Shown: positions 1-62,499 of the stretch, piece by piece
How positions within the stretch are numbered: position 1 is the stretch's first letter
Layout: the number at the start of each line of letters is the position of its first letter
NCBI GenBank assembly: GCA_003671055.1
Contig: QWPV01000001.1
Coordinates: 9,983-72,481 of the forward strand
Source of the DNA: Planctomycetota bacterium
GTDB lineage: Bacteria; Planctomycetota; Phycisphaerae; Phycisphaerales; SM1A02
Reading direction: 5' to 3'
Length of the DNA: 62,499 bases
The notes under the pieces: generated by a model
What the model was told of the DNA's origin: nothing
The model's database searches: none
What the model saw: the letters and a program-made list of their open reading frames with translations, nothing else
Program-made: the position numbers and the translations under genes

Positions 1-477
1 TTCGTCGCTGACGAACGCCTTGAAGTGAAGTTCCTCACGCTCGTGACCCTGATTGGATCCACAGCAACAACCGGGTTTGATCTTGCAGTTCCATCGAGTG
101 GCGGTTGGCATCGTCACTTCAACTTTCGCCTCCTCTCTGCGGGCGCGAAGCTCTCGCCCACTGGTGTCTATGTGGCGGAGTTTGAGCTCTATTCCACAGA
201 TGGCGTCACCTTGCCGTGCGCACCGTTCTGGATCGTTTTCAACGATGGCGCAAGTACCGCAGATCATCAGACGGCGATCGCGTGGGTCGAATTGAACCTC
301 GCGAATTCAAACCCGCCGTGCGCGTCTGACCTCAACTCCGACGGCGATGTCGGCGCTGCGGATCTCGCCATCGCATTGAGCGCGTGGGGATCTACAGATG
401 CAGACATCACCGGCGATGGCGTGACGGATGCTGCGGATCTTTCCATTCTGCTTTCTGCGTGGGGACCTTGCCCGTAA
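1..477 (+). CDS. Secreted protein with C-terminal dockerin-like domain (5' end outside window)
   Basis: The frame is open from base 1, so the N-terminus lies upstream and the GTG at 25 is not a convincing start. The visible part ends in a domain with the motif GVYVAEFELYS...PFWIVFN...DHQTAIAWVELNL, then two EF-hand-like calcium repeats (DLNSDGDVGAADL and DITGDGVTDAADL), each followed by an LSAWG motif. That arrangement is a type I dockerin-like module, common at the end of secreted planctomycete proteins. The body matches the C-terminal part of the next gene, which carries a different anchor. Its biochemical function is unknown. Confidence 0.8.
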   Translation, partial: FVADERLEVKFLTLVTLIGSTATTGFDLAVPSSGGWHRHFNFRLLSAGAKLSPTGVYVAEFELYSTDGVTLPCAPFWIVFNDGASTADHQTAIAWVELNLANSNPPCASDLNSDGDVGAADLAIALSAWGSTDADITGDGVTDAADLSILLSAWGPCP

Positions 478-566
478 CACTTCGACGCCCTTTCTTCGTT
501 CATTTCTTCTTCACACTTCTGTCAGTGCATGCTCCGGCTTCTGCGGAACACACTAGAAATTTCACT

Positions 567-1223
567 ATGCAACGCTTCTCACATACTTCCAGCATTCTTC
601 TCAGCATCGTATCGCTCACGCTCTCAACCACCGCACTCGCACAGCACGCTGATGTGTGGGTCTCCTCCGCGAACGGCTCGCTCTACACAGGTGGATGGGA
701 TCACGTCACCGGAGAAGTCATCAATCCAGTGCAGCGCGTGTTCGAAGGTGAACTTGGGCTTGATCCTGTATTTCCATTTAGCGGCGATGAGCCTGGCATC
801 GGCTCCGACCTCGTCGGACTCTCACTCACGATGAATCTCATACAAGGGCTCAGTGCATGGAACGGCACCGACTTTGTAACGTCCACGTATTCGCTCGGCG
901 CGTCGTATGGCGGACAAGACGCGTTCACAACCTCTGGTGGGTCGTTCAGTTTCCTCGTGAGTAGCGCTCTTGATTTGCACCCTGCGTACACCCTCTATGG
1001 AGCAAACGGTGCCGACCCCCTCAACGGGATTTATCTCGCAACATTCACATTCTCCGCTGCTGGCTACGAAACAAGCGCGCCATTGTGGGCGGTGCTCAAC
1101 CTTGGCATGAGCGAAGAGGATCATGGCGCAGCGGTCGCGTGGGCAGAGACAAATCTTGTGCCCGCACCGGCTGCGTTCACGATGTTTGCGCTCGGCGGAC
1201 TCCTCCGCCGTCGCCAACGCTAA
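567..1223 (+). CDS. Secreted protein with PEP-CTERM-like C-terminal sorting signal
   Basis: 218 aa from the ATG that begins a clear signal peptide (MQRFSHTSSILLSIVSLTLS, cleavage near ALAQH); the frame stays open upstream, but without a better start. The C-terminus PAPAAFTMFALGGLLRRRQR has the proline motif, hydrophobic helix and arginine cluster of PEP-CTERM-like sorting tails of Phycisphaerae. The segment NGIYLATFTFS...PLWAVLN...DHGAAVAWAETNL parallels the protein encoded just upstream, so the two are paralogues. No enzyme motif is visible; a structural or surface-exposed role is an inference. Confidence 0.8.
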   Translation: MQRFSHTSSILLSIVSLTLSTTALAQHADVWVSSANGSLYTGGWDHVTGEVINPVQRVFEGELGLDPVFPFSGDEPGIGSDLVGLSLTMNLIQGLSAWNGTDFVTSTYSLGASYGGQDAFTTSGGSFSFLVSSALDLHPAYTLYGANGADPLNGIYLATFTFSAAGYETSAPLWAVLNLGMSEEDHGAAVAWAETNLVPAPAAFTMFALGGLLRRRQR

Positions 1224-1277
1224 TGCGGCGTTGCTAACCCATCACGCACGGCTCGAGCACTCGCTACGATCTCAGCT

Positions 1278-1547
1278 ATGCGCTCCTCGCAACAATCAAT
1301 TGCTCTCGTCTTCGCGTACACAACTCTCGCGCTGACCTTCTGCACTGGTTGCGCGACGGTGAAGGATGATGCGCCTGACGCAGTTGATGGGCAAGGTGCG
1401 GTTTCAGCGACTGAGGCTGAGAACAGTGGCATGAAGTTCAAGCAACCGCGCAGCATCACTGGCACGGAGACGGATGAAGAAGCTGTCCTGATGGGTGACC
1501 AGAATGTGGATGACGATCCGGCGATCTCGGATGACACGCTTCCCTGA
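1278..1547 (+). CDS. Small putative lipoprotein
   Basis: 89 aa. The N-terminal hydrophobic stretch ends in a lipobox-like LTFCTGCA, where the second Cys would be lipidated. The remainder is acidic and low in complexity (many D, E, A and S). No homologous family is recognised. It lies 54 bp downstream of the PEP-CTERM-like gene on the same strand and converges on the minus-strand run ending at 1573. A coding call is supported by the signal sequence only. Confidence 0.6.
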   Translation: MRSSQQSIALVFAYTTLALTFCTGCATVKDDAPDAVDGQGAVSATEAENSGMKFKQPRSITGTETDEEAVLMGDQNVDDDPAISDDTLP

Positions 1548-1572
1548 CTCGCTGATTCCTTGACTCGCGCGC

Positions 1573-1959
1573 TTACTTGCAGCCGGGGAATGCTTCGACG
1601 TATTCGATCTTGAAATCGCCGAAGGAGCTGACGAACTCGACGGAGAAGTCGCCGAGCGCGTCGACGAATTGCCACTCGCCTGCGCGGGTTGGAAGCGCTG
1701 AAACTTTCTTCACCTTGAGATCGGCGAACGAACTCACGACTTCCACCTTGTAGTCGCCGAAAGATTTCACCACGCGGACTTTGCCCTTCAGCGTGCAGGG
1801 GTCGACGAGCATCGGCCGCGTTCGAGCGCTTGATGCGATGCTGCTCGTAGAAGATGCGAGTGCTGCAGCGGCGGTCATCAACATCGCGAGTGCGCAGAAA
1901 CGTCGTCGTGCTGCGTAGGTCGCGAGTCGTTGCGTTTGTGTTTTAGGATTCCCGTCCAT
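1573..1959 (-). CDS. Secreted protein with short SFGD/F-x-V-x-x-V repeats
   Basis: 128 aa. After a basic N-terminus and a hydrophobic signal segment (CALAMLMTAAAALASS), the mature part is made of about five tandem units of 11-13 residues: KSFGDYKVEVV, SSFADLKVKKV, a longer one containing GEWQFV, DALGDFSVEFV, SSFGDFKIEYV. Alternating hydrophobic residues suggest short beta strands. Similar small repeat proteins occur as uncharacterised families; I cannot assign a function. It overlaps the stop of the rRNA methyltransferase gene by 17 nt and is the last gene of the metH run. Confidence 0.7.
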   Translation of the reverse strand: MDGNPKTQTQRLATYAARRRFCALAMLMTAAAALASSTSSIASSARTRPMLVDPCTLKGKVRVVKSFGDYKVEVVSSFADLKVKKVSALPTRAGEWQFVDALGDFSVEFVSSFGDFKIEYVEAFPGCK

Positions 1960-2974
1960 GTGGGGAGTCTACGCCGATTGCGCTCTCGCGTCGCTCACGC
2001 GGCTTCCAACCTTCCGCAAGTCTCCAACAACGATGGATCTTTCGGTTGCGGAAGTCTTCTGGCACGGAACGGTGGCTGATTTCGTGGCAACCAAAGCCTT
2101 TCGGGACGTTCGTCTCCTCAAACTCAAAGCCGCGAGAGTTCGTTGAGAAGAAAATTTCGCCACCTGGCGCGACGAATTGGCTGATCCATCCGAGTAACTC
2201 GCCGTAGTCGCGATCGATCGAGAATGAATCGGCGCGCATGCGTTTCGAATTTGAAAACGTGGGCGGATCGCAGATGACGATGTCGTAGCGTTCGTCTGCT
2301 GGAGGCCCCGCTTCAAGCCATTGCAGACAATCGGCGTGCACGATTTCGTGCGCGGCACTTTGCGCAAATCCGTTGAGCGTGAGGTTGCGTGCGTACCACT
2401 CGAGATACGTCCTCGACATATCCACGGTCTTCGTCTGTATCGCCCCGCCACCGATCGCATGAATACTGAACGCGCCTGTGTAGGCGAATAGATTGAGCAC
2501 GCGCTTCCCTTGCGCGCGTTGCTGCATCGCAAGTCGCGTCGGTCGATGATCGAGGAAGAGTCCGACATCGAGATAGTCGGAGAGGTTGATCTCAAACTTC
2601 ATCCCGTGCTCTTGCACTGTCGTGATTACGCCTCGCGTGTCGTAGCGCTCATACTGATCGCGGCCGCCCTCTTCATTGCGCTGTCGTCCACGATGCTTGA
2701 TGAACAAACGAGAACTCGGAATGCCGAGTCCCTTGAGGATCTCGGCTTCCGCCATCTGTCGATACTCACGCTCTCGCTCAGGCGTGTCATCTTTCGTGCG
2801 TTGAAAGAACCACGCGACCGCATCACCTGTCGTTCCATCGAGATCGCCGTACCAATCGACGATCATCGGGAAATCAGGGATATCCCGCTCATACAAGCGA
2901 AAACATGAGATCCCCTGCTTGCGCGCCCACTTCGAAAGATGGCGCATGCGATTGTCGAGGCGTTCACCAAGCAT
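1943..2974 (-). CDS. rlmK: Class I SAM-dependent 23S rRNA methyltransferase, RlmK domain of RlmKL
   Basis: 343 aa. Residues follow the C-terminal (RlmK, m7G2069) half of E. coli RlmKL: CFRLYERDIPDFPMIVDWYGD near the start, NLSDYLDVGLFLDHRPTR in the middle, SAM motif I in VLNLFAYTGAFSIHA, TVDMSRTYLEWYARNL, the catalytic-type DPPTFSNSKRM, and the closing FRNRKIHRCW. The N-terminal THUMP and RlmL methyltransferase half of the E. coli fusion is absent, so this is a stand-alone RlmK-type enzyme predicted to methylate 23S rRNA. It lies 21 bp downstream of the Gfo/Idh gene. The family call is strong; the exact target nucleotide is inferred. Confidence 0.85.
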   Translation of the reverse strand: MLGERLDNRMRHLSKWARKQGISCFRLYERDIPDFPMIVDWYGDLDGTTGDAVAWFFQRTKDDTPEREREYRQMAEAEILKGLGIPSSRLFIKHRGRQRNEEGGRDQYERYDTRGVITTVQEHGMKFEINLSDYLDVGLFLDHRPTRLAMQQRAQGKRVLNLFAYTGAFSIHAIGGGAIQTKTVDMSRTYLEWYARNLTLNGFAQSAAHEIVHADCLQWLEAGPPADERYDIVICDPPTFSNSKRMRADSFSIDRDYGELLGWISQFVAPGGEIFFSTNSRGFEFEETNVPKGFGCHEISHRSVPEDFRNRKIHRCWRLAEGWKPRERRESAIGVDSPHGRES

Positions 2975-2995
2975 GCTGAAAGAATAGCGCGGTGA

Positions 2996-4399
2996 TCAGA
3001 AGGTCGGCAACGCGAAGCCTTCACGATATTCGCGGCGCACGATGGACTTCGTCGCTTCTTCGTTATTCGTGAAGGTGAGGGACGCCTTGTCCCAAAGCAA
3101 TTCTTGCCCAGGGAATCGTGCGGCCTTGGCGGCGAGCAACCCAGCTTCCGCAATGTGAGCAGCGACATTGAACGGTGTCTGCACGAATGCGTCGGACTTC
3201 CCGAGAATGCGATCGACCCACGAGTGCCAGTGGTTGCGGTCGTACATCGTCGCAAGACCTGGCAGCGTCTTGAAATCCACTGCCTTGCCATCGATCCACA
3301 CTTTCGGATCACCACTTGGCTCTGCAAATAGCACACCGCCTTCACACACGACGAGCGTGCCTGAGTCTGGGAACTTGCCGGGCGGTAATCCGAGTGCCGC
3401 TCGCGAGGGCGCTTGACCCTTGTCCGCGTAGATGACTGGGAACGTTGAGTTCTTGAACTTGTCGCCCTTCACCGAATACGCAAGCGTTGATCGCACATGC
3501 AGCGCGTGATAAAAATCGCTTGCAAAGTGGGTATCTGCGAGCACAGAGACGGGCGAGGGCAAGTCGTACGCGAAGTACAGAATGTCCAAGAGGTGCGTGC
3601 ACCAATCGCCGAGTTGACCTGTGCCGTAATCGAACGACGAACGCCATCGAAGACCAACAAGTCCCTCGCGGTACGGTGCGTCCATCGCTGCGCCGAGCCA
3701 GAGCGGCCAATCGATGTTCGCGGGAACCGGCGACGGCGCCTTCAATCCACCGTAGTAGAAGTAGCCGCTGCCATCATCTGGTGGTCCACCGATCCACACG
3801 TGTGCTTCGATCGCTTTACCGAGTAGTCCCGCGCGCAAAATCTCCGCTGCGTATTGGCGACCGCTTGGACCCATGCGTTGATTGCCCGTCTGTGTCACCA
3901 ACTCGGGATGCGCGTGAATTGCAGCCTCGATTGCGCTCACTTCGGAAAGTTGTTGCACCAGCGGCTTCTGTCCGTAGACATGCTTGCCAGCCTTCAGCGC
4001 CGTCATGTCGACGAGTGCGTGATTGTGATCTGGGGTGCAAACAACGACAGCATCAAACTTGTCGCCATGCTTCGTGAAGGCATCGCGGAAATCAATGCAG
4101 GTGAATGCTTGCGGGTTTTCGAGAGCGACCGACGCGAGCGCATCGGAGTCAACGTCGCAGAGTCCACTGAAGACGACATCCGTGTGCTTCTTCAATTCTT
4201 CGCGATCAGCAGGAGCGATACTTCCACCGACACCAACTTGCAAGATCTGTAGTTTGCCGAGCTTTCCAGCGCGCACGCGTCCCGATGTGGGAAGCGCGAA
4301 GAGCGGAAAAGCAAGTGCGTTACTGGCAAAGATGGAACCCAATGCGACACCGCCAAGGGCTGCGGTAGTCGTACCGATCATTTCGCGTCGAGTGTGCAT
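2996..4399 (-). CDS. Tat-exported Gfo/Idh/MocA family oxidoreductase
   Basis: 467 aa. Begins with a twin-arginine signal (TRREMIGTTTAALGGVALGS), so it is predicted to be exported folded with its cofactor. A Rossmann NAD(P)-binding fold follows (LQILQVGVGG around residue 50). The family lysine is in GKHVYGQKPL, where the usual EKP is QKP, a variant I recall from planctomycete members. A C-terminal substrate domain contains TGQLGDWCTHLLDILYFAYDL. The substrate, probably a sugar or polyol, cannot be read from the sequence. The gene lies 48 bp after the EamA transporter gene on the same strand. Confidence 0.88.
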   Translation of the reverse strand: MHTRREMIGTTTAALGGVALGSIFASNALAFPLFALPTSGRVRAGKLGKLQILQVGVGGSIAPADREELKKHTDVVFSGLCDVDSDALASVALENPQAFTCIDFRDAFTKHGDKFDAVVVCTPDHNHALVDMTALKAGKHVYGQKPLVQQLSEVSAIEAAIHAHPELVTQTGNQRMGPSGRQYAAEILRAGLLGKAIEAHVWIGGPPDDGSGYFYYGGLKAPSPVPANIDWPLWLGAAMDAPYREGLVGLRWRSSFDYGTGQLGDWCTHLLDILYFAYDLPSPVSVLADTHFASDFYHALHVRSTLAYSVKGDKFKNSTFPVIYADKGQAPSRAALGLPPGKFPDSGTLVVCEGGVLFAEPSGDPKVWIDGKAVDFKTLPGLATMYDRNHWHSWVDRILGKSDAFVQTPFNVAAHIAEAGLLAAKAARFPGQELLWDKASLTFTNNEEATKSIVRREYREGFALPTF

Positions 4400-4447
4400 G
4401 ACAATACGCTACATCGGAAGGCGTTTTTATGCGAACGCGGGTCCCAC

Positions 4448-5437
4448 TCATTCCGCAGCCGCAACGGCGCGAGAGAAGAAGGTCTTGCGTGCTTTGGCAA
4501 GTTGAATCACCGCGACGCCACCAAGGAGAAGCGCGCACGCGAGGAGAGTTTGCGCGCTGATGACTTCCTCGAGAAGCACAGAGCCGAGCATGAGCGCAAC
4601 AACAGGGTTGACATAGGCATACGTCGCGACGCGAGCCGCTGGTTGATGACGCAAGAGCCAGATGTAGGCGGTGAATCCGCAGAGCGATCCGAAAATCACG
4701 AGATAGAGCCATTGCATCAGCGTCGCGAAATCAGGCGGCGACGAAGCGAGCAGCGACCATTCATCGCCGAACATAAATTCCTTCGGAACGCTCGCGCACA
4801 TCAACACAACCCCGCCCGCGAGCATTTGCATCGCTGTTCCAACGATGGGCGAATGCGCGCCACCTGGACGTTTCGACCACACGCTGCCAAGTGCCCATCC
4901 GAAGCACGCAAGCAACATGAGCAGGATGCCGGTTGTGGACACCGCACTCGATGCTTGCACGGATCCGAGCCGAAGCACTCCAAGTCCCGCGATGCCGAGC
5001 GCGATGCCCAGCCACGCTGCCCATGAAACGCGATGTGTGCGGTGCATGAGTGCATCAAGTCCGACGAGCCACAGCGGCGTGACTGCGGTCATCAAGGCAA
5101 CGATGCCAGAATCGAGCTTCTTGGTCGCGATCGCGACGCCGCCATTTCCGATCAGCATGAGACAGGTTCCAACGACTGTGGAGTGAAGCCACGAGCTCGC
5201 GCGAAAGTCTCCCGATCGAATCCACTTCCGCCACCACGCAAATGCGAGCAGCACCGTGCCCGCAAACATGAAGCGCGTACCCGCCATCACGAATGCGCCG
5301 TGCATCGACACAAGTTTGATCACGAGGTAGGTCGAACCCCAAATCAGATACACCGCAGCAAAGGCGGTCGCAATCCGGAACGTACTGGGGCTCGCGTTGC
5401 CCTCGGCCGTCGGAGTTGGAAGAGCATCAGTGCTCAA
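4448..5437 (-). CDS. EamA/DMT-family membrane transporter
   Basis: 329 aa with about ten hydrophobic helices arranged as two similar halves, as in the drug/metabolite transporter superfamily. Typical motifs are AAVYLIWGSTYLVIKL in helix 1 and PVVALMLGSVLLEEVIS in the last EamA repeat. The start codon overlaps the stop codon of metH by 4 nt (ATGA), so translation is probably coupled. The location suggests export of an amino acid or metabolite linked to methionine metabolism, but the substrate is not deducible. Confidence 0.9.
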   Translation of the reverse strand: MSTDALPTPTAEGNASPSTFRIATAFAAVYLIWGSTYLVIKLVSMHGAFVMAGTRFMFAGTVLLAFAWWRKWIRSGDFRASSWLHSTVVGTCLMLIGNGGVAIATKKLDSGIVALMTAVTPLWLVGLDALMHRTHRVSWAAWLGIALGIAGLGVLRLGSVQASSAVSTTGILLMLLACFGWALGSVWSKRPGGAHSPIVGTAMQMLAGGVVLMCASVPKEFMFGDEWSLLASSPPDFATLMQWLYLVIFGSLCGFTAYIWLLRHQPAARVATYAYVNPVVALMLGSVLLEEVISAQTLLACALLLGGVAVIQLAKARKTFFSRAVAAAE

Positions 5438-8400
5438 CTTTGTACGCGCGCAGCTTTCTCAACCGCGAAGTACTTCGCAGCAGGATGATGCACGACGATC
5501 GCGCTCGTGGATTGTTCTGGCACGATCTGCCAGTTCTCCGTGAGCACGCAACCGATGCGCTCAGGCTTCAACAGTCGGAAGAGTTTCTCCTGATCACTCA
5601 TGTCAGGACACGCGGGATAGCCGAAACTGTAGCGAGATCCACGGTATTGCTGCGAAAACAGGAGGCGCGTTTCAGGACTGTCCTCGTGCGCGATGCCTAA
5701 CTCTGCGCGCATGCGCTTGTGCCAGAGTTCCGCGAGTGCTTCTGCGCATTCCACGCCGAAGCCGTGCAGATACAGGTACTCGGTGTACTCATTGCGCTCG
5801 AAAAGTTGCTTCGCGCGATGCGAGGCCTCGAGGCCCATCGTCACGCAACTGAAGCCAACAACATCGCGTTCGCCGCTGCTGAGCGGACGGAAGAAGTCAC
5901 TGATGCACAATCGATCGCGAGTTCCTTGGCGTGGAAAGTGGAAGCGCTCGAGTTCGCGCGATGGATCCACCGCGTCGAACACCACGAGGTCATCGCCATC
6001 CGCGTTGGCTGGGAAATATCCATACGCAACTTGTGGGCGAAGAATGCGTTCCTCTCGGCACTGCTGCATCAATCGCGCGAAGACGGGCGTGGCATGCTGC
6101 GCGAGGTGTTGTTCGTACTCCGCGTCGCTCATCGCGCCCTTCTTCAAACCCCATTGGCCTCGGAAGAGCGCGGTCTTGTTCAAGTAGGGATAGATCTGCT
6201 CAAGCGGAACCTCTTCGACGATGCGATCACCGAAGAATGGCGGCTTCGGCAACTCACGCAACGCCTCGACAGTCAAACCTGCTTCAGGCTCGACGCTCGG
6301 CGGTGCATTCGCACGCGACGCACTCACGCGCTGGTCGACCGACTCACGTTTGGCAAGTCGCTCGTCGATCGCGCTATCCACACTATCAAGTGTGCCCGAC
6401 GCAAGTGCGTCGCACACAGCGAGACCTTCGAACGCATCCTTGCCGTAGTAGAGTTTTCCCTTGTAAATAGCGCGTAAATGGCTCTCCGCGTAGTGACGCG
6501 TGAGCGCAGCACCGCCGAGAATCACAGGCACGGTGATACCGAGACGATTCAACTCATGAAGGTTTTCCTCCATCACTGTCACCGACTTCACAAGTAAGCC
6601 ACTCATACCGATCGCGTCCGCACCGCTCTTGCGCCACGCATCGAGAATCGACTGCAGCGGCTGCTTGATGCCGATGTTCGACACGGCGTACCCGTTGTTC
6701 GACAGAATAATGTCGACGAGATTTTTTCCGATGTCGTGCACATCGCCAGCAACAGTCGCAAGCACAATCTTTGCGCGACTCGTTGCGCCTTCTGCTTTGG
6801 TCATGTGCGGTTCGAGCATCGTCACTGCGCGCTTCATCACCGCCGCAGATTGCAACACGAACGGCAACTGCATCTGCCCTGAACCGAAGAGTTCGCCGAC
6901 AACCTTCATGCCCGCGAGCAGATGATCGTTGATGATCACAAGTGGCGCGTACGTCTCCATCGCTGTCGCGAGTGTCGCGTCGAGATTTTTCATCTCGCCA
7001 TCAATGATGTGACGCTGCAAGCGCTCTTCAATCGGAAGATCTGCGAGAAGCGCCTTCGGAGCCATGTCCTCCGTGCCATCGGGGAAGAGACCGATGAACG
7101 AGAGCAGCGGATCGAAGTTCTCTGGCTGCCCTTCAGGTCGGTCTGCGCCGCGACGATCAAAGATGAGCCACTCCGCTTGCAGCCACTCTTGTTCCGCAAT
7201 GCGATTGCGCGGAAGGATCTTCGACGCGTGCACAATCGCTGCCGTGAGCCCGCGTTCGCGTGCGTGATGCAAGTACACCGAGTTGAGCACGGTGCGCGCG
7301 GACGCCTTCAATCCGAACGAAATGTTCGACAAACCCAGCACAATTCCGCACTTCGGGAAGCGTTTCGTAATCGCCTCAATGCCGTCAAGCGTCTCAAGAC
7401 CGAGTCGACGATCATCGTCGTTGCCTGTGGCGATCGTAAAGGTGAGTGGATCGAAGAGTAGGTCCTCTTCCGCCAATTTCCACTTCGTGGTGTAGAGCGA
7501 ATGAATGCGCTCGGCAATCTCCAACTTGCGCGCAGCAGTCTTCGCCATACCCGCAACGGGATCTTCATCGATTGTCAACGCGACGCAGGCTGCACCGTAA
7601 CGCGCGAGCATCGGACAGACGCGGTCCATACGTTCTTCGCCATCCTCGAGATTGATGGAGTTCACGACGGCCTTGCCACCGTGTCGCTTCAGTCCAGCTT
7701 CGAGCACCTTCGCGTCGGTGGAGTCGAGCATGAGCGGCGCGTCCACTTGGCGAACGTAGCGCGATGCAACCTCCGTCATGTCATCAACGCCCTTGCGTCC
7801 CACGAAGTCGACACACACATCGAGCAACTGTCCGCCGTCTTTGACTTCTTCACGCGCCATCGAAACGAGGCCGTCGTAATCGTTCTCCTCGAGCAGTCGC
7901 TTGAAGCGTTTCGAACCGTTCGCGTTCGTGCGCTCAGCGACAACGAGGAACGAGTTTTCTTGCTTGAACTCGACGAACCCATAGAGACTCGAACAACCCG
8001 CAGGTTGCGGAACGACTGCGCGCGTTGCGCGGCGCTTGTCGAGTCCAAGTTCGGCAACAAGCGCGACCAATTCGCGAATGTGCGCTGGCGTCGTGCCGCA
8101 GCAACCACCCACCGCATTTACCTTAAATTCCTCGACAAAACGGCGCATTGCGTCACGGAAGCCCTTTGCACCGAGTGGATACTCGGTCTGTCCGTTCACG
8201 AGAATCGGCAAGCCTGCATTCGGCAACACGCTGATCCCGCGATCCCAGTGCTTCGAGAGATACGCAACGTGCTCGGCCATCTCCACCGGACCAGTCGCGC
8301 AATTCAATCCGAGCGATGCAATCGGAAATGGACGCAGCGCATTCACCACTGCTGCGATGTCCGAACCGAGCAACATTGTGCCAGTCGTTTCAATCGTGAC

Positions 8401-8997
8401 GCTTGCAAAGATCGGACGATCGGTGGGCGAGAGTTTCGCTTCGCGCAGTGCATCAAGCACCGCGTTGATCGCGACCTTCTGCTGCAAGAGATCCTGCGAT
8501 GTCTCGATCATGAATCCATCGATCCCGCCCGCGATCAGTCCGCGCGCTTGTTCGAAGTAACTCGCATGCATCTCATCCCACGACACTTGGCCGAGTGAAA
8601 CGAGTTTCGTGCCTGGTCCCATTGACCCCACTGCAAAGCGCGGGCGATCTGCAGTTTCAAACTTCGCACCAGCCGCGCGCGCGATCTCTGCAGCCTTCTT
8701 GTTGAGTTCAAATGTCCACGATGCGAGCTCTTCATCAAACTCTCGACCAACGAGAATGTTTGCGCCGAACGTATCGGTCTCGACGATGTCCGCGCCTGCC
8801 GCGAAGTACCCCTCATGGATGCGTTGAATGATGTCAGGGCGACTGCGCACCAAGATGTCGGTGCAGTTGTCGCGGCCGAGGTAATCCGATTTCAGGCAGT
8901 CCGCACACCCGTAAATTTGCGTTCCCATCCCGCCGTCAAAGACGAGCGTTCGGGAATCGAGTGCAGACTGAAGGGATCGAGTCGAGTCTGAGGGCAT
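5434..8997 (-). CDS. metH: Cobalamin-dependent methionine synthase MetH
   Basis: 1187 aa, full length. Transfers the methyl group of 5-methyltetrahydrofolate to homocysteine through methylcobalamin. In order: homocysteine-binding domain with zinc-ligand motifs (GLNCATGP and GGCCGTTPAHI, about residues 230-310); pterin-binding domain (about 345-600); B12 cap and B12-binding domains with the cobalt-ligand motif VAGDVHDIGKNLVDIIL near residue 760; and a C-terminal reactivation domain (ERIGCVLTENWQIVPEQST near the end). All modules of the E. coli enzyme are present. It heads the five-gene minus-strand run; a perfect palindrome lies 39-58 bp upstream of the ATG. Confidence 0.97.
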   Translation of the reverse strand: MPSDSTRSLQSALDSRTLVFDGGMGTQIYGCADCLKSDYLGRDNCTDILVRSRPDIIQRIHEGYFAAGADIVETDTFGANILVGREFDEELASWTFELNKKAAEIARAAGAKFETADRPRFAVGSMGPGTKLVSLGQVSWDEMHASYFEQARGLIAGGIDGFMIETSQDLLQQKVAINAVLDALREAKLSPTDRPIFASVTIETTGTMLLGSDIAAVVNALRPFPIASLGLNCATGPVEMAEHVAYLSKHWDRGISVLPNAGLPILVNGQTEYPLGAKGFRDAMRRFVEEFKVNAVGGCCGTTPAHIRELVALVAELGLDKRRATRAVVPQPAGCSSLYGFVEFKQENSFLVVAERTNANGSKRFKRLLEENDYDGLVSMAREEVKDGGQLLDVCVDFVGRKGVDDMTEVASRYVRQVDAPLMLDSTDAKVLEAGLKRHGGKAVVNSINLEDGEERMDRVCPMLARYGAACVALTIDEDPVAGMAKTAARKLEIAERIHSLYTTKWKLAEEDLLFDPLTFTIATGNDDDRRLGLETLDGIEAITKRFPKCGIVLGLSNISFGLKASARTVLNSVYLHHARERGLTAAIVHASKILPRNRIAEQEWLQAEWLIFDRRGADRPEGQPENFDPLLSFIGLFPDGTEDMAPKALLADLPIEERLQRHIIDGEMKNLDATLATAMETYAPLVIINDHLLAGMKVVGELFGSGQMQLPFVLQSAAVMKRAVTMLEPHMTKAEGATSRAKIVLATVAGDVHDIGKNLVDIILSNNGYAVSNIGIKQPLQSILDAWRKSGADAIGMSGLLVKSVTVMEENLHELNRLGITVPVILGGAALTRHYAESHLRAIYKGKLYYGKDAFEGLAVCDALASGTLDSVDSAIDERLAKRESVDQRVSASRANAPPSVEPEAGLTVEALRELPKPPFFGDRIVEEVPLEQIYPYLNKTALFRGQWGLKKGAMSDAEYEQHLAQHATPVFARLMQQCREERILRPQVAYGYFPANADGDDLVVFDAVDPSRELERFHFPRQGTRDRLCISDFFRPLSSGERDVVGFSCVTMGLEASHRAKQLFERNEYTEYLYLHGFGVECAEALAELWHKRMRAELGIAHEDSPETRLLFSQQYRGSRYSFGYPACPDMSDQEKLFRLLKPERIGCVLTENWQIVPEQSTSAIVVHHPAAKYFAVEKAARVQS

Positions 8998-9029
8998 GGA
9001 AGGTCAAGCGTATGAGGGTTTAGAGGCTG

Positions 9030-9104
9030 CTACAACCATTCATCCGGATGAATGGATAAAGCACCGTATTCCCGTCTAAACGCGGCTTTCAACAGTGGTT
9101 GTAG
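9030..9104 (-). promoter_or_regulatory. metH upstream palindrome and nested inverted repeat
   Basis: Positions 9036-9055 form a perfect 20-bp palindrome (CCATTCATCC/GGATGAATGG), 39-58 bp upstream of the metH start. Around it, 9030-9038 (CTACAACCA) and 9096-9104 (TGGTTGTAG) are a perfect 9-bp inverted repeat. The two elements share 9036-9038, so as RNA the hairpins would compete. A dimeric repressor operator is the simplest reading. No known SAM, SAH or cobalamin riboswitch consensus was recognised. Confidence 0.55.
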
Positions 9105-9279
9105 AAACTGACCCACGGCAGGGATGGGTCGAAATCACCCGATCCGCTCGCAGGCGCTGCACAGACGGCTGCAATCGAAGATAAATGACGGGAATGCGCG
9201 CGCCTCGCGAGGCTACCTTTCGTCTCTGCGAATTCTCTTCCGCGCGATCTGATCGCTTCATTCCTCGACAAGTCCACGC
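9105..9279. other. Intergenic region between divergent metH and S41 peptidase genes
   Basis: The 282-bp gap between metH and the S41 peptidase gene holds the metH operator-like element and, beyond it, an imperfect hairpin with GACCCA/TGGGTC arms at about 9110-9130. Open frames crossing it lack start signals and read through the 5' end of the S41 gene in the wrong direction, so they are not called. No RNA gene was recognised. Confidence 0.5.
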
Positions 9280-10875
9280 ATGCCACTTCCCTCGTCTTTT
9301 GCTGCGGCTCAAATCTTTCCGCTTCGCACGCTTCGCAACGCCTGCGGGCTGCTGACCGTGCTACTCGCGTCGTGCACAACGGCGCCGCGGATGCCGACGG
9401 CGGTTCCCGTTGCGAACACCAGTGCAGTGGATGCGCCTGCACCGAGCGAACCCGCTCGCGTACCGATCGCGAATGCCGCAGCAACCTTCGACGCAGCTTG
9501 GACGACGATTCGAGATCAACATTACGACCCAACCCTCAACGGCGTGGACTGGATCGCGGTTCGCGATGAACTTCGCGCGCGCGCGATGGAAGCGGAGTCC
9601 GACGACGAATTGCGCGAAGTGATCAACGACATGCTTTCGCGACTTGGACAGAGTCACTTCGCGATCATTCCTGCTGATGCAGTGCGCGCGAAGACTGCGT
9701 CGGCTGCAGCAGTGGAAACAGTTCGCGCTCCGCAAGGACTCGCAAGCGGCAGCAGCAGCAGCACGATCGTTGCAACGAGCGCCGACGCGCCACACTCGCG
9801 CACGGCTGGCGTCCTTGGTCTCGATGTCGTCGTCGTTGGATCCATCGCACTCGTGACGCATGTGTCCGCCAACTCTCCCGCCGCGCTCGAAGGCGTGACG
9901 CCGGGCTGGACAGTCGAACGCGTTCGTGGCGTCTCGATCGCTGAAGCAATCGCGCCGATGCAAGAGGCATCGCAGCGCATGCAACAAGCGGATTCCAACG
10001 AATCCCGCAAATTACGCTACGAAATGGCTGCTCTCGCGTCGAGCATGCTGCTTGTCTCGGTCGATGAAGCGATTCGTATTGAGTTCAAACTCCCCGATGA
10101 TTCGACGATCGTGAAAGATCTACGCGGCGTCTCAGCGAGCCTTGGCGTCACGCAGTTTGGCAACTTGCCTCCGATGACCGTCGAGGTCGAACAGTCGCGG
10201 ATGGAATGGGGCACCGATGCTGCTGCGTCGGCGCCAACCACCATCGGCATTGTGCGATTCAACATCTGGATGCCTGCGGCCTCGCAAGCGCTCGATCAAG
10301 CAGTCGATGCACTGCGCGAGTGCGACGGCATCGTGATAGACCTTCGCGCGAATCCAGGCGGCGTCGGTGCGATGGCGATGGGACTTGCTGGCCACTTCCT
10401 CAAGAAGCCACGCTCACTCGGAACGATGTCGATGCGTGACACGACGCTGGAGTTCAACACGAACCCACGACGCGTGACGACGAGCGGCGAGATCACGAAG
10501 CCGTATGCGAGGCCGCTTGCCATTCTCGTCGACTCTCGTTCCGCGAGCACGTCGGAAGTGTTTGCTGGTGGCATGCAGTCACTCAAGCGTGCACGAATCT
10601 TTGGCGAAATCACTGCAGGCATGGCACTTCCCGCGCACGCTGTGGAACTTCCCAACGGCGATGTGCTTCTCCACGCGATCGCGAATTTCACACGACCCGA
10701 TGGCACTGTGCTTGAAGGTATCGGCGTGATTCCTGATGAATCGATTTCCATTGATAGTGCTGCGATCGCCGCGAGCACCTCACGCGATCCTGTGCTCGAT
10801 GCTGCATGCAGTTGGATCTCTGCATGCACTGCCGCAGCGCGAATTCCTGCAACCGCTTCCGTCCCTACTCCGTGA
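9280..10875 (+). CDS. Lipoprotein S41-family serine peptidase (tail-specific protease/IRBP-like)
   Basis: 531 aa. The signal sequence ends with a lipobox LLASC, so the protein is probably a membrane-anchored periplasmic lipoprotein. A helical region (TFDAAWTTIRDQHYDPTLNG) opens the S41 fold, then a PDZ-like segment (LVTHVSANSPAALEGVTPG) and the catalytic domain: DGIVIDLRANPGG, then VDSRSASTSEVFAGGMQSLK, in which the serine of the SxxSE motif is the expected nucleophile. The GEITAGMALPA stretch lacks the GKG lysine of CtpA, so it resembles the IRBP/tricorn-like S41 group. It probably degrades or processes periplasmic proteins. Confidence 0.88.
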   Translation: MPLPSSFAAAQIFPLRTLRNACGLLTVLLASCTTAPRMPTAVPVANTSAVDAPAPSEPARVPIANAAATFDAAWTTIRDQHYDPTLNGVDWIAVRDELRARAMEAESDDELREVINDMLSRLGQSHFAIIPADAVRAKTASAAAVETVRAPQGLASGSSSSTIVATSADAPHSRTAGVLGLDVVVVGSIALVTHVSANSPAALEGVTPGWTVERVRGVSIAEAIAPMQEASQRMQQADSNESRKLRYEMAALASSMLLVSVDEAIRIEFKLPDDSTIVKDLRGVSASLGVTQFGNLPPMTVEVEQSRMEWGTDAAASAPTTIGIVRFNIWMPAASQALDQAVDALRECDGIVIDLRANPGGVGAMAMGLAGHFLKKPRSLGTMSMRDTTLEFNTNPRRVTTSGEITKPYARPLAILVDSRSASTSEVFAGGMQSLKRARIFGEITAGMALPAHAVELPNGDVLLHAIANFTRPDGTVLEGIGVIPDESISIDSAAIAASTSRDPVLDAACSWISACTAAARIPATASVPTP

Positions 10876-10895
10876 TACTCACTACGAAACTGACT

Positions 10896-11792
10896 ATGCG
10901 ACCCCTCAACAAATCTGCCTCACGCGTTCTTCCCACTTTCGTTGTTGCGTTCCTCTCGGTTCTCGCGAACGCGCAGACGACAACCCCCACGATCGCGCCA
11001 GCGACTCCAGTTGCAGCAGCTGTAGATCTTCCTAAAGCAGAAGATCTCGTTGCGAAGTCTGTGCTCGTCACCGGTGCGGAGGCGATGCGGTCACACAAGT
11101 CACTCACGACTTTGAGCGGGCTTGAGATCCAAGGCATGGGAATCAAGGGATCCGTGAAAACATACTTGGCGAGCCCCAATCGATCGATGCAAGTCACGAC
11201 GATTCCAGGCATCGGCGAGTTTCTCACTGGGTTTGACGGCACCACTGGGTGGATGGTGGATCCCATCAATGGACCTCGATTGATCAAAGGCGTCGAACTC
11301 GCGCAGATCACTCGCGAAGCAGACTTCTTCAAGGATGTAAATCCAGCCGCGCAGTGGGAGACACTCACGACGACTGGCTCCAAGGAATTCAACGGCATCG
11401 ACTGCTGGGTCGTCGCGGGCAAGCGCGGCGAAGACTCGGCCACGCTGTACTTCGAGAAGACAACCGGACTCGTGCGTGGCAGCGAAATGACGCTCGACTC
11501 GACGATGGGAAAGATTCCGGTCGTTGCGTTTCTCAAGGAATACAAGGACTTTAACGGCGTGCAACTGCCATCGATCACGCAAGTGACGCAGGCTGGCCAA
11601 ACAGTCGCGCTCACGATTGAGTCGGCTGCGTTTGACACCGTGGATGAAACTCTCTTCGCGCTCCCGAAGGCGATCGCATCGCTCTTGCTCGCGGAGACGA
11701 CCGCGTCCGCAGAAGACGATGATGAGATCGAGAGCGACAGCGCCGCGCCCGTTGCACCGACCGCACCAGCAAAGCCAGCGGCTCCAAAGTAA
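10896..11792 (+). CDS. Periplasmic LolA-like protein, paralogue 1
   Basis: 298 aa from an ATG giving a signal peptide (SRVLPTFVVAFLSVLANAQT). The body has the beta-rich pattern of outer-membrane lipoprotein-sorting (LolA/LppX-like) proteins: ETYLASPNR-like strands, the diagnostic GFDGTTGWMVDP, YFEKTTGLVRGSEM and KEYKDFNGVQLPS. The C-terminus is a D/E/A/P-rich tail. The next gene, 53 bp downstream, is a diverged paralogue sharing GFDGTTGWM and FxKTTGxxR. Lipid or lipoprotein carrier activity is inferred from fold type, and no partner LolCDE genes are in the window. Confidence 0.7.
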   Translation: MRPLNKSASRVLPTFVVAFLSVLANAQTTTPTIAPATPVAAAVDLPKAEDLVAKSVLVTGAEAMRSHKSLTTLSGLEIQGMGIKGSVKTYLASPNRSMQVTTIPGIGEFLTGFDGTTGWMVDPINGPRLIKGVELAQITREADFFKDVNPAAQWETLTTTGSKEFNGIDCWVVAGKRGEDSATLYFEKTTGLVRGSEMTLDSTMGKIPVVAFLKEYKDFNGVQLPSITQVTQAGQTVALTIESAAFDTVDETLFALPKAIASLLLAETTASAEDDDEIESDSAAPVAPTAPAKPAAPK

Positions 11793-11845
11793 TTATGGAA
11801 TCCGCGGAAGACGCGCTGCGTCAGAGTGTGCGGAGAAACTTCCTC

Positions 11846-12664
11846 ATGAATACGCGCCCACTCTGTTCTCGTTCGTTCGCACTCGTACTCGTTTGCGTGT
11901 GCGTGTGTACGGGCCCTCACGCAACGCCGATACACGCGCAAGCCTCGTCGTCGCCAGCAACTGCCGCGCAGGCGATGCCCGATGGCAAGGCGCTTGTCGA
12001 GAAGTCGCTTGAAGCGATCGGCACGAAGGACGCACGCGCATCGATCAAGTCCACGGCAATGAAGCTCAGCGTGCGCTCGCTGGTGGGAACGAGCAAAGTC
12101 TCGCTCACCATTGTCGATCCGAACAAAGTGCTGATGACGCAGTCGATCGAAGGCATGGCGCAGTCGAGCGTGGAGATTGGATTTGATGGCACGACGGGTT
12201 GGATGCGTACTGCTGCCGCGCCACCACGCGTCCTCACCGCTGAGATGTGCACGCAGTTTTCCAAGGGTTCTGATGCGCAAGAACTCGCGCGTTCACTCGA
12301 CACTCGATTCGAGACGTTTACCACGCTCGGCGAAGAAACCGTCGACGGCGTCGATGCTTGGAAAGTGAAGATGGTCGACAGCGATGGCATCGCGTCGTTC
12401 GGATTCTTCGCAAAAACCACGGGGTTTCTGCGGGCGCTTGACAATGTGCAGAAAACTCCACAGGGGGAGATGACCTCGCGCACTGTCTTCGATCGCTGGG
12501 AGCGCGTTGGTCCCGTCTTCTGCTTTCGTGCGATCACCGTGACGCAGTCGGGTGCGAAGCAAGACATCTCCTTTGATGAGATTGCGTTCAACAGCGTGAA
12601 GGATGACGCCATCATTGCGCCGGTTGAATTGCGCACACCTCAGGTAGTTTCCCCGCAGAATTGA
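11846..12664 (+). CDS. Periplasmic LolA-like protein, paralogue 2
   Basis: 272 aa from the ATG that gives a proper signal peptide (SRSFALVLVCVCVCTGPHA); an earlier in-frame start at 11795 adds a non-hydrophobic leader and is less likely. Shares GFDGTTGWMRT, FFAKTTGFLRALD and the overall beta-strand pattern with the preceding gene, so the pair arose by duplication. A predicted hydrophobic-ligand carrier or sensor in the periplasm. It ends 28 bp before the ABC ATPase gene, so all four genes (10896-15048) may be one transcription unit. Confidence 0.7.
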   Translation: MNTRPLCSRSFALVLVCVCVCTGPHATPIHAQASSSPATAAQAMPDGKALVEKSLEAIGTKDARASIKSTAMKLSVRSLVGTSKVSLTIVDPNKVLMTQSIEGMAQSSVEIGFDGTTGWMRTAAAPPRVLTAEMCTQFSKGSDAQELARSLDTRFETFTTLGEETVDGVDAWKVKMVDSDGIASFGFFAKTTGFLRALDNVQKTPQGEMTSRTVFDRWERVGPVFCFRAITVTQSGAKQDISFDEIAFNSVKDDAIIAPVELRTPQVVSPQN

Positions 12665-12692
12665 TCGTGCCGTGTCGGTACCATCGCGACTT

Positions 12693-13643
12693 ATGTCCCT
12701 CGCGATTCAACTTGAGAACATTTCAAAGCGCTTCGGAAGCGTGCAAGCGGTTGACGAAGTCTCGCTTGAACTTCCAGAGGGATCCCTATGCGGATTCCTC
12801 GGCCCCAACGGCGCTGGTAAGAGCACGACGATTCGAATGCTGATGTCGATTATCTCGCCGGATAGCGGAGTCCTCCGCGTCCTCGGCGGATCTGCGCTCG
12901 ACAACAAAGATCGCATCGGCTACCTGCCGGAAGAACGTGGCCTTTATCGCAAGATGAAGGTCGGCGAGTTTCTTTGGTACATCGCGAAACTCAAAGGCGT
13001 GCATCCCACGGGGCTCACGCAGCGCATCAACGATTGGCTCGATCGCGTGCAACTTCCAGGCGTTGCGAAGAAGCGATGCGAAGAACTTTCGAAGGGCATG
13101 CAGCAGAAGGTGCAACTTCTCTCTGCGCTCATTCATCGACCTGACTTGCTCATCCTCGACGAGCCATACTCGGGTCTTGATCCTCTCAACTCGCGGCTCA
13201 TCACGGAACTCATCCGCGACGAACAACGCCGTGGCGCAACTATCATCTTCTCGACGCATCAGATGCACACTGCCGAAGCACTCTGCGATCGCGTGCTGCT
13301 CATTAACAAGGGCAAGAAGGTGCTCGATGCGAATCTCAGTCAACTTCGTGCGCAGCACGATGGCCGAGGCATTGTGGTGGAACCTGCGGGAGATCCGCAG
13401 GCGTACGCCGACGCCGCGCTCGCTGCGGGATTTGCCGCACGCGCCGAGTCCACGCACAAGGGTCTGGTGGAAATCGAACTCCGTAATGGCATCGGCGGCA
13501 ATGAGGCGCTCAACGCCGCGCTTGCTGCGGGCGCATGCCGCGCAGTTTCACTTCGTCGCTTGAGCCTCGAAGATGTCTTCGTTCAACTCGTCGGTGGCTC
13601 GCGCGCCGATCTTCATGCTGATGGAGGCGCTGCTGATGTCTAA
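12693..13643 (+). CDS. ABC transporter ATP-binding protein (NatA-like)
   Basis: 316 aa from the ATG at MSLAIQLENISKRFGS; a GTG at 12672 is possible but adds an atypical leader. Walker A is GPNGAGKST (about residue 37), the signature is LSKGMQQKVQ, Walker B is LLILDEPYSGLDP, and the switch histidine is in IIFSTHQM. The C-terminal 80 residues form the extra domain seen in NatA-type exporters. It powers the permease encoded immediately downstream (8-nt overlap). The substrate is unknown; family members export sodium, antibiotics or lipids. Confidence 0.93.
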   Translation: MSLAIQLENISKRFGSVQAVDEVSLELPEGSLCGFLGPNGAGKSTTIRMLMSIISPDSGVLRVLGGSALDNKDRIGYLPEERGLYRKMKVGEFLWYIAKLKGVHPTGLTQRINDWLDRVQLPGVAKKRCEELSKGMQQKVQLLSALIHRPDLLILDEPYSGLDPLNSRLITELIRDEQRRGATIIFSTHQMHTAEALCDRVLLINKGKKVLDANLSQLRAQHDGRGIVVEPAGDPQAYADAALAAGFAARAESTHKGLVEIELRNGIGGNEALNAALAAGACRAVSLRRLSLEDVFVQLVGGSRADLHADGGAADV

Positions 13644-15048
13644 TGCAAAGACCGTTCGACGTTCGTGGTGGAGCCGCACTGGCACGATTAGTTGGCGCGA
13701 ATTCAAACACACTGCGCTTACGAAGGCCTTCTTCTTCGGTGCGGTTGTGGTGCCGATGCTGTTCCTCGGCGTCGGGTTTCTCGTTCCATTCATGGTCGAC
13801 AAGAACGCGCCGCCTATCAAAGGCACGGTTGCCGTCATCGATCCCACTGGAAAAATCGCGGCTGCTGCGCAACACATCATCGACACGGAAGGCGATACCG
13901 GTCTCTTCGGCGACATGCCTGCGGAAGCGCAAGAGACAATCGACACCGCTGTTGCGACGCAAGGTGGTGGCGCATCAGCGATGCTCGCAGCGGCAGATAC
14001 GCGTAGTGAGATTGATTTGACGTGGGAGATCTACGCGCAGGAGGGCGTGGACGGAGCTCCGAGCATCGACGCGCTCAAGGATGAATTGAAATCCGGCAAC
14101 CTTGTCGCGCTTATCCTCGTGAATCCAAACGGCGCGGACGCGAAGGCAACCGCGCCCAATGAAGCAGGACTCTCGATCTTTGTTCCGACGTCGTCGAGCC
14201 CGAAGCATCAACGGCTCATCGGTCGCGCGTTTGAGACTGCACTCCAAGATGCGCGCGTGCGATCACTCGGCATCACCGATGCGGATTTCGATCGCGTGCG
14301 ACAACGGCCGCAGGCAGAAACATTCCGCATCTCTCCCACCGGCGGCGAAGCGGAAGAGATCAATGGCGCGCGCATGCTCATTCCCGCAGGCTTCATGTTC
14401 CTCATGTGGATCTGCGTGTTTACGAGTGCGAATCAACTCTTGACCTCCACCATCGAAGAGAAGTCCAACAAGGTGATGGAAGTCCTTCTCGCTGCCGCAA
14501 GCCCGATGCAATTGCTCGCGGGAAAGATCCTTGGACAAGCACTCGTCAGCGTGATCATGCTCGTGATGTACGGCGGCGCAGCGATCGCAGGATTGACCGC
14601 TGCATCGATGAATGACCTCATCACCACCAGCGATCTCATTCTCTTCGCGCTCTACTTCATCATGGCGTACTTCATGATCGCGACACTCATGGTCGCGGTC
14701 GGCAGCGCGGTGAGCGATTTGCGTGAAGCGCAATCACTCGTGGGACCTGTGATGATTCTCCTCATCATTCCAATCATGTTGTGGCTGCCCATCAGTGAGA
14801 GCCCCAACGGCATGCTCGCAACGATTGCATCATTCGTTCCACCTGGCATGCCGTTCATCATGATCTTGCGCGTCACGGCTGCGAATGAACCTGTGCCAAT
14901 GTGGCAAATCATCGCCTCACTTGTGTGGGGTTACGGCGCGATGTTTGGCATGCTGTGGCTTGGCGCGCGCATCTTCCGCGTGGGCGTTCTCATGCAAGGT
15001 AAGCCACCGACACCGAAGGAACTCTTGAAGTGGGCGTTCGTGCGGTGA
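13636..15048 (+). CDS. ABC-2 type transporter permease (NatB-like)
   Basis: 470 aa starting at MSNAKTVRRSWW, with the ATG inside the end of the ATPase gene. One N-terminal helix (AFFFGAVVVPMLFLGVGFLV) is followed by a large extracytoplasmic domain of about 230 residues and then five to six helices containing the family motif TSTIEEKSNKVMEVLLAAAS. This is the ABC-2 exporter layout of NatB. With its ATPase it forms an exporter in the inner membrane; the substrate is not deducible. Confidence 0.92.
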   Translation: MSNAKTVRRSWWSRTGTISWREFKHTALTKAFFFGAVVVPMLFLGVGFLVPFMVDKNAPPIKGTVAVIDPTGKIAAAAQHIIDTEGDTGLFGDMPAEAQETIDTAVATQGGGASAMLAAADTRSEIDLTWEIYAQEGVDGAPSIDALKDELKSGNLVALILVNPNGADAKATAPNEAGLSIFVPTSSSPKHQRLIGRAFETALQDARVRSLGITDADFDRVRQRPQAETFRISPTGGEAEEINGARMLIPAGFMFLMWICVFTSANQLLTSTIEEKSNKVMEVLLAAASPMQLLAGKILGQALVSVIMLVMYGGAAIAGLTAASMNDLITTSDLILFALYFIMAYFMIATLMVAVGSAVSDLREAQSLVGPVMILLIIPIMLWLPISESPNGMLATIASFVPPGMPFIMILRVTAANEPVPMWQIIASLVWGYGAMFGMLWLGARIFRVGVLMQGKPPTPKELLKWAFVR

Positions 15049-15068
15049 TCGCGCAAAGGTGCATGTAG

Positions 15069-16505
15069 ATGCATGCGCTCAGCGCGTGGATGCTTCCCGT
15101 CGCATCGCTCTTTGCGCTCACTGTGCTTGTCACACTCGCCGTGCGCGCACTGAGCGGTGATCGCGCACAGGGACGACGACGCTGCGCGAAATGTTGGCAT
15201 GAGTTCGGACCGCGACACGATGCAGCGGCAACGACATTGCGTTGCGTCGAATGCGGTTGGATCGCGCCCAATGAAGCTGCGCTCGCGCGACCACGACGAC
15301 GATGGCTCTGGTGCGCAACATGGATCGCATGTGCATCGGCGCTGGGCTTGTCGATGCAAGTGCATTTCGCGAGCACGAATTTCTGGACGCTCGCCCCGAC
15401 GCAAGTGTTGCTTTGGTCGATCGATCTCACCGCACCCTTGAATTCCTCGCAGCCCGCGCGCGATGAACTCGTGCGTCGCATTCTGCGCAGCGGTTGGACG
15501 GATAGCGCGCAGCAGTCGGTCATGATGTCGATGCTCTCGCGGCGCGCGAGTGATGATGCAGTGGACGCACAAGAGTGGAAAGCGCGATGGGAGCGCCCGA
15601 TGCGCGCGTGGCTTGCGACGGTGGATGCGACTGAAGCAACACGCGATGCGTTGCTTGCTGTGCCGGTCGAATGCAATGTTCGCGCCCCACTGCATCCGCT
15701 CGTCGACGGCGATCATCACTTTGTCTTGAGCGTCAACGACTTCTGGCCGGAGTCCGTCGAAGGACGTGTCGAAATCCTGTCGCCAGCGGGTGTGTCGTGG
15801 AGCGTTCTATTCGACCCCGCGGGCTATCGCGACGCGCGCACGGGTTGCAGATTCTCGCCATCACCATCAAATGCGCCGTACACACTGCGAACATCGTGGC
15901 GCGTGAAAACAGGCGCGGACGGCAGCATTCCACCGTGGAACATGCTCGACGAACAAACGCTCTCCATCGCCGTCGAGCCTGCACAATCCACTGACGCACT
16001 CCTCACACCGATCGACTCCCCCGCACTCCGCGAAGCCGTCGCGAGCGCATTCAGCGATGGGCTCATTCGATGGACAGGTGCGCACTCACGCGTCGGACTC
16101 CGCTTCGATGTCGGCGCAACGGCGAGCGAAGAATTTCGCGATGTCCTCATCGGCGTGCGCGCCACGATTCGCAATCAAGATGTTGTGGTGCGCGTGTCGG
16201 AACTCTGGTGGAGCGCGCGCCACGGCGATGCGGTTGGTTGGAGCATGTCCGAGGAAGATCGCGCTGCACTCGCGCTCGCAACTGAAGGAACACCAGAAGG
16301 ATGGACGCTCACGATCGAAGGCAATCGCGACGCTGCATCCTTCCTTCTCACGGACGCACGCAACGACACCACACAAACGCTGACGCTCCCGTTGAAATAT
16401 TTTTCGGGCGTCGTCACCCTTCCGCTTCGCGTGACCGATCACGCATCCGCCGCTCCGCCACGACGATTCGCACCGGAGTTTGTCTCGACACCAACTCGCG
16501 ATTAA
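15069..16505 (+). CDS. Membrane protein with N-terminal zinc ribbon
   Basis: 478 aa. Helix 1 is MLPVASLFALTVLVTLAV; a four-Cys zinc ribbon follows (CAKCWHEFG and CVECGWIAP), then helix 2 (WLWCATWIACASALGLSM) and a large, mostly polar extracytoplasmic domain rich in Trp and beta strands. The CxxC...CxxCGW ribbon between membrane helices recurs in planctomycete membrane proteins, including two copies near the right end of this window. No enzymatic motif was seen. It starts 20 bp after the ABC permease gene and may belong to that transcript. Confidence 0.75.
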   Translation: MHALSAWMLPVASLFALTVLVTLAVRALSGDRAQGRRRCAKCWHEFGPRHDAAATTLRCVECGWIAPNEAALARPRRRWLWCATWIACASALGLSMQVHFASTNFWTLAPTQVLLWSIDLTAPLNSSQPARDELVRRILRSGWTDSAQQSVMMSMLSRRASDDAVDAQEWKARWERPMRAWLATVDATEATRDALLAVPVECNVRAPLHPLVDGDHHFVLSVNDFWPESVEGRVEILSPAGVSWSVLFDPAGYRDARTGCRFSPSPSNAPYTLRTSWRVKTGADGSIPPWNMLDEQTLSIAVEPAQSTDALLTPIDSPALREAVASAFSDGLIRWTGAHSRVGLRFDVGATASEEFRDVLIGVRATIRNQDVVVRVSELWWSARHGDAVGWSMSEEDRAALALATEGTPEGWTLTIEGNRDAASFLLTDARNDTTQTLTLPLKYFSGVVTLPLRVTDHASAAPPRRFAPEFVSTPTRD

Positions 16506-16937
16506 GGTCCAACCGGCGAGATCCGGTTGCACGGCGTCGACGACTCTTGAGGGAGTTGAAGACCGGAAAGGGACACAGACTCGAACCCCATTGCAACGTG
16601 GGATCGGCGTCCGATGATGTTGACCTTCCACGCAGGCGGCTCCCGAGGGCTGTGCACTGGAGGCATGGTCGTCTTCACGGAACTTTTGGGTGAGCACGAA
16701 CCCTGGGGGCTTCGAAAGGCTCGAGGCATGGTGACTATCCGCTCACCGGAAGGACCTGAATCGCGAACGGCAGCGAGTGTAATCATGCATCGCTTGTTGT
16801 GCGATCGATCCCCAAACATCCACAATTCCCGAGCGATCCGATTATTTGACATCGTGCGCATGCGGCGGCATGATGCCTCTTCGCGCGTGCCGTTGGCGCG
16901 GTGCAGTTTTCATCCAACCCCACTTTGGGATCCCTTC
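16506..16937. other. 432-bp stretch without a convincing gene; possible structured RNA
   Basis: Neither strand holds a frame with a credible start and known domain, although both have long stop-free stretches (for example minus 16502-16861). Visible structure: hairpin 16510-16529 (CAACCGG/CCGGTTG); a 7-bp stem GGTGAGC (16689-16695) with GCTCACC (16741-16747) closing a 45-nt loop; and GAGGCATGGT repeated at 16660 and 16723. No tmRNA, RNase P, SRP, 6S or tRNA consensus was recognised. Confidence 0.35.
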
Positions 16938-17237
16938 ATGCGTAATCGACTCACCTGCCTCACGACTCTCTCGCTCGCTGCTGCTGCTCTCGTGGTGACC
17001 TCCATGACCGGCTGCAAGTCAGACCCAAATGATGTCAGCTTCAACAGCGTGAAGGGCGACCTCACGCCAGAGTTATTCAGCGTCGCCGAGTCGCCCGAGG
17101 ACGTCGATCGAGACGTCGCCATGAACTTCAATCAGAACCTTCGCATGTTCTGGGATGACATGGGCTACGTGTGGATGACCGATCGCGCAAGCAGTCTCTC
17201 CAGCTACCCGATCATCGATACCGCCGGCAACCCATAA
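16938..17237 (+). CDS. Small lipoprotein
   Basis: 99 aa from the ATG opening a lipoprotein signal (LTTLSLAAAALVVTSMTGC, lipobox SMTGC). The mature part contains LTPELFSVAESPEDVDRDVAMNFNQNLRMFWDDMGYVWM, an amphipathic, Met/Trp/Asp-rich segment. The family is not recognised. The gene is short but well supported: it has a signal, a clean stop and an intrinsic terminator 57 bp downstream, so it is probably monocistronic. The frame is open far upstream of this start, but that part lacks coding character. Confidence 0.75.
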   Translation: MRNRLTCLTTLSLAAAALVVTSMTGCKSDPNDVSFNSVKGDLTPELFSVAESPEDVDRDVAMNFNQNLRMFWDDMGYVWMTDRASSLSSYPIIDTAGNP

Positions 17238-17293
17238 TCGAATTTGATGGCGCGACGCAGGCATACCGCGCTACCTATTCTTCAGTCGATAAG

Positions 17294-17322
17294 GAACCAC
17301 CCCGCGAGGGGTGGTTCTCTTT
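17294..17322 (+). terminator. Rho-independent terminator
   Basis: A perfect 10-bp stem, GAACCACCCC / GGGGTGGTTC, with a GCGA tetraloop is followed by TCTTT. It terminates the lipoprotein gene ending at 17237 and separates it from the MFS gene. Confidence 0.88.
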
Positions 17323-17330
17323 GATGCAGG

Positions 17331-18701
17331 ATGCATGATCCAATCGTGACGCAACTGTCCTCCCTGTTTCTTCCGCTCAAGCTCGCTGCGAAGTTCGCGT
17401 CGAGTTTTCATCCAAGCGCGCTTCCGCAACAACTGCAGCGCAACTATGCGCGCGAACTTCTCTCCTGGGTTTTTCTCCCCACGATGCTCGCCGCAATCGA
17501 AGGCGGCACGCTGTCGATCATCGTTGGAAAGGCATTCTTCGGGCAACCAGGCGTCACCGCAGGCAGCCTCAGCCTCGCGATCGCATGGGTGACCGCAGCA
17601 CCAAATCTCGCGAACACAACAAGTTTCATCTGGTCCGCACTCTCACGCGGCCGACCAAAAGTTGCATTCATCAGCGCGCTACAAATCGCCACCGCAATCC
17701 TCATCGGACTCATTGCGCTGCTTCCACGCGACGGCAACGGTCTCCTCGGTATCTGCATCCTCGCGGGGCTCGCACGCGCGACGTGGACGGGCGTCATCAC
17801 GGTGCGCACTGCGGTCTGGCGCAACAACTATCCCAAAGCAGATCGCGCGCAAATCGCTGGAAAAATGGCGACTGTGCAAGCGCTCGTGCTTGCGGCCGCA
17901 GGGCTCCTCGTCGGTCAAGTGATGGATCTCTCCCCGCGCAATTATCAACTGCTCTTTCCGTTGCTCGCGCTCTTCGGTCTGCTCGGCAACCAGATCTACT
18001 CAACGGTGCGACTCAGGGGCGGCAAGAAACTCATGCACGCCGAACGCGTGAGTCGCGCGGGTACTGTGGGCCTCAACCCCACGGGCATGATTCACTTGCT
18101 CAAAGCAGATCCGCTCTACGCAGAGTTCATGGGGTGGATGATGCTTTTCGGATTCGGCAATCTCATGCTCGGTCCACCGATTGCATACGTCCTCACGCAA
18201 GAGCTGCACACGAATTATCTCGAAGGCATTCTCGTGATGAGCGTGATTCCGCTGGCTGTCATGCCGCTCGCGATTCCCCTCTGGGCGCGCTTGCTTGATC
18301 GTTGTCACGTCGTGGAGTTTCGCGCCGTGCACGGTTGGGCGTTCGTTGCAGCGAGCGCGTTCTGCACTGCTGCAACTGTGTTTCATTCCATCTGGCTCTT
18401 CTATCTATCCGGCGTTGCCATGGGCATCGGATACGCCGGCGGCACGCTCGCGTGGAACCTCGGTCATCATGATTTCGCCCCCGCTGAACGCGACAGCGAC
18501 TACATGGCGGTGCATGTCACGCTCAACGGAGTCCGCGGACTCTTCGCACCGATGGTTGCGTGGGCTCTCTACGAATGGCTCGCGCCGCGCGGATACAGCG
18601 GAATCGTGATGCTTATCTGCACTTTCGTGAACGTGATCGGCGTCATCGGATTCATCCACATGCGCCGCAAGATTCGCAAGGGCTTAGCGGCGATTGTCTG
18701 A
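17331..18701 (+). CDS. MFS transporter
   Basis: 456 aa with about 11-12 hydrophobic helices in the order expected of the major facilitator superfamily. Helices such as IAWVTAAPNLANTTSFIWSA, LGICILAGLARATWTGVITV and IVMLICTFVNVIGVIGFIHM are clear. A cytoplasmic loop (RLRGGKKLMHAERVSRAG) separates the halves. No classical sugar- or drug-specific motif was identified. It resembles the MFS protein at 33523-34899 in length and in its charged N-terminal leader. The substrate is unknown. Confidence 0.85.
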   Translation: MHDPIVTQLSSLFLPLKLAAKFASSFHPSALPQQLQRNYARELLSWVFLPTMLAAIEGGTLSIIVGKAFFGQPGVTAGSLSLAIAWVTAAPNLANTTSFIWSALSRGRPKVAFISALQIATAILIGLIALLPRDGNGLLGICILAGLARATWTGVITVRTAVWRNNYPKADRAQIAGKMATVQALVLAAAGLLVGQVMDLSPRNYQLLFPLLALFGLLGNQIYSTVRLRGGKKLMHAERVSRAGTVGLNPTGMIHLLKADPLYAEFMGWMMLFGFGNLMLGPPIAYVLTQELHTNYLEGILVMSVIPLAVMPLAIPLWARLLDRCHVVEFRAVHGWAFVAASAFCTAATVFHSIWLFYLSGVAMGIGYAGGTLAWNLGHHDFAPAERDSDYMAVHVTLNGVRGLFAPMVAWALYEWLAPRGYSGIVMLICTFVNVIGVIGFIHMRRKIRKGLAAIV

Positions 18702-18763
18702 TCGAAACACGCGGACTTTGTTAGACTCTCCGATCCGCCCCAATGCTTCCCGAGGCATGGGGC

Positions 18764-18800
18764 ACCGGTTTCTGTTGTGACTCATTTGTCACAACCCGGT
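18764..18800 (+). promoter_or_regulatory. rpsA leader hairpin
   Basis: GTTGTGAC (18774-18781) pairs with GTCACAAC (18788-18795) around a TCATTT loop. After a 5-nt bulge on the 5' side, ACCGG (18764-18768) extends the stem with CCGGT (18796-18800), giving 13 bp in total. It sits about 50 nt upstream of the rpsA start. S1 autoregulates through a structured leader in E. coli, so a similar role here is plausible but inferred. Confidence 0.5.
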
Positions 18801-18822
18801 TTCATCACTCTCGGAGGCCGCG

Positions 18823-18870
18823 ATGGCGGCGTGCACTGGAACAGTTTCTCTATGGTCGACTACAACCTGA
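18823..18870 (+). CDS. Possible 15-codon leader peptide overlapping the rpsA start
   Basis: ATG at 18823 is preceded at 5-nt spacing by the strong Shine-Dalgarno GGAGG (18813-18817), the best ribosome binding site near rpsA. The frame encodes MAACTGTVSLWSTTT and stops at TGA 18868-18870, inside codons 6-7 of rpsA and out of frame with it. Such an arrangement could feed ribosomes to the poorly primed rpsA start at 18852. It is too short to be certain. Confidence 0.4.
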   Translation: MAACTGTVSLWSTTT

Positions 18871-20639
18871 TTGAAGATCTCAAGCTCGATTTCGGCGACA
18901 TGGATTCGCTCATGCGCGATTCCCTCGGCGATCACGACGCTGAAGGCGGCATGGAACAATTTCTCACAGACGATCTCGCGGGTCTCACCGCGGGCAGCCT
19001 CCGCAAGGGGCGCGTCGTGGGCTTCGCTGGCAACAACGTTGTCGTCGAAGTTGGACTCAAGAGCGAAGGTCTCATCGACCGCAATGAATTCGACGACACC
19101 GATGTTGCTGTTGGTGATGAAGTCGAAGTCCTTCTCGAAACACTCGAAGACGAAACTGGCGGCATCCGCGTTTCGAAGCGCAAGGCCGATCGCATCCGTG
19201 GTTGGGAAACGATTCTCCTCCACAAGAAGGAAGGCGATGTTGTCGAAGGCAAGTGCCTCCGCAAGATCAAGGGCGGTCTGCTCGTCGACATCGGCGTGCC
19301 CGTCTTCCTCCCTGCATCGCAGGTGGATGTGCGTCGTCCGCAAGACATTGGTGAATTCGTCGGCCGCACACTGCGCGCGACGATTCTCAAGATCGACGAA
19401 GAGCGACGCAACATCGTCATCTCTCGTCGTAAGCTCATCGAAGAAGAGCGCGAGAGCGCGAAGAAGCGTTTCCTCGATGGCGTGAAAGAAGGCGATCTCA
19501 TTCGCGGCTTCGTCACGAACATCGCGGAATTCGGCGCATTCGTCGATCTCGGTGGCCTCGATGGCTTGCTCCACATCACGGATATGTCGTGGGGTCGCGT
19601 GAATCATCCTTCTGAAATCGTGCGCATTGGCGACGAGATCGAAGTGAAGATTCTCAACATCGATCGTGAGCGCGAGAAGATCGCACTCGGTCTCAAGCAG
19701 AAGGAAACTTCGCCTTGGGAACAAATCGAGAAGACGTATCCCGTCGGCTGCCGCGCGAAGGGCGCAGTGGTCAGCCTCATGTCCTACGGCGCATTCGTGC
19801 GTCTCGAAGAGGGCATCGAAGGTCTCGTGCACATCTCTGAGATGTCATGGACGCGTCGCATCAACCACCCAAGCGAGATCGTCGCCGTCGCACAGGAAGT
19901 GGACGTGGTTGTCCTCGACATCAACAAGGAGAAGCTCGAAATCTCGCTCGGTATGAAGCAGACCGAGATCAATCCTTGGGATCTCGTCGCAGAGAAGTAC
20001 CCACCAGGAACCGTCATCGAAGGCAAGGTTCGCAACCTCGCCAACTACGGCGCGTTCATCGAGATCGAACCAGGCATCGATGGTCTGCTCCATGTCGGTG
20101 ACATCAGCTGGACGAAGAAGGTCGGTCACCCGAACGAGCTGTACAAGAAGGGCGATGTTGTGAAGTGCGTCGTGATCGATGTTGACCAAGAGCGTCAGCG
20201 TGTCGGTCTCGGCGTGAAGCAAATCCAAGAAGATCCGTGGAGCGAAGCAATTCCATCCGCGTACCGTCCTGGCATGATCGTCAAGGGCACGATCACGAAG
20301 ATCACGAACTTCGGCGTCTTCGTCGAACTCGAAGACGGGCTCGAAGGCCTCCTTCACATCTCCGAGCTCTCCGATCAGAAGATCGAGAACCCACAAGATG
20401 TCGTCAAGGTTGGTCAAGAAGTCGATGTCAAGATTCTTCGTGTCGACACCGACGATCGCAAGATCGGCCTCAGCCTCAAGCGCGCACAATGGGGCGCAGC
20501 GGTTGAAGAGAACAAGGCGCAGCAACAAGCCCAAGGCGAGCCAGGCGAGAAGAAGGCTCGTCAGCCACGCGAAGGCGGACCAGCACGCGGCGGTCTCGAC
20601 GACCACGGCGCAATGGGCTCCGACCGCTTCGAGTTCTAA
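18852..20639 (+). CDS. rpsA: 30S ribosomal protein S1
   Basis: 595 aa. Six S1 (OB-fold) RNA-binding repeats are visible. Two are diverged N-terminal ones (KGRVVGFAGNNVVVEVGLKSEG and GDVVEGKCLRKIKGGLLVDIG); four are canonical, each with a GAFV or GVFV element and an LLHI or LVHI element (IAEFGAFVDLG, MSYGAFVRLE, NYGAFIEIE, NFGVFVELE). The C-terminus is a charged, low-complexity tail. S1 brings mRNA to the 30S subunit. The start at MVDYNLIEDL is preferred over GTG 18777, which falls inside the leader hairpin; the chosen ATG has only a weak Shine-Dalgarno, as in other rpsA genes. Confidence 0.95.
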   Translation: MVDYNLIEDLKLDFGDMDSLMRDSLGDHDAEGGMEQFLTDDLAGLTAGSLRKGRVVGFAGNNVVVEVGLKSEGLIDRNEFDDTDVAVGDEVEVLLETLEDETGGIRVSKRKADRIRGWETILLHKKEGDVVEGKCLRKIKGGLLVDIGVPVFLPASQVDVRRPQDIGEFVGRTLRATILKIDEERRNIVISRRKLIEEERESAKKRFLDGVKEGDLIRGFVTNIAEFGAFVDLGGLDGLLHITDMSWGRVNHPSEIVRIGDEIEVKILNIDREREKIALGLKQKETSPWEQIEKTYPVGCRAKGAVVSLMSYGAFVRLEEGIEGLVHISEMSWTRRINHPSEIVAVAQEVDVVVLDINKEKLEISLGMKQTEINPWDLVAEKYPPGTVIEGKVRNLANYGAFIEIEPGIDGLLHVGDISWTKKVGHPNELYKKGDVVKCVVIDVDQERQRVGLGVKQIQEDPWSEAIPSAYRPGMIVKGTITKITNFGVFVELEDGLEGLLHISELSDQKIENPQDVVKVGQEVDVKILRVDTDDRKIGLSLKRAQWGAAVEENKAQQQAQGEPGEKKARQPREGGPARGGLDDHGAMGSDRFEF

Positions 20640-20673
20640 GCGCAAGGTTCGTTAGCACATCAATCACCAATCC

Positions 20674-20711
20674 CCCGCCCGCAGCCCACGCTGCGGGCGG
20701 GTTTTGTTTTT
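20674..20711 (+). terminator. Rho-independent terminator of rpsA
   Basis: An 11-bp stem, CCCGCCCGCAG / CTGCGGGCGGG, with loop CCCACG is followed by TTTTGTTTTT. It lies 35 bp after the rpsA stop. Confidence 0.93.
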
Positions 20712-20784
20712 GCGTGTGCTGAAGCGCGTTTTTGCGTTTCGATAATTGGCATGGACTCGCGCGCGATCGGGAGTACATTCCGAT

Positions 20785-22977
20785 ATGCACATTGATATCG
20801 CCCTATTGCTCCATGCTGCGCTTGCGCTCTCGAGTCCGAATGCACCGGTGCCTCCGCAAGTTGTTGCTGCCGCGCCTCGCGTTGACGCGCAGCCTCGCTT
20901 TCGCGCCATTGCGGGCGAACTTGATTTCACGGGCGAGCTCATCGCGCGTCCTCGGCAGGATCTCACGCGTGCGGAGCGGAAGGCTGCGCTGAAGTTGATC
21001 GCGGGCGAGACGCTTCGGCATCACGCGGCGACGGATGAGTTCATTCTTTGCAGCGGTGTCGCGCTTGAGCCACTTGGTGCGTATGAGAATCGCCGCAGCG
21101 ACTCGCTGCTTGCGAGCGGACTCTTTCAGTATGTGCATCCGAACTGGATGCTCTATCCGGTCACTGTGCCGAATGATCCTCGCGTTGGTGAGCAGTGGCA
21201 TCACGCGATGATGCATTCGTATGACGCGTGGACGATTTCGAGCGGCTCGCCGTCGGTGATCGTCGCTGTGACGGATACGGGCATCGTGCCGCACGAAGAT
21301 TTGACGCATCGCGTGAGTGGCTACAACGCAGTTTCACTCGTGCCTGAAGCACTCGGCGGTGATCTCACTGATATCCATGGTCACGGGACACATGTTGCAG
21401 GATGCGCAGCAGCAACTGGCGACAATGGCGTCGGTGTTGCGGGCAGCGGATGGAATCTTTCGGTGATGCCGATTCGCGTGAGCGAGGCATCGAATGGCGG
21501 CGCGTCGTTTGAATCGCTGCTCGCTGGTTCGCGTTGGGCGATTGAAAATGGCGCGAAGGTCACAAGCGCTAGTTACTCCGGCATTGGCTACGACGCGGTG
21601 GAAACGACTGGCGCTTACATTCACTCGCTCGATGGTTCACTCATGTGGGCAGCGGGAAACTCTTCAACCAATCACGCGGGTTGGGATTTCGAGAATGTGC
21701 TCGTCGTTGGCGCGAGCGATTCCAACGATCAGCGCGCGTACTTCTCGAGCTACGGTCGCGGCGTTGATCTCTTCTCGCCTGGAGTTGGGATCCTGAGTTC
21801 GACAACCGATGGTGGATACCAAGCCTGGAGCGGCACAAGCATGGCGACGCCGGTTGCCAACGGCGCGCTCGGCGTGATTCGCTCGGCAAATCCAGCGCTT
21901 TCGGCGCGGCACGCGGAGTACATCCTCCTGCACACCTGTGATAGTTGGGGAGACATGGCGAACTCGGTGGAGTGGGGCTTCGGTCGCATTCATCTTCAAC
22001 ATGCAGCCGAACAGGCGATCGCTGCCTCGTCGCCGCAAGCGCCCATTGCACGCAATGATTACATGCGATCATTTGTGGGCGCGGATGTCTTGATCGACGC
22101 ACTCATCAACGATTACGACGCAAACATGGATACGCTCGTGTTTGATTGGGTCGCGAGCGAGAGTTCACTTGGTGATGTTGTGGAGATCGAACCGCTGCAG
22201 GGCGCAGGCTCACCCGTGCAGATTCGCATGCTCGCGGACATCGACGCGCCCACTGGACTGCGCACCATCGCCTATCGACTTCGCGAACCGATCGCGGGGC
22301 AAACTGCGGAAGCAGTGATGACCGTGATGCTCGAGCCGCTTCGTGTTGCAGTGCAGCCCGTGGGTGAACTACCTGGGCTCGCGTGCAACTACTACGCGAT
22401 TGATGCACTCAGCGCATTACCTGATTGGTCGACACTCACGCCCTACCGCTCTGAATTTGTGCGGGAAATCAACTACGCGAGCACGAATGGCAATTACGCC
22501 AACAGTGAACGCGCTGATCAAGTTGGCGCGGTGTATGACGGCTGGCTGTCCGTGCCGGCGCCCGGCTTGTGGACGGTGTCCATCACCTCCGATGACGGTT
22601 CACGCATGTCCATCGGCAACGAAATGGTGATCAACAACGATGGCCTGCACGGCATGCAAACCGCCTCCGCGCAGTTCGCGTTTAGCGCGGGCATGTATCC
22701 GATTCGACTCGAGTTCTTCGAGAACGGCGGCGGTGCAGGATTCACCGTCAACTGGATTGGTCCGGGCATGCCCTCCGCCGCGATCGCTGCGCCGTACTTC
22801 TTCCATGGTGGCGCAGTTTCACCAGCGGATATCAATCACGATGGACGCATCGACGCTGCGGATCTTGCGGCGGTACTGAGTGCATGGGGTTCAACGAGTG
22901 GTGACGCGGACATCAACAACGATGGCGTCGTCAACGCGGTCGACCTGTCGTTCATCTTGAGTGGTTGGGGCGAGTAA
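20785..22977 (+). CDS. Secreted subtilisin-like serine protease with PA14 and dockerin-like domains
   Basis: 730 aa from an ATG giving a short hydrophobic signal (MHIDIALLLHAALALSS). The S8 peptidase domain (about residues 150-415) has the complete triad: Asp in VIVAVTDTGIVPHEDL, His in DIHGHGTHVAGC, Ser in SGTSMATPVANGA. A beta-rich region follows, then a PA14-like domain (about 550-680; YDGWLSVPAPGLWTVSITSD, GMYPIRLEFFENGGGAG), which usually binds carbohydrate, and a C-terminal double EF-hand dockerin-like module (DINHDGRIDAADL, DINNDGVVNAVDL). It is predicted to be an extracellular protease displayed or assembled through its C-terminus. Confidence 0.92.
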   Translation: MHIDIALLLHAALALSSPNAPVPPQVVAAAPRVDAQPRFRAIAGELDFTGELIARPRQDLTRAERKAALKLIAGETLRHHAATDEFILCSGVALEPLGAYENRRSDSLLASGLFQYVHPNWMLYPVTVPNDPRVGEQWHHAMMHSYDAWTISSGSPSVIVAVTDTGIVPHEDLTHRVSGYNAVSLVPEALGGDLTDIHGHGTHVAGCAAATGDNGVGVAGSGWNLSVMPIRVSEASNGGASFESLLAGSRWAIENGAKVTSASYSGIGYDAVETTGAYIHSLDGSLMWAAGNSSTNHAGWDFENVLVVGASDSNDQRAYFSSYGRGVDLFSPGVGILSSTTDGGYQAWSGTSMATPVANGALGVIRSANPALSARHAEYILLHTCDSWGDMANSVEWGFGRIHLQHAAEQAIAASSPQAPIARNDYMRSFVGADVLIDALINDYDANMDTLVFDWVASESSLGDVVEIEPLQGAGSPVQIRMLADIDAPTGLRTIAYRLREPIAGQTAEAVMTVMLEPLRVAVQPVGELPGLACNYYAIDALSALPDWSTLTPYRSEFVREINYASTNGNYANSERADQVGAVYDGWLSVPAPGLWTVSITSDDGSRMSIGNEMVINNDGLHGMQTASAQFAFSAGMYPIRLEFFENGGGAGFTVNWIGPGMPSAAIAAPYFFHGGAVSPADINHDGRIDAADLAAVLSAWGSTSGDADINNDGVVNAVDLSFILSGWGE

Positions 22978-23132
22978 TCGCTCAGCACAACGCGATGAAG
23001 GCGAAGAGCGCAAGAAGAAGGATCTTGCGGCGGTTATCACTTGGAGCGAGAATAGTGGACAGAATCATGGCAGCCTCGTGTCTTCAATTGTGCACTCGAT
23101 GGTATCGAGCGGGTTTCGCAGGCATCGTTCCG

Positions 23133-24953
23133 ATGGAACGGTCTCTGCGTCCGATGGAAATGTGCCACAACTTCACGCGTGTGCCAATCTTGTTTGCCGC
23201 ATTCTGTGTGCTTGGAATCCCATTGGGGTCGGTCTGTACGGTCTGTGCTGCGCAAACCACCACTGCCACACCGGAGGAGGCTTCCGACGCGCCCGCGCTT
23301 GAGTCTGCGATAGACGCTTTTCTCACCGCACGACGTTGGCTTGACGCGCCGAACCTTCCGCAACTCGACGATTCTGCCGCAGCGATCCCGCTCAGCGGCA
23401 CTTCGATGGTCGTGGTTCTTCTGCGCACTGCGCAGGGTCGACTCGTGGGCATCGGCGAAGACGCTGGTGGCGATGGGCTGATGCTACGACGCGCGCTTGG
23501 CCGTGCATTTGCGAAGGCGCTCGGCCACGAATCCATTGTGCGAGTACGCGAAAGTTTCGGCGATGAGATCGGCAAAGCGCTCTCGATCGAAATCGAACTC
23601 TGCGGCACGGCGACACCGCTCCTCGGCCGCACGATCAAAGATGCTGCCACGCGTGTTGCGCCTGGCATTGATGGCATCGCACTCCGCCGCGGCGAAGAAT
23701 ACTTTCGACTCTCGCCTGCGCGATTACTTTCGATCGATAGCGCCGAGCGACCTGAAGGCGCGATTCGAATGCTTATCTCTGATGCGGGATTGCCGAGTGA
23801 AGATCTTCCGCAACTCGGTGTGCGCGATTCCGTTGCACTGTTGAGTTTTCGATCGATACGCGTTGGACAATCCACGCCAAGCGCCCAGCCCATCGCGCTC
23901 TCGCGCGCCGGTCGAGTGATTGATGCACTCGACTGCACGCGAAGTGCGCAAGGCGCGTTCCTTGAAGCACTCATCACGCGACTCGCTCGCGATGTTGTCC
24001 AACTTGCGCCCAATCAATCGCCGATCATCACAGGCGATTATGATGGGATTGCAGCGACGCACGAACCTGCGCTCGCAAGACTTCGCGAACAAGCGCTCGT
24101 CGCATTCACTCTCGCAACAGCATCGCAGTGGACGCATCTCTCCGATGCAGTCCGCGCGCGTGCAACCGAGAGCGCAGAACGCGCGATGGAAAGCGTGCGG
24201 CGCGCACCAGAGCCTCCAACGCCCGCAGTGGATGCGTATGTGCTTCTTGCACTCAACGCGCTTGAACCGCTAGCGAGACCAGAACATGCCACTGCGCGTG
24301 CAGCGCTTGTGAAACGACTCAGCGAAACTTCCGCCAAGGAACGAGACGCTGACTCGCTTGCGCTCATCGCATGCGCGCTGTTGCAAGCGAAGTGCGCGCT
24401 CGGCAATGAACTGCTCACGCAAGCATGGACGCAAGATGAAAATGTGCGCGTGCGAAATCTTGCGTGGCTCGCGCTTGGAGAGTCGCTGCAAGCAGAGTCC
24501 ACGCACGCAAAGGATTTGCGAAACCTCGCCGCACTCGTCACCGCACGCCAACTCATCGACGCACCAGTGGGAACACCCGCAGATCAACTCGGTGGATTCG
24601 ATCTCGGCGCGCGCACTGGAGCGCAAGCCGGTGGACGACTCAGTAGCGTCGACAGTCAATCCTCGCGACCAACCTACGCACTCGCGCTGCTTCTTGCGAA
24701 TGAAGATGTAACGACGAGCGACAACCTCAACAACGCCGTTCGCACACAAGCACTCTCGCTGCGTTTCCTCCGTCAACTCATGCTCGACGCGCCACTCACA
24801 GGCTTGATGCGCGATGGCGATGACGCGCAGGATCGCATCCGCGCATCTCTTGGCACTTATCGATGCCCGCTTGCCGCACAAGCGATGACGATTCTCGCTG
24901 TGGGTGAGAGCCTTCGAGCAATCGACGCGCGGAGCGCAGCGCAGCGGCAATAA
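23133..24953 (+). CDS. Uncharacterised secreted protein with AMMECR1-like and helical-repeat halves
   Basis: 606 aa from this ATG; the start is uncertain because the frame is open back to 22965 with several Met codons. A signal peptide (VPILFAAFCVLGIPLGSVCTVCAAQ) is clear. The first half (LRTAQGRLVGIGEDAGGDGLMLRRALGRAFAKAL and LGVRDSVALLSFRSIRVG) vaguely resembles AMMECR1-type domains; the second half is alanine-rich and helical (LALNALEPLARPEHATARAA), like alpha-alpha toroid repeats. No catalytic motif was seen. It is probably periplasmic or surface-located; function unknown. Confidence 0.65.
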   Translation: MERSLRPMEMCHNFTRVPILFAAFCVLGIPLGSVCTVCAAQTTTATPEEASDAPALESAIDAFLTARRWLDAPNLPQLDDSAAAIPLSGTSMVVVLLRTAQGRLVGIGEDAGGDGLMLRRALGRAFAKALGHESIVRVRESFGDEIGKALSIEIELCGTATPLLGRTIKDAATRVAPGIDGIALRRGEEYFRLSPARLLSIDSAERPEGAIRMLISDAGLPSEDLPQLGVRDSVALLSFRSIRVGQSTPSAQPIALSRAGRVIDALDCTRSAQGAFLEALITRLARDVVQLAPNQSPIITGDYDGIAATHEPALARLREQALVAFTLATASQWTHLSDAVRARATESAERAMESVRRAPEPPTPAVDAYVLLALNALEPLARPEHATARAALVKRLSETSAKERDADSLALIACALLQAKCALGNELLTQAWTQDENVRVRNLAWLALGESLQAESTHAKDLRNLAALVTARQLIDAPVGTPADQLGGFDLGARTGAQAGGRLSSVDSQSSRPTYALALLLANEDVTTSDNLNNAVRTQALSLRFLRQLMLDAPLTGLMRDGDDAQDRIRASLGTYRCPLAAQAMTILAVGESLRAIDARSAAQRQ

Positions 24954-25068
24954 CTGCAACCGCACCTCCCGTGCATTCGATTGCACCTTCCAGAATTCTT
25001 CCCACTTCCGCTCCTCAGCAACCGATATCCAACATTCAGGTAGGCTTCCAAGCTCGGTCAATTCCCCC

Positions 25069-25515
25069 ATGCAGACCTCTGTCGTCAAGTTCATCGCGCT
25101 TCTCCTCCTGCTTTCGCAGTCGTGGATGGGCCTTGCGCGTGGACAAAACCTCTGCTTCGAACTTGCGCCATGCGATGCACATGAAGTTTCGTCGCATGCG
25201 GGTTGCGGGCACGACGCGCTCGACGAAACTGCGCACGTACACGGCATCATTGACCTCGAGCAGCACGAGCATCCTGATTGCGGATGTCATCTCCATCTGA
25301 CTGTTCCGAATTGCGAACTCGCGCGATTCACGCACGAACAAACCTTCAATGTGGATGCTGCGTTGATTGTGGATGCGTTCGTTCCAAGCCCACCGCTTCT
25401 CGACACGCTCGTCGTTATCGCAGCTGCTGCACGATCGCCAGATCCTCCCGACAAACCGCTGCACATGATCTTCGGTGAATTGCGCGGCCTTCGCGCAACT
25501 GTGCTCGTCGTCTAG
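25069..25515 (+). CDS. Secreted Cys/His-rich protein of the metal-efflux cluster
   Basis: 148 aa from the ATG opening a signal peptide (VVKFIALLLLLSQSWMGLARG). The mature N-terminal half is dense in potential metal ligands: CDAHEVSSHAGCGHD, AHVHGII, EQHEHPDCGCHLHL. It lies 133 bp upstream of the TolC-like gene and faces the same way, so it is probably the first gene of the efflux operon and a periplasmic metal-binding or sensing factor. No named family is recognised; the role is inferred from composition and context. Confidence 0.7.
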   Translation: MQTSVVKFIALLLLLSQSWMGLARGQNLCFELAPCDAHEVSSHAGCGHDALDETAHVHGIIDLEQHEHPDCGCHLHLTVPNCELARFTHEQTFNVDAALIVDAFVPSPPLLDTLVVIAAAARSPDPPDKPLHMIFGELRGLRATVLVV

Positions 25516-25648
25516 TGCTTCCGTCGCGCAGGGATGCCGCTCTAAAAGCATCGCACTGCCAGTGACGTTCGAAGCGTTTGACGCAACTCTCCATCTCATG
25601 TCTTTGTAAAGCGTGCCGCATTCGATGCTGCATTCTGGAGTTCACTCC

Positions 25649-27073
25649 ATGATCCATTCAATCCATATTGGAATGCAGCGATGCATCGCGCTCGCGATCG
25701 CGCTCACTGCAGGTTGCCAAACCTACACCGCGAAGCCGCTCGATCTCTCGCAACACCGAGATGCGTTTCTTTCGCGCACGCTTCAAGCACCGGATCTCAC
25801 GCAGTTTTCTGCGCAGCTCGCGGCACCGCCAACGTCTGCGCAGTCATCCTTTGATCTCACGGATGGCGTCTCGCTTGCAGAAGCCGAGTGCGTGGCGCTC
25901 GTCTTCAACGCAGAACTTCGGCGTGAGCGTCTGCAGGCGGGTGCAACGCTCGCGACTGCAGAAACCGCGGGACTCTGGACCGATCCAGTACTGGGCGTGG
26001 ACTTCACAAAGCTTCTCGACGCGAGTTCGAGCGCATGGGAAGTGTTCGGAAATATCGCGTTCACCCTGCCGCTTTCAGGACGGCTCGAACTCGAAACCGC
26101 GCGCGTCTCCACCGAACATCAAGCGCAACTCACGCGTGTGGCTGCACATGAATGGGAAACGCGCGTTGCACTTCGACAACTGTGGACTGAACGCGCGGCA
26201 ACTGCGCTTGAGTTTGATGCAACGCGTGAATTTCTTGCGCAACTTGAACTGGTGATTGGCATCGTTGACGCGATGGAGACTGCGGGCGAACTCTCGCGCA
26301 CGCAAGCGAGACTCTTTCGTGTCGAGCGTGCGGTGCAACGCAATGCATTGCTTCTGCGCGAGTCACGCCTCGCGCGCAGCAACCTTGCGCTGCGTGCACT
26401 CATGGGACTGCCGCCAAATGCGGTGCTCGCGTGCATAGACGCGCCGCTGAGTGCGAGCCTCTCGGATGCGGAGCGCCTGGCGATCGGGAGTGCAATCGAG
26501 TCGCGATTGGATGCAACGAGTCTCCGACTTCGCGCGGCGGGCATGGACTACACCGCTGCCGAGCAGTCGCTCGAAGCTGAAGTACGCGCGCAGTACCCCG
26601 ATCTCGTCATCGGTCCAGGGTTTGGCAAGCAAGACGGCGATCAACAATTCCTTCTCGGGCTCAGCGCGCCGCTTGGCATCTTCAACGGCAATCGTGCAGG
26701 GATCGCGCGCGCGACTGCCGCACGAGAAATTGCGCGTGCTGCGGCGGAAACATTGCTCGAAGATCTTGTGCACGCACTTGCGGATGCTCGCGCATCGCAC
26801 ACGAGCGCCGCGCTTCGACGAACGTCTCTCGAAACCGACATGATTCCGCTTGTCGATGCGCAGCGGGCGGACACGCGCCGCGTTGCCGAACAGGGCGAAG
26901 TCGACACGCTGCTGCTGCTCGAAAGTTTGAAGACGCAACAGAACGCCAAGATCCTCTTGATTGAAGCACTTCGCGACGAAGTGCTTGCTGAACTTCGACT
27001 CATAGAGGTCGCTGGGGAGGTCGCTATGGAGATCGCGCTACCAATCAACACTACGCAGGAGACTGACTCATGA
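25649..27073 (+). CDS. TolC/CusC-like outer-membrane efflux lipoprotein
   Basis: 474 aa. The start was chosen at an ATG 8 nt after GGAG; it gives a lipoprotein signal with lipobox ALTAGC. The long helical, Ala/Glu/Arg-rich sequence with two related halves (EAECVALVFNAELRRERLQAGATLA and the C-terminal VDAQRADTRRVAEQGEVDTLLLLESLKT) is typical of outer-membrane efflux factors. It would form the outer-membrane channel of the RND pump encoded two genes downstream. Its stop overlaps the adaptor start by 4 nt. Confidence 0.85.
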   Translation: MIHSIHIGMQRCIALAIALTAGCQTYTAKPLDLSQHRDAFLSRTLQAPDLTQFSAQLAAPPTSAQSSFDLTDGVSLAEAECVALVFNAELRRERLQAGATLATAETAGLWTDPVLGVDFTKLLDASSSAWEVFGNIAFTLPLSGRLELETARVSTEHQAQLTRVAAHEWETRVALRQLWTERAATALEFDATREFLAQLELVIGIVDAMETAGELSRTQARLFRVERAVQRNALLLRESRLARSNLALRALMGLPPNAVLACIDAPLSASLSDAERLAIGSAIESRLDATSLRLRAAGMDYTAAEQSLEAEVRAQYPDLVIGPGFGKQDGDQQFLLGLSAPLGIFNGNRAGIARATAAREIARAAAETLLEDLVHALADARASHTSAALRRTSLETDMIPLVDAQRADTRRVAEQGEVDTLLLLESLKTQQNAKILLIEALRDEVLAELRLIEVAGEVAMEIALPINTTQETDS

Positions 27074-28425
27074 GACGCAATCAATCGCCCACAACTCAAC
27101 TGCTCGCGCTCACTGTCGCACTCGCGATGCAACCACTCGTAGGTTGCGATCGCGCACCGAGCACGCCAGCCGACACGCACGCGGAATCAGAAGCACCAAC
27201 CAACCGCGTCGACATTCCCGATTCCGTGCGCAAGAATCTCGGCATCACCTTTGCAAAGGTCGAGGCACGCGATGTTGCGCAAACGCTGCGTGTGCCAGGA
27301 CGCTTCGAACTGCTTCCCACCGCGCGACGCGAAGTGCGCACACCACTCGGCGGGCGCATCGAACTTCTCGTCGCTGAGAATGAACGCGTGGAAGTAGGCA
27401 CGCCGCTCTACCGCCTCGACTCTGCAGCATGGCGCGCCCTTGCTGATGAGATTGAAGCTGGCCGCGCGCATGTTGATGCGATGGTGCCGCTTCGCGCAGC
27501 ACATGTGCTTCACGAACGATCGATCGAAGCGGAAGTCGAACTCTGGCAGGAGCGGCTGCTCCAACTCGAGGGAATTCGTGCCGCGGGCGGCGGAAGTGCG
27601 GCGCAACTCACGGAAGCGCACGCGAACCTCAATGCTCGCAAGGCTGCACTCGCTGAGACTGCCGAGCAAGACGCTGAACTCGGCTTGCAGCAACGCGTCG
27701 CGGAAGCGTCGCTCCGCTCCAAAGAGTCGCAGCGCGCCACGCTGATGAGCAGCGCTGGAATGGCATCAACAAGCGCTGCTGCAACAGATGACTGGTACGA
27801 AGTGAAGGCGGTGACCGAAGGAGTCGTCGAAAAACTCTCAACAACTCCTGGTGGGCTCGTCGAGCCGCTTGGACTCGTCATGACCATCGTGCAGCCCACA
27901 GAGATTCGCTTTCGTGCGCGTGCTTTGCAATCGGATCTTGGCAGACTTCGCGATGGACTCGCGGTTCGCATCGCACCTCCGCAAGGCGGCAGTGTTGCAC
28001 TCGATGACACGATGCGTGGAACACTTGAACTGGGGCTTTCCGCTGATCCAGACACGCGCACCATCGAGCTCTTGGTGCGCAGCGAACAACGCGCGTCATG
28101 GGCTCGCGCTGGCGTCTCGGGATATCTTGAGATCACACTTGCAGGCGGAAAGAATGAACTCGCGATTCCTCTTGCGGCCGTCATTCGTGATGGTTTGACA
28201 CCCATCATCTTCCGTCGCGATCCCAACGATCCCAACAAAGCGATCCGCATGGAAGCGGATCTAGGCGTGACGGATGGGCGCTTCGTTGTGCTCGCGAGCG
28301 GCGTGAAAGCGGGAGATGAGATTGTTGTCGATGGCAACTATCAACTCATGCTCGCGACAAGCGGCTCTACTGCGAAGGGTGGACACTTCCACTCTGATGG
28401 CACGTTTCATGAAGGGAAGGACTGA
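27070..28425 (+). CDS. RND efflux periplasmic adaptor (CusB/CzcB-like)
   Basis: 451 aa membrane-fusion protein. Lipoprotein-type signal (ALAMQPLVGC), then the conserved DSVRKNLGITFAKVEARDV, a split biotinyl-lipoyl-like domain (RREVRTPLGGRIELLVAENERVEVG and YEVKAVTEGVVEKLSTTPGGLV), a coiled-coil hairpin between them and beta-barrel segments (RTIELLVRSEQ). It links the inner-membrane pump to the outer-membrane channel. The Met-rich N-terminal copper site of CusB is not evident, so the metal cannot be assigned. The pump gene follows 5 bp later. Confidence 0.92.
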   Translation: MRRNQSPTTQLLALTVALAMQPLVGCDRAPSTPADTHAESEAPTNRVDIPDSVRKNLGITFAKVEARDVAQTLRVPGRFELLPTARREVRTPLGGRIELLVAENERVEVGTPLYRLDSAAWRALADEIEAGRAHVDAMVPLRAAHVLHERSIEAEVELWQERLLQLEGIRAAGGGSAAQLTEAHANLNARKAALAETAEQDAELGLQQRVAEASLRSKESQRATLMSSAGMASTSAAATDDWYEVKAVTEGVVEKLSTTPGGLVEPLGLVMTIVQPTEIRFRARALQSDLGRLRDGLAVRIAPPQGGSVALDDTMRGTLELGLSADPDTRTIELLVRSEQRASWARAGVSGYLEITLAGGKNELAIPLAAVIRDGLTPIIFRRDPNDPNKAIRMEADLGVTDGRFVVLASGVKAGDEIVVDGNYQLMLATSGSTAKGGHFHSDGTFHEGKD

Positions 28426-28430
28426 GTTTC

Positions 28431-31400
28431 ATGCTGTCGCAACTCATCGCCTTCTCCATCAAGCACTCAAAGTTTGTGCTCATCGCCGCAGGCTTTCTGA
28501 TTCTGCTTGCGGGACTGAAACTCAAGGACATGCCTGTCGATGTCTTCCCAGATCTCAACGCGCCCACCGTTGTCGTCATGACTGAATCGGGGGGACTTGC
28601 GGCAGATGAAGTGGAAACCTCCGTCACCTTTCCGATTGAAACCGCAGTAAACGGTTTGCCAGGAACGCGCCGCGTGCGATCGGCAAGTGCAACCGGATTG
28701 TCTATCGTGTGGGTTGAATTCGATTGGGGCACCGACATCTATCGCGCGCGGCAACTCGTCGCCGAACGACTCTCCGCAGTACGCGAGTCGCTGCCTCCTA
28801 ACGCGCATGCAGAGATCACGCCTGTCACGAGCATCACTGGCGAGATCATGTTGCTCGCGCTCTCGTCGCCGGATGCATCGCAATCGCCACTCGCGCTCCG
28901 ATCGTTTGCGGAGTTTGATCTTCGTAACGCAATTCTCGCAGTACCAGGCGTTGCGCAGGTGGTCGCAATCGGCGGAGAACTTCCGCAGTATCAAGTGGAT
29001 GTGCGGCAAGACTTGCTCGCCCTGCATGGACTCACCATCGCCGATGTCGTAGAAGCCGCTCGTGGCGCACACAGCATCGCAAGCGCGGGCTACATCGCCA
29101 ACGCGCAGAGTCAAGAGATTCCGATTCGACAAATGGCGCGGGTTGCGGGCGTACAGGACATCGAACAGACACTCGTGAAGTACGAGCAAGGCTCGGCGAT
29201 CACGATCGGCGAAGTCGCTGAGGTTCGCCTCGGTGCCGCGCCCAAGCGGGGCGCAGCATCAGATGATGGGTTGAATGCCGTCGTGGTGAGCGTGCAAAAA
29301 TCGCCAGGCACGAACACGCTCGCGCTCACGCAATCGATCGACAGCGTGCTCGATCAACTCGAGCGATCGATGCCCACTGGTATCAAGCTCAATCGCGATC
29401 CCTTCCGCGCATCGCGGTTCATCGATCGATCGATCAACAATGTTGTGCGCGTGCTTATCGAAGCAACCATCATTGTTGCGATCATTCTCATTCTCTTTCT
29501 TCTCGACATCCGTGCGACGATCATCTCGCTCACCGCTCTTCCCCTCGCACTCGCGATGGCGATCCTTGTGCTGTGGATCTTCGGGCTCAGCGTGAATGTG
29601 ATGACGCTCGGCGGACTTGCTGTCGCGATCGGCGAACTCGTCGACGATGCGATCATCGATGTCGAAAATGTGCTGCGACGCTTGCGTGAGAACGCCGCGC
29701 GCGCGCTGCATCTTCGAACGCCGGCAGAAGAAGTGATCTACACCGCGAGCAACGAGATCCGTTCGAGTGTCGTCATCGCGACGGTGATCATTTGCATCGT
29801 CTTCGTGCCACTGCTCTTCTTGGAAGGACTTGAAGGTCGATTCTTTCAGCCGCTCGGCATCGCGTACATCGTGTCGATTCTCGCTTCGCTCGCAGTTGCG
29901 CTTACCGTCACGCCCGCGCTGTGCAAGATGCTCTTCGCGAAACGGTTCGAAGCAGTTCCGAGCGGAGACACCTCCGGCAACCACGAGGGCGCACTGGTTC
30001 GTTGGCTCAAGCGCAAGTACCAGCCGTTGCTCGAAACAAGTCTCCGACGACGGGGCTGGGTCTTGGGTGGCGCGGCGGCGATGACGCTCGGCGCGCTCGC
30101 GCTCGTGTCGACCTTTGGATCATCGTTTTTGCCTGCATTCAAAGAGGGAACCTTCACGGTGTTCCTCATGGCGCCGCCGGGAACTTCACTCGCCGAGAGC
30201 GATCGACTTGCGCGGAGCGTGGAAACGCAACTCACCGAAATCAATGGTGTGCGAAGCGTCACTCGCCGCACAGGTCGTGCGGAACGCGATGAACATGCTG
30301 AGCCAGTGAGCAGTTCAGAAGTTGAAGTGACGATGGAGGACGGCACCGATCAAGACCAAGTTCGACGGGATATTGATCGCATCATCGCGAACATTCCAGG
30401 CATCACGACGATGGTTGGTCAACCGATCGAGCATCGACTCTCGCACATTCTTTCCGGCACTCCCGCCGCAGTCGCGATCAGCGTCTACGGCAAAGATCTC
30501 GGCACGCTTCGCACCGTCGCGAAGGAGATTGAAACTGCGCTGATGTCGCTTGAAGGAACGCGTGATGTCGCTGCCAACCGTGAAGTCATGATCACATCGC
30601 TGCCGATTCGCTACCGCGCGCAAGATCTTGCTGCCGTGGGCCTTTCCCCCGCGTCTGCAGCTGAGCAAGTGCAGCAAGCGCTCTACGGTGAGCGCGTTGC
30701 AGAAGTGAACGAAGGTGTGCGCCGTTATGACATCGTCGTTCGTCTCGCGCAAGAAGAGCGCGAGCGCGTCGAGCAGATCATGGACCTCCAATTGCGCGGC
30801 ATCGGCGGTGCGACTGTTCGACTGCGCGAAGTTGCGGACATCGGACCAGAGCGCACAAGTAATCTCATCTCGCGCGAAAACGCGCAACGCAAAGCGGTGA
30901 TCTCCACCAACATCGCAGAGGGCTACAACCTCGGCGATCTCGTGCGAGAAGTGCAGCTTCGCGTGGACCCCATCGTCGCGCGCGCTGGATGCACCGTGCA
31001 TTACGGCGGGCAATTTGAAGCGCAACAGTCCGCAAGCCGCACGATCTATACCATGGGTGCTGGTGTCGCTGTGGTGATGTTCATGCTGCTGCAATGGTCG
31101 ACAAAGAGCGCGCGCACTGCAGCACTCGTGATGCTCAACCTTCCACTCGCGCTCATCGGCGGCATCCTCGCGGTGTACATCACGGAGAGCCCGAGCATCG
31201 TGGGTAACACACTCGCACTCGCGCACCTTGGCAGTGCGCGCTACATCGCTCCCGTGATTTCCATCGCAAGCATGGTGGGCTTCGTGACGCTCTTTGGCAT
31301 TGCAGTGCGCAACGGCATTCTGCTTGTCAATCACTACGACCACATTGAATCTGTCGAGAAGAAACCACTCGCGACTGCGATCGTGCAAGGTTCGATGGAA

Positions 31401-31625
31401 CGGCTCGTGCCGATTCTGATGACCGCACTCACCGCTGCACTCGGGCTCGTGCCACTTGCGATGGCGAGCGGCAAACCTGGCAGCGAGTTGCTCTCGCCGC
31501 TTGCGATTGTCGTGCTCGGCGGCTTACTCTCTTCCACTGTCCTCAATCTCTTTGTCATTCCCGCGGGCTATTCGCTCGCATTCAAGTCACGTCTGCATCA
31601 ACCTTCAGAAGGAACACACTCATGA
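28431..31625 (+). CDS. Heavy-metal efflux RND pump (CusA/CzcA family)
   Basis: 1064 aa inner-membrane proton/metal antiporter with 12 helices and two large periplasmic loops. The N-terminal SIKHSKFVLIAAGFLILLAG, the loop motif KDMPVDVFPDLNAPTV and the pore-region SGKPGSELLSPLAIVVLGG are characteristic of heavy-metal RND proteins. The helix 4 motif reads GELVDDAIIDVEN rather than the DFG...DG...VEN of CzcA, so the substrate differs from, or cannot be equated with, Zn/Co/Cd. It forms a tripartite pump with the two preceding gene products. Confidence 0.95.
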   Translation: MLSQLIAFSIKHSKFVLIAAGFLILLAGLKLKDMPVDVFPDLNAPTVVVMTESGGLAADEVETSVTFPIETAVNGLPGTRRVRSASATGLSIVWVEFDWGTDIYRARQLVAERLSAVRESLPPNAHAEITPVTSITGEIMLLALSSPDASQSPLALRSFAEFDLRNAILAVPGVAQVVAIGGELPQYQVDVRQDLLALHGLTIADVVEAARGAHSIASAGYIANAQSQEIPIRQMARVAGVQDIEQTLVKYEQGSAITIGEVAEVRLGAAPKRGAASDDGLNAVVVSVQKSPGTNTLALTQSIDSVLDQLERSMPTGIKLNRDPFRASRFIDRSINNVVRVLIEATIIVAIILILFLLDIRATIISLTALPLALAMAILVLWIFGLSVNVMTLGGLAVAIGELVDDAIIDVENVLRRLRENAARALHLRTPAEEVIYTASNEIRSSVVIATVIICIVFVPLLFLEGLEGRFFQPLGIAYIVSILASLAVALTVTPALCKMLFAKRFEAVPSGDTSGNHEGALVRWLKRKYQPLLETSLRRRGWVLGGAAAMTLGALALVSTFGSSFLPAFKEGTFTVFLMAPPGTSLAESDRLARSVETQLTEINGVRSVTRRTGRAERDEHAEPVSSSEVEVTMEDGTDQDQVRRDIDRIIANIPGITTMVGQPIEHRLSHILSGTPAAVAISVYGKDLGTLRTVAKEIETALMSLEGTRDVAANREVMITSLPIRYRAQDLAAVGLSPASAAEQVQQALYGERVAEVNEGVRRYDIVVRLAQEERERVEQIMDLQLRGIGGATVRLREVADIGPERTSNLISRENAQRKAVISTNIAEGYNLGDLVREVQLRVDPIVARAGCTVHYGGQFEAQQSASRTIYTMGAGVAVVMFMLLQWSTKSARTAALVMLNLPLALIGGILAVYITESPSIVGNTLALAHLGSARYIAPVISIASMVGFVTLFGIAVRNGILLVNHYDHIESVEKKPLATAIVQGSMERLVPILMTALTAALGLVPLAMASGKPGSELLSPLAIVVLGGLLSSTVLNLFVIPAGYSLAFKSRLHQPSEGTHS

Positions 31626-32152
31626 TTCGATTCAACCAACACGTCGCTCTTCTTTCCGCACTCACTTTCTGCGCGACTGCATCGCTCTCGATGACAGGAT
31701 GCGGTGACTCAACGCCCACGAAATCCGCAGCAACAGCCTCAGCGAAAGATGATCACGCTGGACACGATCACGCTGGACACGATCACGCTGCCGACGAGAC
31801 GCACGCGGAACCTGCCGCGGAGGATGATCATGGCGCGACAACCACACTTGGCGAGCAAGCGGCTGGAGGCTTCACACTCAAAGCAAGCAGAGACGGCGAT
31901 CTCGTTGCGGGCAAGGAAGCGCCAATCGACATCGATGTGCAGGGCGCGGGCAAAGTCGCCGCGGTTCGATTCTGGATCGGTGCAGAAGATGGAGCAGGGT
32001 CAATGAAGGCGAAGGCAGAACTCGAGCACACAACGAACTGGCACACCCATGCAGAAGTCCCCAATCCGCTCCCCGCGGGCGCAAAACTTTGGGTTGAAAT
32101 CGAAGCTGAAGGCGGCGCAAAGTATGTCGTGAGCTTCGATCTGAAGAGCTGA
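31622..32152 (+). CDS. His-rich lipoprotein of the metal-efflux operon
   Basis: 176 aa. Lipoprotein signal with lipobox SMTGC, then a metal-ligand stretch made by the DNA repeat GATCACGCTGGACAC (31751-31765 and 31766-31780, partial third copy) encoding DHAGH units, and a C-terminal beta-sandwich-like domain (VAAVRFWIGAEDG, WHTHAEVPNPLPAGAKLWVEIE). Its start overlaps the pump stop by 4 nt. It is likely a periplasmic metal-binding or delivery protein for the pump; inferred from ligands and operon position. Confidence 0.8.
   Translation: MIRFNQHVALLSALTFCATASLSMTGCGDSTPTKSAATASAKDDHAGHDHAGHDHAADETHAEPAAEDDHGATTTLGEQAAGGFTLKASRDGDLVAGKEAPIDIDVQGAGKVAAVRFWIGAEDGAGSMKAKAELEHTTNWHTHAEVPNPLPAGAKLWVEIEAEGGAKYVVSFDLKS
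31751..31790 (+). repeat. 15-bp in-frame tandem repeat encoding His-rich units
   Basis: GATCACGCTGGACAC occurs twice back to back, followed by a 10-bp partial third copy. Each unit is five codons (DHAGH), so copy-number change would add or remove metal ligands without a frameshift. Confidence 0.85.
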
Positions 32153-32194
32153 CGCAGGACAGTTTGCGCCACCTCCGAGCTCGTGAGGCCCGTT

Positions 32195-32242
32195 CACCCC
32201 TTCGACACCCGCTGTATTTCGCGTGTCGAGGGGGTGATTTGC
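32195..32242 (+). terminator. Long hairpin, probable terminator of the metal-efflux operon
   Basis: A 14-bp stem pairs 32195-32208 (CACCCCTTCGACAC) with 32223-32236 (GTGTCGAGGGGGTG), with one T-G wobble and a 14-nt loop, followed by a weak ATTTG tract. It lies 43 bp after the last gene of the operon. Confidence 0.7.
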
Positions 32243-32343
32243 TAGATCTCTGGCAGATTCTCAGGAGTTTGCGAGGAAGATTGGTCGAGCGTTCCGTATA
32301 TTGGTCTTTGTCACGCGACTCGAAACCCGTTTGAGGTTCATGA

Positions 32344-33399
32344 ATGCAACGATCCGCTTTGGCTTCTTCTCTCTCCGCGTTTGGAATTGCCGCCGTTCTT
32401 CTTGGCGCATCAAGTGCTGCGCATGGTCAGAATCTTTCTGATCGCATCAAGGCCGTCGCGCAGAATCGCCAGCAAGCGGCGTCGCGTGATTCGAGCAAGA
32501 GCGCGATGCTCGGCGCTCTGCTTCGCACGCAAGTGGAAGTGAACTTCGAGAACACTCCCGCGCGCAAGGCATTCGAATATCTCCAAACTGCGATGGGCGT
32601 GAATTTGTTGGTGCGCTACGCAGGTGAAGGTGGCGACATCGGCATCGACGCTGATCAAGAAATCGATCTTGAGATTACGAAAATCGACGCACTCGGCGCG
32701 ATCGAACGACTCTGCGAAATCCTCGGCGCTGAAGAATCTTGCACGTGGCAATTGCGCGACGGCTTCATCGAGATCGGACCAAAGGAACGACTCGCTGCGC
32801 CATCCGCGCGCTACATCAAGATGTATCCGATTCAGGACCTGCTGTTTGAACCGCCAAGCTTCAACAACGCTCCTGACTTCAATCTCGGCGCAGCGATGAG
32901 CCAAGGTGGTTCAGGCAGCGGCGGTGGCGGTAGTGGTGGCGGCGGAAGCGGCGGCGGTGGCGGCGGCTTCGGTGGCGGTGGCGGCGGTGGCGGCGGAATG
33001 GGTGGCGGCGGTGGCGGAAGTGGTGGCGGCGGCGGCGGTCTCATCGGAGATCCCGGCGAAGATCCCGAGCAAAAGACAAAGGAAGAACTCGCCACGCAAA
33101 TCATGACGCTTATCAAGGAACTCGTCGAACCAGAAGGCTGGATCGACAACGGCGGTAGTTGGTCGACGATGCAACTCTACGAAGGTGTGCTCATCATTCG
33201 CGCGCCTGATTTCGTGCACCGTCAGATCGATGGCTACCCCTTCGCGCCGACGGGCGCATCTGCAGTTTCGGTCAGCACCGCGGAGAGCCGCTACGTGACA
33301 TTCACGCCGAAGATTTCGTTCGCGGAGAATCTCAAGTTCCGCGATGTTCCAGTGCAAGGCGCTGTGGGCGGCAACGGAACCACCGGCGGAACTCCGTAA
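32344..33399 (+). CDS. Secreted glycine-rich protein with secretin-like N-terminal domain
   Basis: 351 aa. Signal peptide (LASSLSAFGIAAVLLGASSAAHG). Residues 60-150 resemble the short N-terminal STN/secretin-type domain (VNFENTPARKAFEYLQTAMGVNLLV, IERLCEILG, IKMYPIQDLL). Residues about 185-238 are almost pure Gly with scattered Ser, Phe and Met, then a mixed domain (LIKELVEPEGWIDNGGSWSTMQLYEGVLIIRAPDFVHRQI) like the strand pair found in type II/IV secretin modules. The pore-forming beta domain is missing. Role unknown; possibly a pilotin- or secretin-like scaffold. Confidence 0.7.
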   Translation: MQRSALASSLSAFGIAAVLLGASSAAHGQNLSDRIKAVAQNRQQAASRDSSKSAMLGALLRTQVEVNFENTPARKAFEYLQTAMGVNLLVRYAGEGGDIGIDADQEIDLEITKIDALGAIERLCEILGAEESCTWQLRDGFIEIGPKERLAAPSARYIKMYPIQDLLFEPPSFNNAPDFNLGAAMSQGGSGSGGGGSGGGGSGGGGGGFGGGGGGGGGMGGGGGGSGGGGGGLIGDPGEDPEQKTKEELATQIMTLIKELVEPEGWIDNGGSWSTMQLYEGVLIIRAPDFVHRQIDGYPFAPTGASAVSVSTAESRYVTFTPKISFAENLKFRDVPVQGAVGGNGTTGGTP

Positions 33400-33436
33400 G
33401 ACTTCGCAAACATTCGATGAATCACGCGCGCTCTTC

Positions 33437-33464
33437 CGCGCTCCTCAAGGAGCGCGCGTTTTTT
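33437..33464 (+). terminator. Rho-independent terminator
   Basis: CGCGCTCC / GGAGCGCG (8 bp) with TCAA loop, followed by CGTTTTTT. It terminates the glycine-rich protein gene. Confidence 0.9.
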
Positions 33465-33522
33465 GTGGCATGATCGAACAAAGTGTCGCGCGGCTCCGGA
33501 GTTACCCTGCCCTGCTTCTGCA

Positions 33523-34899
33523 ATGGTGACCGCTGCTCCATCAAGTTCAACATGCGTGCCGCGTCCTCCCACGAGATTGCGCAAAGATCTTCATGCGTGC
33601 ACCGGTGACGGACTCACCTACTCCGTCATGTTCGGCACGGGCGAAACGTTCTTCGCTGCGTTCGCACTCGCGCTGGGATTCAGCGATGTCGTGAGCGGAC
33701 TCGTCGTCGCGCTTCCCCCGCTTGCTGGCGCGATTCTGCAACTCGGCTCTCCTTGGGCGGTGCGAAAAGTCCAAAGCCCACAGCGATGGATCATCCTCTG
33801 CGCAACGGTGCAAGCGCTCTCGTTTGTTCCGCTGATCGTGGGCGCAGTGCTCGGCGAACTTCCTGTTGGGATCTTGTTCTTCGTCGCGTGCCTCTACTGG
33901 ACCGTCAACCTTGGCGCCGCTGCACCGTGGAACACATGGGTTGGATTAATCTTCCCCGAACGTATTCGCGCGCGCTATTTCAGTTGGCGCAATCGTTGGT
34001 GCCAAGCATCGATCTTCGCGGGACTCATGGGAGCGGGCGCGATTCTCACGCCTCTAGAGAAGCACGGCCACGCGCTCTGGGCGTTCGCGATCATCTTCAC
34101 TGTTGCAGCACTCGCGCGCGCGTCGAGCATCTACTACTTGAAGCGGCAAGCGGATCCGCCCAACTTCCCCACTGCCACGCAGCCAATCAAACTGCATCAT
34201 GTAGCGACGAAGTTCGGACGTCGGCCAGATGCAACGCTCATCGCATTTCTCATCGTCATGCAACTCGGCGTGCAAGTCGGACAGCCCTACCTCAATCCGT
34301 TCATGCTCTCGGAGCTCGCGCTCGGACCGAGTTGGTATCTCGCGCTCATTGCAACCGGTTTCGCGGCGAAGGCTGCGACATTTCCGCTGTGGGGATGGTG
34401 TGCTGACAAACTCGGCGCGCGGCGCGTGCTGGTGGCGAGCGCTGTGGGTGTCGCGTTACTGGCGTTGCCCTGGCTCTTTATTCGCGACCCATGGCTCCTG
34501 CTCGCAACGCAAGTGTTCGCAGGCGCAGTGTGGGGCGCGTATGAACTCTGCACATTCCTCCTTCTGCTTGAGACGATTCCCGCTGAGCGCCGCACTGCTG
34601 CGATGAGCGGCTTCTACTTGCTCAACGCAATCGCGATGGTGGCTGGCGGATTGCTCGGCGCGTATTTTCTCTCGCGCGAGAATTCTGCCAATGGATACGC
34701 GACGGTCTTCACGCTCTCGACTGCACTTCGCATGAGTGCGCTCCTCATCATCCCGTTCATCCATGCTGAAGTGCTCCATCCGTTCCGCATCATTCTTGCG
34801 CCATTCGGTGGACGCATGGGCGTTGGCGGCGTGATGGCGCCTGTGCTGTCAGCAATGTCGGAGGATCCTGTGAACGAGAAGGAGCCACCATCAAATTGA
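33523..34899 (+). CDS. MFS transporter
   Basis: 458 aa from the ATG at MVTAAPSSST; upstream in-frame codons run through the previous terminator. About 12 helices; clear ones include GFSDVVSGLVVALPPLAGAI and WLLLATQVFAGAVWGAYELC. The inter-helix element WGWCADKLGARRVLV is a variant of the MFS GxxxDRxGRR motif. The substrate is unknown. Its stop shares one base with the start of the glycosyltransferase gene (TGATG). Confidence 0.85.
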   Translation: MVTAAPSSSTCVPRPPTRLRKDLHACTGDGLTYSVMFGTGETFFAAFALALGFSDVVSGLVVALPPLAGAILQLGSPWAVRKVQSPQRWIILCATVQALSFVPLIVGAVLGELPVGILFFVACLYWTVNLGAAAPWNTWVGLIFPERIRARYFSWRNRWCQASIFAGLMGAGAILTPLEKHGHALWAFAIIFTVAALARASSIYYLKRQADPPNFPTATQPIKLHHVATKFGRRPDATLIAFLIVMQLGVQVGQPYLNPFMLSELALGPSWYLALIATGFAAKAATFPLWGWCADKLGARRVLVASAVGVALLALPWLFIRDPWLLLATQVFAGAVWGAYELCTFLLLLETIPAERRTAAMSGFYLLNAIAMVAGGLLGAYFLSRENSANGYATVFTLSTALRMSALLIIPFIHAEVLHPFRIILAPFGGRMGVGGVMAPVLSAMSEDPVNEKEPPSN

Positions 34900-36614
34900 T
34901 GCGCCCACAAGTTTTCTCCAAGGATCCACTGAGCATCACGATCATCGCAAGTTGTGTCATCGGTTGCGCACTCCTCGCGCTCACGCCAACCAACACCCTC
35001 GCCGAGTTCTTCGCCGATCCAGATCGCGTGCAGAATCTCGGACGCATTCCGCCAGCGACACTCGCGGGCGCACTGCATCTTCGCGTCGTTGCAGTTGTTG
35101 GCGCGTGCGTGTGGATCCTCGGCGGCATCGCGCTGCATCGCATGCTGCTGAAGATGCCCGAATCGCAGCGATTGAGTGCGTTCACGCGCCCTGCGTGGCT
35201 GTGCATCCTCGCAGCCATCATGCTCGGCGCACTGCTTCGTATGTTGCATGCACGAGAAAGTCTCTGGTACGACGAGATTTCTGCGCTCGTCTCCTTCATT
35301 CGAAACGGCACAGGCCCGATCCTCGGTAATTGGTTCGTGCCTACAAATCATGTTCCGCAGTCGTTGCTCTCCTGGTGGAGCGTGCAAGCATTCGGCGGCA
35401 TCTCGGAGTGGTCGCTGCGCTTCCCGATGATCGCAGTGGGAACGCTCGGTATCTGGTTTGCTGCGCTGCTCGGACGCGAACTTGCAACGCCGCGCGCGGG
35501 AGTGCTGTGCGCGTTCGCGATGGCGCTCTGCCCCATCGCCGTGCTCGAAGGAGCAGAGGCACGCGGATATGCAATCGTCATCACGATGAGCACCGCGGTG
35601 TGTTGGTGTGCAGCGCGCCTCGCACATACGCCGACGATGCGAAGTGCACTCGCACTCGCGCTCTTCGGCGCACTCGCCACATGGGCGCACCCGATCGCGA
35701 GTTTCTTGCTCATTGGCATCGGCGCGATCGCGCTTGTTCGCTGCTTCAACAGAGACGTACGCGCGCAAAACATCGTGACACTGCTCGCGTGCGTTCTCGC
35801 AGCCGTGACCAGCGCGGTGCTGCTCGCGCCACTCAGCGGAGATTTCCTCGCGACGCGCGCAGACTACGCGCGCACACACGAGGGACAACTCAGCATCGTC
35901 TCTGCGGAAGGTCTCGCGTTCCTGCGCGGCATCGGTGGTGATTGGTTCGACCCCTATTTCCTGCTGACCGCGTTCGTGCTCGTACTCGCGTGCACCGTTG
36001 CTTCGCGCGCGCGACACATGTTGCTCGCTGTCGCGATCGGTGTGCTCCTCGCCATCGCTGCCTCCACTTGCTTGGAAACATGGATCTACGCACGATTCCT
36101 GCTGTTTGTGGTTCCCGCGACCGTCCTGTGCATCGGCGTGGGCGCAGACTCGATCCTCGCACTCACTCGCGGCGCGCGGCGAACGATCGCCCTCGCGCTT
36201 CTCTGTCTGCTCGCACTCGCGTGGATCATGCGACCGCTTGCGCTGCCGCCGAAGCAACCGATTCGTGATGCCGTCGCGCGCGTTGCCGAAAGTGCGAAGC
36301 AATCGAAGCCGACCATCATCGCGATCGGACTTCCCGATGATGCAGTTGGTTACTACGCACTCGCGTCCTCGATTCCTTCACGCGCCTCGGGCGTCTTCGG
36401 CGTAGATTTCGCGCGCATCATCGCGTCGAATCCCGCGCACCATGCGGTGGACGGCGCGACAGATGACGCGACCTACGCAATCGTCTTGTATCCAGATCGC
36501 ATCGACGCCACCGCTCGCGCAACACTCACTGCGCAATTCGAACGCATCGACCGACTGCAAGGTTGGGCGGATTGGGGCGCGGGCGACGTTGAAGTCTGGC
36601 GACAGATTCGCTAA
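34899..36614 (+). CDS. Polytopic GT-C fold glycosyltransferase-like membrane protein
   Basis: 571 aa, about 11-13 membrane helices. The first periplasmic loop after an early helix carries the acidic motif ARESLWYDEISALVSF, typical of the PMT/ArnT-like GT-C glycosyltransferases that use polyprenyl-phosphate sugars, and NWFVPTNHVPQSLLSWWSV follows, also as in that group. A soluble C-terminal domain of about 120 residues ends the protein. It probably transfers a sugar to a lipid or protein in the periplasm. Start ATG overlaps the MFS stop (TGATG) after GGAG at 34881. Confidence 0.8.
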   Translation: MRPQVFSKDPLSITIIASCVIGCALLALTPTNTLAEFFADPDRVQNLGRIPPATLAGALHLRVVAVVGACVWILGGIALHRMLLKMPESQRLSAFTRPAWLCILAAIMLGALLRMLHARESLWYDEISALVSFIRNGTGPILGNWFVPTNHVPQSLLSWWSVQAFGGISEWSLRFPMIAVGTLGIWFAALLGRELATPRAGVLCAFAMALCPIAVLEGAEARGYAIVITMSTAVCWCAARLAHTPTMRSALALALFGALATWAHPIASFLLIGIGAIALVRCFNRDVRAQNIVTLLACVLAAVTSAVLLAPLSGDFLATRADYARTHEGQLSIVSAEGLAFLRGIGGDWFDPYFLLTAFVLVLACTVASRARHMLLAVAIGVLLAIAASTCLETWIYARFLLFVVPATVLCIGVGADSILALTRGARRTIALALLCLLALAWIMRPLALPPKQPIRDAVARVAESAKQSKPTIIAIGLPDDAVGYYALASSIPSRASGVFGVDFARIIASNPAHHAVDGATDDATYAIVLYPDRIDATARATLTAQFERIDRLQGWADWGAGDVEVWRQIR

Positions 36615-36630
36615 TCCCCGTCAATCCCCG

Positions 36631-37971
36631 TCAATCATGGCGCAGCGCTTCGATCGGATCCTTCCGACTCGCAACAAACGCTGGATAAATCCCGAAGATC
36701 AAACCCACGCTCGCAGCCACGAAGAAACTCACCAACACCGACCAGAGTGTGACCTGCGGCTCAAGCGCAAGTTTCCCGTCGAACACACCTTGGAAGAACG
36801 AGAGTTTCGAGCAAAGTTCAGCAAGCGGCGCGAGGCTCACAGACACCGTGATGCCGAGCACGATGCCGAGTACGCCGCCGAGTGTAGAGATTGAGCCTGT
36901 TTCCACGAGAAATTGCAGCACGATGTGCTTACGCGTTGCGCCAAGTGCGCGACGAATGCCGATCTCGCGCGTGCGCTCCGTCACGGACGCAAGCATGATG
37001 TTCATGATGCCGATACCACCGACGAGCAAACTGATCGCGGCGATGATGACGAGCATCACATTCCACACAAGCAGCGCTTTTTTCGCATTTTCAAGCAGTT
37101 CCCAAGGCACGATGACTTGCACATCCGCAAGTCCAGGATGGCCGGTTTCAAGAAGTCGCTTGACGCGCAGCGAAAGCGGCACGACTGATTCTGTCGTCGG
37201 CGCAACGATGAAGATCTCCGAGAGTTCGACCTGTTCGCCGCTGAACGAGCCAGACTGGCGTCGCATGATCGTGTCACCAAACTGCGTCTCGGCAGTCGTG
37301 ATCGGAATGTGAATGTCCTTGTTGAGATCACGCCCCACGAGCGCGCTACCTGCGCCGCCCGCAAGGCCAACTGGCTGCAGCACACCCACCACGCGAAACG
37401 CCTGCGTGTCCACTTTGATGAGTTGACCGATCGGATCTTTGAGCGCGAAGAACTGCTTCGCAACTTCACTCGCAATCACGCACACCGGCGCGCGCGATTC
37501 AATATCTTGCGGCGTGAGGTAGCGCGAATTCGCATCGAGTCGAAGATTGGCGACCTCCATTAACTCGGGCGTTGTGCCGAACACTTGACTCACCATGCGA
37601 GCACCTTCAAAGGTGACCTCGCCGCCGACAGCTTTCAGCGGAACAACATGCGATGCATTCGCGATGGCGTCGGAATTCTCAAGCCGACGCAAGTCTTGTC
37701 GAAGCAACCCGTACGCGACAAACATCGTGCGCGCAGAATTCTGCGAATTCGACTCCGGCGGCTTCGAACTGCGCACGATGATGTTGGTCGCACCGAGTGC
37801 TGCGATGTCTCGCAACGCTGCGCGCTTATTCCCCTCGCCGACGGCGACAACAACAATGACCGCAGCAACGCCAAGAATGATGCCGAGGCTTGTGAGCGTC
37901 GCACGCAACTTGTGAAGCCTGAGATTGTTCAGGCCGAGCTTGACGATTTCGAGGAAGAATCCAGATTGCAT
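36631..37971 (-). CDS. MacB-like ABC transporter permease (FtsX superfamily)
   Basis: 446 aa from MQSGFFLEIVKLGLNNL; an earlier ATG at 38010 adds a non-typical leader. Helix 1 with LHKLRATLTSLGIILGVAAVI, a MacB-type periplasmic core domain (about residues 50-290), and three C-terminal helices with the FtsX motif SVTERTREIGIRRALGAT. MacB permeases are mechanotransmission exporters needing a separate ATPase here; none is adjacent, so the partner is elsewhere. It ends convergently 17 bp from the glycosyltransferase gene. Confidence 0.9.
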   Translation of the reverse strand: MQSGFFLEIVKLGLNNLRLHKLRATLTSLGIILGVAAVIVVVAVGEGNKRAALRDIAALGATNIIVRSSKPPESNSQNSARTMFVAYGLLRQDLRRLENSDAIANASHVVPLKAVGGEVTFEGARMVSQVFGTTPELMEVANLRLDANSRYLTPQDIESRAPVCVIASEVAKQFFALKDPIGQLIKVDTQAFRVVGVLQPVGLAGGAGSALVGRDLNKDIHIPITTAETQFGDTIMRRQSGSFSGEQVELSEIFIVAPTTESVVPLSLRVKRLLETGHPGLADVQVIVPWELLENAKKALLVWNVMLVIIAAISLLVGGIGIMNIMLASVTERTREIGIRRALGATRKHIVLQFLVETGSISTLGGVLGIVLGITVSVSLAPLAELCSKLSFFQGVFDGKLALEPQVTLWSVLVSFFVAASVGLIFGIYPAFVASRKDPIEALRHD

Positions 37972-38032
37972 GCGCGATACCAACATTGCGCAGCGCAAAG
38001 CGCACTGCAATCACGATGGTAACCTTCCCGCG

Positions 38033-38338
38033 ATGGAACCCACGGTGCGCATCGCAAGAGAACGCGAACAGTCAGACGGCTGGTCCTTCGACGCTGGAAT
38101 CATCACTGCCGATGGGCAGACGCACCATGAGTTGTTCCTCAACTTCGCAGACTACAACTACTTCTGCCCCGACGGCACGCTCCCACCCTCACGAGTCGCT
38201 GAAGCCGTCCTCGCATTCTTCGCGCGCCATGCAGAACTCATGACGCTCCAAGAGCGCCTCGACGCCTCCATCCCCCGCCGCCGCATGCTGCACGCCGACC
38301 GCGAGATCCGAGAAATCCTCGGTGAACTCGCAGGTTAA
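38033..38338 (+). CDS. Conserved hypothetical small protein
   Basis: 101 aa. Starts at MEPTVRIAREREQ, 61 bp from the divergent MacB-like gene. It contains DGWSFDAGIITADGQTHHELFLNFADYNYFCPDG and a helical C-terminus (VAEAVLAFFARHAELMTL, RRRMLHADREIREIL). Soluble and cytoplasmic by composition. The fold and function are not recognised. Coding character is good, with no competing frame. Confidence 0.65.
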   Translation: MEPTVRIAREREQSDGWSFDAGIITADGQTHHELFLNFADYNYFCPDGTLPPSRVAEAVLAFFARHAELMTLQERLDASIPRRRMLHADREIREILGELAG

Positions 38339-38410
38339 AAGCCACCCCCCGATCTACGGGCCGATACGTACACAAAACCGTACACCTCTGCGCGTAGGGT
38401 CGACCGGACG

Positions 38411-39976
38411 CTAGACAGGCATTAACGACTCAAGCACGCGCTCGCGAAACAGAAGAGGGAGTTCGACGAAGAAATGTGCGCCGCGTCCGGGCGCGGATTT
38501 CAACCCCACGCTGCCGCCTAATCGGTCGGCGAGTTCTTTGCAGATCGCAAGTCCGAGACCAGTTCCGGAGTGTTCGCGGGTGTGGCTTGCGTCGACTTGG
38601 CGGAACTTTTCGAAGACGGTGTCTTGCATGTCTTCGGGGATGCCGGGGCCTTGATCGATGACCCAGATTCTGACGCCGACTGAACGCTCTTGCCGCACCA
38701 TGCGTTCGGCGTGGACGCGCACGCGTGTGTCGACTGGTGAAAACTTGATCGCGTTACTGAGGAAGTTGTAGAGGATTTGCTGCAGTTTTCCGGGATCTGT
38801 TTCGATCGAGGGAAGCCCATCTTCCACTGAAGTTTCAATCGCGATGCGCTTGCCGCTCGCTTGCGGCCGCATGATTGCTTGGAGTCCTTCGAGCAAATCC
38901 GCGACATCCGTTGGTCCGATCGAGAGATCGATGCGCCCTGCTTCGAGCTTCGCCATCTGCAGCAACTCATTGATCATCTCAAGCAAACTCCGTCCGCTCG
39001 TGAGAATGTTGCCGATGTAACGAAGCCGCTTTGGATCTGCGGTCGTATCGTTGCGCGCGAGTTCTTCGAGCAGTTCTGCGAAGCCGACGATGGAATTGAG
39101 CGGCGTGCGCAACTCATGCGAGACGTTCGCAAGGAACTCGCTCTTCAAACGGATGGACTCAAAGAGCCCGACGTTTGCTTCCGCGAGTTCACCGAGTTTG
39201 AGATCAAGCCCTTCGTTCACTGCGCGAAGTTGTCGCTGTCCATCTTCGAGCCGCGCGAGCATGCCGTCGAATGCTTTCGACAAACGCTCGAAGTCGTCGC
39301 CGGTCTGCAAGTTGCTGCGCAGCGCGATGTTTCCCTGCTCGACTTTCTCAGCAACGCTCGTCAACGCACGCACGGGACGGAAGATCAATCGCTTGAGAAT
39401 GACGGTAAACACGAGGATTGCGAGCACGCCTGCGAACACGCCGCCGACGAGAATCGCCACGCGGTTCTGGAGAATCTGCGCCTCAGCAAACTCGCTGGTG
39501 CGATCGATGAGCAGCACTGCGACGAGATCATCTGGTCGACTCAGCGCAGCAAGTCGCGGCGACCAATCGATGAAACGAGCGTCCGTGATGCGTGGCGCAT
39601 CTACCGCACGGATCGCGCGCGCGTAGCGATAAAAGATGCCGTCGCGCGCGGGTTCATTCGCGAAGAGTTCGCCAATCTGTGGCTCCGCTTCGAAGCGCAC
39701 CACTGCATTGCGCACGAAGACATCCTGTTCATCTTCGAACACCACCGCATCGACGCGAATGAAGCGAATCGGAATCGCGCTGCCTTCACTTCGCCCAATC
39801 GAAATCCCATCATCGAACCATGTGTCCGCGAGTTGGCGCGACACTTCGAGTTGGTTTTCGCGCACCATCGTTGCTGTGCGAATCCACGGCACCGACAACG
39901 CTCCAGCGATGATCGTGAAGACTGCGGCTCCGAAGAGCATCTGGCATTTCGTCGCGAGTGAGATCCCTTGCGCCAT
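38411..39976 (-). CDS. Membrane sensor histidine kinase with HAMP domain
   Basis: 521 aa. Helix 1 (MLFGAAVFTIIAGALSV), an extracytoplasmic sensor domain (about residues 35-170), helix 2 (VAILVGGVFAGVLAILVFTVIL), a HAMP segment, then the kinase: H-box FLANVSHELRTPLNSIVGF, N-box NFLSNAIKFSP, G1 VIDQGPGIPEDMQDTVFEKF and G2 GTGLGLAICKELADRLGG. All catalytic boxes are intact. No response regulator gene is adjacent, so it is an orphan kinase in this window. The signal is unknown. Confidence 0.93.
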   Translation of the reverse strand: MAQGISLATKCQMLFGAAVFTIIAGALSVPWIRTATMVRENQLEVSRQLADTWFDDGISIGRSEGSAIPIRFIRVDAVVFEDEQDVFVRNAVVRFEAEPQIGELFANEPARDGIFYRYARAIRAVDAPRITDARFIDWSPRLAALSRPDDLVAVLLIDRTSEFAEAQILQNRVAILVGGVFAGVLAILVFTVILKRLIFRPVRALTSVAEKVEQGNIALRSNLQTGDDFERLSKAFDGMLARLEDGQRQLRAVNEGLDLKLGELAEANVGLFESIRLKSEFLANVSHELRTPLNSIVGFAELLEELARNDTTADPKRLRYIGNILTSGRSLLEMINELLQMAKLEAGRIDLSIGPTDVADLLEGLQAIMRPQASGKRIAIETSVEDGLPSIETDPGKLQQILYNFLSNAIKFSPVDTRVRVHAERMVRQERSVGVRIWVIDQGPGIPEDMQDTVFEKFRQVDASHTREHSGTGLGLAICKELADRLGGSVGLKSAPGRGAHFFVELPLLFRERVLESLMPV

Positions 39977-40031
39977 GCGCCCGCCATTGTAGGAGACGCC
40001 GCGAAACGTGAATGCTCGTTACGCTAGGAGC

Positions 40032-40379
40032 ATGTTTCGAACTGGTACTGATACGAACGACGTGAAGATGGAAGATGTCCTCTGCGACTTCTGCCTCGCA
40101 CCCTGGATTGACACCTTGCCCTTCATGGAAGGCCATCAAGGAAGTCACATCTGTGGACCGTGTGTGACGCTTGCATGGCGAGCGACGGTGATCTTCGCGA
40201 GTGAACCTCCCTACACCGACATCCCCGCCTGCTCCTGCACGATGTGTCTTGAGCAACGCATCGAGCCCGCGTTTGATAGCTCTAAACGTGAAGCGCACAT
40301 CTGTCGGCGCTGCGTGAAGATGGCCGCTGTCATGCTCGAACGTGACGTTGACAACGCGTGGCAACGGCCGGAGCGATAA
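40032..40379 (+). CDS. Protein with two ClpX-type C4 zinc fingers
   Basis: 115 aa. Two related zinc-binding modules in tandem: CDFCLAPW...HICGPC and CTMCLEQR...HICRRC, each CxxC-x(n)-CxxC like the ClpX zinc-binding domain. There is no AAA+ domain, so it is not ClpX; it could be a protein-protein adaptor. Start uncertain: ATG 40032 or 40068. It is divergent from the sensor kinase (55 bp) and convergent with trmB (15 bp). Confidence 0.65.
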   Translation: MFRTGTDTNDVKMEDVLCDFCLAPWIDTLPFMEGHQGSHICGPCVTLAWRATVIFASEPPYTDIPACSCTMCLEQRIEPAFDSSKREAHICRRCVKMAAVMLERDVDNAWQRPER

Positions 40380-40394
40380 GCGCACGGCTTCGTG

Positions 40395-41054
40395 CTACGA
40401 GGACTTGCGCACCAACGTCATCGCATGAAACGGACGACCCTCGCGGCGGAACTTTCGTTCGAAGTTCGTCCCCACAAGTTCGCCCTCGCCCGCACTCGCC
40501 GGCGGCGTGAAATCTCGACGCGTGAAAAGATGCGCCGCGCGATCGACATGTTCAACATCCCATGCCCAGAGTGCATCGTGATCGGTGACGATGCGTAGTT
40601 CGCCCTCGGGCGCGAGGACACGATGAAAGTCTGCGAGCGTTTGATCTTGCACGACGCGGCGCTTGTGATGACGCGTCTTTGGCCACGGATCGCTGAAGTA
40701 GAGATGCACCACTTGCGCAGCGCCGTCTTCCACCCAGTGACGAAGAAACTGCGTTGCATCACCTCGGAGGATGCGCACATTCTTCAACCCGCTGCGCCGC
40801 ACGCGATCGGCTGCGTACTTCCAGAACTCGCCGGTCCATTCGATGCCGAGGAAATTTGTTTCGGGCTGCAAACTCGCTTGTTGCAGGAGGAATGTGCCCT
40901 TGCCCGAACCGATCTCGATCTCCACACGCGGCGTTGGCGTGGCGAAGAATACATTGGGATGCAATCGCCCTTCGTCTGAACGAGGGAGCGTGGAGATATC
41001 GAAGCCAGCTTCGCCAGCGTCGAGGGAACGACCTTTACCGAGACCAAACGACAT
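40395..41054 (-). CDS. trmB: tRNA (guanine-N7-)-methyltransferase
   Basis: 219 aa. Makes m7G46 in tRNA. Shows VEIEIGSGKGTFLLQQA (SAM motif), FLGIEWTGEFWKYAADR, then the family signature VHLYFSDPWPKTRHHKRR with the catalytic Asp, and the C-terminal GTNFERKFRREGRPFHAM. Length is normal for TrmB. It lies 21 bp downstream of the hydrolase gene on the same strand. Confidence 0.95.
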   Translation of the reverse strand: MSFGLGKGRSLDAGEAGFDISTLPRSDEGRLHPNVFFATPTPRVEIEIGSGKGTFLLQQASLQPETNFLGIEWTGEFWKYAADRVRRSGLKNVRILRGDATQFLRHWVEDGAAQVVHLYFSDPWPKTRHHKRRVVQDQTLADFHRVLAPEGELRIVTDHDALWAWDVEHVDRAAHLFTRRDFTPPASAGEGELVGTNFERKFRREGRPFHAMTLVRKSS

Positions 41055-41075
41055 CGCGAGAATCCACTTCGTGTT

Positions 41076-43064
41076 TCAGGGAGCCTTTGGTTTCACTTCG
41101 AGAGGTATTGCTTGAAGTTGACCGGTTGGGGCTGACTTCGCCGATTCGCTCACTGCTGCATCACCTTCGGCTGGAAGTGGTGGTGGCGTTCGTGCTGCGC
41201 GTGGCTTCAACTCGATGCAAGTCTTCACGACCCACGCGACCATGTCATTGAGTGCGGTGGCATCAAACGTCGTTTCGATTTCAGCGTACTCACTCACCGA
41301 TCCCGTCTTGCACGGTTGAAAGAGATGATTGAGCCCGTTGTACAAGCGGACTTGCGCGCGCAACCCCGCGTCGCCCGTTGCTCTCGAGATCAATGCGAGG
41401 TTTGCACGACCGTCGACCTGCAGATCCTTGTCGCCCGCAATCGCGTACACCGGAACACGGCATCGCTGAATCGCGCGAATCGGATCGTAGGTGATGAATG
41501 TTGTCATCCACTTGTCTTGCATCCCCGCAATCGCAGCGTTGAGCGTGGATTGAAGCGATGCCTCGTCCATGACAGTGCCAGTAGCGTCAACTTGCGTACG
41601 AATGAGCGTCTCCATCGCCGCGCGAAGTTCTGCCGCGGGTTGCTTGTCGATGACCGCATTCATCACCGCTGTGTGCGCGACCAACACTGCTGCAATCGCT
41701 TCTTCGCTCACGCCTTCTGCACGCATGAGTTCACCGGTCTGCCACACGAGAACTTCCGCGCCCCGTTGAGCAGGTGCTGCAAGAAGCACGAGGAAAGAAA
41801 CTGCGGCACTTTCCGGATCACTCGCGCCGAGTCCTTCGTTCTGCCACATCGATACGAGCGGCGCGATCATCCCGCCTTCGCTGTGACCTGCGATACCGAT
41901 GCGATCTGCATCGATCTCTGCGACCTTCTTCAGAAACTCGCTCGCGGCGTCTGCATCAGTCGCGAAATCAAGCGTGGTTGACCCTGCGAACGAGCCCTTC
42001 GATCGACCCGTTCCACGATCGTCGTAGCGCAACACCGCAACGCCTTTGCGCGCGAGTGCGTCGGCAATCACTGCAAATGGCCGGTGGCCGAGCACTTCCT
42101 CGTCGCGATTCTGTGCGCCCGAACCACTCACGAGCACGAGTGCGGGAAACTTTCCGTTGCGAGCAAGTGTTGCATCACTCGGAATCGTCAGCGTTCCTGC
42201 GAGTGTGTGACCGAACGGATGCGGAATCGAAACTTCACGCTCGGTGTACGGAAACGGCGGCTGCGGATCTTGCAGACGACCTCTGCCAAGAATTCGGTAT
42301 GCGGGATCAAACGTGAGACTGACCGGTGCGCTGAACGTGCCCTGCGTCATCGTGCCCACAAGTGAGTTGTCCGCAGTGCGCTCCACGTCGTAGATCGCCT
42401 TCGCGCCACTCGCAAGCGTCAAGCGATAGCCCTTCGGTGTTTCCTCCACGCTGACGGGAATACCGCGCGCGCCTTGCGATGGAATATCCATTGCGCCCAC
42501 GAGTCCAAGATCGCTCTTGCCAATGGCGATTGCAAACACCATGCGTTGCGCGCCGACGGCGAGGTCGCCCTTCCACGCTTCGTAGGTTGGAAGATCGCGC
42601 AAGTCATATGTGCGCTTCACGCTCCACGGTTGCGTGCCGCCTTCCACCTTTCCACTTGGTCCGATGAATCCCCATGTGCCGACGATCGACGCGCCAGTTG
42701 CATCGAGTGCGCCATCGAATCGAATCGACGCGCCTTGCATGTCGACGCTGAATGCAACCGTTGCACCGATCACCTGCACATCACGAGCGGGCGCATCGAG
42801 CGCGAGAAGTTGCGGTGCCATGACCCGCACACCCATCTTCTTGTCTGCGCCGCGCGAGATGCGGATGGCGGTGAACAACTCTTGACCGGGTGCGTTTGTC
42901 ACGGTGCCTGCGCCGATCCAGGCACCTTCGAGCGATGGTGTTGGCACAGCGACAACGGGCGGAGCAACTGGCTCTTGCGCGAACGCCTGCATCGGCAGTG
43001 ATGCGAGAGGCGCGAAGAGGACGCAAGCCAGCAAGAGCTTCACGCGATGAACTCGATAGAGCAT
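41076..43064 (-). CDS. Secreted alpha/beta hydrolase with N-terminal beta-rich domains
   Basis: 662 aa. Signal peptide (LLLACVLFAPLASLPMQAFA), two repeated beta-rich segments of about 120 residues each (LEGAWIGAGTVTNAPGQ and TYEAWKGDLAVGAQRMVFAI), then an alpha/beta hydrolase domain: VLVSGSGAQNRDEEVLGH, VLRYDDRGTGRSKG, nucleophile elbow GIAGHSEGGMIAP (Ser), acid in VYAIAGDKDLQVD and His in LYNGLNHLFQP. Similar to dienelactone-hydrolase-like esterases and peptidases. It probably acts on an ester or peptide in the periplasm; substrate unknown. Confidence 0.88.
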   Translation of the reverse strand: MLYRVHRVKLLLACVLFAPLASLPMQAFAQEPVAPPVVAVPTPSLEGAWIGAGTVTNAPGQELFTAIRISRGADKKMGVRVMAPQLLALDAPARDVQVIGATVAFSVDMQGASIRFDGALDATGASIVGTWGFIGPSGKVEGGTQPWSVKRTYDLRDLPTYEAWKGDLAVGAQRMVFAIAIGKSDLGLVGAMDIPSQGARGIPVSVEETPKGYRLTLASGAKAIYDVERTADNSLVGTMTQGTFSAPVSLTFDPAYRILGRGRLQDPQPPFPYTEREVSIPHPFGHTLAGTLTIPSDATLARNGKFPALVLVSGSGAQNRDEEVLGHRPFAVIADALARKGVAVLRYDDRGTGRSKGSFAGSTTLDFATDADAASEFLKKVAEIDADRIGIAGHSEGGMIAPLVSMWQNEGLGASDPESAAVSFLVLLAAPAQRGAEVLVWQTGELMRAEGVSEEAIAAVLVAHTAVMNAVIDKQPAAELRAAMETLIRTQVDATGTVMDEASLQSTLNAAIAGMQDKWMTTFITYDPIRAIQRCRVPVYAIAGDKDLQVDGRANLALISRATGDAGLRAQVRLYNGLNHLFQPCKTGSVSEYAEIETTFDATALNDMVAWVVKTCIELKPRAARTPPPLPAEGDAAVSESAKSAPTGQLQAIPLEVKPKAP

Positions 43065-43086
43065 GCGAGAAGTCTAGCGAAGCGCA

Positions 43087-43581
43087 TCAGTCTGCTGCAA
43101 ACTCGTCGATGAACTCGTTTGGAGTCTCCGTTGTAGGCGCGTCGACGTTGACGACGGCCTTCTTCGCGCGAAGTGCTGCGCGAGCGGCGCGGGAGTCGAC
43201 GCTGTCGCCTCTCGTCCAGTCCACCTTGAGACTGTCGGCGTACAGCAACTCGAGGTCGTAATAGAGGCGCTGCTCTGGCTCGAATAAGTGCACAACAGTT
43301 TCGACGAAGTCAACGACGACCCACGTCGTGCCTTGATCGGCGGAGTTGCGATACGGCGCATTGTCCTGCGCCTTGCCCATGTCTTCGCACTCCTGTGCAG
43401 TCGATCGCATCTGTCGCTGGCTCGTTCCCGAACCAATGATGATGTAATCCGTTTCAGGACGACGACCGCGCACATCAAGGAGCACAACATCGGTGCACTT
43501 CGAATCTGCGAGGGTGCGAGCGAGTTGGATCGCGAACTCAAGAATTTGTGCTGGTTCAGATGAGGATCGTGCGCGCGCCAT
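43087..43581 (-). CDS. rsfS: Ribosome silencing factor RsfS (Iojap family)
   Basis: 164 aa. The core LARTLADSKCTDVVLLDVRG...TDYIIIGSGTSQRQMRSTA...WVVVDFVETVVHLFEPEQRLYYDLELLY matches RsfS, which binds uL14 and prevents subunit joining when nutrients are limited. The acidic C-terminal extension of about 45 residues is longer than in E. coli. Start at MARARSSSEP, with an alternative Met four codons upstream. It lies downstream of rpsU, separated from it by a terminator. Confidence 0.93.
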   Translation of the reverse strand: MARARSSSEPAQILEFAIQLARTLADSKCTDVVLLDVRGRRPETDYIIIGSGTSQRQMRSTAQECEDMGKAQDNAPYRNSADQGTTWVVVDFVETVVHLFEPEQRLYYDLELLYADSLKVDWTRGDSVDSRAARAALRAKKAVVNVDAPTTETPNEFIDEFAAD

Positions 43582-43638
43582 TGCAATCTCCAAGGTTCAC
43601 GCAGCGTGTGCTGCACGAATCAAACGCCTCTGGAAGTC

Positions 43639-43683
43639 TGAGGAAGAAAACGCGCGCCGCTCCATGTTCGGAAGCGGCGCGCG
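43639..43683 (-). terminator. Rho-independent terminator of rpsU
   Basis: On the minus strand a GC-rich stem (43651-43661 with 43673-43683, 11 bp) is followed by TTTTCTTCCT. It lies between rpsU and rsfS, so the two are separate transcripts unless there is readthrough. Confidence 0.85.
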
Positions 43684-43749
43684 AGAAAATCGTAGGTACA
43701 CCAACCATTGCCAATCTCTACAGATCGCCAACCCATTTGGGATGCGCGA

Positions 43750-44070
43750 TTAGCGAGATGACGAACGGCCGCCGCCACCACCACCGCCGCTACCACCGCC
43801 AGGACCACGACGACCGCCGCGTGCGCCTGCCCGTGGACCGCTCGATGGAACTGCTGCCACGCCGCTGCGCAATGCACGGAGTTCGGCGCCTGGATTGACC
43901 GGCCTTGGCACGAATCGACGAGCCTCGCGACGGTTGCGTTCCGAGGGCTTCTCGTAATGCGCGCGACGCTTGAGTTCCTTCGTCAAACCTTCCTTCTCGC
44001 AGAGCTTCTTGAATCGACGGAGCATTTGCTCAACGGACTCACCACCACGAGACTTCACACGAATAGCCAT
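43750..44070 (-). CDS. rpsU: 30S ribosomal protein S21 with Gly-rich extension
   Basis: 106 aa, longer than the usual 60-70. Residues 1-55 are a normal bS21 core (MAIRVKSRGGESVEQMLRRF, KKLCEKEGLTKELKRRAHYEKPSERNRREARR). The extra tail is Arg/Pro then Gly-rich (GARGGRRGPGGGSGGGGGGG) and resembles an RGG-type RNA-binding tail. Part of the small subunit near the anti-Shine-Dalgarno region. Confidence 0.95.
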   Translation of the reverse strand: MAIRVKSRGGESVEQMLRRFKKLCEKEGLTKELKRRAHYEKPSERNRREARRFVPRPVNPGAELRALRSGVAAVPSSGPRAGARGGRRGPGGGSGGGGGGGRSSSR

Positions 44071-44290
44071 GAGAAAAATCCTTCAAAGACACGAACAACA
44101 GCGAACACATTCGCAGTTTCAAACACCTCGGTCCGAGCCCTACAGTGGGTGCGGAATGCCGAGCCGCCTATATGACTCGCAACCGCCTGCAGAGTCAAGC
44201 GATGGGGCATGCAAATCTGCCTCGTCACGACGAAGTTGGCTGTCCCGATAACATCTCTGCAACCCCTCACTTTCGGGAAGATCCTCTCTC
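44071..44290. other. Intergenic region between divergent rpsU and NYN nuclease genes
   Basis: 220 bp, presumably holding both promoters. No hairpin, RNA gene or small ORF with a ribosome binding site was identified. Confidence 0.4.
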
Positions 44291-45043
44291 ATGCCACTGC
44301 TCGTCGATGCGTCCAATGTCCTGCTCGCTGAAGGCGCTCTCTCGCCGGACTTTGCGGGACCCACCCTCGAAGAACTCACGAGTTACATCGCGAGAAGTCG
44401 GTTTGGACGCGAGGTCGTCTGGATTGTGTGCGATCACCGCGTCTCCACGCTTCGCAGCGGCGGCATCGTGATTGAGGGACCTGGAAATTGCGACGACGCC
44501 GACGAACGGATGCTCGAGATTCTGGCGGACTCGAGCGCCGCACGACGCGTGACTCTGGTTTCGAGCGATCGCGAGTTGGCTGCGCGCGCAAGACGCATGG
44601 GCGCGACGACGATGTCGAGCGAAGAGTTTCTGCGACAAGTTGAGCGCGACCTTCGATCGGGAGGAACGAAAGTGAGCGCCCCACGAGCGCCTTCGCCCCG
44701 CGCGCTCGTCCCACTCTCGAATCCGCAAGTCTCTCGCTGGCTCAAAGCATTCGACCTTTCCGAAGAGATCCTCGCACTTCAAAGTGCAACGGAGATTCCT
44801 GCGAAATTGGCGGCGATGATCACGCCAGAACCGTCAGTGATGCGCGACGCTGCAATGCTGCGGCAGGTCGCCGTGATGCGCGAGGTCGCCGCCACACGCG
44901 AGGATCCATTCGAGTTCTTCGATTCCTCGCAGAGTGATGCGTTCCTCGAGATGTTCGCGCGGCTCGACAACGCTGCGATCGAAGATCTCATGCAGCGCTA
45001 TCAACCAGCTGCGCCGGTGCACCCAACGCGTAAGAAGAAGTGA
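44291..45043 (+). CDS. NYN-domain (YacP-like) predicted ribonuclease
   Basis: 250 aa. The N-terminal 120 residues have the PIN/NYN acidic set: LLVDASNVLL (first Asp), CDDADERMLEIL (paired Asp) and VTLVSSDRELAARARRMGA (last Asp), with the final SSEEFLRQ. The C-terminal half is helical and not recognised (FEFFDSSQSDAFLEMFARLDN). YacP/Rae1-like proteins are ribosome-linked or RNA-cleaving nucleases; the neighbouring rpsU and rsfS would fit this, but the link is inferred. The stop overlaps a possible GTG start of pdxH. Confidence 0.8.
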   Translation: MPLLVDASNVLLAEGALSPDFAGPTLEELTSYIARSRFGREVVWIVCDHRVSTLRSGGIVIEGPGNCDDADERMLEILADSSAARRVTLVSSDRELAARARRMGATTMSSEEFLRQVERDLRSGGTKVSAPRAPSPRALVPLSNPQVSRWLKAFDLSEEILALQSATEIPAKLAAMITPEPSVMRDAAMLRQVAVMREVAATREDPFEFFDSSQSDAFLEMFARLDNAAIEDLMQRYQPAAPVHPTRKKK

Positions 45044-45060
45044 CTACTATCGACAACGCT

Positions 45061-45702
45061 ATGAGCGATTCTTCACCGCAACCCACTGCTGCATTCGACT
45101 TCGATCATCCGCCGCGTGATCCTGTCGAGACGTGTCTTGCGTGGTTTGAAGAAGCGAAAAGGCACGCGATTCCTAATCCCAACGCGATGACACTCGCGAC
45201 GGTGGATGCTGACGGGCAACCGAGCGCGCGCACAGTGTTGCTGCGCGGATTCGATGCTCACGGTGCTGTGTATTTCACAAACTTCCAATCACGCAAAGGT
45301 CGCGCAATGCTCGCGCACCCTCGGGTGGCGTTGCTGTTCTTCTGGGACATCTTGAATCGTCAGATTCGTATCGAAGGTGCGATCACGCCCATCAGTGATG
45401 CCGAGAGTGACGCGTACTTCGCGCAACGACCACGCGAGAGTCAAGTGAATGCTTGGGCGAGTGCGCAGTCGGAACCGATCGCGTCGCGCGAAGCACTCGA
45501 GTTGCGTCAAGCAACGTTCCTCGCAAAGTTCGAAGGGGTGCCTGTACCGCGTCCGCCGCATTGGGGCGGTACTCGCGTTGCACTTGAGTGCGTGGAGATC
45601 TGGCAAGGTCACCCCTACCGATTGCACGATCGTGTGCAGTACACGCGATTAAACGGCGCAACGATTCCAGCGGCATGGCGCGTTAACCGACTATGTCCGT
45701 AG
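45061..45702 (+). CDS. pdxH: Pyridoxamine 5'-phosphate oxidase
   Basis: 213 aa. Last step of pyridoxal-phosphate synthesis, FMN dependent. Motifs: PNAMTLATVDADGQPSARTV, LLRGFDAHGAVYFTNFQSRK, QIRIEGAI, SQVNAWASAQSEPI and the C-terminal WQGHPYRLHDRVQYTR...WRVNRLCP (the RLxP end). Normal family length. The start is ATG 45061; GTG 45040, overlapping the NYN stop (GTGA), is the alternative and would couple translation. Confidence 0.95.
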   Translation: MSDSSPQPTAAFDFDHPPRDPVETCLAWFEEAKRHAIPNPNAMTLATVDADGQPSARTVLLRGFDAHGAVYFTNFQSRKGRAMLAHPRVALLFFWDILNRQIRIEGAITPISDAESDAYFAQRPRESQVNAWASAQSEPIASREALELRQATFLAKFEGVPVPRPPHWGGTRVALECVEIWQGHPYRLHDRVQYTRLNGATIPAAWRVNRLCP

Positions 45703-45841
45703 TTGAGCGCTCGCGCGGAATTCTGCCCGCAGAGGGCAAATTCCATCGCTCGCTTTCGACTCCGCCTTGCCGAGTGAATCGGCATGCGGCGGAAGTTGGA
45801 CGATGCGTGGTGGAGCGCTCGCGCGGAAGTTGGACGATGCG
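45703..45841. repeat. Intergenic direct repeats and hairpin between convergent genes
   Basis: GAGCGCTCGCGCGGAA occurs at 45705-45720 and 45813-45828. GCGGAAGTTGGACGATGCGT occurs at 45789-45808 and 45823-45842. A hairpin pairs GGAATT/AATTCC (45717-45722 with 45739-45744) and GCCC/GGGC inside it, a plausible bidirectional terminator between pdxH and the minus-strand gene. Confidence 0.8.
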
Positions 45842-46363
45842 TTACTCGTGCGCGCTCTCGAGGAATGATGGCATTGCGCGCGCGATGAACCAATCAAGTG
45901 CGGTGCGTGTGGTGTTGGCATCGATGCCCCACATCACAACGGTTGGTTCGAGGAACTGCATATCGGCGAGGACTTGCAGTTGTCCGTCAACGACATACGC
46001 CTTCGGTAATCGCGTCGCGTAATACGCAGTCGCTGCATTCGAGCTCGGATCGCCGATGCAAATCGTCGGCTGCAGCAAGAGTTCTTTGTCGTTGAGATAC
46101 CAGAGGTCAGTCAGAATGATCGGTCGAAGGCGCGAGCGCGCGTCTTGCAGATTCTCGCGCTGCCAGAGTCGAATTGCTTGAAGTAAGCGCGATGCGAGCG
46201 GTCGATCGCGCATTTCGCTGCGTGGGTGCGCGCCGACAACAACGGGCAGCAATCCTGCAGGACTGACATCCGCATCAGGCGGACAAATCGCCCACGCTGC
46301 ATCGATCGCGGCATCTGACAAGCCAGAGGTGTGAGAAAGCGGCGGAAACTTATCTTCGTTCAC
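45842..46363 (-). CDS. Hypothetical protein
   Basis: 173 aa, soluble, no signal peptide. Contains LRPIILTDLWYLNDKELLLQPTICIGDPSSNAATAYYATRLPKAYVVDGQLQVL and a helical end (DWFIARAMPSFLESAHE). The IGDPSSNAATAYYA stretch is loop-like and may mark a conserved site, but no family is recognised. It overlaps the upstream membrane-protein gene by 14 nt, so the two are probably co-translated. Its final codons form part of an intergenic 20-bp repeat. Confidence 0.65.
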   Translation of the reverse strand: MNEDKFPPLSHTSGLSDAAIDAAWAICPPDADVSPAGLLPVVVGAHPRSEMRDRPLASRLLQAIRLWQRENLQDARSRLRPIILTDLWYLNDKELLLQPTICIGDPSSNAATAYYATRLPKAYVVDGQLQVLADMQFLEPTVVMWGIDANTTRTALDWFIARAMPSFLESAHE

Positions 46364-47519
46364 GACTGAAGTATCGGTTCAACGGGCCTCGATAGTCGCG
46401 TTTCGCTTGTGCTGCAAAGTCTGGCGGTGGTGCGAGCTCCGCACGCGGTGCTGGATAGGTCCAACTCGACAGAAGCAATCGCAGCGGCTCATCCGTGGTC
46501 GGCATCTCCTTCGACTCGTGCTTCGCTGCAGCGTCGACGGCCTCACGAACTTCGCCAGCTACTCGATTTGCAGCAGCGCCGAGTTTGGCACGAACGCCAA
46601 ATGTTGAACTCTTCGCCTTGCGTGAAGAGGACGTGTACAAGATCGGAAGGAAGAAACATTCAACGCGATCATGACGAATGCAGCGCACTTCGACAGCGTT
46701 CGCCTCAAGCGTCATCATCACGATGGAATCTTCAACGGTGTACACCTCGCCCTCCACCGTGCGAATCCATCCCGCGCCGAGTTCGGGATCCGATCCGAAC
46801 ATCTTTGGCAGTCCCAACTTTCGACGCAGCCATGGATCCTGTAGCAGCAGGAGCATTCCCATCAAGAACATGACAATGCCAAGCCATGCCTCCCACCCGA
46901 GTGGAGCTCCATTGAACACGCTCGAAAACGCCTGCATTATGAAACGGAATCCCTGCGAGATCATGAGGATGCCGCCGACTCCCGAGCCTGGCCGGAACTT
47001 GCTTGATTGCAGTGGTTCTGGCTCAGGTAAGTGACCTAACGGCGCGAGTGCTCCAACCATGTCTTCCGCACCCGCAGTGGTAGCGAGCGCCTCATCGAAG
47101 AGCAAGATCGGTCGCGGATCAAGTGCGAAGAGTGCGGTGTACTTCGCGGGATTGAGGACTTCGTCGCGTTTTAAACCTCGCTGCGGAAGCAGACGAGAAA
47201 TCGGATGTTCCATCGCGCGCTCATAGCGCTTCTGTCGATCCGCGCGACCAAGTCGCATCGTGTCGATGATGCCGAAGCCGATGATGAGCGCGATCCACGC
47301 AAGCAACGAGAAGACCGCAAAGCCAACCCACCATCGACCGGAGAGATTCCAGAAGACGTAGCCCAACCCGGTTGCTGCTGCAAGCACGAAGAGTAATGCG
47401 GTGAGGCGTAGAAGCAGTCGAAGTGGCACGCGCATTCGAACCACGCTCGGTGGAGGCAACGGCGCGATGAGTACGCGTCGACCTTCGAACAGTGATTCCC
47501 ACGATGCTTGATGCGTCAT
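46350..47519 (-). CDS. Uncharacterised membrane protein
   Basis: 389 aa from MTHQASWESLFEG. Two adjacent N-terminal helices (LLLRLTALLFVLAAATGLGYVFW and WVGFAVFSLLAWIALIIGFGI) and two central ones (GGILMISQGFRFIMQAF, WEAWLGIVMFLMGMLLLL) surround cytoplasmic segments; the C-terminal part has a PH-like beta pattern (GEVYTVEDSIVMMTLEANAVEVRCI). No named family. Co-transcribed with the downstream hypothetical gene, and 10 bp downstream of glyA, so it may also belong to the glyA transcript. Confidence 0.7.
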   Translation of the reverse strand: MTHQASWESLFEGRRVLIAPLPPPSVVRMRVPLRLLLRLTALLFVLAAATGLGYVFWNLSGRWWVGFAVFSLLAWIALIIGFGIIDTMRLGRADRQKRYERAMEHPISRLLPQRGLKRDEVLNPAKYTALFALDPRPILLFDEALATTAGAEDMVGALAPLGHLPEPEPLQSSKFRPGSGVGGILMISQGFRFIMQAFSSVFNGAPLGWEAWLGIVMFLMGMLLLLQDPWLRRKLGLPKMFGSDPELGAGWIRTVEGEVYTVEDSIVMMTLEANAVEVRCIRHDRVECFFLPILYTSSSRKAKSSTFGVRAKLGAAANRVAGEVREAVDAAAKHESKEMPTTDEPLRLLLSSWTYPAPRAELAPPPDFAAQAKRDYRGPLNRYFSRERR

Positions 47520-47529
47520 GCGTGCGTAC

Positions 47530-48861
47530 TTAATGGAACAGCGGATAGCCGCGGCAGAACTCGCGAATTTCACTTCGCACTGTTGCTTGCACTGCTGCAT
47601 CACCCGCTGCACCGAGCACGCGATCAATCCACGCTGCGAGTTGCTCCATCTGAGGCTCTTTCAATCCGCGCGTGGTGACTGCTGGCGTACCGAGACGCAA
47701 TCCACTCGTGACCACAGGCGAGCGCGGGTCGAACGGAATGCCGTTCTTGTTGACGATGATGCCCGCCTTTTCAAGCCACTTTTCTGCATCGGCGCCCGTG
47801 AGATCCGCCGACCGCCCGCGAAGATCGACGAGCATGAGATGGTTGTCCGTTCCACCCGAACAGATGCGATAGCCGCGCTGCGTCAGTGCAGTCGCGAGTG
47901 TTTGCGCGTTCTTCACGACTTGAATGGAGTAGTCGCGGAATGCAGGCTGCAATGCTTCGAGGAACGCGACAGCCTTCGCGCCAATGACATGCATCAGCGG
48001 TCCGCCTTGCGAACCTGGAAAGACTTTGCGATCGACCTTCTTCGCAATCTCTTCGTCGTTGGTGAGAATCAATCCACCACGCGGACCACGCAGCGTCTTG
48101 TGCGTCGTTGTCGTGACGATGTGCGCGTGTGGGAACGGCGATGGATGCACGCCCGTTGCGACAAGTCCTGCGATATGCGCGATGTCCGCCATCAAGCACG
48201 CGCCAACTTCATCGGCGATCGCGCGGAAGCGTGCGAAGTCGATGACCCGCGAGTACGCGGAGTAACCGCAGATAATCATCTTCGGCTTCGTCTCACGCGC
48301 GATGCGTGCGATCTCGTCGTAGTTCAAAAGTTCCGTGGTGGGATCGAGGTCGTACTCCGCGATCTTGAAATACGTTCCGCTGAAGTTCACTTTCAGTCCG
48401 TGCGAAAGATGTCCGCCGCTCTTGATCGGCAGCGAAAGAATCGTGTCGCCAGGATTGCACATCGCCATGAACACCGCGATATTTGCATTCGCGCCGCTAT
48501 GCGGTTGCACGTTTGCGAAGCGGCAGCCGAAGAGTTGCTTCGCACGATCGCGCGCGAGATCTTCCACGCGATCATGAAACTCGCAACCACCGTAATAGCG
48601 CTTGCCTGGGTAACCCTCGGCGTATTTGTTCGTGAGCCATGAACCAACCGTGTGCATGACGGTTGTCGAAACATGATTCTCACTCGCGATCAGTTCAAGC
48701 GTGGTGGCTTGCCGTTCCGCTTCAAGCGCGTAGCACTCCGCGATTGCAGGATCTGCGCCCTGCAGCATCGCCAGAAGTTGCGTGGACATCGTGTCGAGCT
48801 TGACGCCGTGCGTGGAGCAAGCAGAAGTGGAAGCGTAGGAAGAAGCGGCTGCAGAAGTCAT
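47530..48861 (-). CDS. glyA: Serine hydroxymethyltransferase
   Basis: 443 aa from [12 protein letters not shown]; other in-frame ATGs lie at 48921 and 48789. PLP enzyme making glycine and 5,10-methylene-THF. Motifs: [45 protein letters not shown] and the PLP-lysine site [17 protein letters not shown]. The enzyme supplies one-carbon units that MetH, encoded elsewhere in this window, ultimately consumes. Confidence 0.96.
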
Positions 48862-48920
48862 AGGAACGATGATAGTGCCGACGCCGGGGTTCGACGCTTT
48901 CATGGGTACGCTTTGCGCCA

Positions 48921-49472
48921 ATGGCGAACTCGTGCGAATCCACTCCGCTCGCTCCTCTCACAACCCCTTGGGGATCGCTCGTGGCGTATCAACGCAAGGA
49001 TGGATCGCTGCTGCTTGAGTGGGCGGTGCGCGGCAGTGAACGAAATCCCACATGGACGCGCGCATCTGGCGCTGAAGCCGAGCGCGTGCTTCGTGCAGCT
49101 GCGAGCGCAATTGATGGCGATGAACGCGCCGCCAAACGCATCGAGACCCCGCTCGGCACGCCCTTTCAGATGGCTGTCTGGAACGCATGCCGCAGCATCC
49201 CGAATGGCCAGACGCGAACCTATGGCTGGATCGCGAAAAAACTTGGTCGACCTACCGCGCTTTGCCGCGCCATCGGCCAAGCGATGAAACGCAATCCGCT
49301 GCCGATGATCGTTCCATGCCATCGCGTCGTTGCTGCTGATGGGCTCGGCGGATATGCGGGCGCAACCGACGGTGCACTTCTTCGCGTGAAATGTGGGCTG
49401 CTTGAGCTCGAATCGTGTTCGAAGGTAAAGCACACGCCGCGAAAGCCCTCACGCTTGAAGTCCGACCCCTGA
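48921..49472 (+). CDS. ogt: Methylated-DNA--protein-cysteine methyltransferase
   Basis: 183 aa suicide repair protein that removes O6-alkyl groups from guanine. The active site is [14 protein letters not shown] with the acceptor Cys; [30 protein letters not shown] and [16 protein letters not shown] form the DNA-binding helices. There is no Ada N-terminal domain, so it is the constitutive Ogt/MGMT type. Divergent from glyA. Confidence 0.93.
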
Positions 49473-49597
49473 AACGCCGATCTTGCTCAACCCTCAAAGC
49501 GATCGCGAACGCATGTGCGCATGCAGACGTCGACCGCGTTGGGCTACAGTCTCGACCCCTGCTTTGAACACTGCACAGTTGCCCTGGAGATCCCCGC

Positions 49598-50929
49598 ATG
49601 AAGCTCACGATGGTTGGTACCGGTTACGTTGGACTCGTCACGGGCGCATGCTTTGCGGAGACGGGTAATCATGTCATTTGCCTTGATGTCGACGCGCGCA
49701 AAGTTGCGATGCTCAAGCGTGGCGAGAGCCCGATCTACGAGCCTGGTCTTTCGGAAATGATCCAGCGCAACGCTGGAACGGGACGACTGCAATTCACCAC
49801 CGACAAGCTTGAAGCCTACCGACACGCGGATGTCATTTTCATCTGCGTGGGAACGCCGAGTGACGAAGACGGCAGCGCGGATCTTCAATATGTATTGGCT
49901 GTCGCAAGCGACATCGCCGACGCGCTCAACACACTCGGCGAAGCAGCAACGCCTCGCACGATTGTTGTGAAGAGCACGGTGCCAGTGGGCACAAGCCACA
50001 AGGTTCGCGATCTCATTCGCTCGAAGACCAACGTGTCGTTCGCGATTGCGGACAATCCAGAGTTCCTCAAAGAAGGCGATGCGATCAACGACTTCATGAA
50101 GCCCGATCGCGTGGTATGCGGCGTGGAGAGCGAGCATGCGGGCGAGACGATGCGCGCGCTGTACGAGCCATTCGTCCGTCAGGGCAATCCGATCTTCATC
50201 ATGGATGTGCGCTCGGCGGAAATGGTGAAGTACGCATCCAACGCGATGCTCGCGTGCAAGATTTCGTTCATCAACGAGATGGCAAATCTCTGCGAGAAAT
50301 ACGGCGCCGACGTGAACAACGTGCGCGAAGGCATGTGCGCCGACAAGCGCATCGGAAACCAGTTCCTCTATCCGGGCCTCGGCTACGGCGGTTCGTGCTT
50401 CCCGAAGGACACCCTCGCGGTTGTTTCGATGGGCAAGGCAGTTGGCTTCGAATGCGAACTCAATGCGTCAGTCCACCGAGTAAACCAAGCGCAGCGCGGG
50501 TACTTCTGGTCGAAGATCGAAGGCGCATTCGGTGGAAACCTCGCCGGCAAGCGACTGGCGTTCTGGGGCGTGGCCTTCAAGCCCCGAACCGACGACATCC
50601 GCGAAGCCCCCGGGATTGCCCTGATGCAGCGAGCGATTGCCGCTGGTGCCACCGTCACCGCGTTCGATCCCGTTGCCCTTGAGAACCTCGGCAAAGAGAT
50701 GCCTGCGGTCGTCCATGCCGCTGACATGTACGCCGCCCTCGAAGGCGCCGACGCGCTCGTCGTCGCCACTGAATGGGCGGAGTTCCGCTCGCCGGATTGG
50801 GAGTGGGTCGCGAAGCTCCTTCCGTCGAAACTGATCTTCGATGGTCGAAATCTTTATCGAAGTCAGGCGATGGATCAGCTCGGATTCTCGTATTACTCAG
50901 TGGGTCGCGCACCTGTTCGACCCCGCTAA
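49598..50929 (+). CDS. ugd: UDP-glucose 6-dehydrogenase
   Basis: 443 aa. Oxidises UDP-glucose to UDP-glucuronate for polysaccharide synthesis. The N-terminal NAD site is MKLTMVGTGYVGLVTGACFA; then NPEFLKEGDAINDFMKPDRVV, the catalytic loop LGYGGSCFPKDTLAVV with the nucleophilic Cys, and the C-terminal UDP-binding domain (WGVAFKPRTDDIREAPGIAL). Full length. The FHA gene follows 37 bp later. Confidence 0.95.
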   Translation: MKLTMVGTGYVGLVTGACFAETGNHVICLDVDARKVAMLKRGESPIYEPGLSEMIQRNAGTGRLQFTTDKLEAYRHADVIFICVGTPSDEDGSADLQYVLAVASDIADALNTLGEAATPRTIVVKSTVPVGTSHKVRDLIRSKTNVSFAIADNPEFLKEGDAINDFMKPDRVVCGVESEHAGETMRALYEPFVRQGNPIFIMDVRSAEMVKYASNAMLACKISFINEMANLCEKYGADVNNVREGMCADKRIGNQFLYPGLGYGGSCFPKDTLAVVSMGKAVGFECELNASVHRVNQAQRGYFWSKIEGAFGGNLAGKRLAFWGVAFKPRTDDIREAPGIALMQRAIAAGATVTAFDPVALENLGKEMPAVVHAADMYAALEGADALVVATEWAEFRSPDWEWVAKLLPSKLIFDGRNLYRSQAMDQLGFSYYSVGRAPVRPR

Positions 50930-50966
50930 GCCCGACCGCTCGCACCTTCTAGAGAGGACGCGACCA

Positions 50967-51785
50967 ATGGCAGAACTGCTCATCAGCGCAGCCGACGGAT
51001 CACTTCTTCTGCAGCGCCACATCGAACCGGCGCGGGCGTATTGGATTGGTCGAAGCCCGAAGTGTGATGTGATCGTGGACGCTGCATCAGTAAGCCGCCG
51101 CCACGCGATTCTGTACTGCCATCAAGGCGTGTGGCGGGTTGTAGACGCGGGCTCGCAGAGCGGATTACTCACAGCAGCTGGCGAATGCCGCAACGCGCAA
51201 CTCTCTGCTGAAACATGGGTTAAGATGGGCGCTGCGGTGCTGTGGATCAAGAATCCAGAGCCTGTGGACAAAGCACTTCACCGCGCACCGATCACGAAAT
51301 CAGGCGCGGCGCGACTCTCGATTGACGTGCTCGACGCGCAGCCTGACTTCACGGATGAAGCCACGCTTGCAGCATCGGCGCAAACACAAACGGTTCGACC
51401 AACGCTCATCATCACAAGCGCGCTCGGCGGCGTTGAGCTCGTTGTCGATCTCAGTCAGACCGCGGCGCGTCTCGTCATCGGCAGCGCGACGACCTGCGAC
51501 ATCGTCCTCGCGGATCCAACTGTCGAACTCATCCACGCAGTGCTCGTGCGTGGGAGCAACACCTGGTCGTTGCTCGACTCGGGCGGCGGCGTCTTCGCGG
51601 ACGGCAAGAAGTGGCCACGCAAGCGACTCGATGAAGACACCTCAGCGCACATCGGCGCGTTCACTCTCGCGGTTCGAACTCCGAAACTTCCTTCGACAAT
51701 GGTGCCATTTGTTCCCCCGCCTACACAGACATTGGAAGCGAGCATCTTCCTCGAAGAAGCTGACGATTCACTCGACGGCCGGTGA
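50967..51785 (+). CDS. Protein with two FHA domains
   Basis: 272 aa from MAELLISAADG after GAGAGGAC. The first forkhead-associated domain has YWIGRSPKCDVIVDAASVSRRHAILY, with the phosphothreonine-binding Arg, Ser and His motif intact. A second, more diverged one is VIGSATTCDIVLADPTVELIHAVLV. The C-terminal tail is Pro/Thr/Glu-rich. FHA domains read Ser/Thr-kinase phosphorylation, but no kinase gene is adjacent. Soluble, probably a regulatory adaptor. Confidence 0.88.
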   Translation: MAELLISAADGSLLLQRHIEPARAYWIGRSPKCDVIVDAASVSRRHAILYCHQGVWRVVDAGSQSGLLTAAGECRNAQLSAETWVKMGAAVLWIKNPEPVDKALHRAPITKSGAARLSIDVLDAQPDFTDEATLAASAQTQTVRPTLIITSALGGVELVVDLSQTAARLVIGSATTCDIVLADPTVELIHAVLVRGSNTWSLLDSGGGVFADGKKWPRKRLDEDTSAHIGAFTLAVRTPKLPSTMVPFVPPPTQTLEASIFLEEADDSLDGR

Positions 51786-51988
51786 CGAACTTGCTGCGTC
51801 GAACTGACGCAAGACTGCGCAAACCAAAATTCCCTCATTTTTAGGGTTTTTTGACGCTCCAAAGAAAAATGCAAAAAAGAACGGGTTTCCCTGCATTCTC
51901 TTGCGCGAGTGCGCAGAGAACGCTACTTTTCCCGTGTATTCGACAGGTATGGATCCTGTCGCTCCGCCGCTTGAAAGGACTCCCACGT
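51786..51988. other. AT-rich region upstream of the HU-like gene
   Basis: About 200 bp. The part 51835-51880 is markedly AT-richer than the surroundings (TTTTTAGGGTTTTTTGACGC and A-runs) and probably holds the promoter of the HU-like gene. An in-frame extension of that gene reaches into it but lacks coding character. No terminator hairpin was noticed for the FHA gene. Confidence 0.45.
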
Positions 51989-52321
51989 ATGGCAACGAAA
52001 CTCAAGATCACTCCCGCCGTCAAGACTCGCACCAAGGGTTCCATCTATTCTGAGATGGCCGCACACACCGGACTCACGCGCAAGCAAGTCGTCAGTGTGT
52101 TCGACCTTCTCACCACGATGATCACCTCCGACCTCGGCAAGAAGGGCTGCGGCACCTTCAATCTCTTCGGTCTCGCAAAGATGCGCACTGTTGCGAAGCC
52201 AGCGACCAAGTCGCGCAAGGGCATCAACCCATTCACCGGTCAAGAGCAAACCTTCAAGGCGAAGCCAGCAAGCCGCAAGGTTCGCATCCGCGCAATGAAG
52301 GGTCTCAACGAAGCCGTCTAA
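51989..52321 (+). CDS. HU/IHF-family DNA-binding protein
   Basis: 110 aa. The start MATKLKITPAVKTRTKG follows a GAAAGGA ribosome site at 10-nt spacing. The HU-type helical base is KGSIYSEMAAHTGLTRKQVVSVFDLLTTMI, then beta arms with GTFNLFGLAKMRTV and the DNA-contacting region GINPFTGQEQTFKAKPASRKVRIRAMKGL. Nucleoid architecture protein, longer than E. coli HU by about 20 basic N-terminal residues. Confidence 0.92.
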   Translation: MATKLKITPAVKTRTKGSIYSEMAAHTGLTRKQVVSVFDLLTTMITSDLGKKGCGTFNLFGLAKMRTVAKPATKSRKGINPFTGQEQTFKAKPASRKVRIRAMKGLNEAV

Positions 52322-52357
52322 TCGTTTCGACGATTCGTCTGCACAAGATTGAAACAC

Positions 52358-52395
52358 ACGAACCCTGCGCATCTGCGCGGGGTTCGTTGTTTTTG
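52358..52395 (+). terminator. Rho-independent terminator of the HU-like gene
   Basis: A 13-bp stem (52358-52370 with 52375-52387, one T-G wobble) is capped by a 4-nt loop and followed by TGTTTTTG. Confidence 0.92.
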
Positions 52396-52410
52396 CCTAC
52401 AGAACATGAT

Positions 52411-53331
52411 TCAGTGCGCGTCGTCGCGATGCAAGCACGCGCGGAGATTGTCCTCACACGCTGCGAGTCGCGCACTCGCAGCGCTGCGCGAACATTGATG
52501 TGCACGCATCACGAGTGCGAGCTTGAGTGATCCTTCTGCGTTGCGCAATGCATCAAGCGCCGATGCACTCGTGTCGCTCGGAAAAAACTCGCGATAGATT
52601 CGAATCGCGCGATCGACGAGTTTGTCATTCGTCGCAGCAAGATCCACCATGAGATTGCCGTACACCTTGCCGCGTTTCACGAACACTGCAGTGGTGATTG
52701 CATTGAGTGCAATCTTCGTCGCGGTGCCAGCCTTCAGTCGCGTCGAACCAGTGAGTACTTCAGGACCCGTGGCAAGTACAAGCCAGTGATCGCAACACTC
52801 TGGCCGCGCGTGCGGTGCGCAGGTGAGAAACGCAGTCACTGCGCCGCGAGCCTTTGCGAGTCGAAGTGCGCCCAACACATACGGCGTCGTGCCACCTGCT
52901 GCGATTCCAACGAACGCATCCTTTTCGCACACACCAAGTCGTTCAAACTCTTCGGCGATCCCCTCCCACTCATCTTCGCGTCCTTCACTCGACTTCCGAA
53001 GCGCTCCATCACCGCCCGCCATGATGCCCACAACTTGCGCGGGATCTGAGCGAAACGTCGGCGGGCATTCACTCGCATCAAGTACGCCGAGTCGCCCACT
53101 CGTGCCCGCACCTGCGTAGATCAATCGTCCACCCTGCGCGAGTTGCGCGGCGGCAACCTCGGCAAACGCAGCGAGTTCCGCCGCGCATGCTTCCACCGCA
53201 GCAACCGCATCATGTTGATCGCGCGCGAGCAGTTGCACGACCTCAAGCGTGCTCATCACATCGAGCGCTGCCGATGCTGCATTTCGCGCCTCGGTTGCAA
53301 CGTGCGAGCGATCGGGAGGAAGCAGCATCAT
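52411..53331 (-). CDS. murQ: N-acetylmuramic acid 6-phosphate etherase
   Basis: 306 aa. Cleaves the lactyl ether of MurNAc-6-phosphate to GlcNAc-6-phosphate in cell-wall recycling. The SIS-type sugar-phosphate site is GRLIYAGAGTSGRLGVLDASECPPTF; further family motifs are AGGDGALRKSSEGRED and LTGSTRLKAGTATKIALN. Length is normal. It overlaps the end of the upstream peptidase gene by 4 nt (ATGA). Its presence supports a peptidoglycan wall with recycling in this organism. Confidence 0.95.
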   Translation of the reverse strand: MMLLPPDRSHVATEARNAASAALDVMSTLEVVQLLARDQHDAVAAVEACAAELAAFAEVAAAQLAQGGRLIYAGAGTSGRLGVLDASECPPTFRSDPAQVVGIMAGGDGALRKSSEGREDEWEGIAEEFERLGVCEKDAFVGIAAGGTTPYVLGALRLAKARGAVTAFLTCAPHARPECCDHWLVLATGPEVLTGSTRLKAGTATKIALNAITTAVFVKRGKVYGNLMVDLAATNDKLVDRAIRIYREFFPSDTSASALDALRNAEGSLKLALVMRAHQCSRSAASARLAACEDNLRACLHRDDAH

Positions 53332-55607
53332 GCGCCACCTTCGCTCGGCGCAGCAGATTCCTCTCCCGCGCCGGAGTTTGCATCAGGGCGAACCCAACGC
53401 GTCGGTGAGGGCTGCAGCGCGTCCACTAGAAAACTCCACTTCACGCTCTCCACTGCAGGCGACCAAATGCCGTGCTCCGAATTCGCGAACGCCATCATGG
53501 AGAACGGTCGGTTGATCGACTGCAACGCATTCGCAAGTTCGAAGGTGTTCGCAGGGTGCACATTGTCATCCACCATCCCGTGCAGCAACAGCAACTTGCC
53601 CTTGAGATTCCCCGCATGCTTCACGCAACTGCCGAGGTCGTAGCCCTCCGCGTTCTCCGCAGGAAGTTGCATGTACCGCTCGGTGTAAATCGAATCGTAG
53701 TTGCGCCAATCCGTCACAGGCGCGCCTGCAACGGCTGCTGCGAAAACCTCTGGATGACGAATGATGCAGATGGCGGACATGTAGCCGCCGTAACTGTGAC
53801 CAGTGATGCCGACGCGCTTTCCATCGATGTACGCACGGTCACTCACAAGGAACGACACCGCCGCTGCTTGATCATCCGCATCAGCACCACCGAGTGCCCG
53901 ATAGGTCGCAGTCTCGAATGCTTTGCCGCGACCAGGCGTGCCGCGATTGTCGACGCGTGCAATGAGAAAGCCCAACGCGGTGTGTGGATTGCACGGTCGC
54001 CACACATCTTTCACCAACTGCACCGTTGGACCGCCGTAGGTATCGACGATGAGTGGATAGGACTTCGTCTCATCAAATGCTGGCGGAAAGAACAACTCGC
54101 CATAAAGATCCGTAACCCCATCGGCTGCTTTACACGTGAAAAGTTCACTCGCGCGAATGCCCTGCGCAGCAAGCGTCGAGTCGTCGCCAGTTGCGATCGT
54201 TGCAATCAACCCCGCATGTTCACCACGGCGCGCATACACCACCGTGCGCGGAGGAACCGAGTGTGACTCCGCCGTTGCGACGACAGACTCACCATCGGGT
54301 GCAATGCGGAAGTCTGAGTGGCTCAGCGGCTCACTCGTCACGCACGTACTTCCAGTGCCGTCAAGTTTCGCGACATGCAATTGCGCTTGCACCGCATTCG
54401 CGCTCGCGCCGATCGGCGCCGTGTACCAGAGATCGCCGTGCTTTTCATCCACCAGCACGATCTCATGCGCGGGAAAATCATTCGTCGTCACACTGATCAC
54501 CGAGTCATCCGCGAGTGATCGAATCTCGTAGTTCTTGAATCCGTTCTTCTCCGTCTCGAAGATGAAGTGCACACCATCCTCAAGAAATCGCGTGAGTGGA
54601 CGGTTCTCTTGCCAGGCCGCCTGCGTCTCGCGATGCACCACGCGGCTTGCGCCTGTAGATGGATTCGCTGCGACAATCTCTACGAAATCCTGTCGGCGCG
54701 AGGCTCGATTGAAAAGAAGTTCCTTGCCATCAGGCGACCATCGCACGTTGTAGACGTAGTGCTCCGCGTCTTCAGGAAGCGCAGAATCAACCTTGGTCGT
54801 CTCGCCGCTCTTCATGTCGTAGACAAGAATCTCCGCGGTTGGATTCGGTTCACCTGGTTTCGGATACGCCTCGCTCATCAATGCGGTGCGCGTTGTTGAA
54901 AGACCACCAAGCAGCCAGTAGTCCTTCACCTTCGACTCATCAAATCGATAGAACGCGAGCTTCGAAGAATCCGGCGACCACCACATCGCAGTCGTCTGAT
55001 CAAGTTCTTCGCCGTAGACCCAACTCGCGGTGCCGTACTTGATGCGCCCTTCACCACCATCCTCCGTGATGCGCTTCGCCTTAGCCTCTTGCACGACTGC
55101 TGCAACAGGTGCCGCAGGTTTCTTCGCACCACTGCGCGGTCGATCACCCTTCGACGCATCACGCTTGGGCTTCGCAGCCGCCGCAGCATCGGTCGGACGA
55201 AGGATCACATCGCCGTCGACAGTCTCTGCAATGAACATGCCATCAGGCGAAGTCTCTTGCGCAACTTGTCGTCCACGCCCCGCACGCTTCTCGCCCGCAG
55301 GCGGACGATCCACCGCAGGACCAAACCCATCTTTCGGCGCGCCACTCGGATTCAACTCGCCATTCTCAAGATCCACGCTCTGCCACACGCCGTCCTTCTC
55401 AAAGAAGATCCGCGATCCCGCAACCGGCCACATCACGCGGCCAATCGTGCCCCCGCCACCCGCACTTCCCGCAATGCGCGACATATGACGCATGTCCTTC
55501 GCACCAGGAATCTGCTGCAACGGCGTATACGTCTGCGCCGAAGCAAGAAGCGGAAAGCCAACAGCGATCGCGGAAACCAACGCAGTTCGAAGGAGTTTGC
55601 AGCGCAT
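53328..55607 (-). CDS. Secreted dipeptidyl-peptidase IV-like (S9B) serine peptidase
   Basis: 759 aa. Signal peptide (TALVSAIAVGFPLLASAQT). An N-terminal beta-propeller domain has the DPP4-type GTASWVYGEELDQTTAMWWS and SPDSSKLAFYRFDES, interrupted by a Lys/Arg/Ala/Pro-rich insert at about residues 118-180. The catalytic domain has Ser in VGITGHSYGGYMSA, Asp in LLHGMVDDNVHPANT and His in MAFANSEHGIW. Predicted to release dipeptides in the periplasm. The C-terminal stop overlaps the murQ start. Confidence 0.93.
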   Translation of the reverse strand: MRCKLLRTALVSAIAVGFPLLASAQTYTPLQQIPGAKDMRHMSRIAGSAGGGGTIGRVMWPVAGSRIFFEKDGVWQSVDLENGELNPSGAPKDGFGPAVDRPPAGEKRAGRGRQVAQETSPDGMFIAETVDGDVILRPTDAAAAAKPKRDASKGDRPRSGAKKPAAPVAAVVQEAKAKRITEDGGEGRIKYGTASWVYGEELDQTTAMWWSPDSSKLAFYRFDESKVKDYWLLGGLSTTRTALMSEAYPKPGEPNPTAEILVYDMKSGETTKVDSALPEDAEHYVYNVRWSPDGKELLFNRASRRQDFVEIVAANPSTGASRVVHRETQAAWQENRPLTRFLEDGVHFIFETEKNGFKNYEIRSLADDSVISVTTNDFPAHEIVLVDEKHGDLWYTAPIGASANAVQAQLHVAKLDGTGSTCVTSEPLSHSDFRIAPDGESVVATAESHSVPPRTVVYARRGEHAGLIATIATGDDSTLAAQGIRASELFTCKAADGVTDLYGELFFPPAFDETKSYPLIVDTYGGPTVQLVKDVWRPCNPHTALGFLIARVDNRGTPGRGKAFETATYRALGGADADDQAAAVSFLVSDRAYIDGKRVGITGHSYGGYMSAICIIRHPEVFAAAVAGAPVTDWRNYDSIYTERYMQLPAENAEGYDLGSCVKHAGNLKGKLLLLHGMVDDNVHPANTFELANALQSINRPFSMMAFANSEHGIWSPAVESVKWSFLVDALQPSPTRWVRPDANSGAGEESAAPSEGGA

Positions 55608-55927
55608 ACGACAAGCGTACCTCGCGCGCGTTTGGCGTTTCGTTCGGCGTATCTGAATCTCGCGAAGCGTTGCGGGTTGGATCTAGCGTCGCGGGTTTTA
55701 CATTTCGCGCAAACCAACCTCATGCAGGCCATCAAGTCTCACCGAGCGGGGTCTCGATGGAGACTCCAATGAACGAGGTTGAGCATCTGCCTCCATAGCC
55801 ATAGCCACGCGCACGCTCGGAAAACGGTAGTGTCCCGCATGCTCACGCGTTGGGTCGCGGAAGTTGCACGGCAGAAGAGAGCGAGCCGATTCACGCGGAT
55901 GCACACGAATGTGAGGAGTAAACGCAG
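55608..55927. other. Intergenic region between divergent S9 and transglutaminase-like genes
   Basis: 320 bp. Contains an inverted repeat around 55730-55765 (AGTCTC / GAGACT arms with further pairing inside) and, at its right end, the ribosome site GAGGAG for the gene at 55928. No gene, tRNA or known RNA motif was recognised. Promoters for both neighbours are expected here. Confidence 0.4.
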
Positions 55928-57307
55928 ATGCCGAGACAGCACATAGACGCCCGAGTTTGGTCACCGCGTCTTCTCCTCGCATGGGCCTGCGCCTGCGGCA
56001 TCCGTGCGATAGCGTTCGCTGATGTGCCACCACCAGCCACCGCTGTCGCGTGGAATCCAACAGAACCAATCAACCAAGCCGATGTCAAAGAATTCGTCTT
56101 GGCGCATTGGGACGATCTATGGATCGCAAACGCGAGTGGCGTGTCGTCGCTTACTGCTGCGCAGGTTCAAGCTGAGTTTCATAACGAACTCCCTTCGGAC
56201 TTTGGGCTTGTCTATCTTCCATGGGAGCGTGTGTTCCGGATCGTCTTTGCAGATCGACTTTTCCAAGCACACGACGGCAGTACCTATGATGTGTGGCAAT
56301 TGATGGCTGACGATGAACTCGTGAGAGCACAGTTTCGTGAGTTTGTTGTCACAGGCAAACTGGCACCTCAGGCGGAGCAAGACGTCTCGGCTGCTTCGAG
56401 GCACTGCGCACTCGCTCTTGAGGCGATTTCGAATCAGAGCGGAATCGAGGTCGACCAGATTTGCCTCGATGAAGCGGGAAATCTGGAGACACTGAACCTT
56501 CGGGCGGCGGCGGTTCCGAGCGACGCCGTACTCCTGCTCCAACCGCCACAAGAGACATCAGTTGAGTATGAGCGCACCGTTACTGAGCAACGACTCTGTG
56601 ATCTGCGTTGGTGGGTCCGTGCATCACACTTGCGTTGTATGTACGAAGCGGGTCTGTGGAAGGATGATCAGCATGATGATGGATTTGATTGCGATGACTT
56701 CATGATCGCGTTGCGAAATTGGCTTGTTCGTAAAATGGGAGACAGCGTCGTGGTGGGATCGTTCCTCTTTCGATGGAAGTGCGAGGGGCACGGTGAGTAC
56801 TTCGGCCATTGGATGCCGACTCTCATGCTCGGAGGTAAATACTATTTGATCGATCCCTACACGGGTGAAGTCGTAGGACCGTATCCATTCTCCCCCGCGG
56901 GTCGGCGGCAAATGGCGATGCGCGGCGTCCGCTTCCTAGATAAAGAATGCAAGGATGAGAGTGGTCGGGTGATCGAACCTCAATGGGAAGAGCCTCCATG
57001 TTTTCCGACCCGCGGATTCACGGATGCTCCAGTCACCGCGCGGGAACCACGACCTCCATTCTGGGGTAACCCTGCATCGATGGCGAGATTCTGTGAACAT
57101 CTTGCAGAGTGCTGTGGGCGGACACCACAAACATCGCATCCTCATGATGGAGGCGAGTACGTTGACCTCGAAGATCTCTGCATGCCTCCACCTTCCGGGG
57201 CCAGCGGTTGGGACATTGAGAGCTCACCATGTGATGGCGTGGACTATCTCCCGAACCCGACACCGGTTTCAGTGACGCCGAGCTGTCGTCACCTGCCTCC
57301 CCCTTGA
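55928..57307 (+). CDS. Secreted transglutaminase-like cysteine peptidase candidate
   Basis: 459 aa. Signal peptide (SPRLLLAWACACGIRAIAFA). The middle has the order expected of a transglutaminase-like Cys-His-Asp triad: DDGFDCDDFMIALRNWLVRK (Cys), then GEYFGHWMPTLMLGGKYYLIDPYTGEV (His, Asp), as in bacterial transglutaminase-like cysteine proteinases. The N-terminal 200 residues are unassigned; the C-terminal 100 are Cys/Pro-rich. Start ATG is preceded by GAGGAG. The membrane-protein gene at 57386 follows in the same direction. The enzyme call is an inference from the triad order only. Confidence 0.6.
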   Translation: MPRQHIDARVWSPRLLLAWACACGIRAIAFADVPPPATAVAWNPTEPINQADVKEFVLAHWDDLWIANASGVSSLTAAQVQAEFHNELPSDFGLVYLPWERVFRIVFADRLFQAHDGSTYDVWQLMADDELVRAQFREFVVTGKLAPQAEQDVSAASRHCALALEAISNQSGIEVDQICLDEAGNLETLNLRAAAVPSDAVLLLQPPQETSVEYERTVTEQRLCDLRWWVRASHLRCMYEAGLWKDDQHDDGFDCDDFMIALRNWLVRKMGDSVVVGSFLFRWKCEGHGEYFGHWMPTLMLGGKYYLIDPYTGEVVGPYPFSPAGRRQMAMRGVRFLDKECKDESGRVIEPQWEEPPCFPTRGFTDAPVTAREPRPPFWGNPASMARFCEHLAECCGRTPQTSHPHDGGEYVDLEDLCMPPPSGASGWDIESSPCDGVDYLPNPTPVSVTPSCRHLPPP

Positions 57308-57385
57308 ATGTAAGAGTTCGACCGTATGCGTTTTTGTTCATTCACAGGTATGTTGAGAGCAACCGCGCTCGCTCGGGAGACGGGT

Positions 57386-58528
57386 ATGACACCTGAGAAA
57401 CACCGACCAATGTTCACCCACCAGTTTTCTCGCGGATGTCGGTGGTTCCTCATCGGCTTCCTCTTTCAACAAGCGGTTGCGATGGCTACTTCCGCACTCG
57501 GATTGATACATGCTCACTACGACATTGCGCTCGGCCCGTACGTTGTCGCATGGCCGTCGCCTCCTGACAGTTTCGATCGCTTGTGGGTGTCAGGGCTTAG
57601 CCCTCTAGTGTTCCCAATGCCAGAGGCTGGCAGCGGAGACAACGGCGACCGAGGGGAGTCGTCAGGATTGCAACTAGACGACCGCGCGCGACAACCCGCG
57701 TTCTTTGTGGATCGCGCGGAGGGTCGGTTTGTGCTCTGGCGTGCAGTCCGAGGATCGGTGCTCCGCCGAAGTCTCGGCGAGCAATGGGGCATCATCGGTC
57801 CGGTTGATCCTAGGATTTTCGCAGCCCAGCAGAGGCTCGACGATCTGCTCGGCGCGGCAATTCCTCCGTCGACGCTCGACGAAATGTTGGCTTGCCTCGA
57901 CGCGCGCGATCCAAGCATTGCGCGCGATGGAAGTTCACTGAACCAAGGGGTACTGCATCGCTCAGTTGCGCAATTCGAGCGATACTTCGGATCGATCGAA
58001 ACGGAACCTCCTGTGTGGGTCGCTCCTCTCGACAACCGCAAAGCGCAGTTAAACGCGATTGGTGCGATCGAATTGCGCGCATCCGCAGGGTGGGGATGGC
58101 CATTTCATTCGACGATTGCTCGCGCGACCTACGTCTGGAACGGCACGCTGAGCGCGGACTCCATCACCTCAGAGTTGCTGAATCCTGAGAGTCCCGCATT
58201 CAGTTTCGACGCCGCGCTCGCGTGGCGCGACGAGAGCGTAGCACTCGCGCAAGCTGTTCCTAGCACCCGAAGTGATGGCGGCGCATTGTGGGTATTGATG
58301 TCGCACGACTGGATTCCAATTCCGAGCGCGTTCGGCTCGGTGACGCGCGTGTCGTTCTTCCCAGGGATTCCGTGGAAGCCGCTCTGGAGCGGAGCGATCT
58401 TGAATTCGTTCGTGTACGCCCCTGCGGCATGGATCGCGTGGATGCTGCTTCGAAACTTCTGCCGTTCGACATGTAAGCCAAGTAATGAGCTCCGTGGACC
58501 TCAGCAGGTATTAGGTAAAAGACTATAA
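57386..58528 (+). CDS. Uncharacterised membrane-anchored protein
   Basis: 380 aa, start chosen after GGGAG with 6-nt spacing. One helix near the N-terminus (WFLIGFLFQQAVAMATSALG), a large polar extracytoplasmic domain of about 300 residues and one C-terminal helix (SFVYAPAAWIAWMLLRNF) with a short basic tail. The domain is rich in Trp, Pro and Arg; no motif is recognised. The layout is similar to the zinc-ribbon protein at 15069 but without the ribbon. Same strand as the transglutaminase-like gene, 78 bp after it. Confidence 0.6.
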   Translation: MTPEKHRPMFTHQFSRGCRWFLIGFLFQQAVAMATSALGLIHAHYDIALGPYVVAWPSPPDSFDRLWVSGLSPLVFPMPEAGSGDNGDRGESSGLQLDDRARQPAFFVDRAEGRFVLWRAVRGSVLRRSLGEQWGIIGPVDPRIFAAQQRLDDLLGAAIPPSTLDEMLACLDARDPSIARDGSSLNQGVLHRSVAQFERYFGSIETEPPVWVAPLDNRKAQLNAIGAIELRASAGWGWPFHSTIARATYVWNGTLSADSITSELLNPESPAFSFDAALAWRDESVALAQAVPSTRSDGGALWVLMSHDWIPIPSAFGSVTRVSFFPGIPWKPLWSGAILNSFVYAPAAWIAWMLLRNFCRSTCKPSNELRGPQQVLGKRL

Positions 58529-58741
58529 ACCTCCACCGCTCGACCAGCGCCCCTTGTCGACGCGGATGGCACCCGCCGCTCCGGTCGGGCTTCGCCCTCA
58601 CTGCGGAATTCCGAAACAAAAGATTCGCACGCCAAGCAAACTAAATTTCAAAAAACTGACCCACGTGTAATGCAAGATTCAAGTTCTCGCGTGTAAATAG
58701 TCACCGTGAGGCATTCTTTCGGTAGCGATCGGATTCGCGCG
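58529..58741. other. Intergenic region with a nested hairpin
   Basis: 213 bp. At 58576-58606 an outer CCGC/GCGG and an inner GGGC/GCCC stem form a nested hairpin, possibly a terminator without a U-tract or a short REP-like element. The rest is AT-rich (AAATTTCAAAAAACTG) and probably carries the promoter of the next gene. Confidence 0.4.
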
Positions 58742-59143
58742 ATGCAAAGGCGACTAGAAAATCTGTGGCCGCTCCTGGCAGGACTCACGCTCGCATGCAC
58801 GATGCAGATTGGAATCGCACAGGTTCAACCATCCCCGTGGCAGCCTCTTCAAGATCATTTCTGTTGGAAGAAGAGAGTTTGCCTTGGGCCCGCACTCAGC
58901 GGGGAGTGTCAACCGCAGGGAGTTCTGTGTCTAGCTGGAACCTGTGGAAGCGGATGTACGTGAAGCTATGTTTGGGTATGCTACGAAGCCTGCGAAGAAA
59001 CTTGTGTGCACATCACCCGCATAGAGATCGGAGCCGACTGCGGCCCGAAGTGCTTGTGGCTCTCATACAATCAATGCGTCTGCGATTGCCAGGAGCTCGG
59101 AACCAACACAAATGAAGGGGGCACCTACACCCTTTGCCGCTGA
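58742..59143 (+). pseudogene. Cys-rich secreted protein ORF interrupted by an in-frame TGA
   Basis: The first 73 codons give a signal peptide (LWPLLAGLTLACTMQIGIA) and a mature part with six Cys, then TGA at 58961-58963. The same frame continues for 59 more codons to TGA 59141-59143, with nine Cys (VCYEACEETCVH, CGPKC, CVCDC and others). Cys-dense coding on both sides of the stop suggests one original protein of about 133 aa with a nonsense mutation, or recoding. If no readthrough occurs, the product is a 73-aa Cys-rich secreted peptide. No family is recognised. Confidence 0.55.
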
Positions 59144-59375
59144 TTGCCTTCACTCGAAACCTTTCTGTCGCTCCGGTGCTCTCACCACGGTCGTGCGGGA
59201 GCCTGGATTCCTACTCGGAGTTGAGCCCTGCAGCAAACTCCAGACCGCGCTCATCCATGTGATTGAAGCGCTTGGAACCTCAACCTCAACGGCTGACTTC
59301 AACTTTGACGGCGTGGTCGATGTGGATGACATAGAAGTCGTTCTTGATCGATTCGGCTCGTCGAGCGCGGATTGA
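59112..59375 (+). pseudogene. Dockerin-like C-terminal fragment
   Basis: 87 codons from ATG, ending in TADFNFDGVVDVDDIEVVLDRFG, one EF-hand-type calcium repeat of dockerin style. It overlaps the end of the Cys-rich ORF by 32 nt in another frame and has no ribosome site at a useful distance (GGAG is 15 nt or more away). It is probably the displaced 3' end of the upstream gene or of a deleted one. A small independent protein is less likely. Confidence 0.45.
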
Positions 59376-59410
59376 CTGATGCCTCGACCTACGCGGTCGG
59401 AAGGAAACCC

Positions 59411-59917
59411 ATGCGATCAGGATTTCACCTTGCAGCAATCTTCCTCTCGGTCGCGTTTCAAACAGCCTGTGGGAAGCCCGCCGACCCGACGCCACCACCG
59501 ATCGCCGCGCAGCCGAGCGGTTTTGCTGTGCATGTCGCGTCCTTGGAGCGATCGGAGAGTCGATCACTCTTGATGACGGGATCGCGCGGCGAACCTTACT
59601 TTCTCGAAGCGGTTCCACTTCTCACCGAAGCGGATGTCGAAAGGACGGCACCAATCACGAGTGCCACTGGCGGCCCAGCGCTCCAGCTCTACCTCTCGCC
59701 GCGTGCAACCGATGCTCTCGCGCAATCGTCGGGGAGATATGTTGAGCAGTACCTCGCAGTTGTGGCGGACGATCGAATCATCTGTTGCCTCTTTGTGCAC
59801 TCCCCGCTCTCGAACCAACTCATCATTCTCGGGGATTCGGAAGCGCTTCCTATGACGCGCCTTGATGAAATCGCGGCGAGAATCAACGCGCGCGGAACCG
59901 TCAGCCCGACTCCGTAG
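59411..59917 (+). CDS. Lipoprotein resembling the SecD P1 head domain
   Basis: 168 aa after GGAAGGA. Lipoprotein signal with lipobox FQTAC. The mature part follows the pattern of the first periplasmic (P1 head) domain of SecD/SecDF: YFLEAVPLLTEADVERTAPI, GGPALQLYLSPRATDALAQ, EQYLAVVADDRII, PLSNQLIILGDS and a closing helix. There are no transmembrane helices, so it is not SecD itself; the domain has been turned into a free-standing lipoprotein. Function unknown. Its stop touches the left edge of the segmental duplication. Confidence 0.65.
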   Translation: MRSGFHLAAIFLSVAFQTACGKPADPTPPPIAAQPSGFAVHVASLERSESRSLLMTGSRGEPYFLEAVPLLTEADVERTAPITSATGGPALQLYLSPRATDALAQSSGRYVEQYLAVVADDRIICCLFVHSPLSNQLIILGDSEALPMTRLDEIAARINARGTVSPTP

Positions 59918-60251
59918 AGCAATCGAGGACAGGCACAATTCCCGCGAACGCTCCGCCTACCCACAGTAGAACAAGCAACGCGGAGTATGCAGCACACGCT
60001 GCCGCACCGAGAAGTAGTAGTACGCCGGGAATCAGTATCCACTTGCCAGAAGAGGATAATTCCAACGCAGGCGTTTCGGTGCGGCGAAAGTCAGCGCCAC
60101 ACTCCGGGCAGAGCCTGTCGGAGGAACCTCGCCCTCGCAGGTCGTATTCACAATCGGCGCAAACTAGTATGAATCGCGTTGCGACGCAGGCACGAATCCA
60201 AACAAATCCACTTGTGGCAGCAGCAGCTGCGGAGATCGCAGCCCATGCCAT
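59901..60251 (-). CDS. Zinc-ribbon membrane protein (copy A)
   Basis: 116 aa from MAWAAISAAA; a TTG start further upstream is possible. Helix 1 (AWAAISAAAAATSGFVWI), a four-Cys ribbon CADCEYDLRGRGSSDRLCPECGADF, then helix 2-3 (WILIPGVLLLLGAAACAAYSALLVLLWVGG). Proteins with CxxCxYDLRG ribbons between helices are frequent in planctomycetes and uncharacterised. Nearly identical to the copy at 62142. Its C-terminus overlaps the SecD-like lipoprotein gene on the other strand by 17 nt. Confidence 0.7.
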   Translation of the reverse strand: MAWAAISAAAAATSGFVWIRACVATRFILVCADCEYDLRGRGSSDRLCPECGADFRRTETPALELSSSGKWILIPGVLLLLGAAACAAYSALLVLLWVGGAFAGIVPVLDCSTESG

Positions 60252-60297
60252 GTAGATCGGAACCCTTGATCCGTAACTCAACGACGGCGACAGCCCG
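59917..60297. repeat. Segmental duplication, copy A
   Basis: From GAGCAATCGAGG to GACAGCCCG this segment matches 61992-62499 almost base for base. I found one mismatch next to the insertion and two more in the zinc-ribbon gene. Copy B carries an extra 127 bp after the first 35 bp. Confidence 0.92.
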
Positions 60298-60354
60298 TTC
60301 GACGCGCATTCCTGCGCGATCGAAGCGTGCATTGCTGGAGATGAGCCTCAATCC

Positions 60355-60774
60355 TCACTCGCGCTCAAAGATGACTGGCGCGTCGCCTGACTCGTTCATG
60401 CCGATTCGCCACTCTTTTCGCCCATCTGGAGATGAAAGGATCAACTCGGGCTGCCCGTTGTGACCATGAAGCGTGAGCGACACTCGAGAACGCCCGTCGC
60501 TCCCGCACAGCGACACATGAGGAACATCTGCCGGCGTGAGAGACAACTCCGCGCGAACAACGCCGCTCGAGTCAAGCAACTTCAACGCGGGCGAGCCGTC
60601 CGGCTGCGTCGTGAGAAAGGCTCGCGGACTTCCCGAAGCGTCATCGACGATGAGCATCTTCGTCCGCAAAGGGAAACCAGCGCGCACGAAAGCGGGGATC
60701 GCGCTGAACGCAGCAAGCAGCGAAATGGTGAGTGCCAAGAGTCCAAGCGCCAATGCAATTCGAGATTCACGCAC
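60355..60774 (-). CDS. Membrane-anchored protein with short beta repeats
   Basis: 139 aa from a GTG start with an optimal GGAGGT ribosome site 5 nt upstream, which decides against the more distal ATG. An N-terminal anchor (IALALGLLALTISLLAAFSAI) is followed by repeated DG-x-x-R/A-x-x-L units: DDASGSPRAFLTTQPDGSPALKLLD, SSGVVRAELSL, GSDGRSRVSLTLHGHNGQPELIL, SPDGRKEWRIG. The pattern suggests a small beta solenoid or propeller-like domain. Family not named. Last gene of a three-gene minus-strand operon. Confidence 0.7.
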   Translation of the reverse strand: MRESRIALALGLLALTISLLAAFSAIPAFVRAGFPLRTKMLIVDDASGSPRAFLTTQPDGSPALKLLDSSGVVRAELSLTPADVPHVSLCGSDGRSRVSLTLHGHNGQPELILSSPDGRKEWRIGMNESGDAPVIFERE

Positions 60775-60806
60775 GCGAGACCTCCCTGTGTAGTTTTTCG
60801 AACGAC

Positions 60807-61208
60807 TTACGGTGCACAGCCTACGATGTCGATCTCCCAGTCCACGGATCGACAGTTCGACTCTTTCCAAGCGATACAGCCACAATAACTTGCCTTCGCG
60901 TTGTCCGTGGCGAAGGTGAGCAACGATTCACATGATTGCCAGTCAATGACGCCGGCGACAGTGCACCCAAATTCGCACGCAGCTACGCACGCCAGATAAG
61001 CAATCGGAGTTCCAGCAAGCAACGGCACACAGAGGACAAGGCACGCAACCGCGCAAATCGAGAGCGGTGGAACTTGGTCTTGCATACACCTAGCGAACTC
61101 GCGTAACGCGTCACCAATCCGCTGCCGATAAAGGTCATGGCAGTGTGTCAGTGAGTCACAAGGGTTCTTACTTGCGTTCGGCGGAGTTCCTTGGACGAGG
61201 CCCGTCAT
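60807..61208 (-). CDS. Cys-rich small membrane protein
   Basis: 133 aa with 16 Cys. A central hydrophobic segment (ICAVACLVLCVPLLAGTPIAYLACVAACEFGC) is followed by a Cys-containing tail (SYCGCIAWKESNCRSVDW). It overlaps the upstream gene by 4 nt (ATGA), which supports translation. No family is recognised. It lies near the other Cys-rich ORF at 58742; both may be exposed to an oxidising compartment, but a common function is speculative. Confidence 0.6.
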   Translation of the reverse strand: MTGLVQGTPPNASKNPCDSLTHCHDLYRQRIGDALREFARCMQDQVPPLSICAVACLVLCVPLLAGTPIAYLACVAACEFGCTVAGVIDWQSCESLLTFATDNAKASYCGCIAWKESNCRSVDWEIDIVGCAP

Positions 61209-61735
61209 CTCCGTGAGAAGGCGATAAGTGAAGGCGCCGCTTGCCCGATCGGAACAATATGGAAGTAGCGAGTGCCATCAGTATCGCGAGTAGCGTGGTA
61301 CAAGCCGACGACTGCGGACGCGCCTGTGGGACCCGCAAGGGTACCAACGATGAGATGCGCCTGCGCTCGAACAGCCGTGAGTGCCTCAACCTTTAGGGCG
61401 GGCAATTCACCCGACCGCGCTTGAGAGAGCATCTCAGGTCCGAGGAAAGCCGTCGTCCAACTACAAGCCTCTCCAGCGGGGCCAACGGCTGAAACTGATT
61501 GCAATTCAACTGGTTGGGTGCTGAGCGACAGTCGAATGAATTGCTCCGCGTAGGCTGTTCCGAATGTGCTAGCTCGAACTGGAGCTTGTTTCGCGGCAAG
61601 CACCGCCGCCCAATCGGCCCTGATGAGGTTTGCTCCTGTCGCGCGCGCGGGCGACCAGTACGGGGTAATACTCGCGAACAGCGTCAAGGCCATCAAGAAT
61701 AGTGATGGTGCGATCCGTGCCGCGTCTCGTTTCAT
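61205..61735 (-). CDS. Uncharacterised secreted protein
   Basis: 176 aa. Signal segment (IAPSLFLMALTLFASITPYW), then an alpha/beta-type domain with LSLSTQPVELQSVSAVGPAGE, LIVGTLAGPTGASAVVGLYHATRD and TRYFHIVPIG. No motif is recognised. First gene of the minus-strand run 61735-60355 (4-nt overlap with the next gene). Composition is similar to its neighbours. Confidence 0.6.
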   Translation of the reverse strand: MKRDAARIAPSLFLMALTLFASITPYWSPARATGANLIRADWAAVLAAKQAPVRASTFGTAYAEQFIRLSLSTQPVELQSVSAVGPAGEACSWTTAFLGPEMLSQARSGELPALKVEALTAVRAQAHLIVGTLAGPTGASAVVGLYHATRDTDGTRYFHIVPIGQAAPSLIAFSRR

Positions 61736-61860
61736 TGTTCAATCCTTCCACGAAAGTCCAATCATCCCGCAATTAAGTAACACGCAGTCTATCGCAATCA
61801 ACATGACGTGTCAAAGAGCAAACCACTGAACTTGTCAGAACATCACGGATTGTTTCGGGA

Positions 61861-61996
61861 GTGCGTTGGAAGGAGTGCGTTGGAGGAGTGCGTTGGAGGA
61901 GTGCGTTGGAGGAGTGCGTTGGACAGGCAAGCCCAGATCACAATTCTGGGAGGAGTGCGTTGGACAGGCAAGCCCAGATCACAATTCTGGGGAGCA
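61861..61996. repeat. Tandem repeats: 13-bp units and a duplicated 41-bp unit
   Basis: GTGCGTTGG starts at 61861, 61875, 61888, 61901, 61914 and 61955, the first five spaced 14, 13, 13 and 13 bp (unit GGAGTGCGTTGGA). From 61914 a 41-bp unit that ends in CCCAGATCACAATTCTGGG is repeated at 61955. Reading frames through it are by-products of the repeats. Confidence 0.95.
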
Positions 61997-62499
61997 ATCG
62001 AGGACAGGCACAATTCCCGCGAACGCTCCTCGAAAGCCAATGCAGCGTGGTTGAATCCTTCCGTCTCGGACGAGTAACGTGCATTTCCCCGATCGCCCCT
62101 TGTCCCCGATCGCCCCTCATCGGCGTACAACACGTGAAGAGCTACGCGAACGCGCCGCCTACCCACAGTAGAACAAGCAACGCGGAGTATGCAGCACACG
62201 CTGCCGCACCGAGAAGTAGTAGTACGCCGGGAATCAGTATCCACTTGCCAGAAGAGGATGATTCCAACGCAAGCGTTTCGGTGCGGCGAAAGTCAGCGCC
62301 ACACTCCGGGCAGAGCCTGTCGGAGGAACCTCGCCCTCGCAGGTCGTATTCACAATCGGCGCAAACTAGTATGAATCGCGTTGCGACGCAGGCACGAATC
62401 CAAACAAATCCACTTGTGGCAGCAGCAGCTGCGGAGATCGCAGCCCATGCCATGTAGATCGGAACCCTTGATCCGTAACTCAACGACGGCGACAGCCCG
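61992..62499. repeat. Segmental duplication, copy B (runs to window end)
   Basis: Matches 59917-60297 except for a 127-bp insertion beginning after 62026. The insertion is flanked by a 9-bp direct repeat CGCGAACGC (62018-62026 and 62145-62153) and contains TCCCCGATCGCCCCT twice (62086 and 62103). The right end of the duplication is beyond the window. Confidence 0.92.
62142..62453 (-). CDS. Zinc-ribbon membrane protein (copy B, altered C-terminus)
   Basis: 103 aa from MAWAAISAAA. Identical to copy A apart from T-P to T-L and E-L to E-S changes near the ribbon, up to the last helix (LLVLLWVGGAFA), where the 127-bp insertion brings an early TAG and removes the final 13 residues of copy A (GIVPVLDCSTESG). 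The ribbon cysteines are intact. It may still be functional because the lost part is outside the membrane helices. A TTG start at 62483 is the alternative. Confidence 0.65.
   Translation of the reverse strand: MAWAAISAAAAATSGFVWIRACVATRFILVCADCEYDLRGRGSSDRLCPECGADFRRTETLALESSSSGKWILIPGVLLLLGAAACAAYSALLVLLWVGGAFA

Follow-up and report, generated by a model that had tools for sequence, protein, structure and literature searches.

Ordinary decay very probably explains the interrupted cysteine-rich reading frame that we found in a 62,499-nucleotide stretch of planctomycete DNA (the window): a gene for a Cys-rich protein (gene 1) would have been inactivated by a nonsense codon, and the dockerin-like end that follows it is most likely the tail of a deleted partner gene (gene 2). 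We refer to the following features:

58742 to 59143, plus strand: gene 1, encoding a Cys-rich exported protein and interrupted by a TGA; homologues align across the TGA.
58961 to 58963, plus strand: the in-frame TGA of gene 1; relatives have TGG (Trp) at all seven loci, six of them distinct.
59141 to 59143, plus strand: the natural stop of gene 1, also TGA, one residue beyond the last Cys.
59187 to 59375, plus strand: the probable C-terminal remnant of gene 2, with the dockerin-like end, as judged from a gene-2 profile, shuffled sequences, and control ends.
59411 to 59917, plus strand: the open frame of a lipoprotein-like gene, with a weak match to the SecDF P1 head, below the cut-off.

The TGA at 58961–58963 shares its frame with the ATG at 58742 and with the open stretch that runs down to the TGA at 59141–59143, and 59 open codons lie behind it. 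(The start codon is uncertain, as a GTG at 58706 is equally in frame.) We read the N-terminus as a signal peptide that is followed by the Cys-rich part. The frame contains 16 Cys, seven before the TGA and nine after it; one of these sits in the presumed signal peptide, so the count of fifteen in an earlier note on this DNA fits the mature part. A profile of five relatives that excludes the window matches the two halves of gene 1 separately and in the same frame (E = 1.2e-7 before the TGA and E = 2.6e-15 behind it), so the continuity of gene 1 across the TGA is beyond chance, as that note had claimed. The five relatives share 13 Cys columns, and the window has Cys in every one of them (5 before the TGA and 8 after it). 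Behind the TGA, gene 1 is undamaged and has no second early stop, and because all of its conserved Cys there are retained, we infer that the stop is recent. A predicted structure of the Cys-rich protein (model A4) had a mean pLDDT of 39.6 and was left unused, and the Cys-rich profile had no match over the cut-off in the PDB.

The relatives of gene 1 show what the TGA replaced. When we searched with the gene 1 frame in 201 genomes (its own and 200 relatives), six genomes matched at E ≤ 0.001, namely its own, four real relatives, and one that we took as noise (L024). A profile search of 181 genomes from the same family matched eight at E ≤ 0.01, of which one (L086) was then dropped. Full-length relatives are present in G006, G081, G098, G117, G231, and G256, and G021 has a C-terminally shortened copy (L062) that was found via its neighbour gene (profile E = 7.7e-4). 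Neither the frame search nor the profile search found gene 1 in three other genomes of the genus, and the closest relative is only 36–38% identical. At the column of the TGA, all seven loci (L020, L021, L022, L023, L062, L084, and L085) have TGG; these are six distinct sequences, with L021 and L022 nearly identical. The five aligned relatives all have W there, and the codon in the window differs from their TGG by one base. The orthologue comparison thus returned a sense codon, which agrees with the view that a nonsense mutation is the simplest option, and the Trp makes it unlikely that the TGA codon descends from a codon for selenocysteine or Cys. Past the last Cys, the frame of the five distinct full-length relatives continues for 3 to 9 residues before it stops. 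Three matches are outside the count of seven loci. L024 is a chance match that contains one TGA and two TAA. L086 is weak (E = 0.0036), has two TGA inside, and has no Cys-rich frame listed. L087, which is a second weak match in G006 (E = 1.1e-5), was taken as chance, as it lies antisense to an open frame with a motif that we read as metal-binding and HMA-like. Finally, a contig scan with A3 gave one locus, L127, which is identical to L055 (the contig on which L020 lies).

We propose that the intact gene 1 coded for a small protein that was exported and had many conserved Cys. With a stop codon in place of the Trp, translation should end after 73 codons, and the short product presumably does nothing. 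Gene 1 has the hallmarks of a nonsense-mutation pseudogene: a single stop in frame, where every relative examined has a sense codon, a companion gene that is apparently degraded, and relatives that are intact. Nothing about it is notably different from that class, and the sequence behind the stop is intact, as in a young pseudogene.

That intact sequence would fit readthrough as well, which is a point against decay. The TGA could be leaky: an ordinary near-cognate tRNA-Trp would read it at a low rate and restore the ancestral Trp, giving a little full-length protein. The residue of the relatives at exactly this position is indeed Trp, the part of gene 1 behind the TGA is undamaged, and there is precedent, in PMC7918605, for bacterial in-frame stops that show signs of purifying selection. 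The readthrough candidates described there resemble gene 1 in that a single stop interrupts a frame that is otherwise intact, but those stops are common to two or more species, whereas the stop in the window is found in none of the seven relative loci. The apparent destruction of gene 2 also points to the loss of the whole function and argues against a leaky stop. As for the tRNA itself, the host genome has one tRNA-Trp(CCA) among 45 tRNAs, with a paired, normal anticodon stem of 5 bp and with G24 and A9 (in standard numbering as we assigned it). According to PMC13092985, a 4-bp anticodon stem lets tRNA-Trp(CCA) read UGA, and the suppressor states that are named there are the 4-bp stem, G24A, and A9C. 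All three are absent from the host tRNA-Trp, so we rejected a tRNA-Trp(CCA) of the suppressor type, although this does not bear on ordinary background misreading. Overall, we consider a leaky stop to be unlikely by a wide measure. We give similarly little credence to a variant of this idea, in which low-level reading of UGA as Trp is a natural damper on expression; the Cys-rich exported protein would be otherwise intact, and the cell would have given up its partner gene.

Dedicated recoding fares no better. We rejected a genetic code in which UGA means Trp: there is no UCA anticodon among the 45 tRNAs (a set that is incomplete, as it lacks tRNA-Tyr), the gene for RF2 (prfB) is over the cut-off in the host genome, and, of the 37 open frames in the window that have at least 200 codons and do not overlap (not all of which need be genes), 18 close with TGA. 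A hairpin had been noted right after the TGA, and its arms are present as letters, but the predicted fold does not pair them in that way, and 182 of 200 shuffled sequences fold at least as well as the 50 bases that begin with the TGA (z = +1.19). These results, together with the normal stem of the tRNA-Trp, speak against the programmed readthrough that the earlier note had offered as an option.

That the TGA arose from a base-calling or assembly error is also improbable. The assembly is fragmented (100 contigs), it was the only genome of the species in our comparison, and the codon differs from that of the relatives by a single base. However, there is no homopolymer at the site, and the adjoining gene 2 appears to have been broken independently by a large deletion.

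The insertion of selenocysteine, which the earlier note had also raised, is suggested by a TGA within a Cys-rich protein, but we consider it extremely improbable. First, the relatives have Trp and not Cys at this position. Second, our search of the host genome (2,845,198 bases in 100 contigs, 95.8% complete) for selA, selB, selD, and tRNA-Sec found none of them over the cut-off, with 150 of 397 candidates scored in one step. There was no match for selA at all, and the matches for selB and selD were all below the cut-off; the best selB-like match (169 of 242 bits) lies in a 443-amino-acid frame that is probably EF-Tu. The tRNA-Sec model gave 11 sub-threshold matches in the host genome, all of them ordinary tRNAs according to ARAGORN. 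Third, Rfam had no match in the window, and we saw no SECIS stem-loop or other stable hairpin. The outcome of the search for the sel genes points instead to a pseudogene.

The second part of the argument concerns the dockerin-like end. Its open frame (59112–59375) is in the frame next to that of gene 1 and shares 32 bases (59112–59143) with the open frame of gene 1. It carries a motif that resembles a calcium-binding loop (DFNFDGVVDVDDIE), with one clear loop visible, and we take it to be the kind of C-terminal end of planctomycete proteins that is labeled dockerin-like. Such proteins likewise have a Ca-loop-like motif at their end; this one differs in being a detached remnant and in having no Pfam dockerin match. 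The dockerin-like end in another frame that had been described is real, but it is not a dockerin by Pfam: a Pfam scan gave only a weak match to FG-GAP (E = 0.062, below the cut-off), and the Pfam match and the two Ca-binding repeats that mark a type I dockerin are both lacking.

In L021, L022, L023, L084, and L085, gene 1 terminates at a stop of its own, and gene 2, a distinct gene of about 375–456 codons, comes after it; the dockerin-like motif forms the end of gene 2, over 300 codons from its start. (In L020, the gene after gene 1 is truncated by the end of the contig.) This gene order bears on the proposal that programmed readthrough and a frameshift join the Cys domain and the dockerin-like end into one protein: the 32-base overlap of the two frames would allow it, but the Cys gene of the relatives stops at the matching place, the dockerin-like end is part of another gene, and no fused form is seen at any of the seven loci, so the proposal can hardly be credited. 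For the same reason, the earlier note's idea that a frameshift displaced the dockerin end of the same protein is not supported. The remnant would be in a different frame simply because gene 2 was always a separate gene.

Gene 2 itself shows little conservation, which complicates the assignment of the tail. L022 and L084 are 55% identical and L061 and L085 are 63% identical, while other pairs have 23–41% identity over part of their length. The gene 2 proteins of L020 and L023 had weak scores with the profile of the other five, yet these were above those of 1000 shuffled sequences. Across the 201 genomes, the gene-2 protein matched in 25, mostly via its similar end. We scored the part of the remnant before the motif separately. 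It reached 12.1 bits with the gene-2 profile, above all of 2000 shuffled sequences (the best had 9.3 bits). The same profile gave at most 4.5 bits on 16 control ends from elsewhere, of which 13 are sound (L068, L071, and L073 were taken on the wrong strand), and −1.1 bits on another dockerin-like end of the window. In pairwise comparisons of this part, three of six gene-2 proteins had z = 2.7 to 4.4, two of which are relatives of each other (L022 and L084), and the other three had z = −0.3 to 1.0; the controls had z of at most 1.75 (11 of the 16 were scorable). Scores over the whole length overlap, with controls up to 66 and gene 2 from 42 to 84.

Standard searches gave mixed results. With blastp against the gene-2 set, the remnant matched L023 (E = 3e-8), L084 (E = 1e-5), and L022 (E = 2e-5). 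On the other hand, the gene-2 protein P0005 had no match in the remnant's own genome at E ≤ 0.001, and a tblastn search of the window with gene-2 proteins, run on default statistics, lists the other dockerin-like end (22855–22971) and not the remnant. With the composition correction off, tblastn does find the remnant (L023, E = 4e-5; L022, E = 0.005). Between 59112 and about 59187, there is no similarity to gene 2 by profile; the alignment of the remnant with the C-terminus of gene 2 starts at about 59187.

On these comparisons, the remnant most likely derives from the tail of gene 2. This assignment is supported, but less firmly than the homology on both sides of the TGA, the Trp in the relatives, the gene order of the relatives, and the lack of detectable recoding genes. 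If it is correct, then about 1 kb of gene 2 was deleted between 59143 and about 59187, and the last ~62 codons are left of what would have been a separate exported protein of about 375–456 codons with a dockerin-like end. Like gene 1, gene 2 would then have an inactivating change where its relatives are intact, with the contrary search results noted above. In short, the two genes would form a cassette in decay, hit once by a nonsense codon and once by the loss of about 1 kb; the host planctomycete belongs to the family of a metagenome bin from the Phycisphaerales.

The genomic setting is compatible with such losses. In all three of the other genomes from the genus, the peptidase gene (53328–55607 in the window) adjoins a kinase-type gene, presumably pfkB. 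In the host, about 10.2 kb lies between these genes (as computed from coordinates), and this segment is absent from all three. It comprises 55608–62499 of the window and continues into L115:1–3300 (G000:C1 up to about 75793). The segment is thus an insertion or a variable island, where gene decay is unsurprising. Beyond the downstream edge of the window, 258 bases from the end of the kinase gene occur twice (L115:375–632 and L115:3301–3557, 97% identical).

The lipoprotein-like gene at 59411–59917 occupies the position that lipoprotein-like genes have after gene 2 in L062 and L128. A profile of those two lipoproteins did not score the 59411–59917 protein above shuffled sequences, and a pairwise comparison with the L062 lipoprotein on its own matched weakly (E = 0.005). 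The protein matched in 14 of the 201 genomes, and of the genomes with gene 1, only its own was among them. Separately, in the two genomes of L059 and L060, the gene pairs are near-identical, but the lipoprotein-like frames that come after gene 2 agree for about 70 codons and then abruptly diverge, which looks like a rearrangement. We also observed one full copy and further partial copies of a minus-strand gene for a zinc-ribbon-like membrane protein of 143 amino acids (59904–60332 and 61985–62498 in the window and L115:101–229; the proteins are 98% identical over 118 and 43 amino acids). A second small Cys-rich protein (60810–61208, minus strand) had no match to the gene-1 profile, Pfam, or NCBIfam.

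Even where the pair occurs, it is not always complete: G105 (L061) has gene 2, with gene 1 not detectable in the ~1.2 kb upstream, and gene 1 is shortened in G021. The pair seems to be dispensable. It is also without a name in the libraries that we scanned (Pfam and NCBIfam, and the PDB for the Cys-rich profile). P0001 and the gene 2 proteins of L022 and L023 had no match over the cut-off in Pfam or NCBIfam, and the same was true of P0002 in NCBIfam and of gene 2 of L062 in Pfam.

With a Trp codon in the relatives and the selenocysteine machinery not found, a possible case of recoding is closed. What the analysis yields as a by-product is a sporadic pair of exported proteins within one planctomycete family, one Cys-rich and the other with a dockerin-like end, which is seen in L021, L022, L023, L084, and L085 and in part in L020, L061, and L062.
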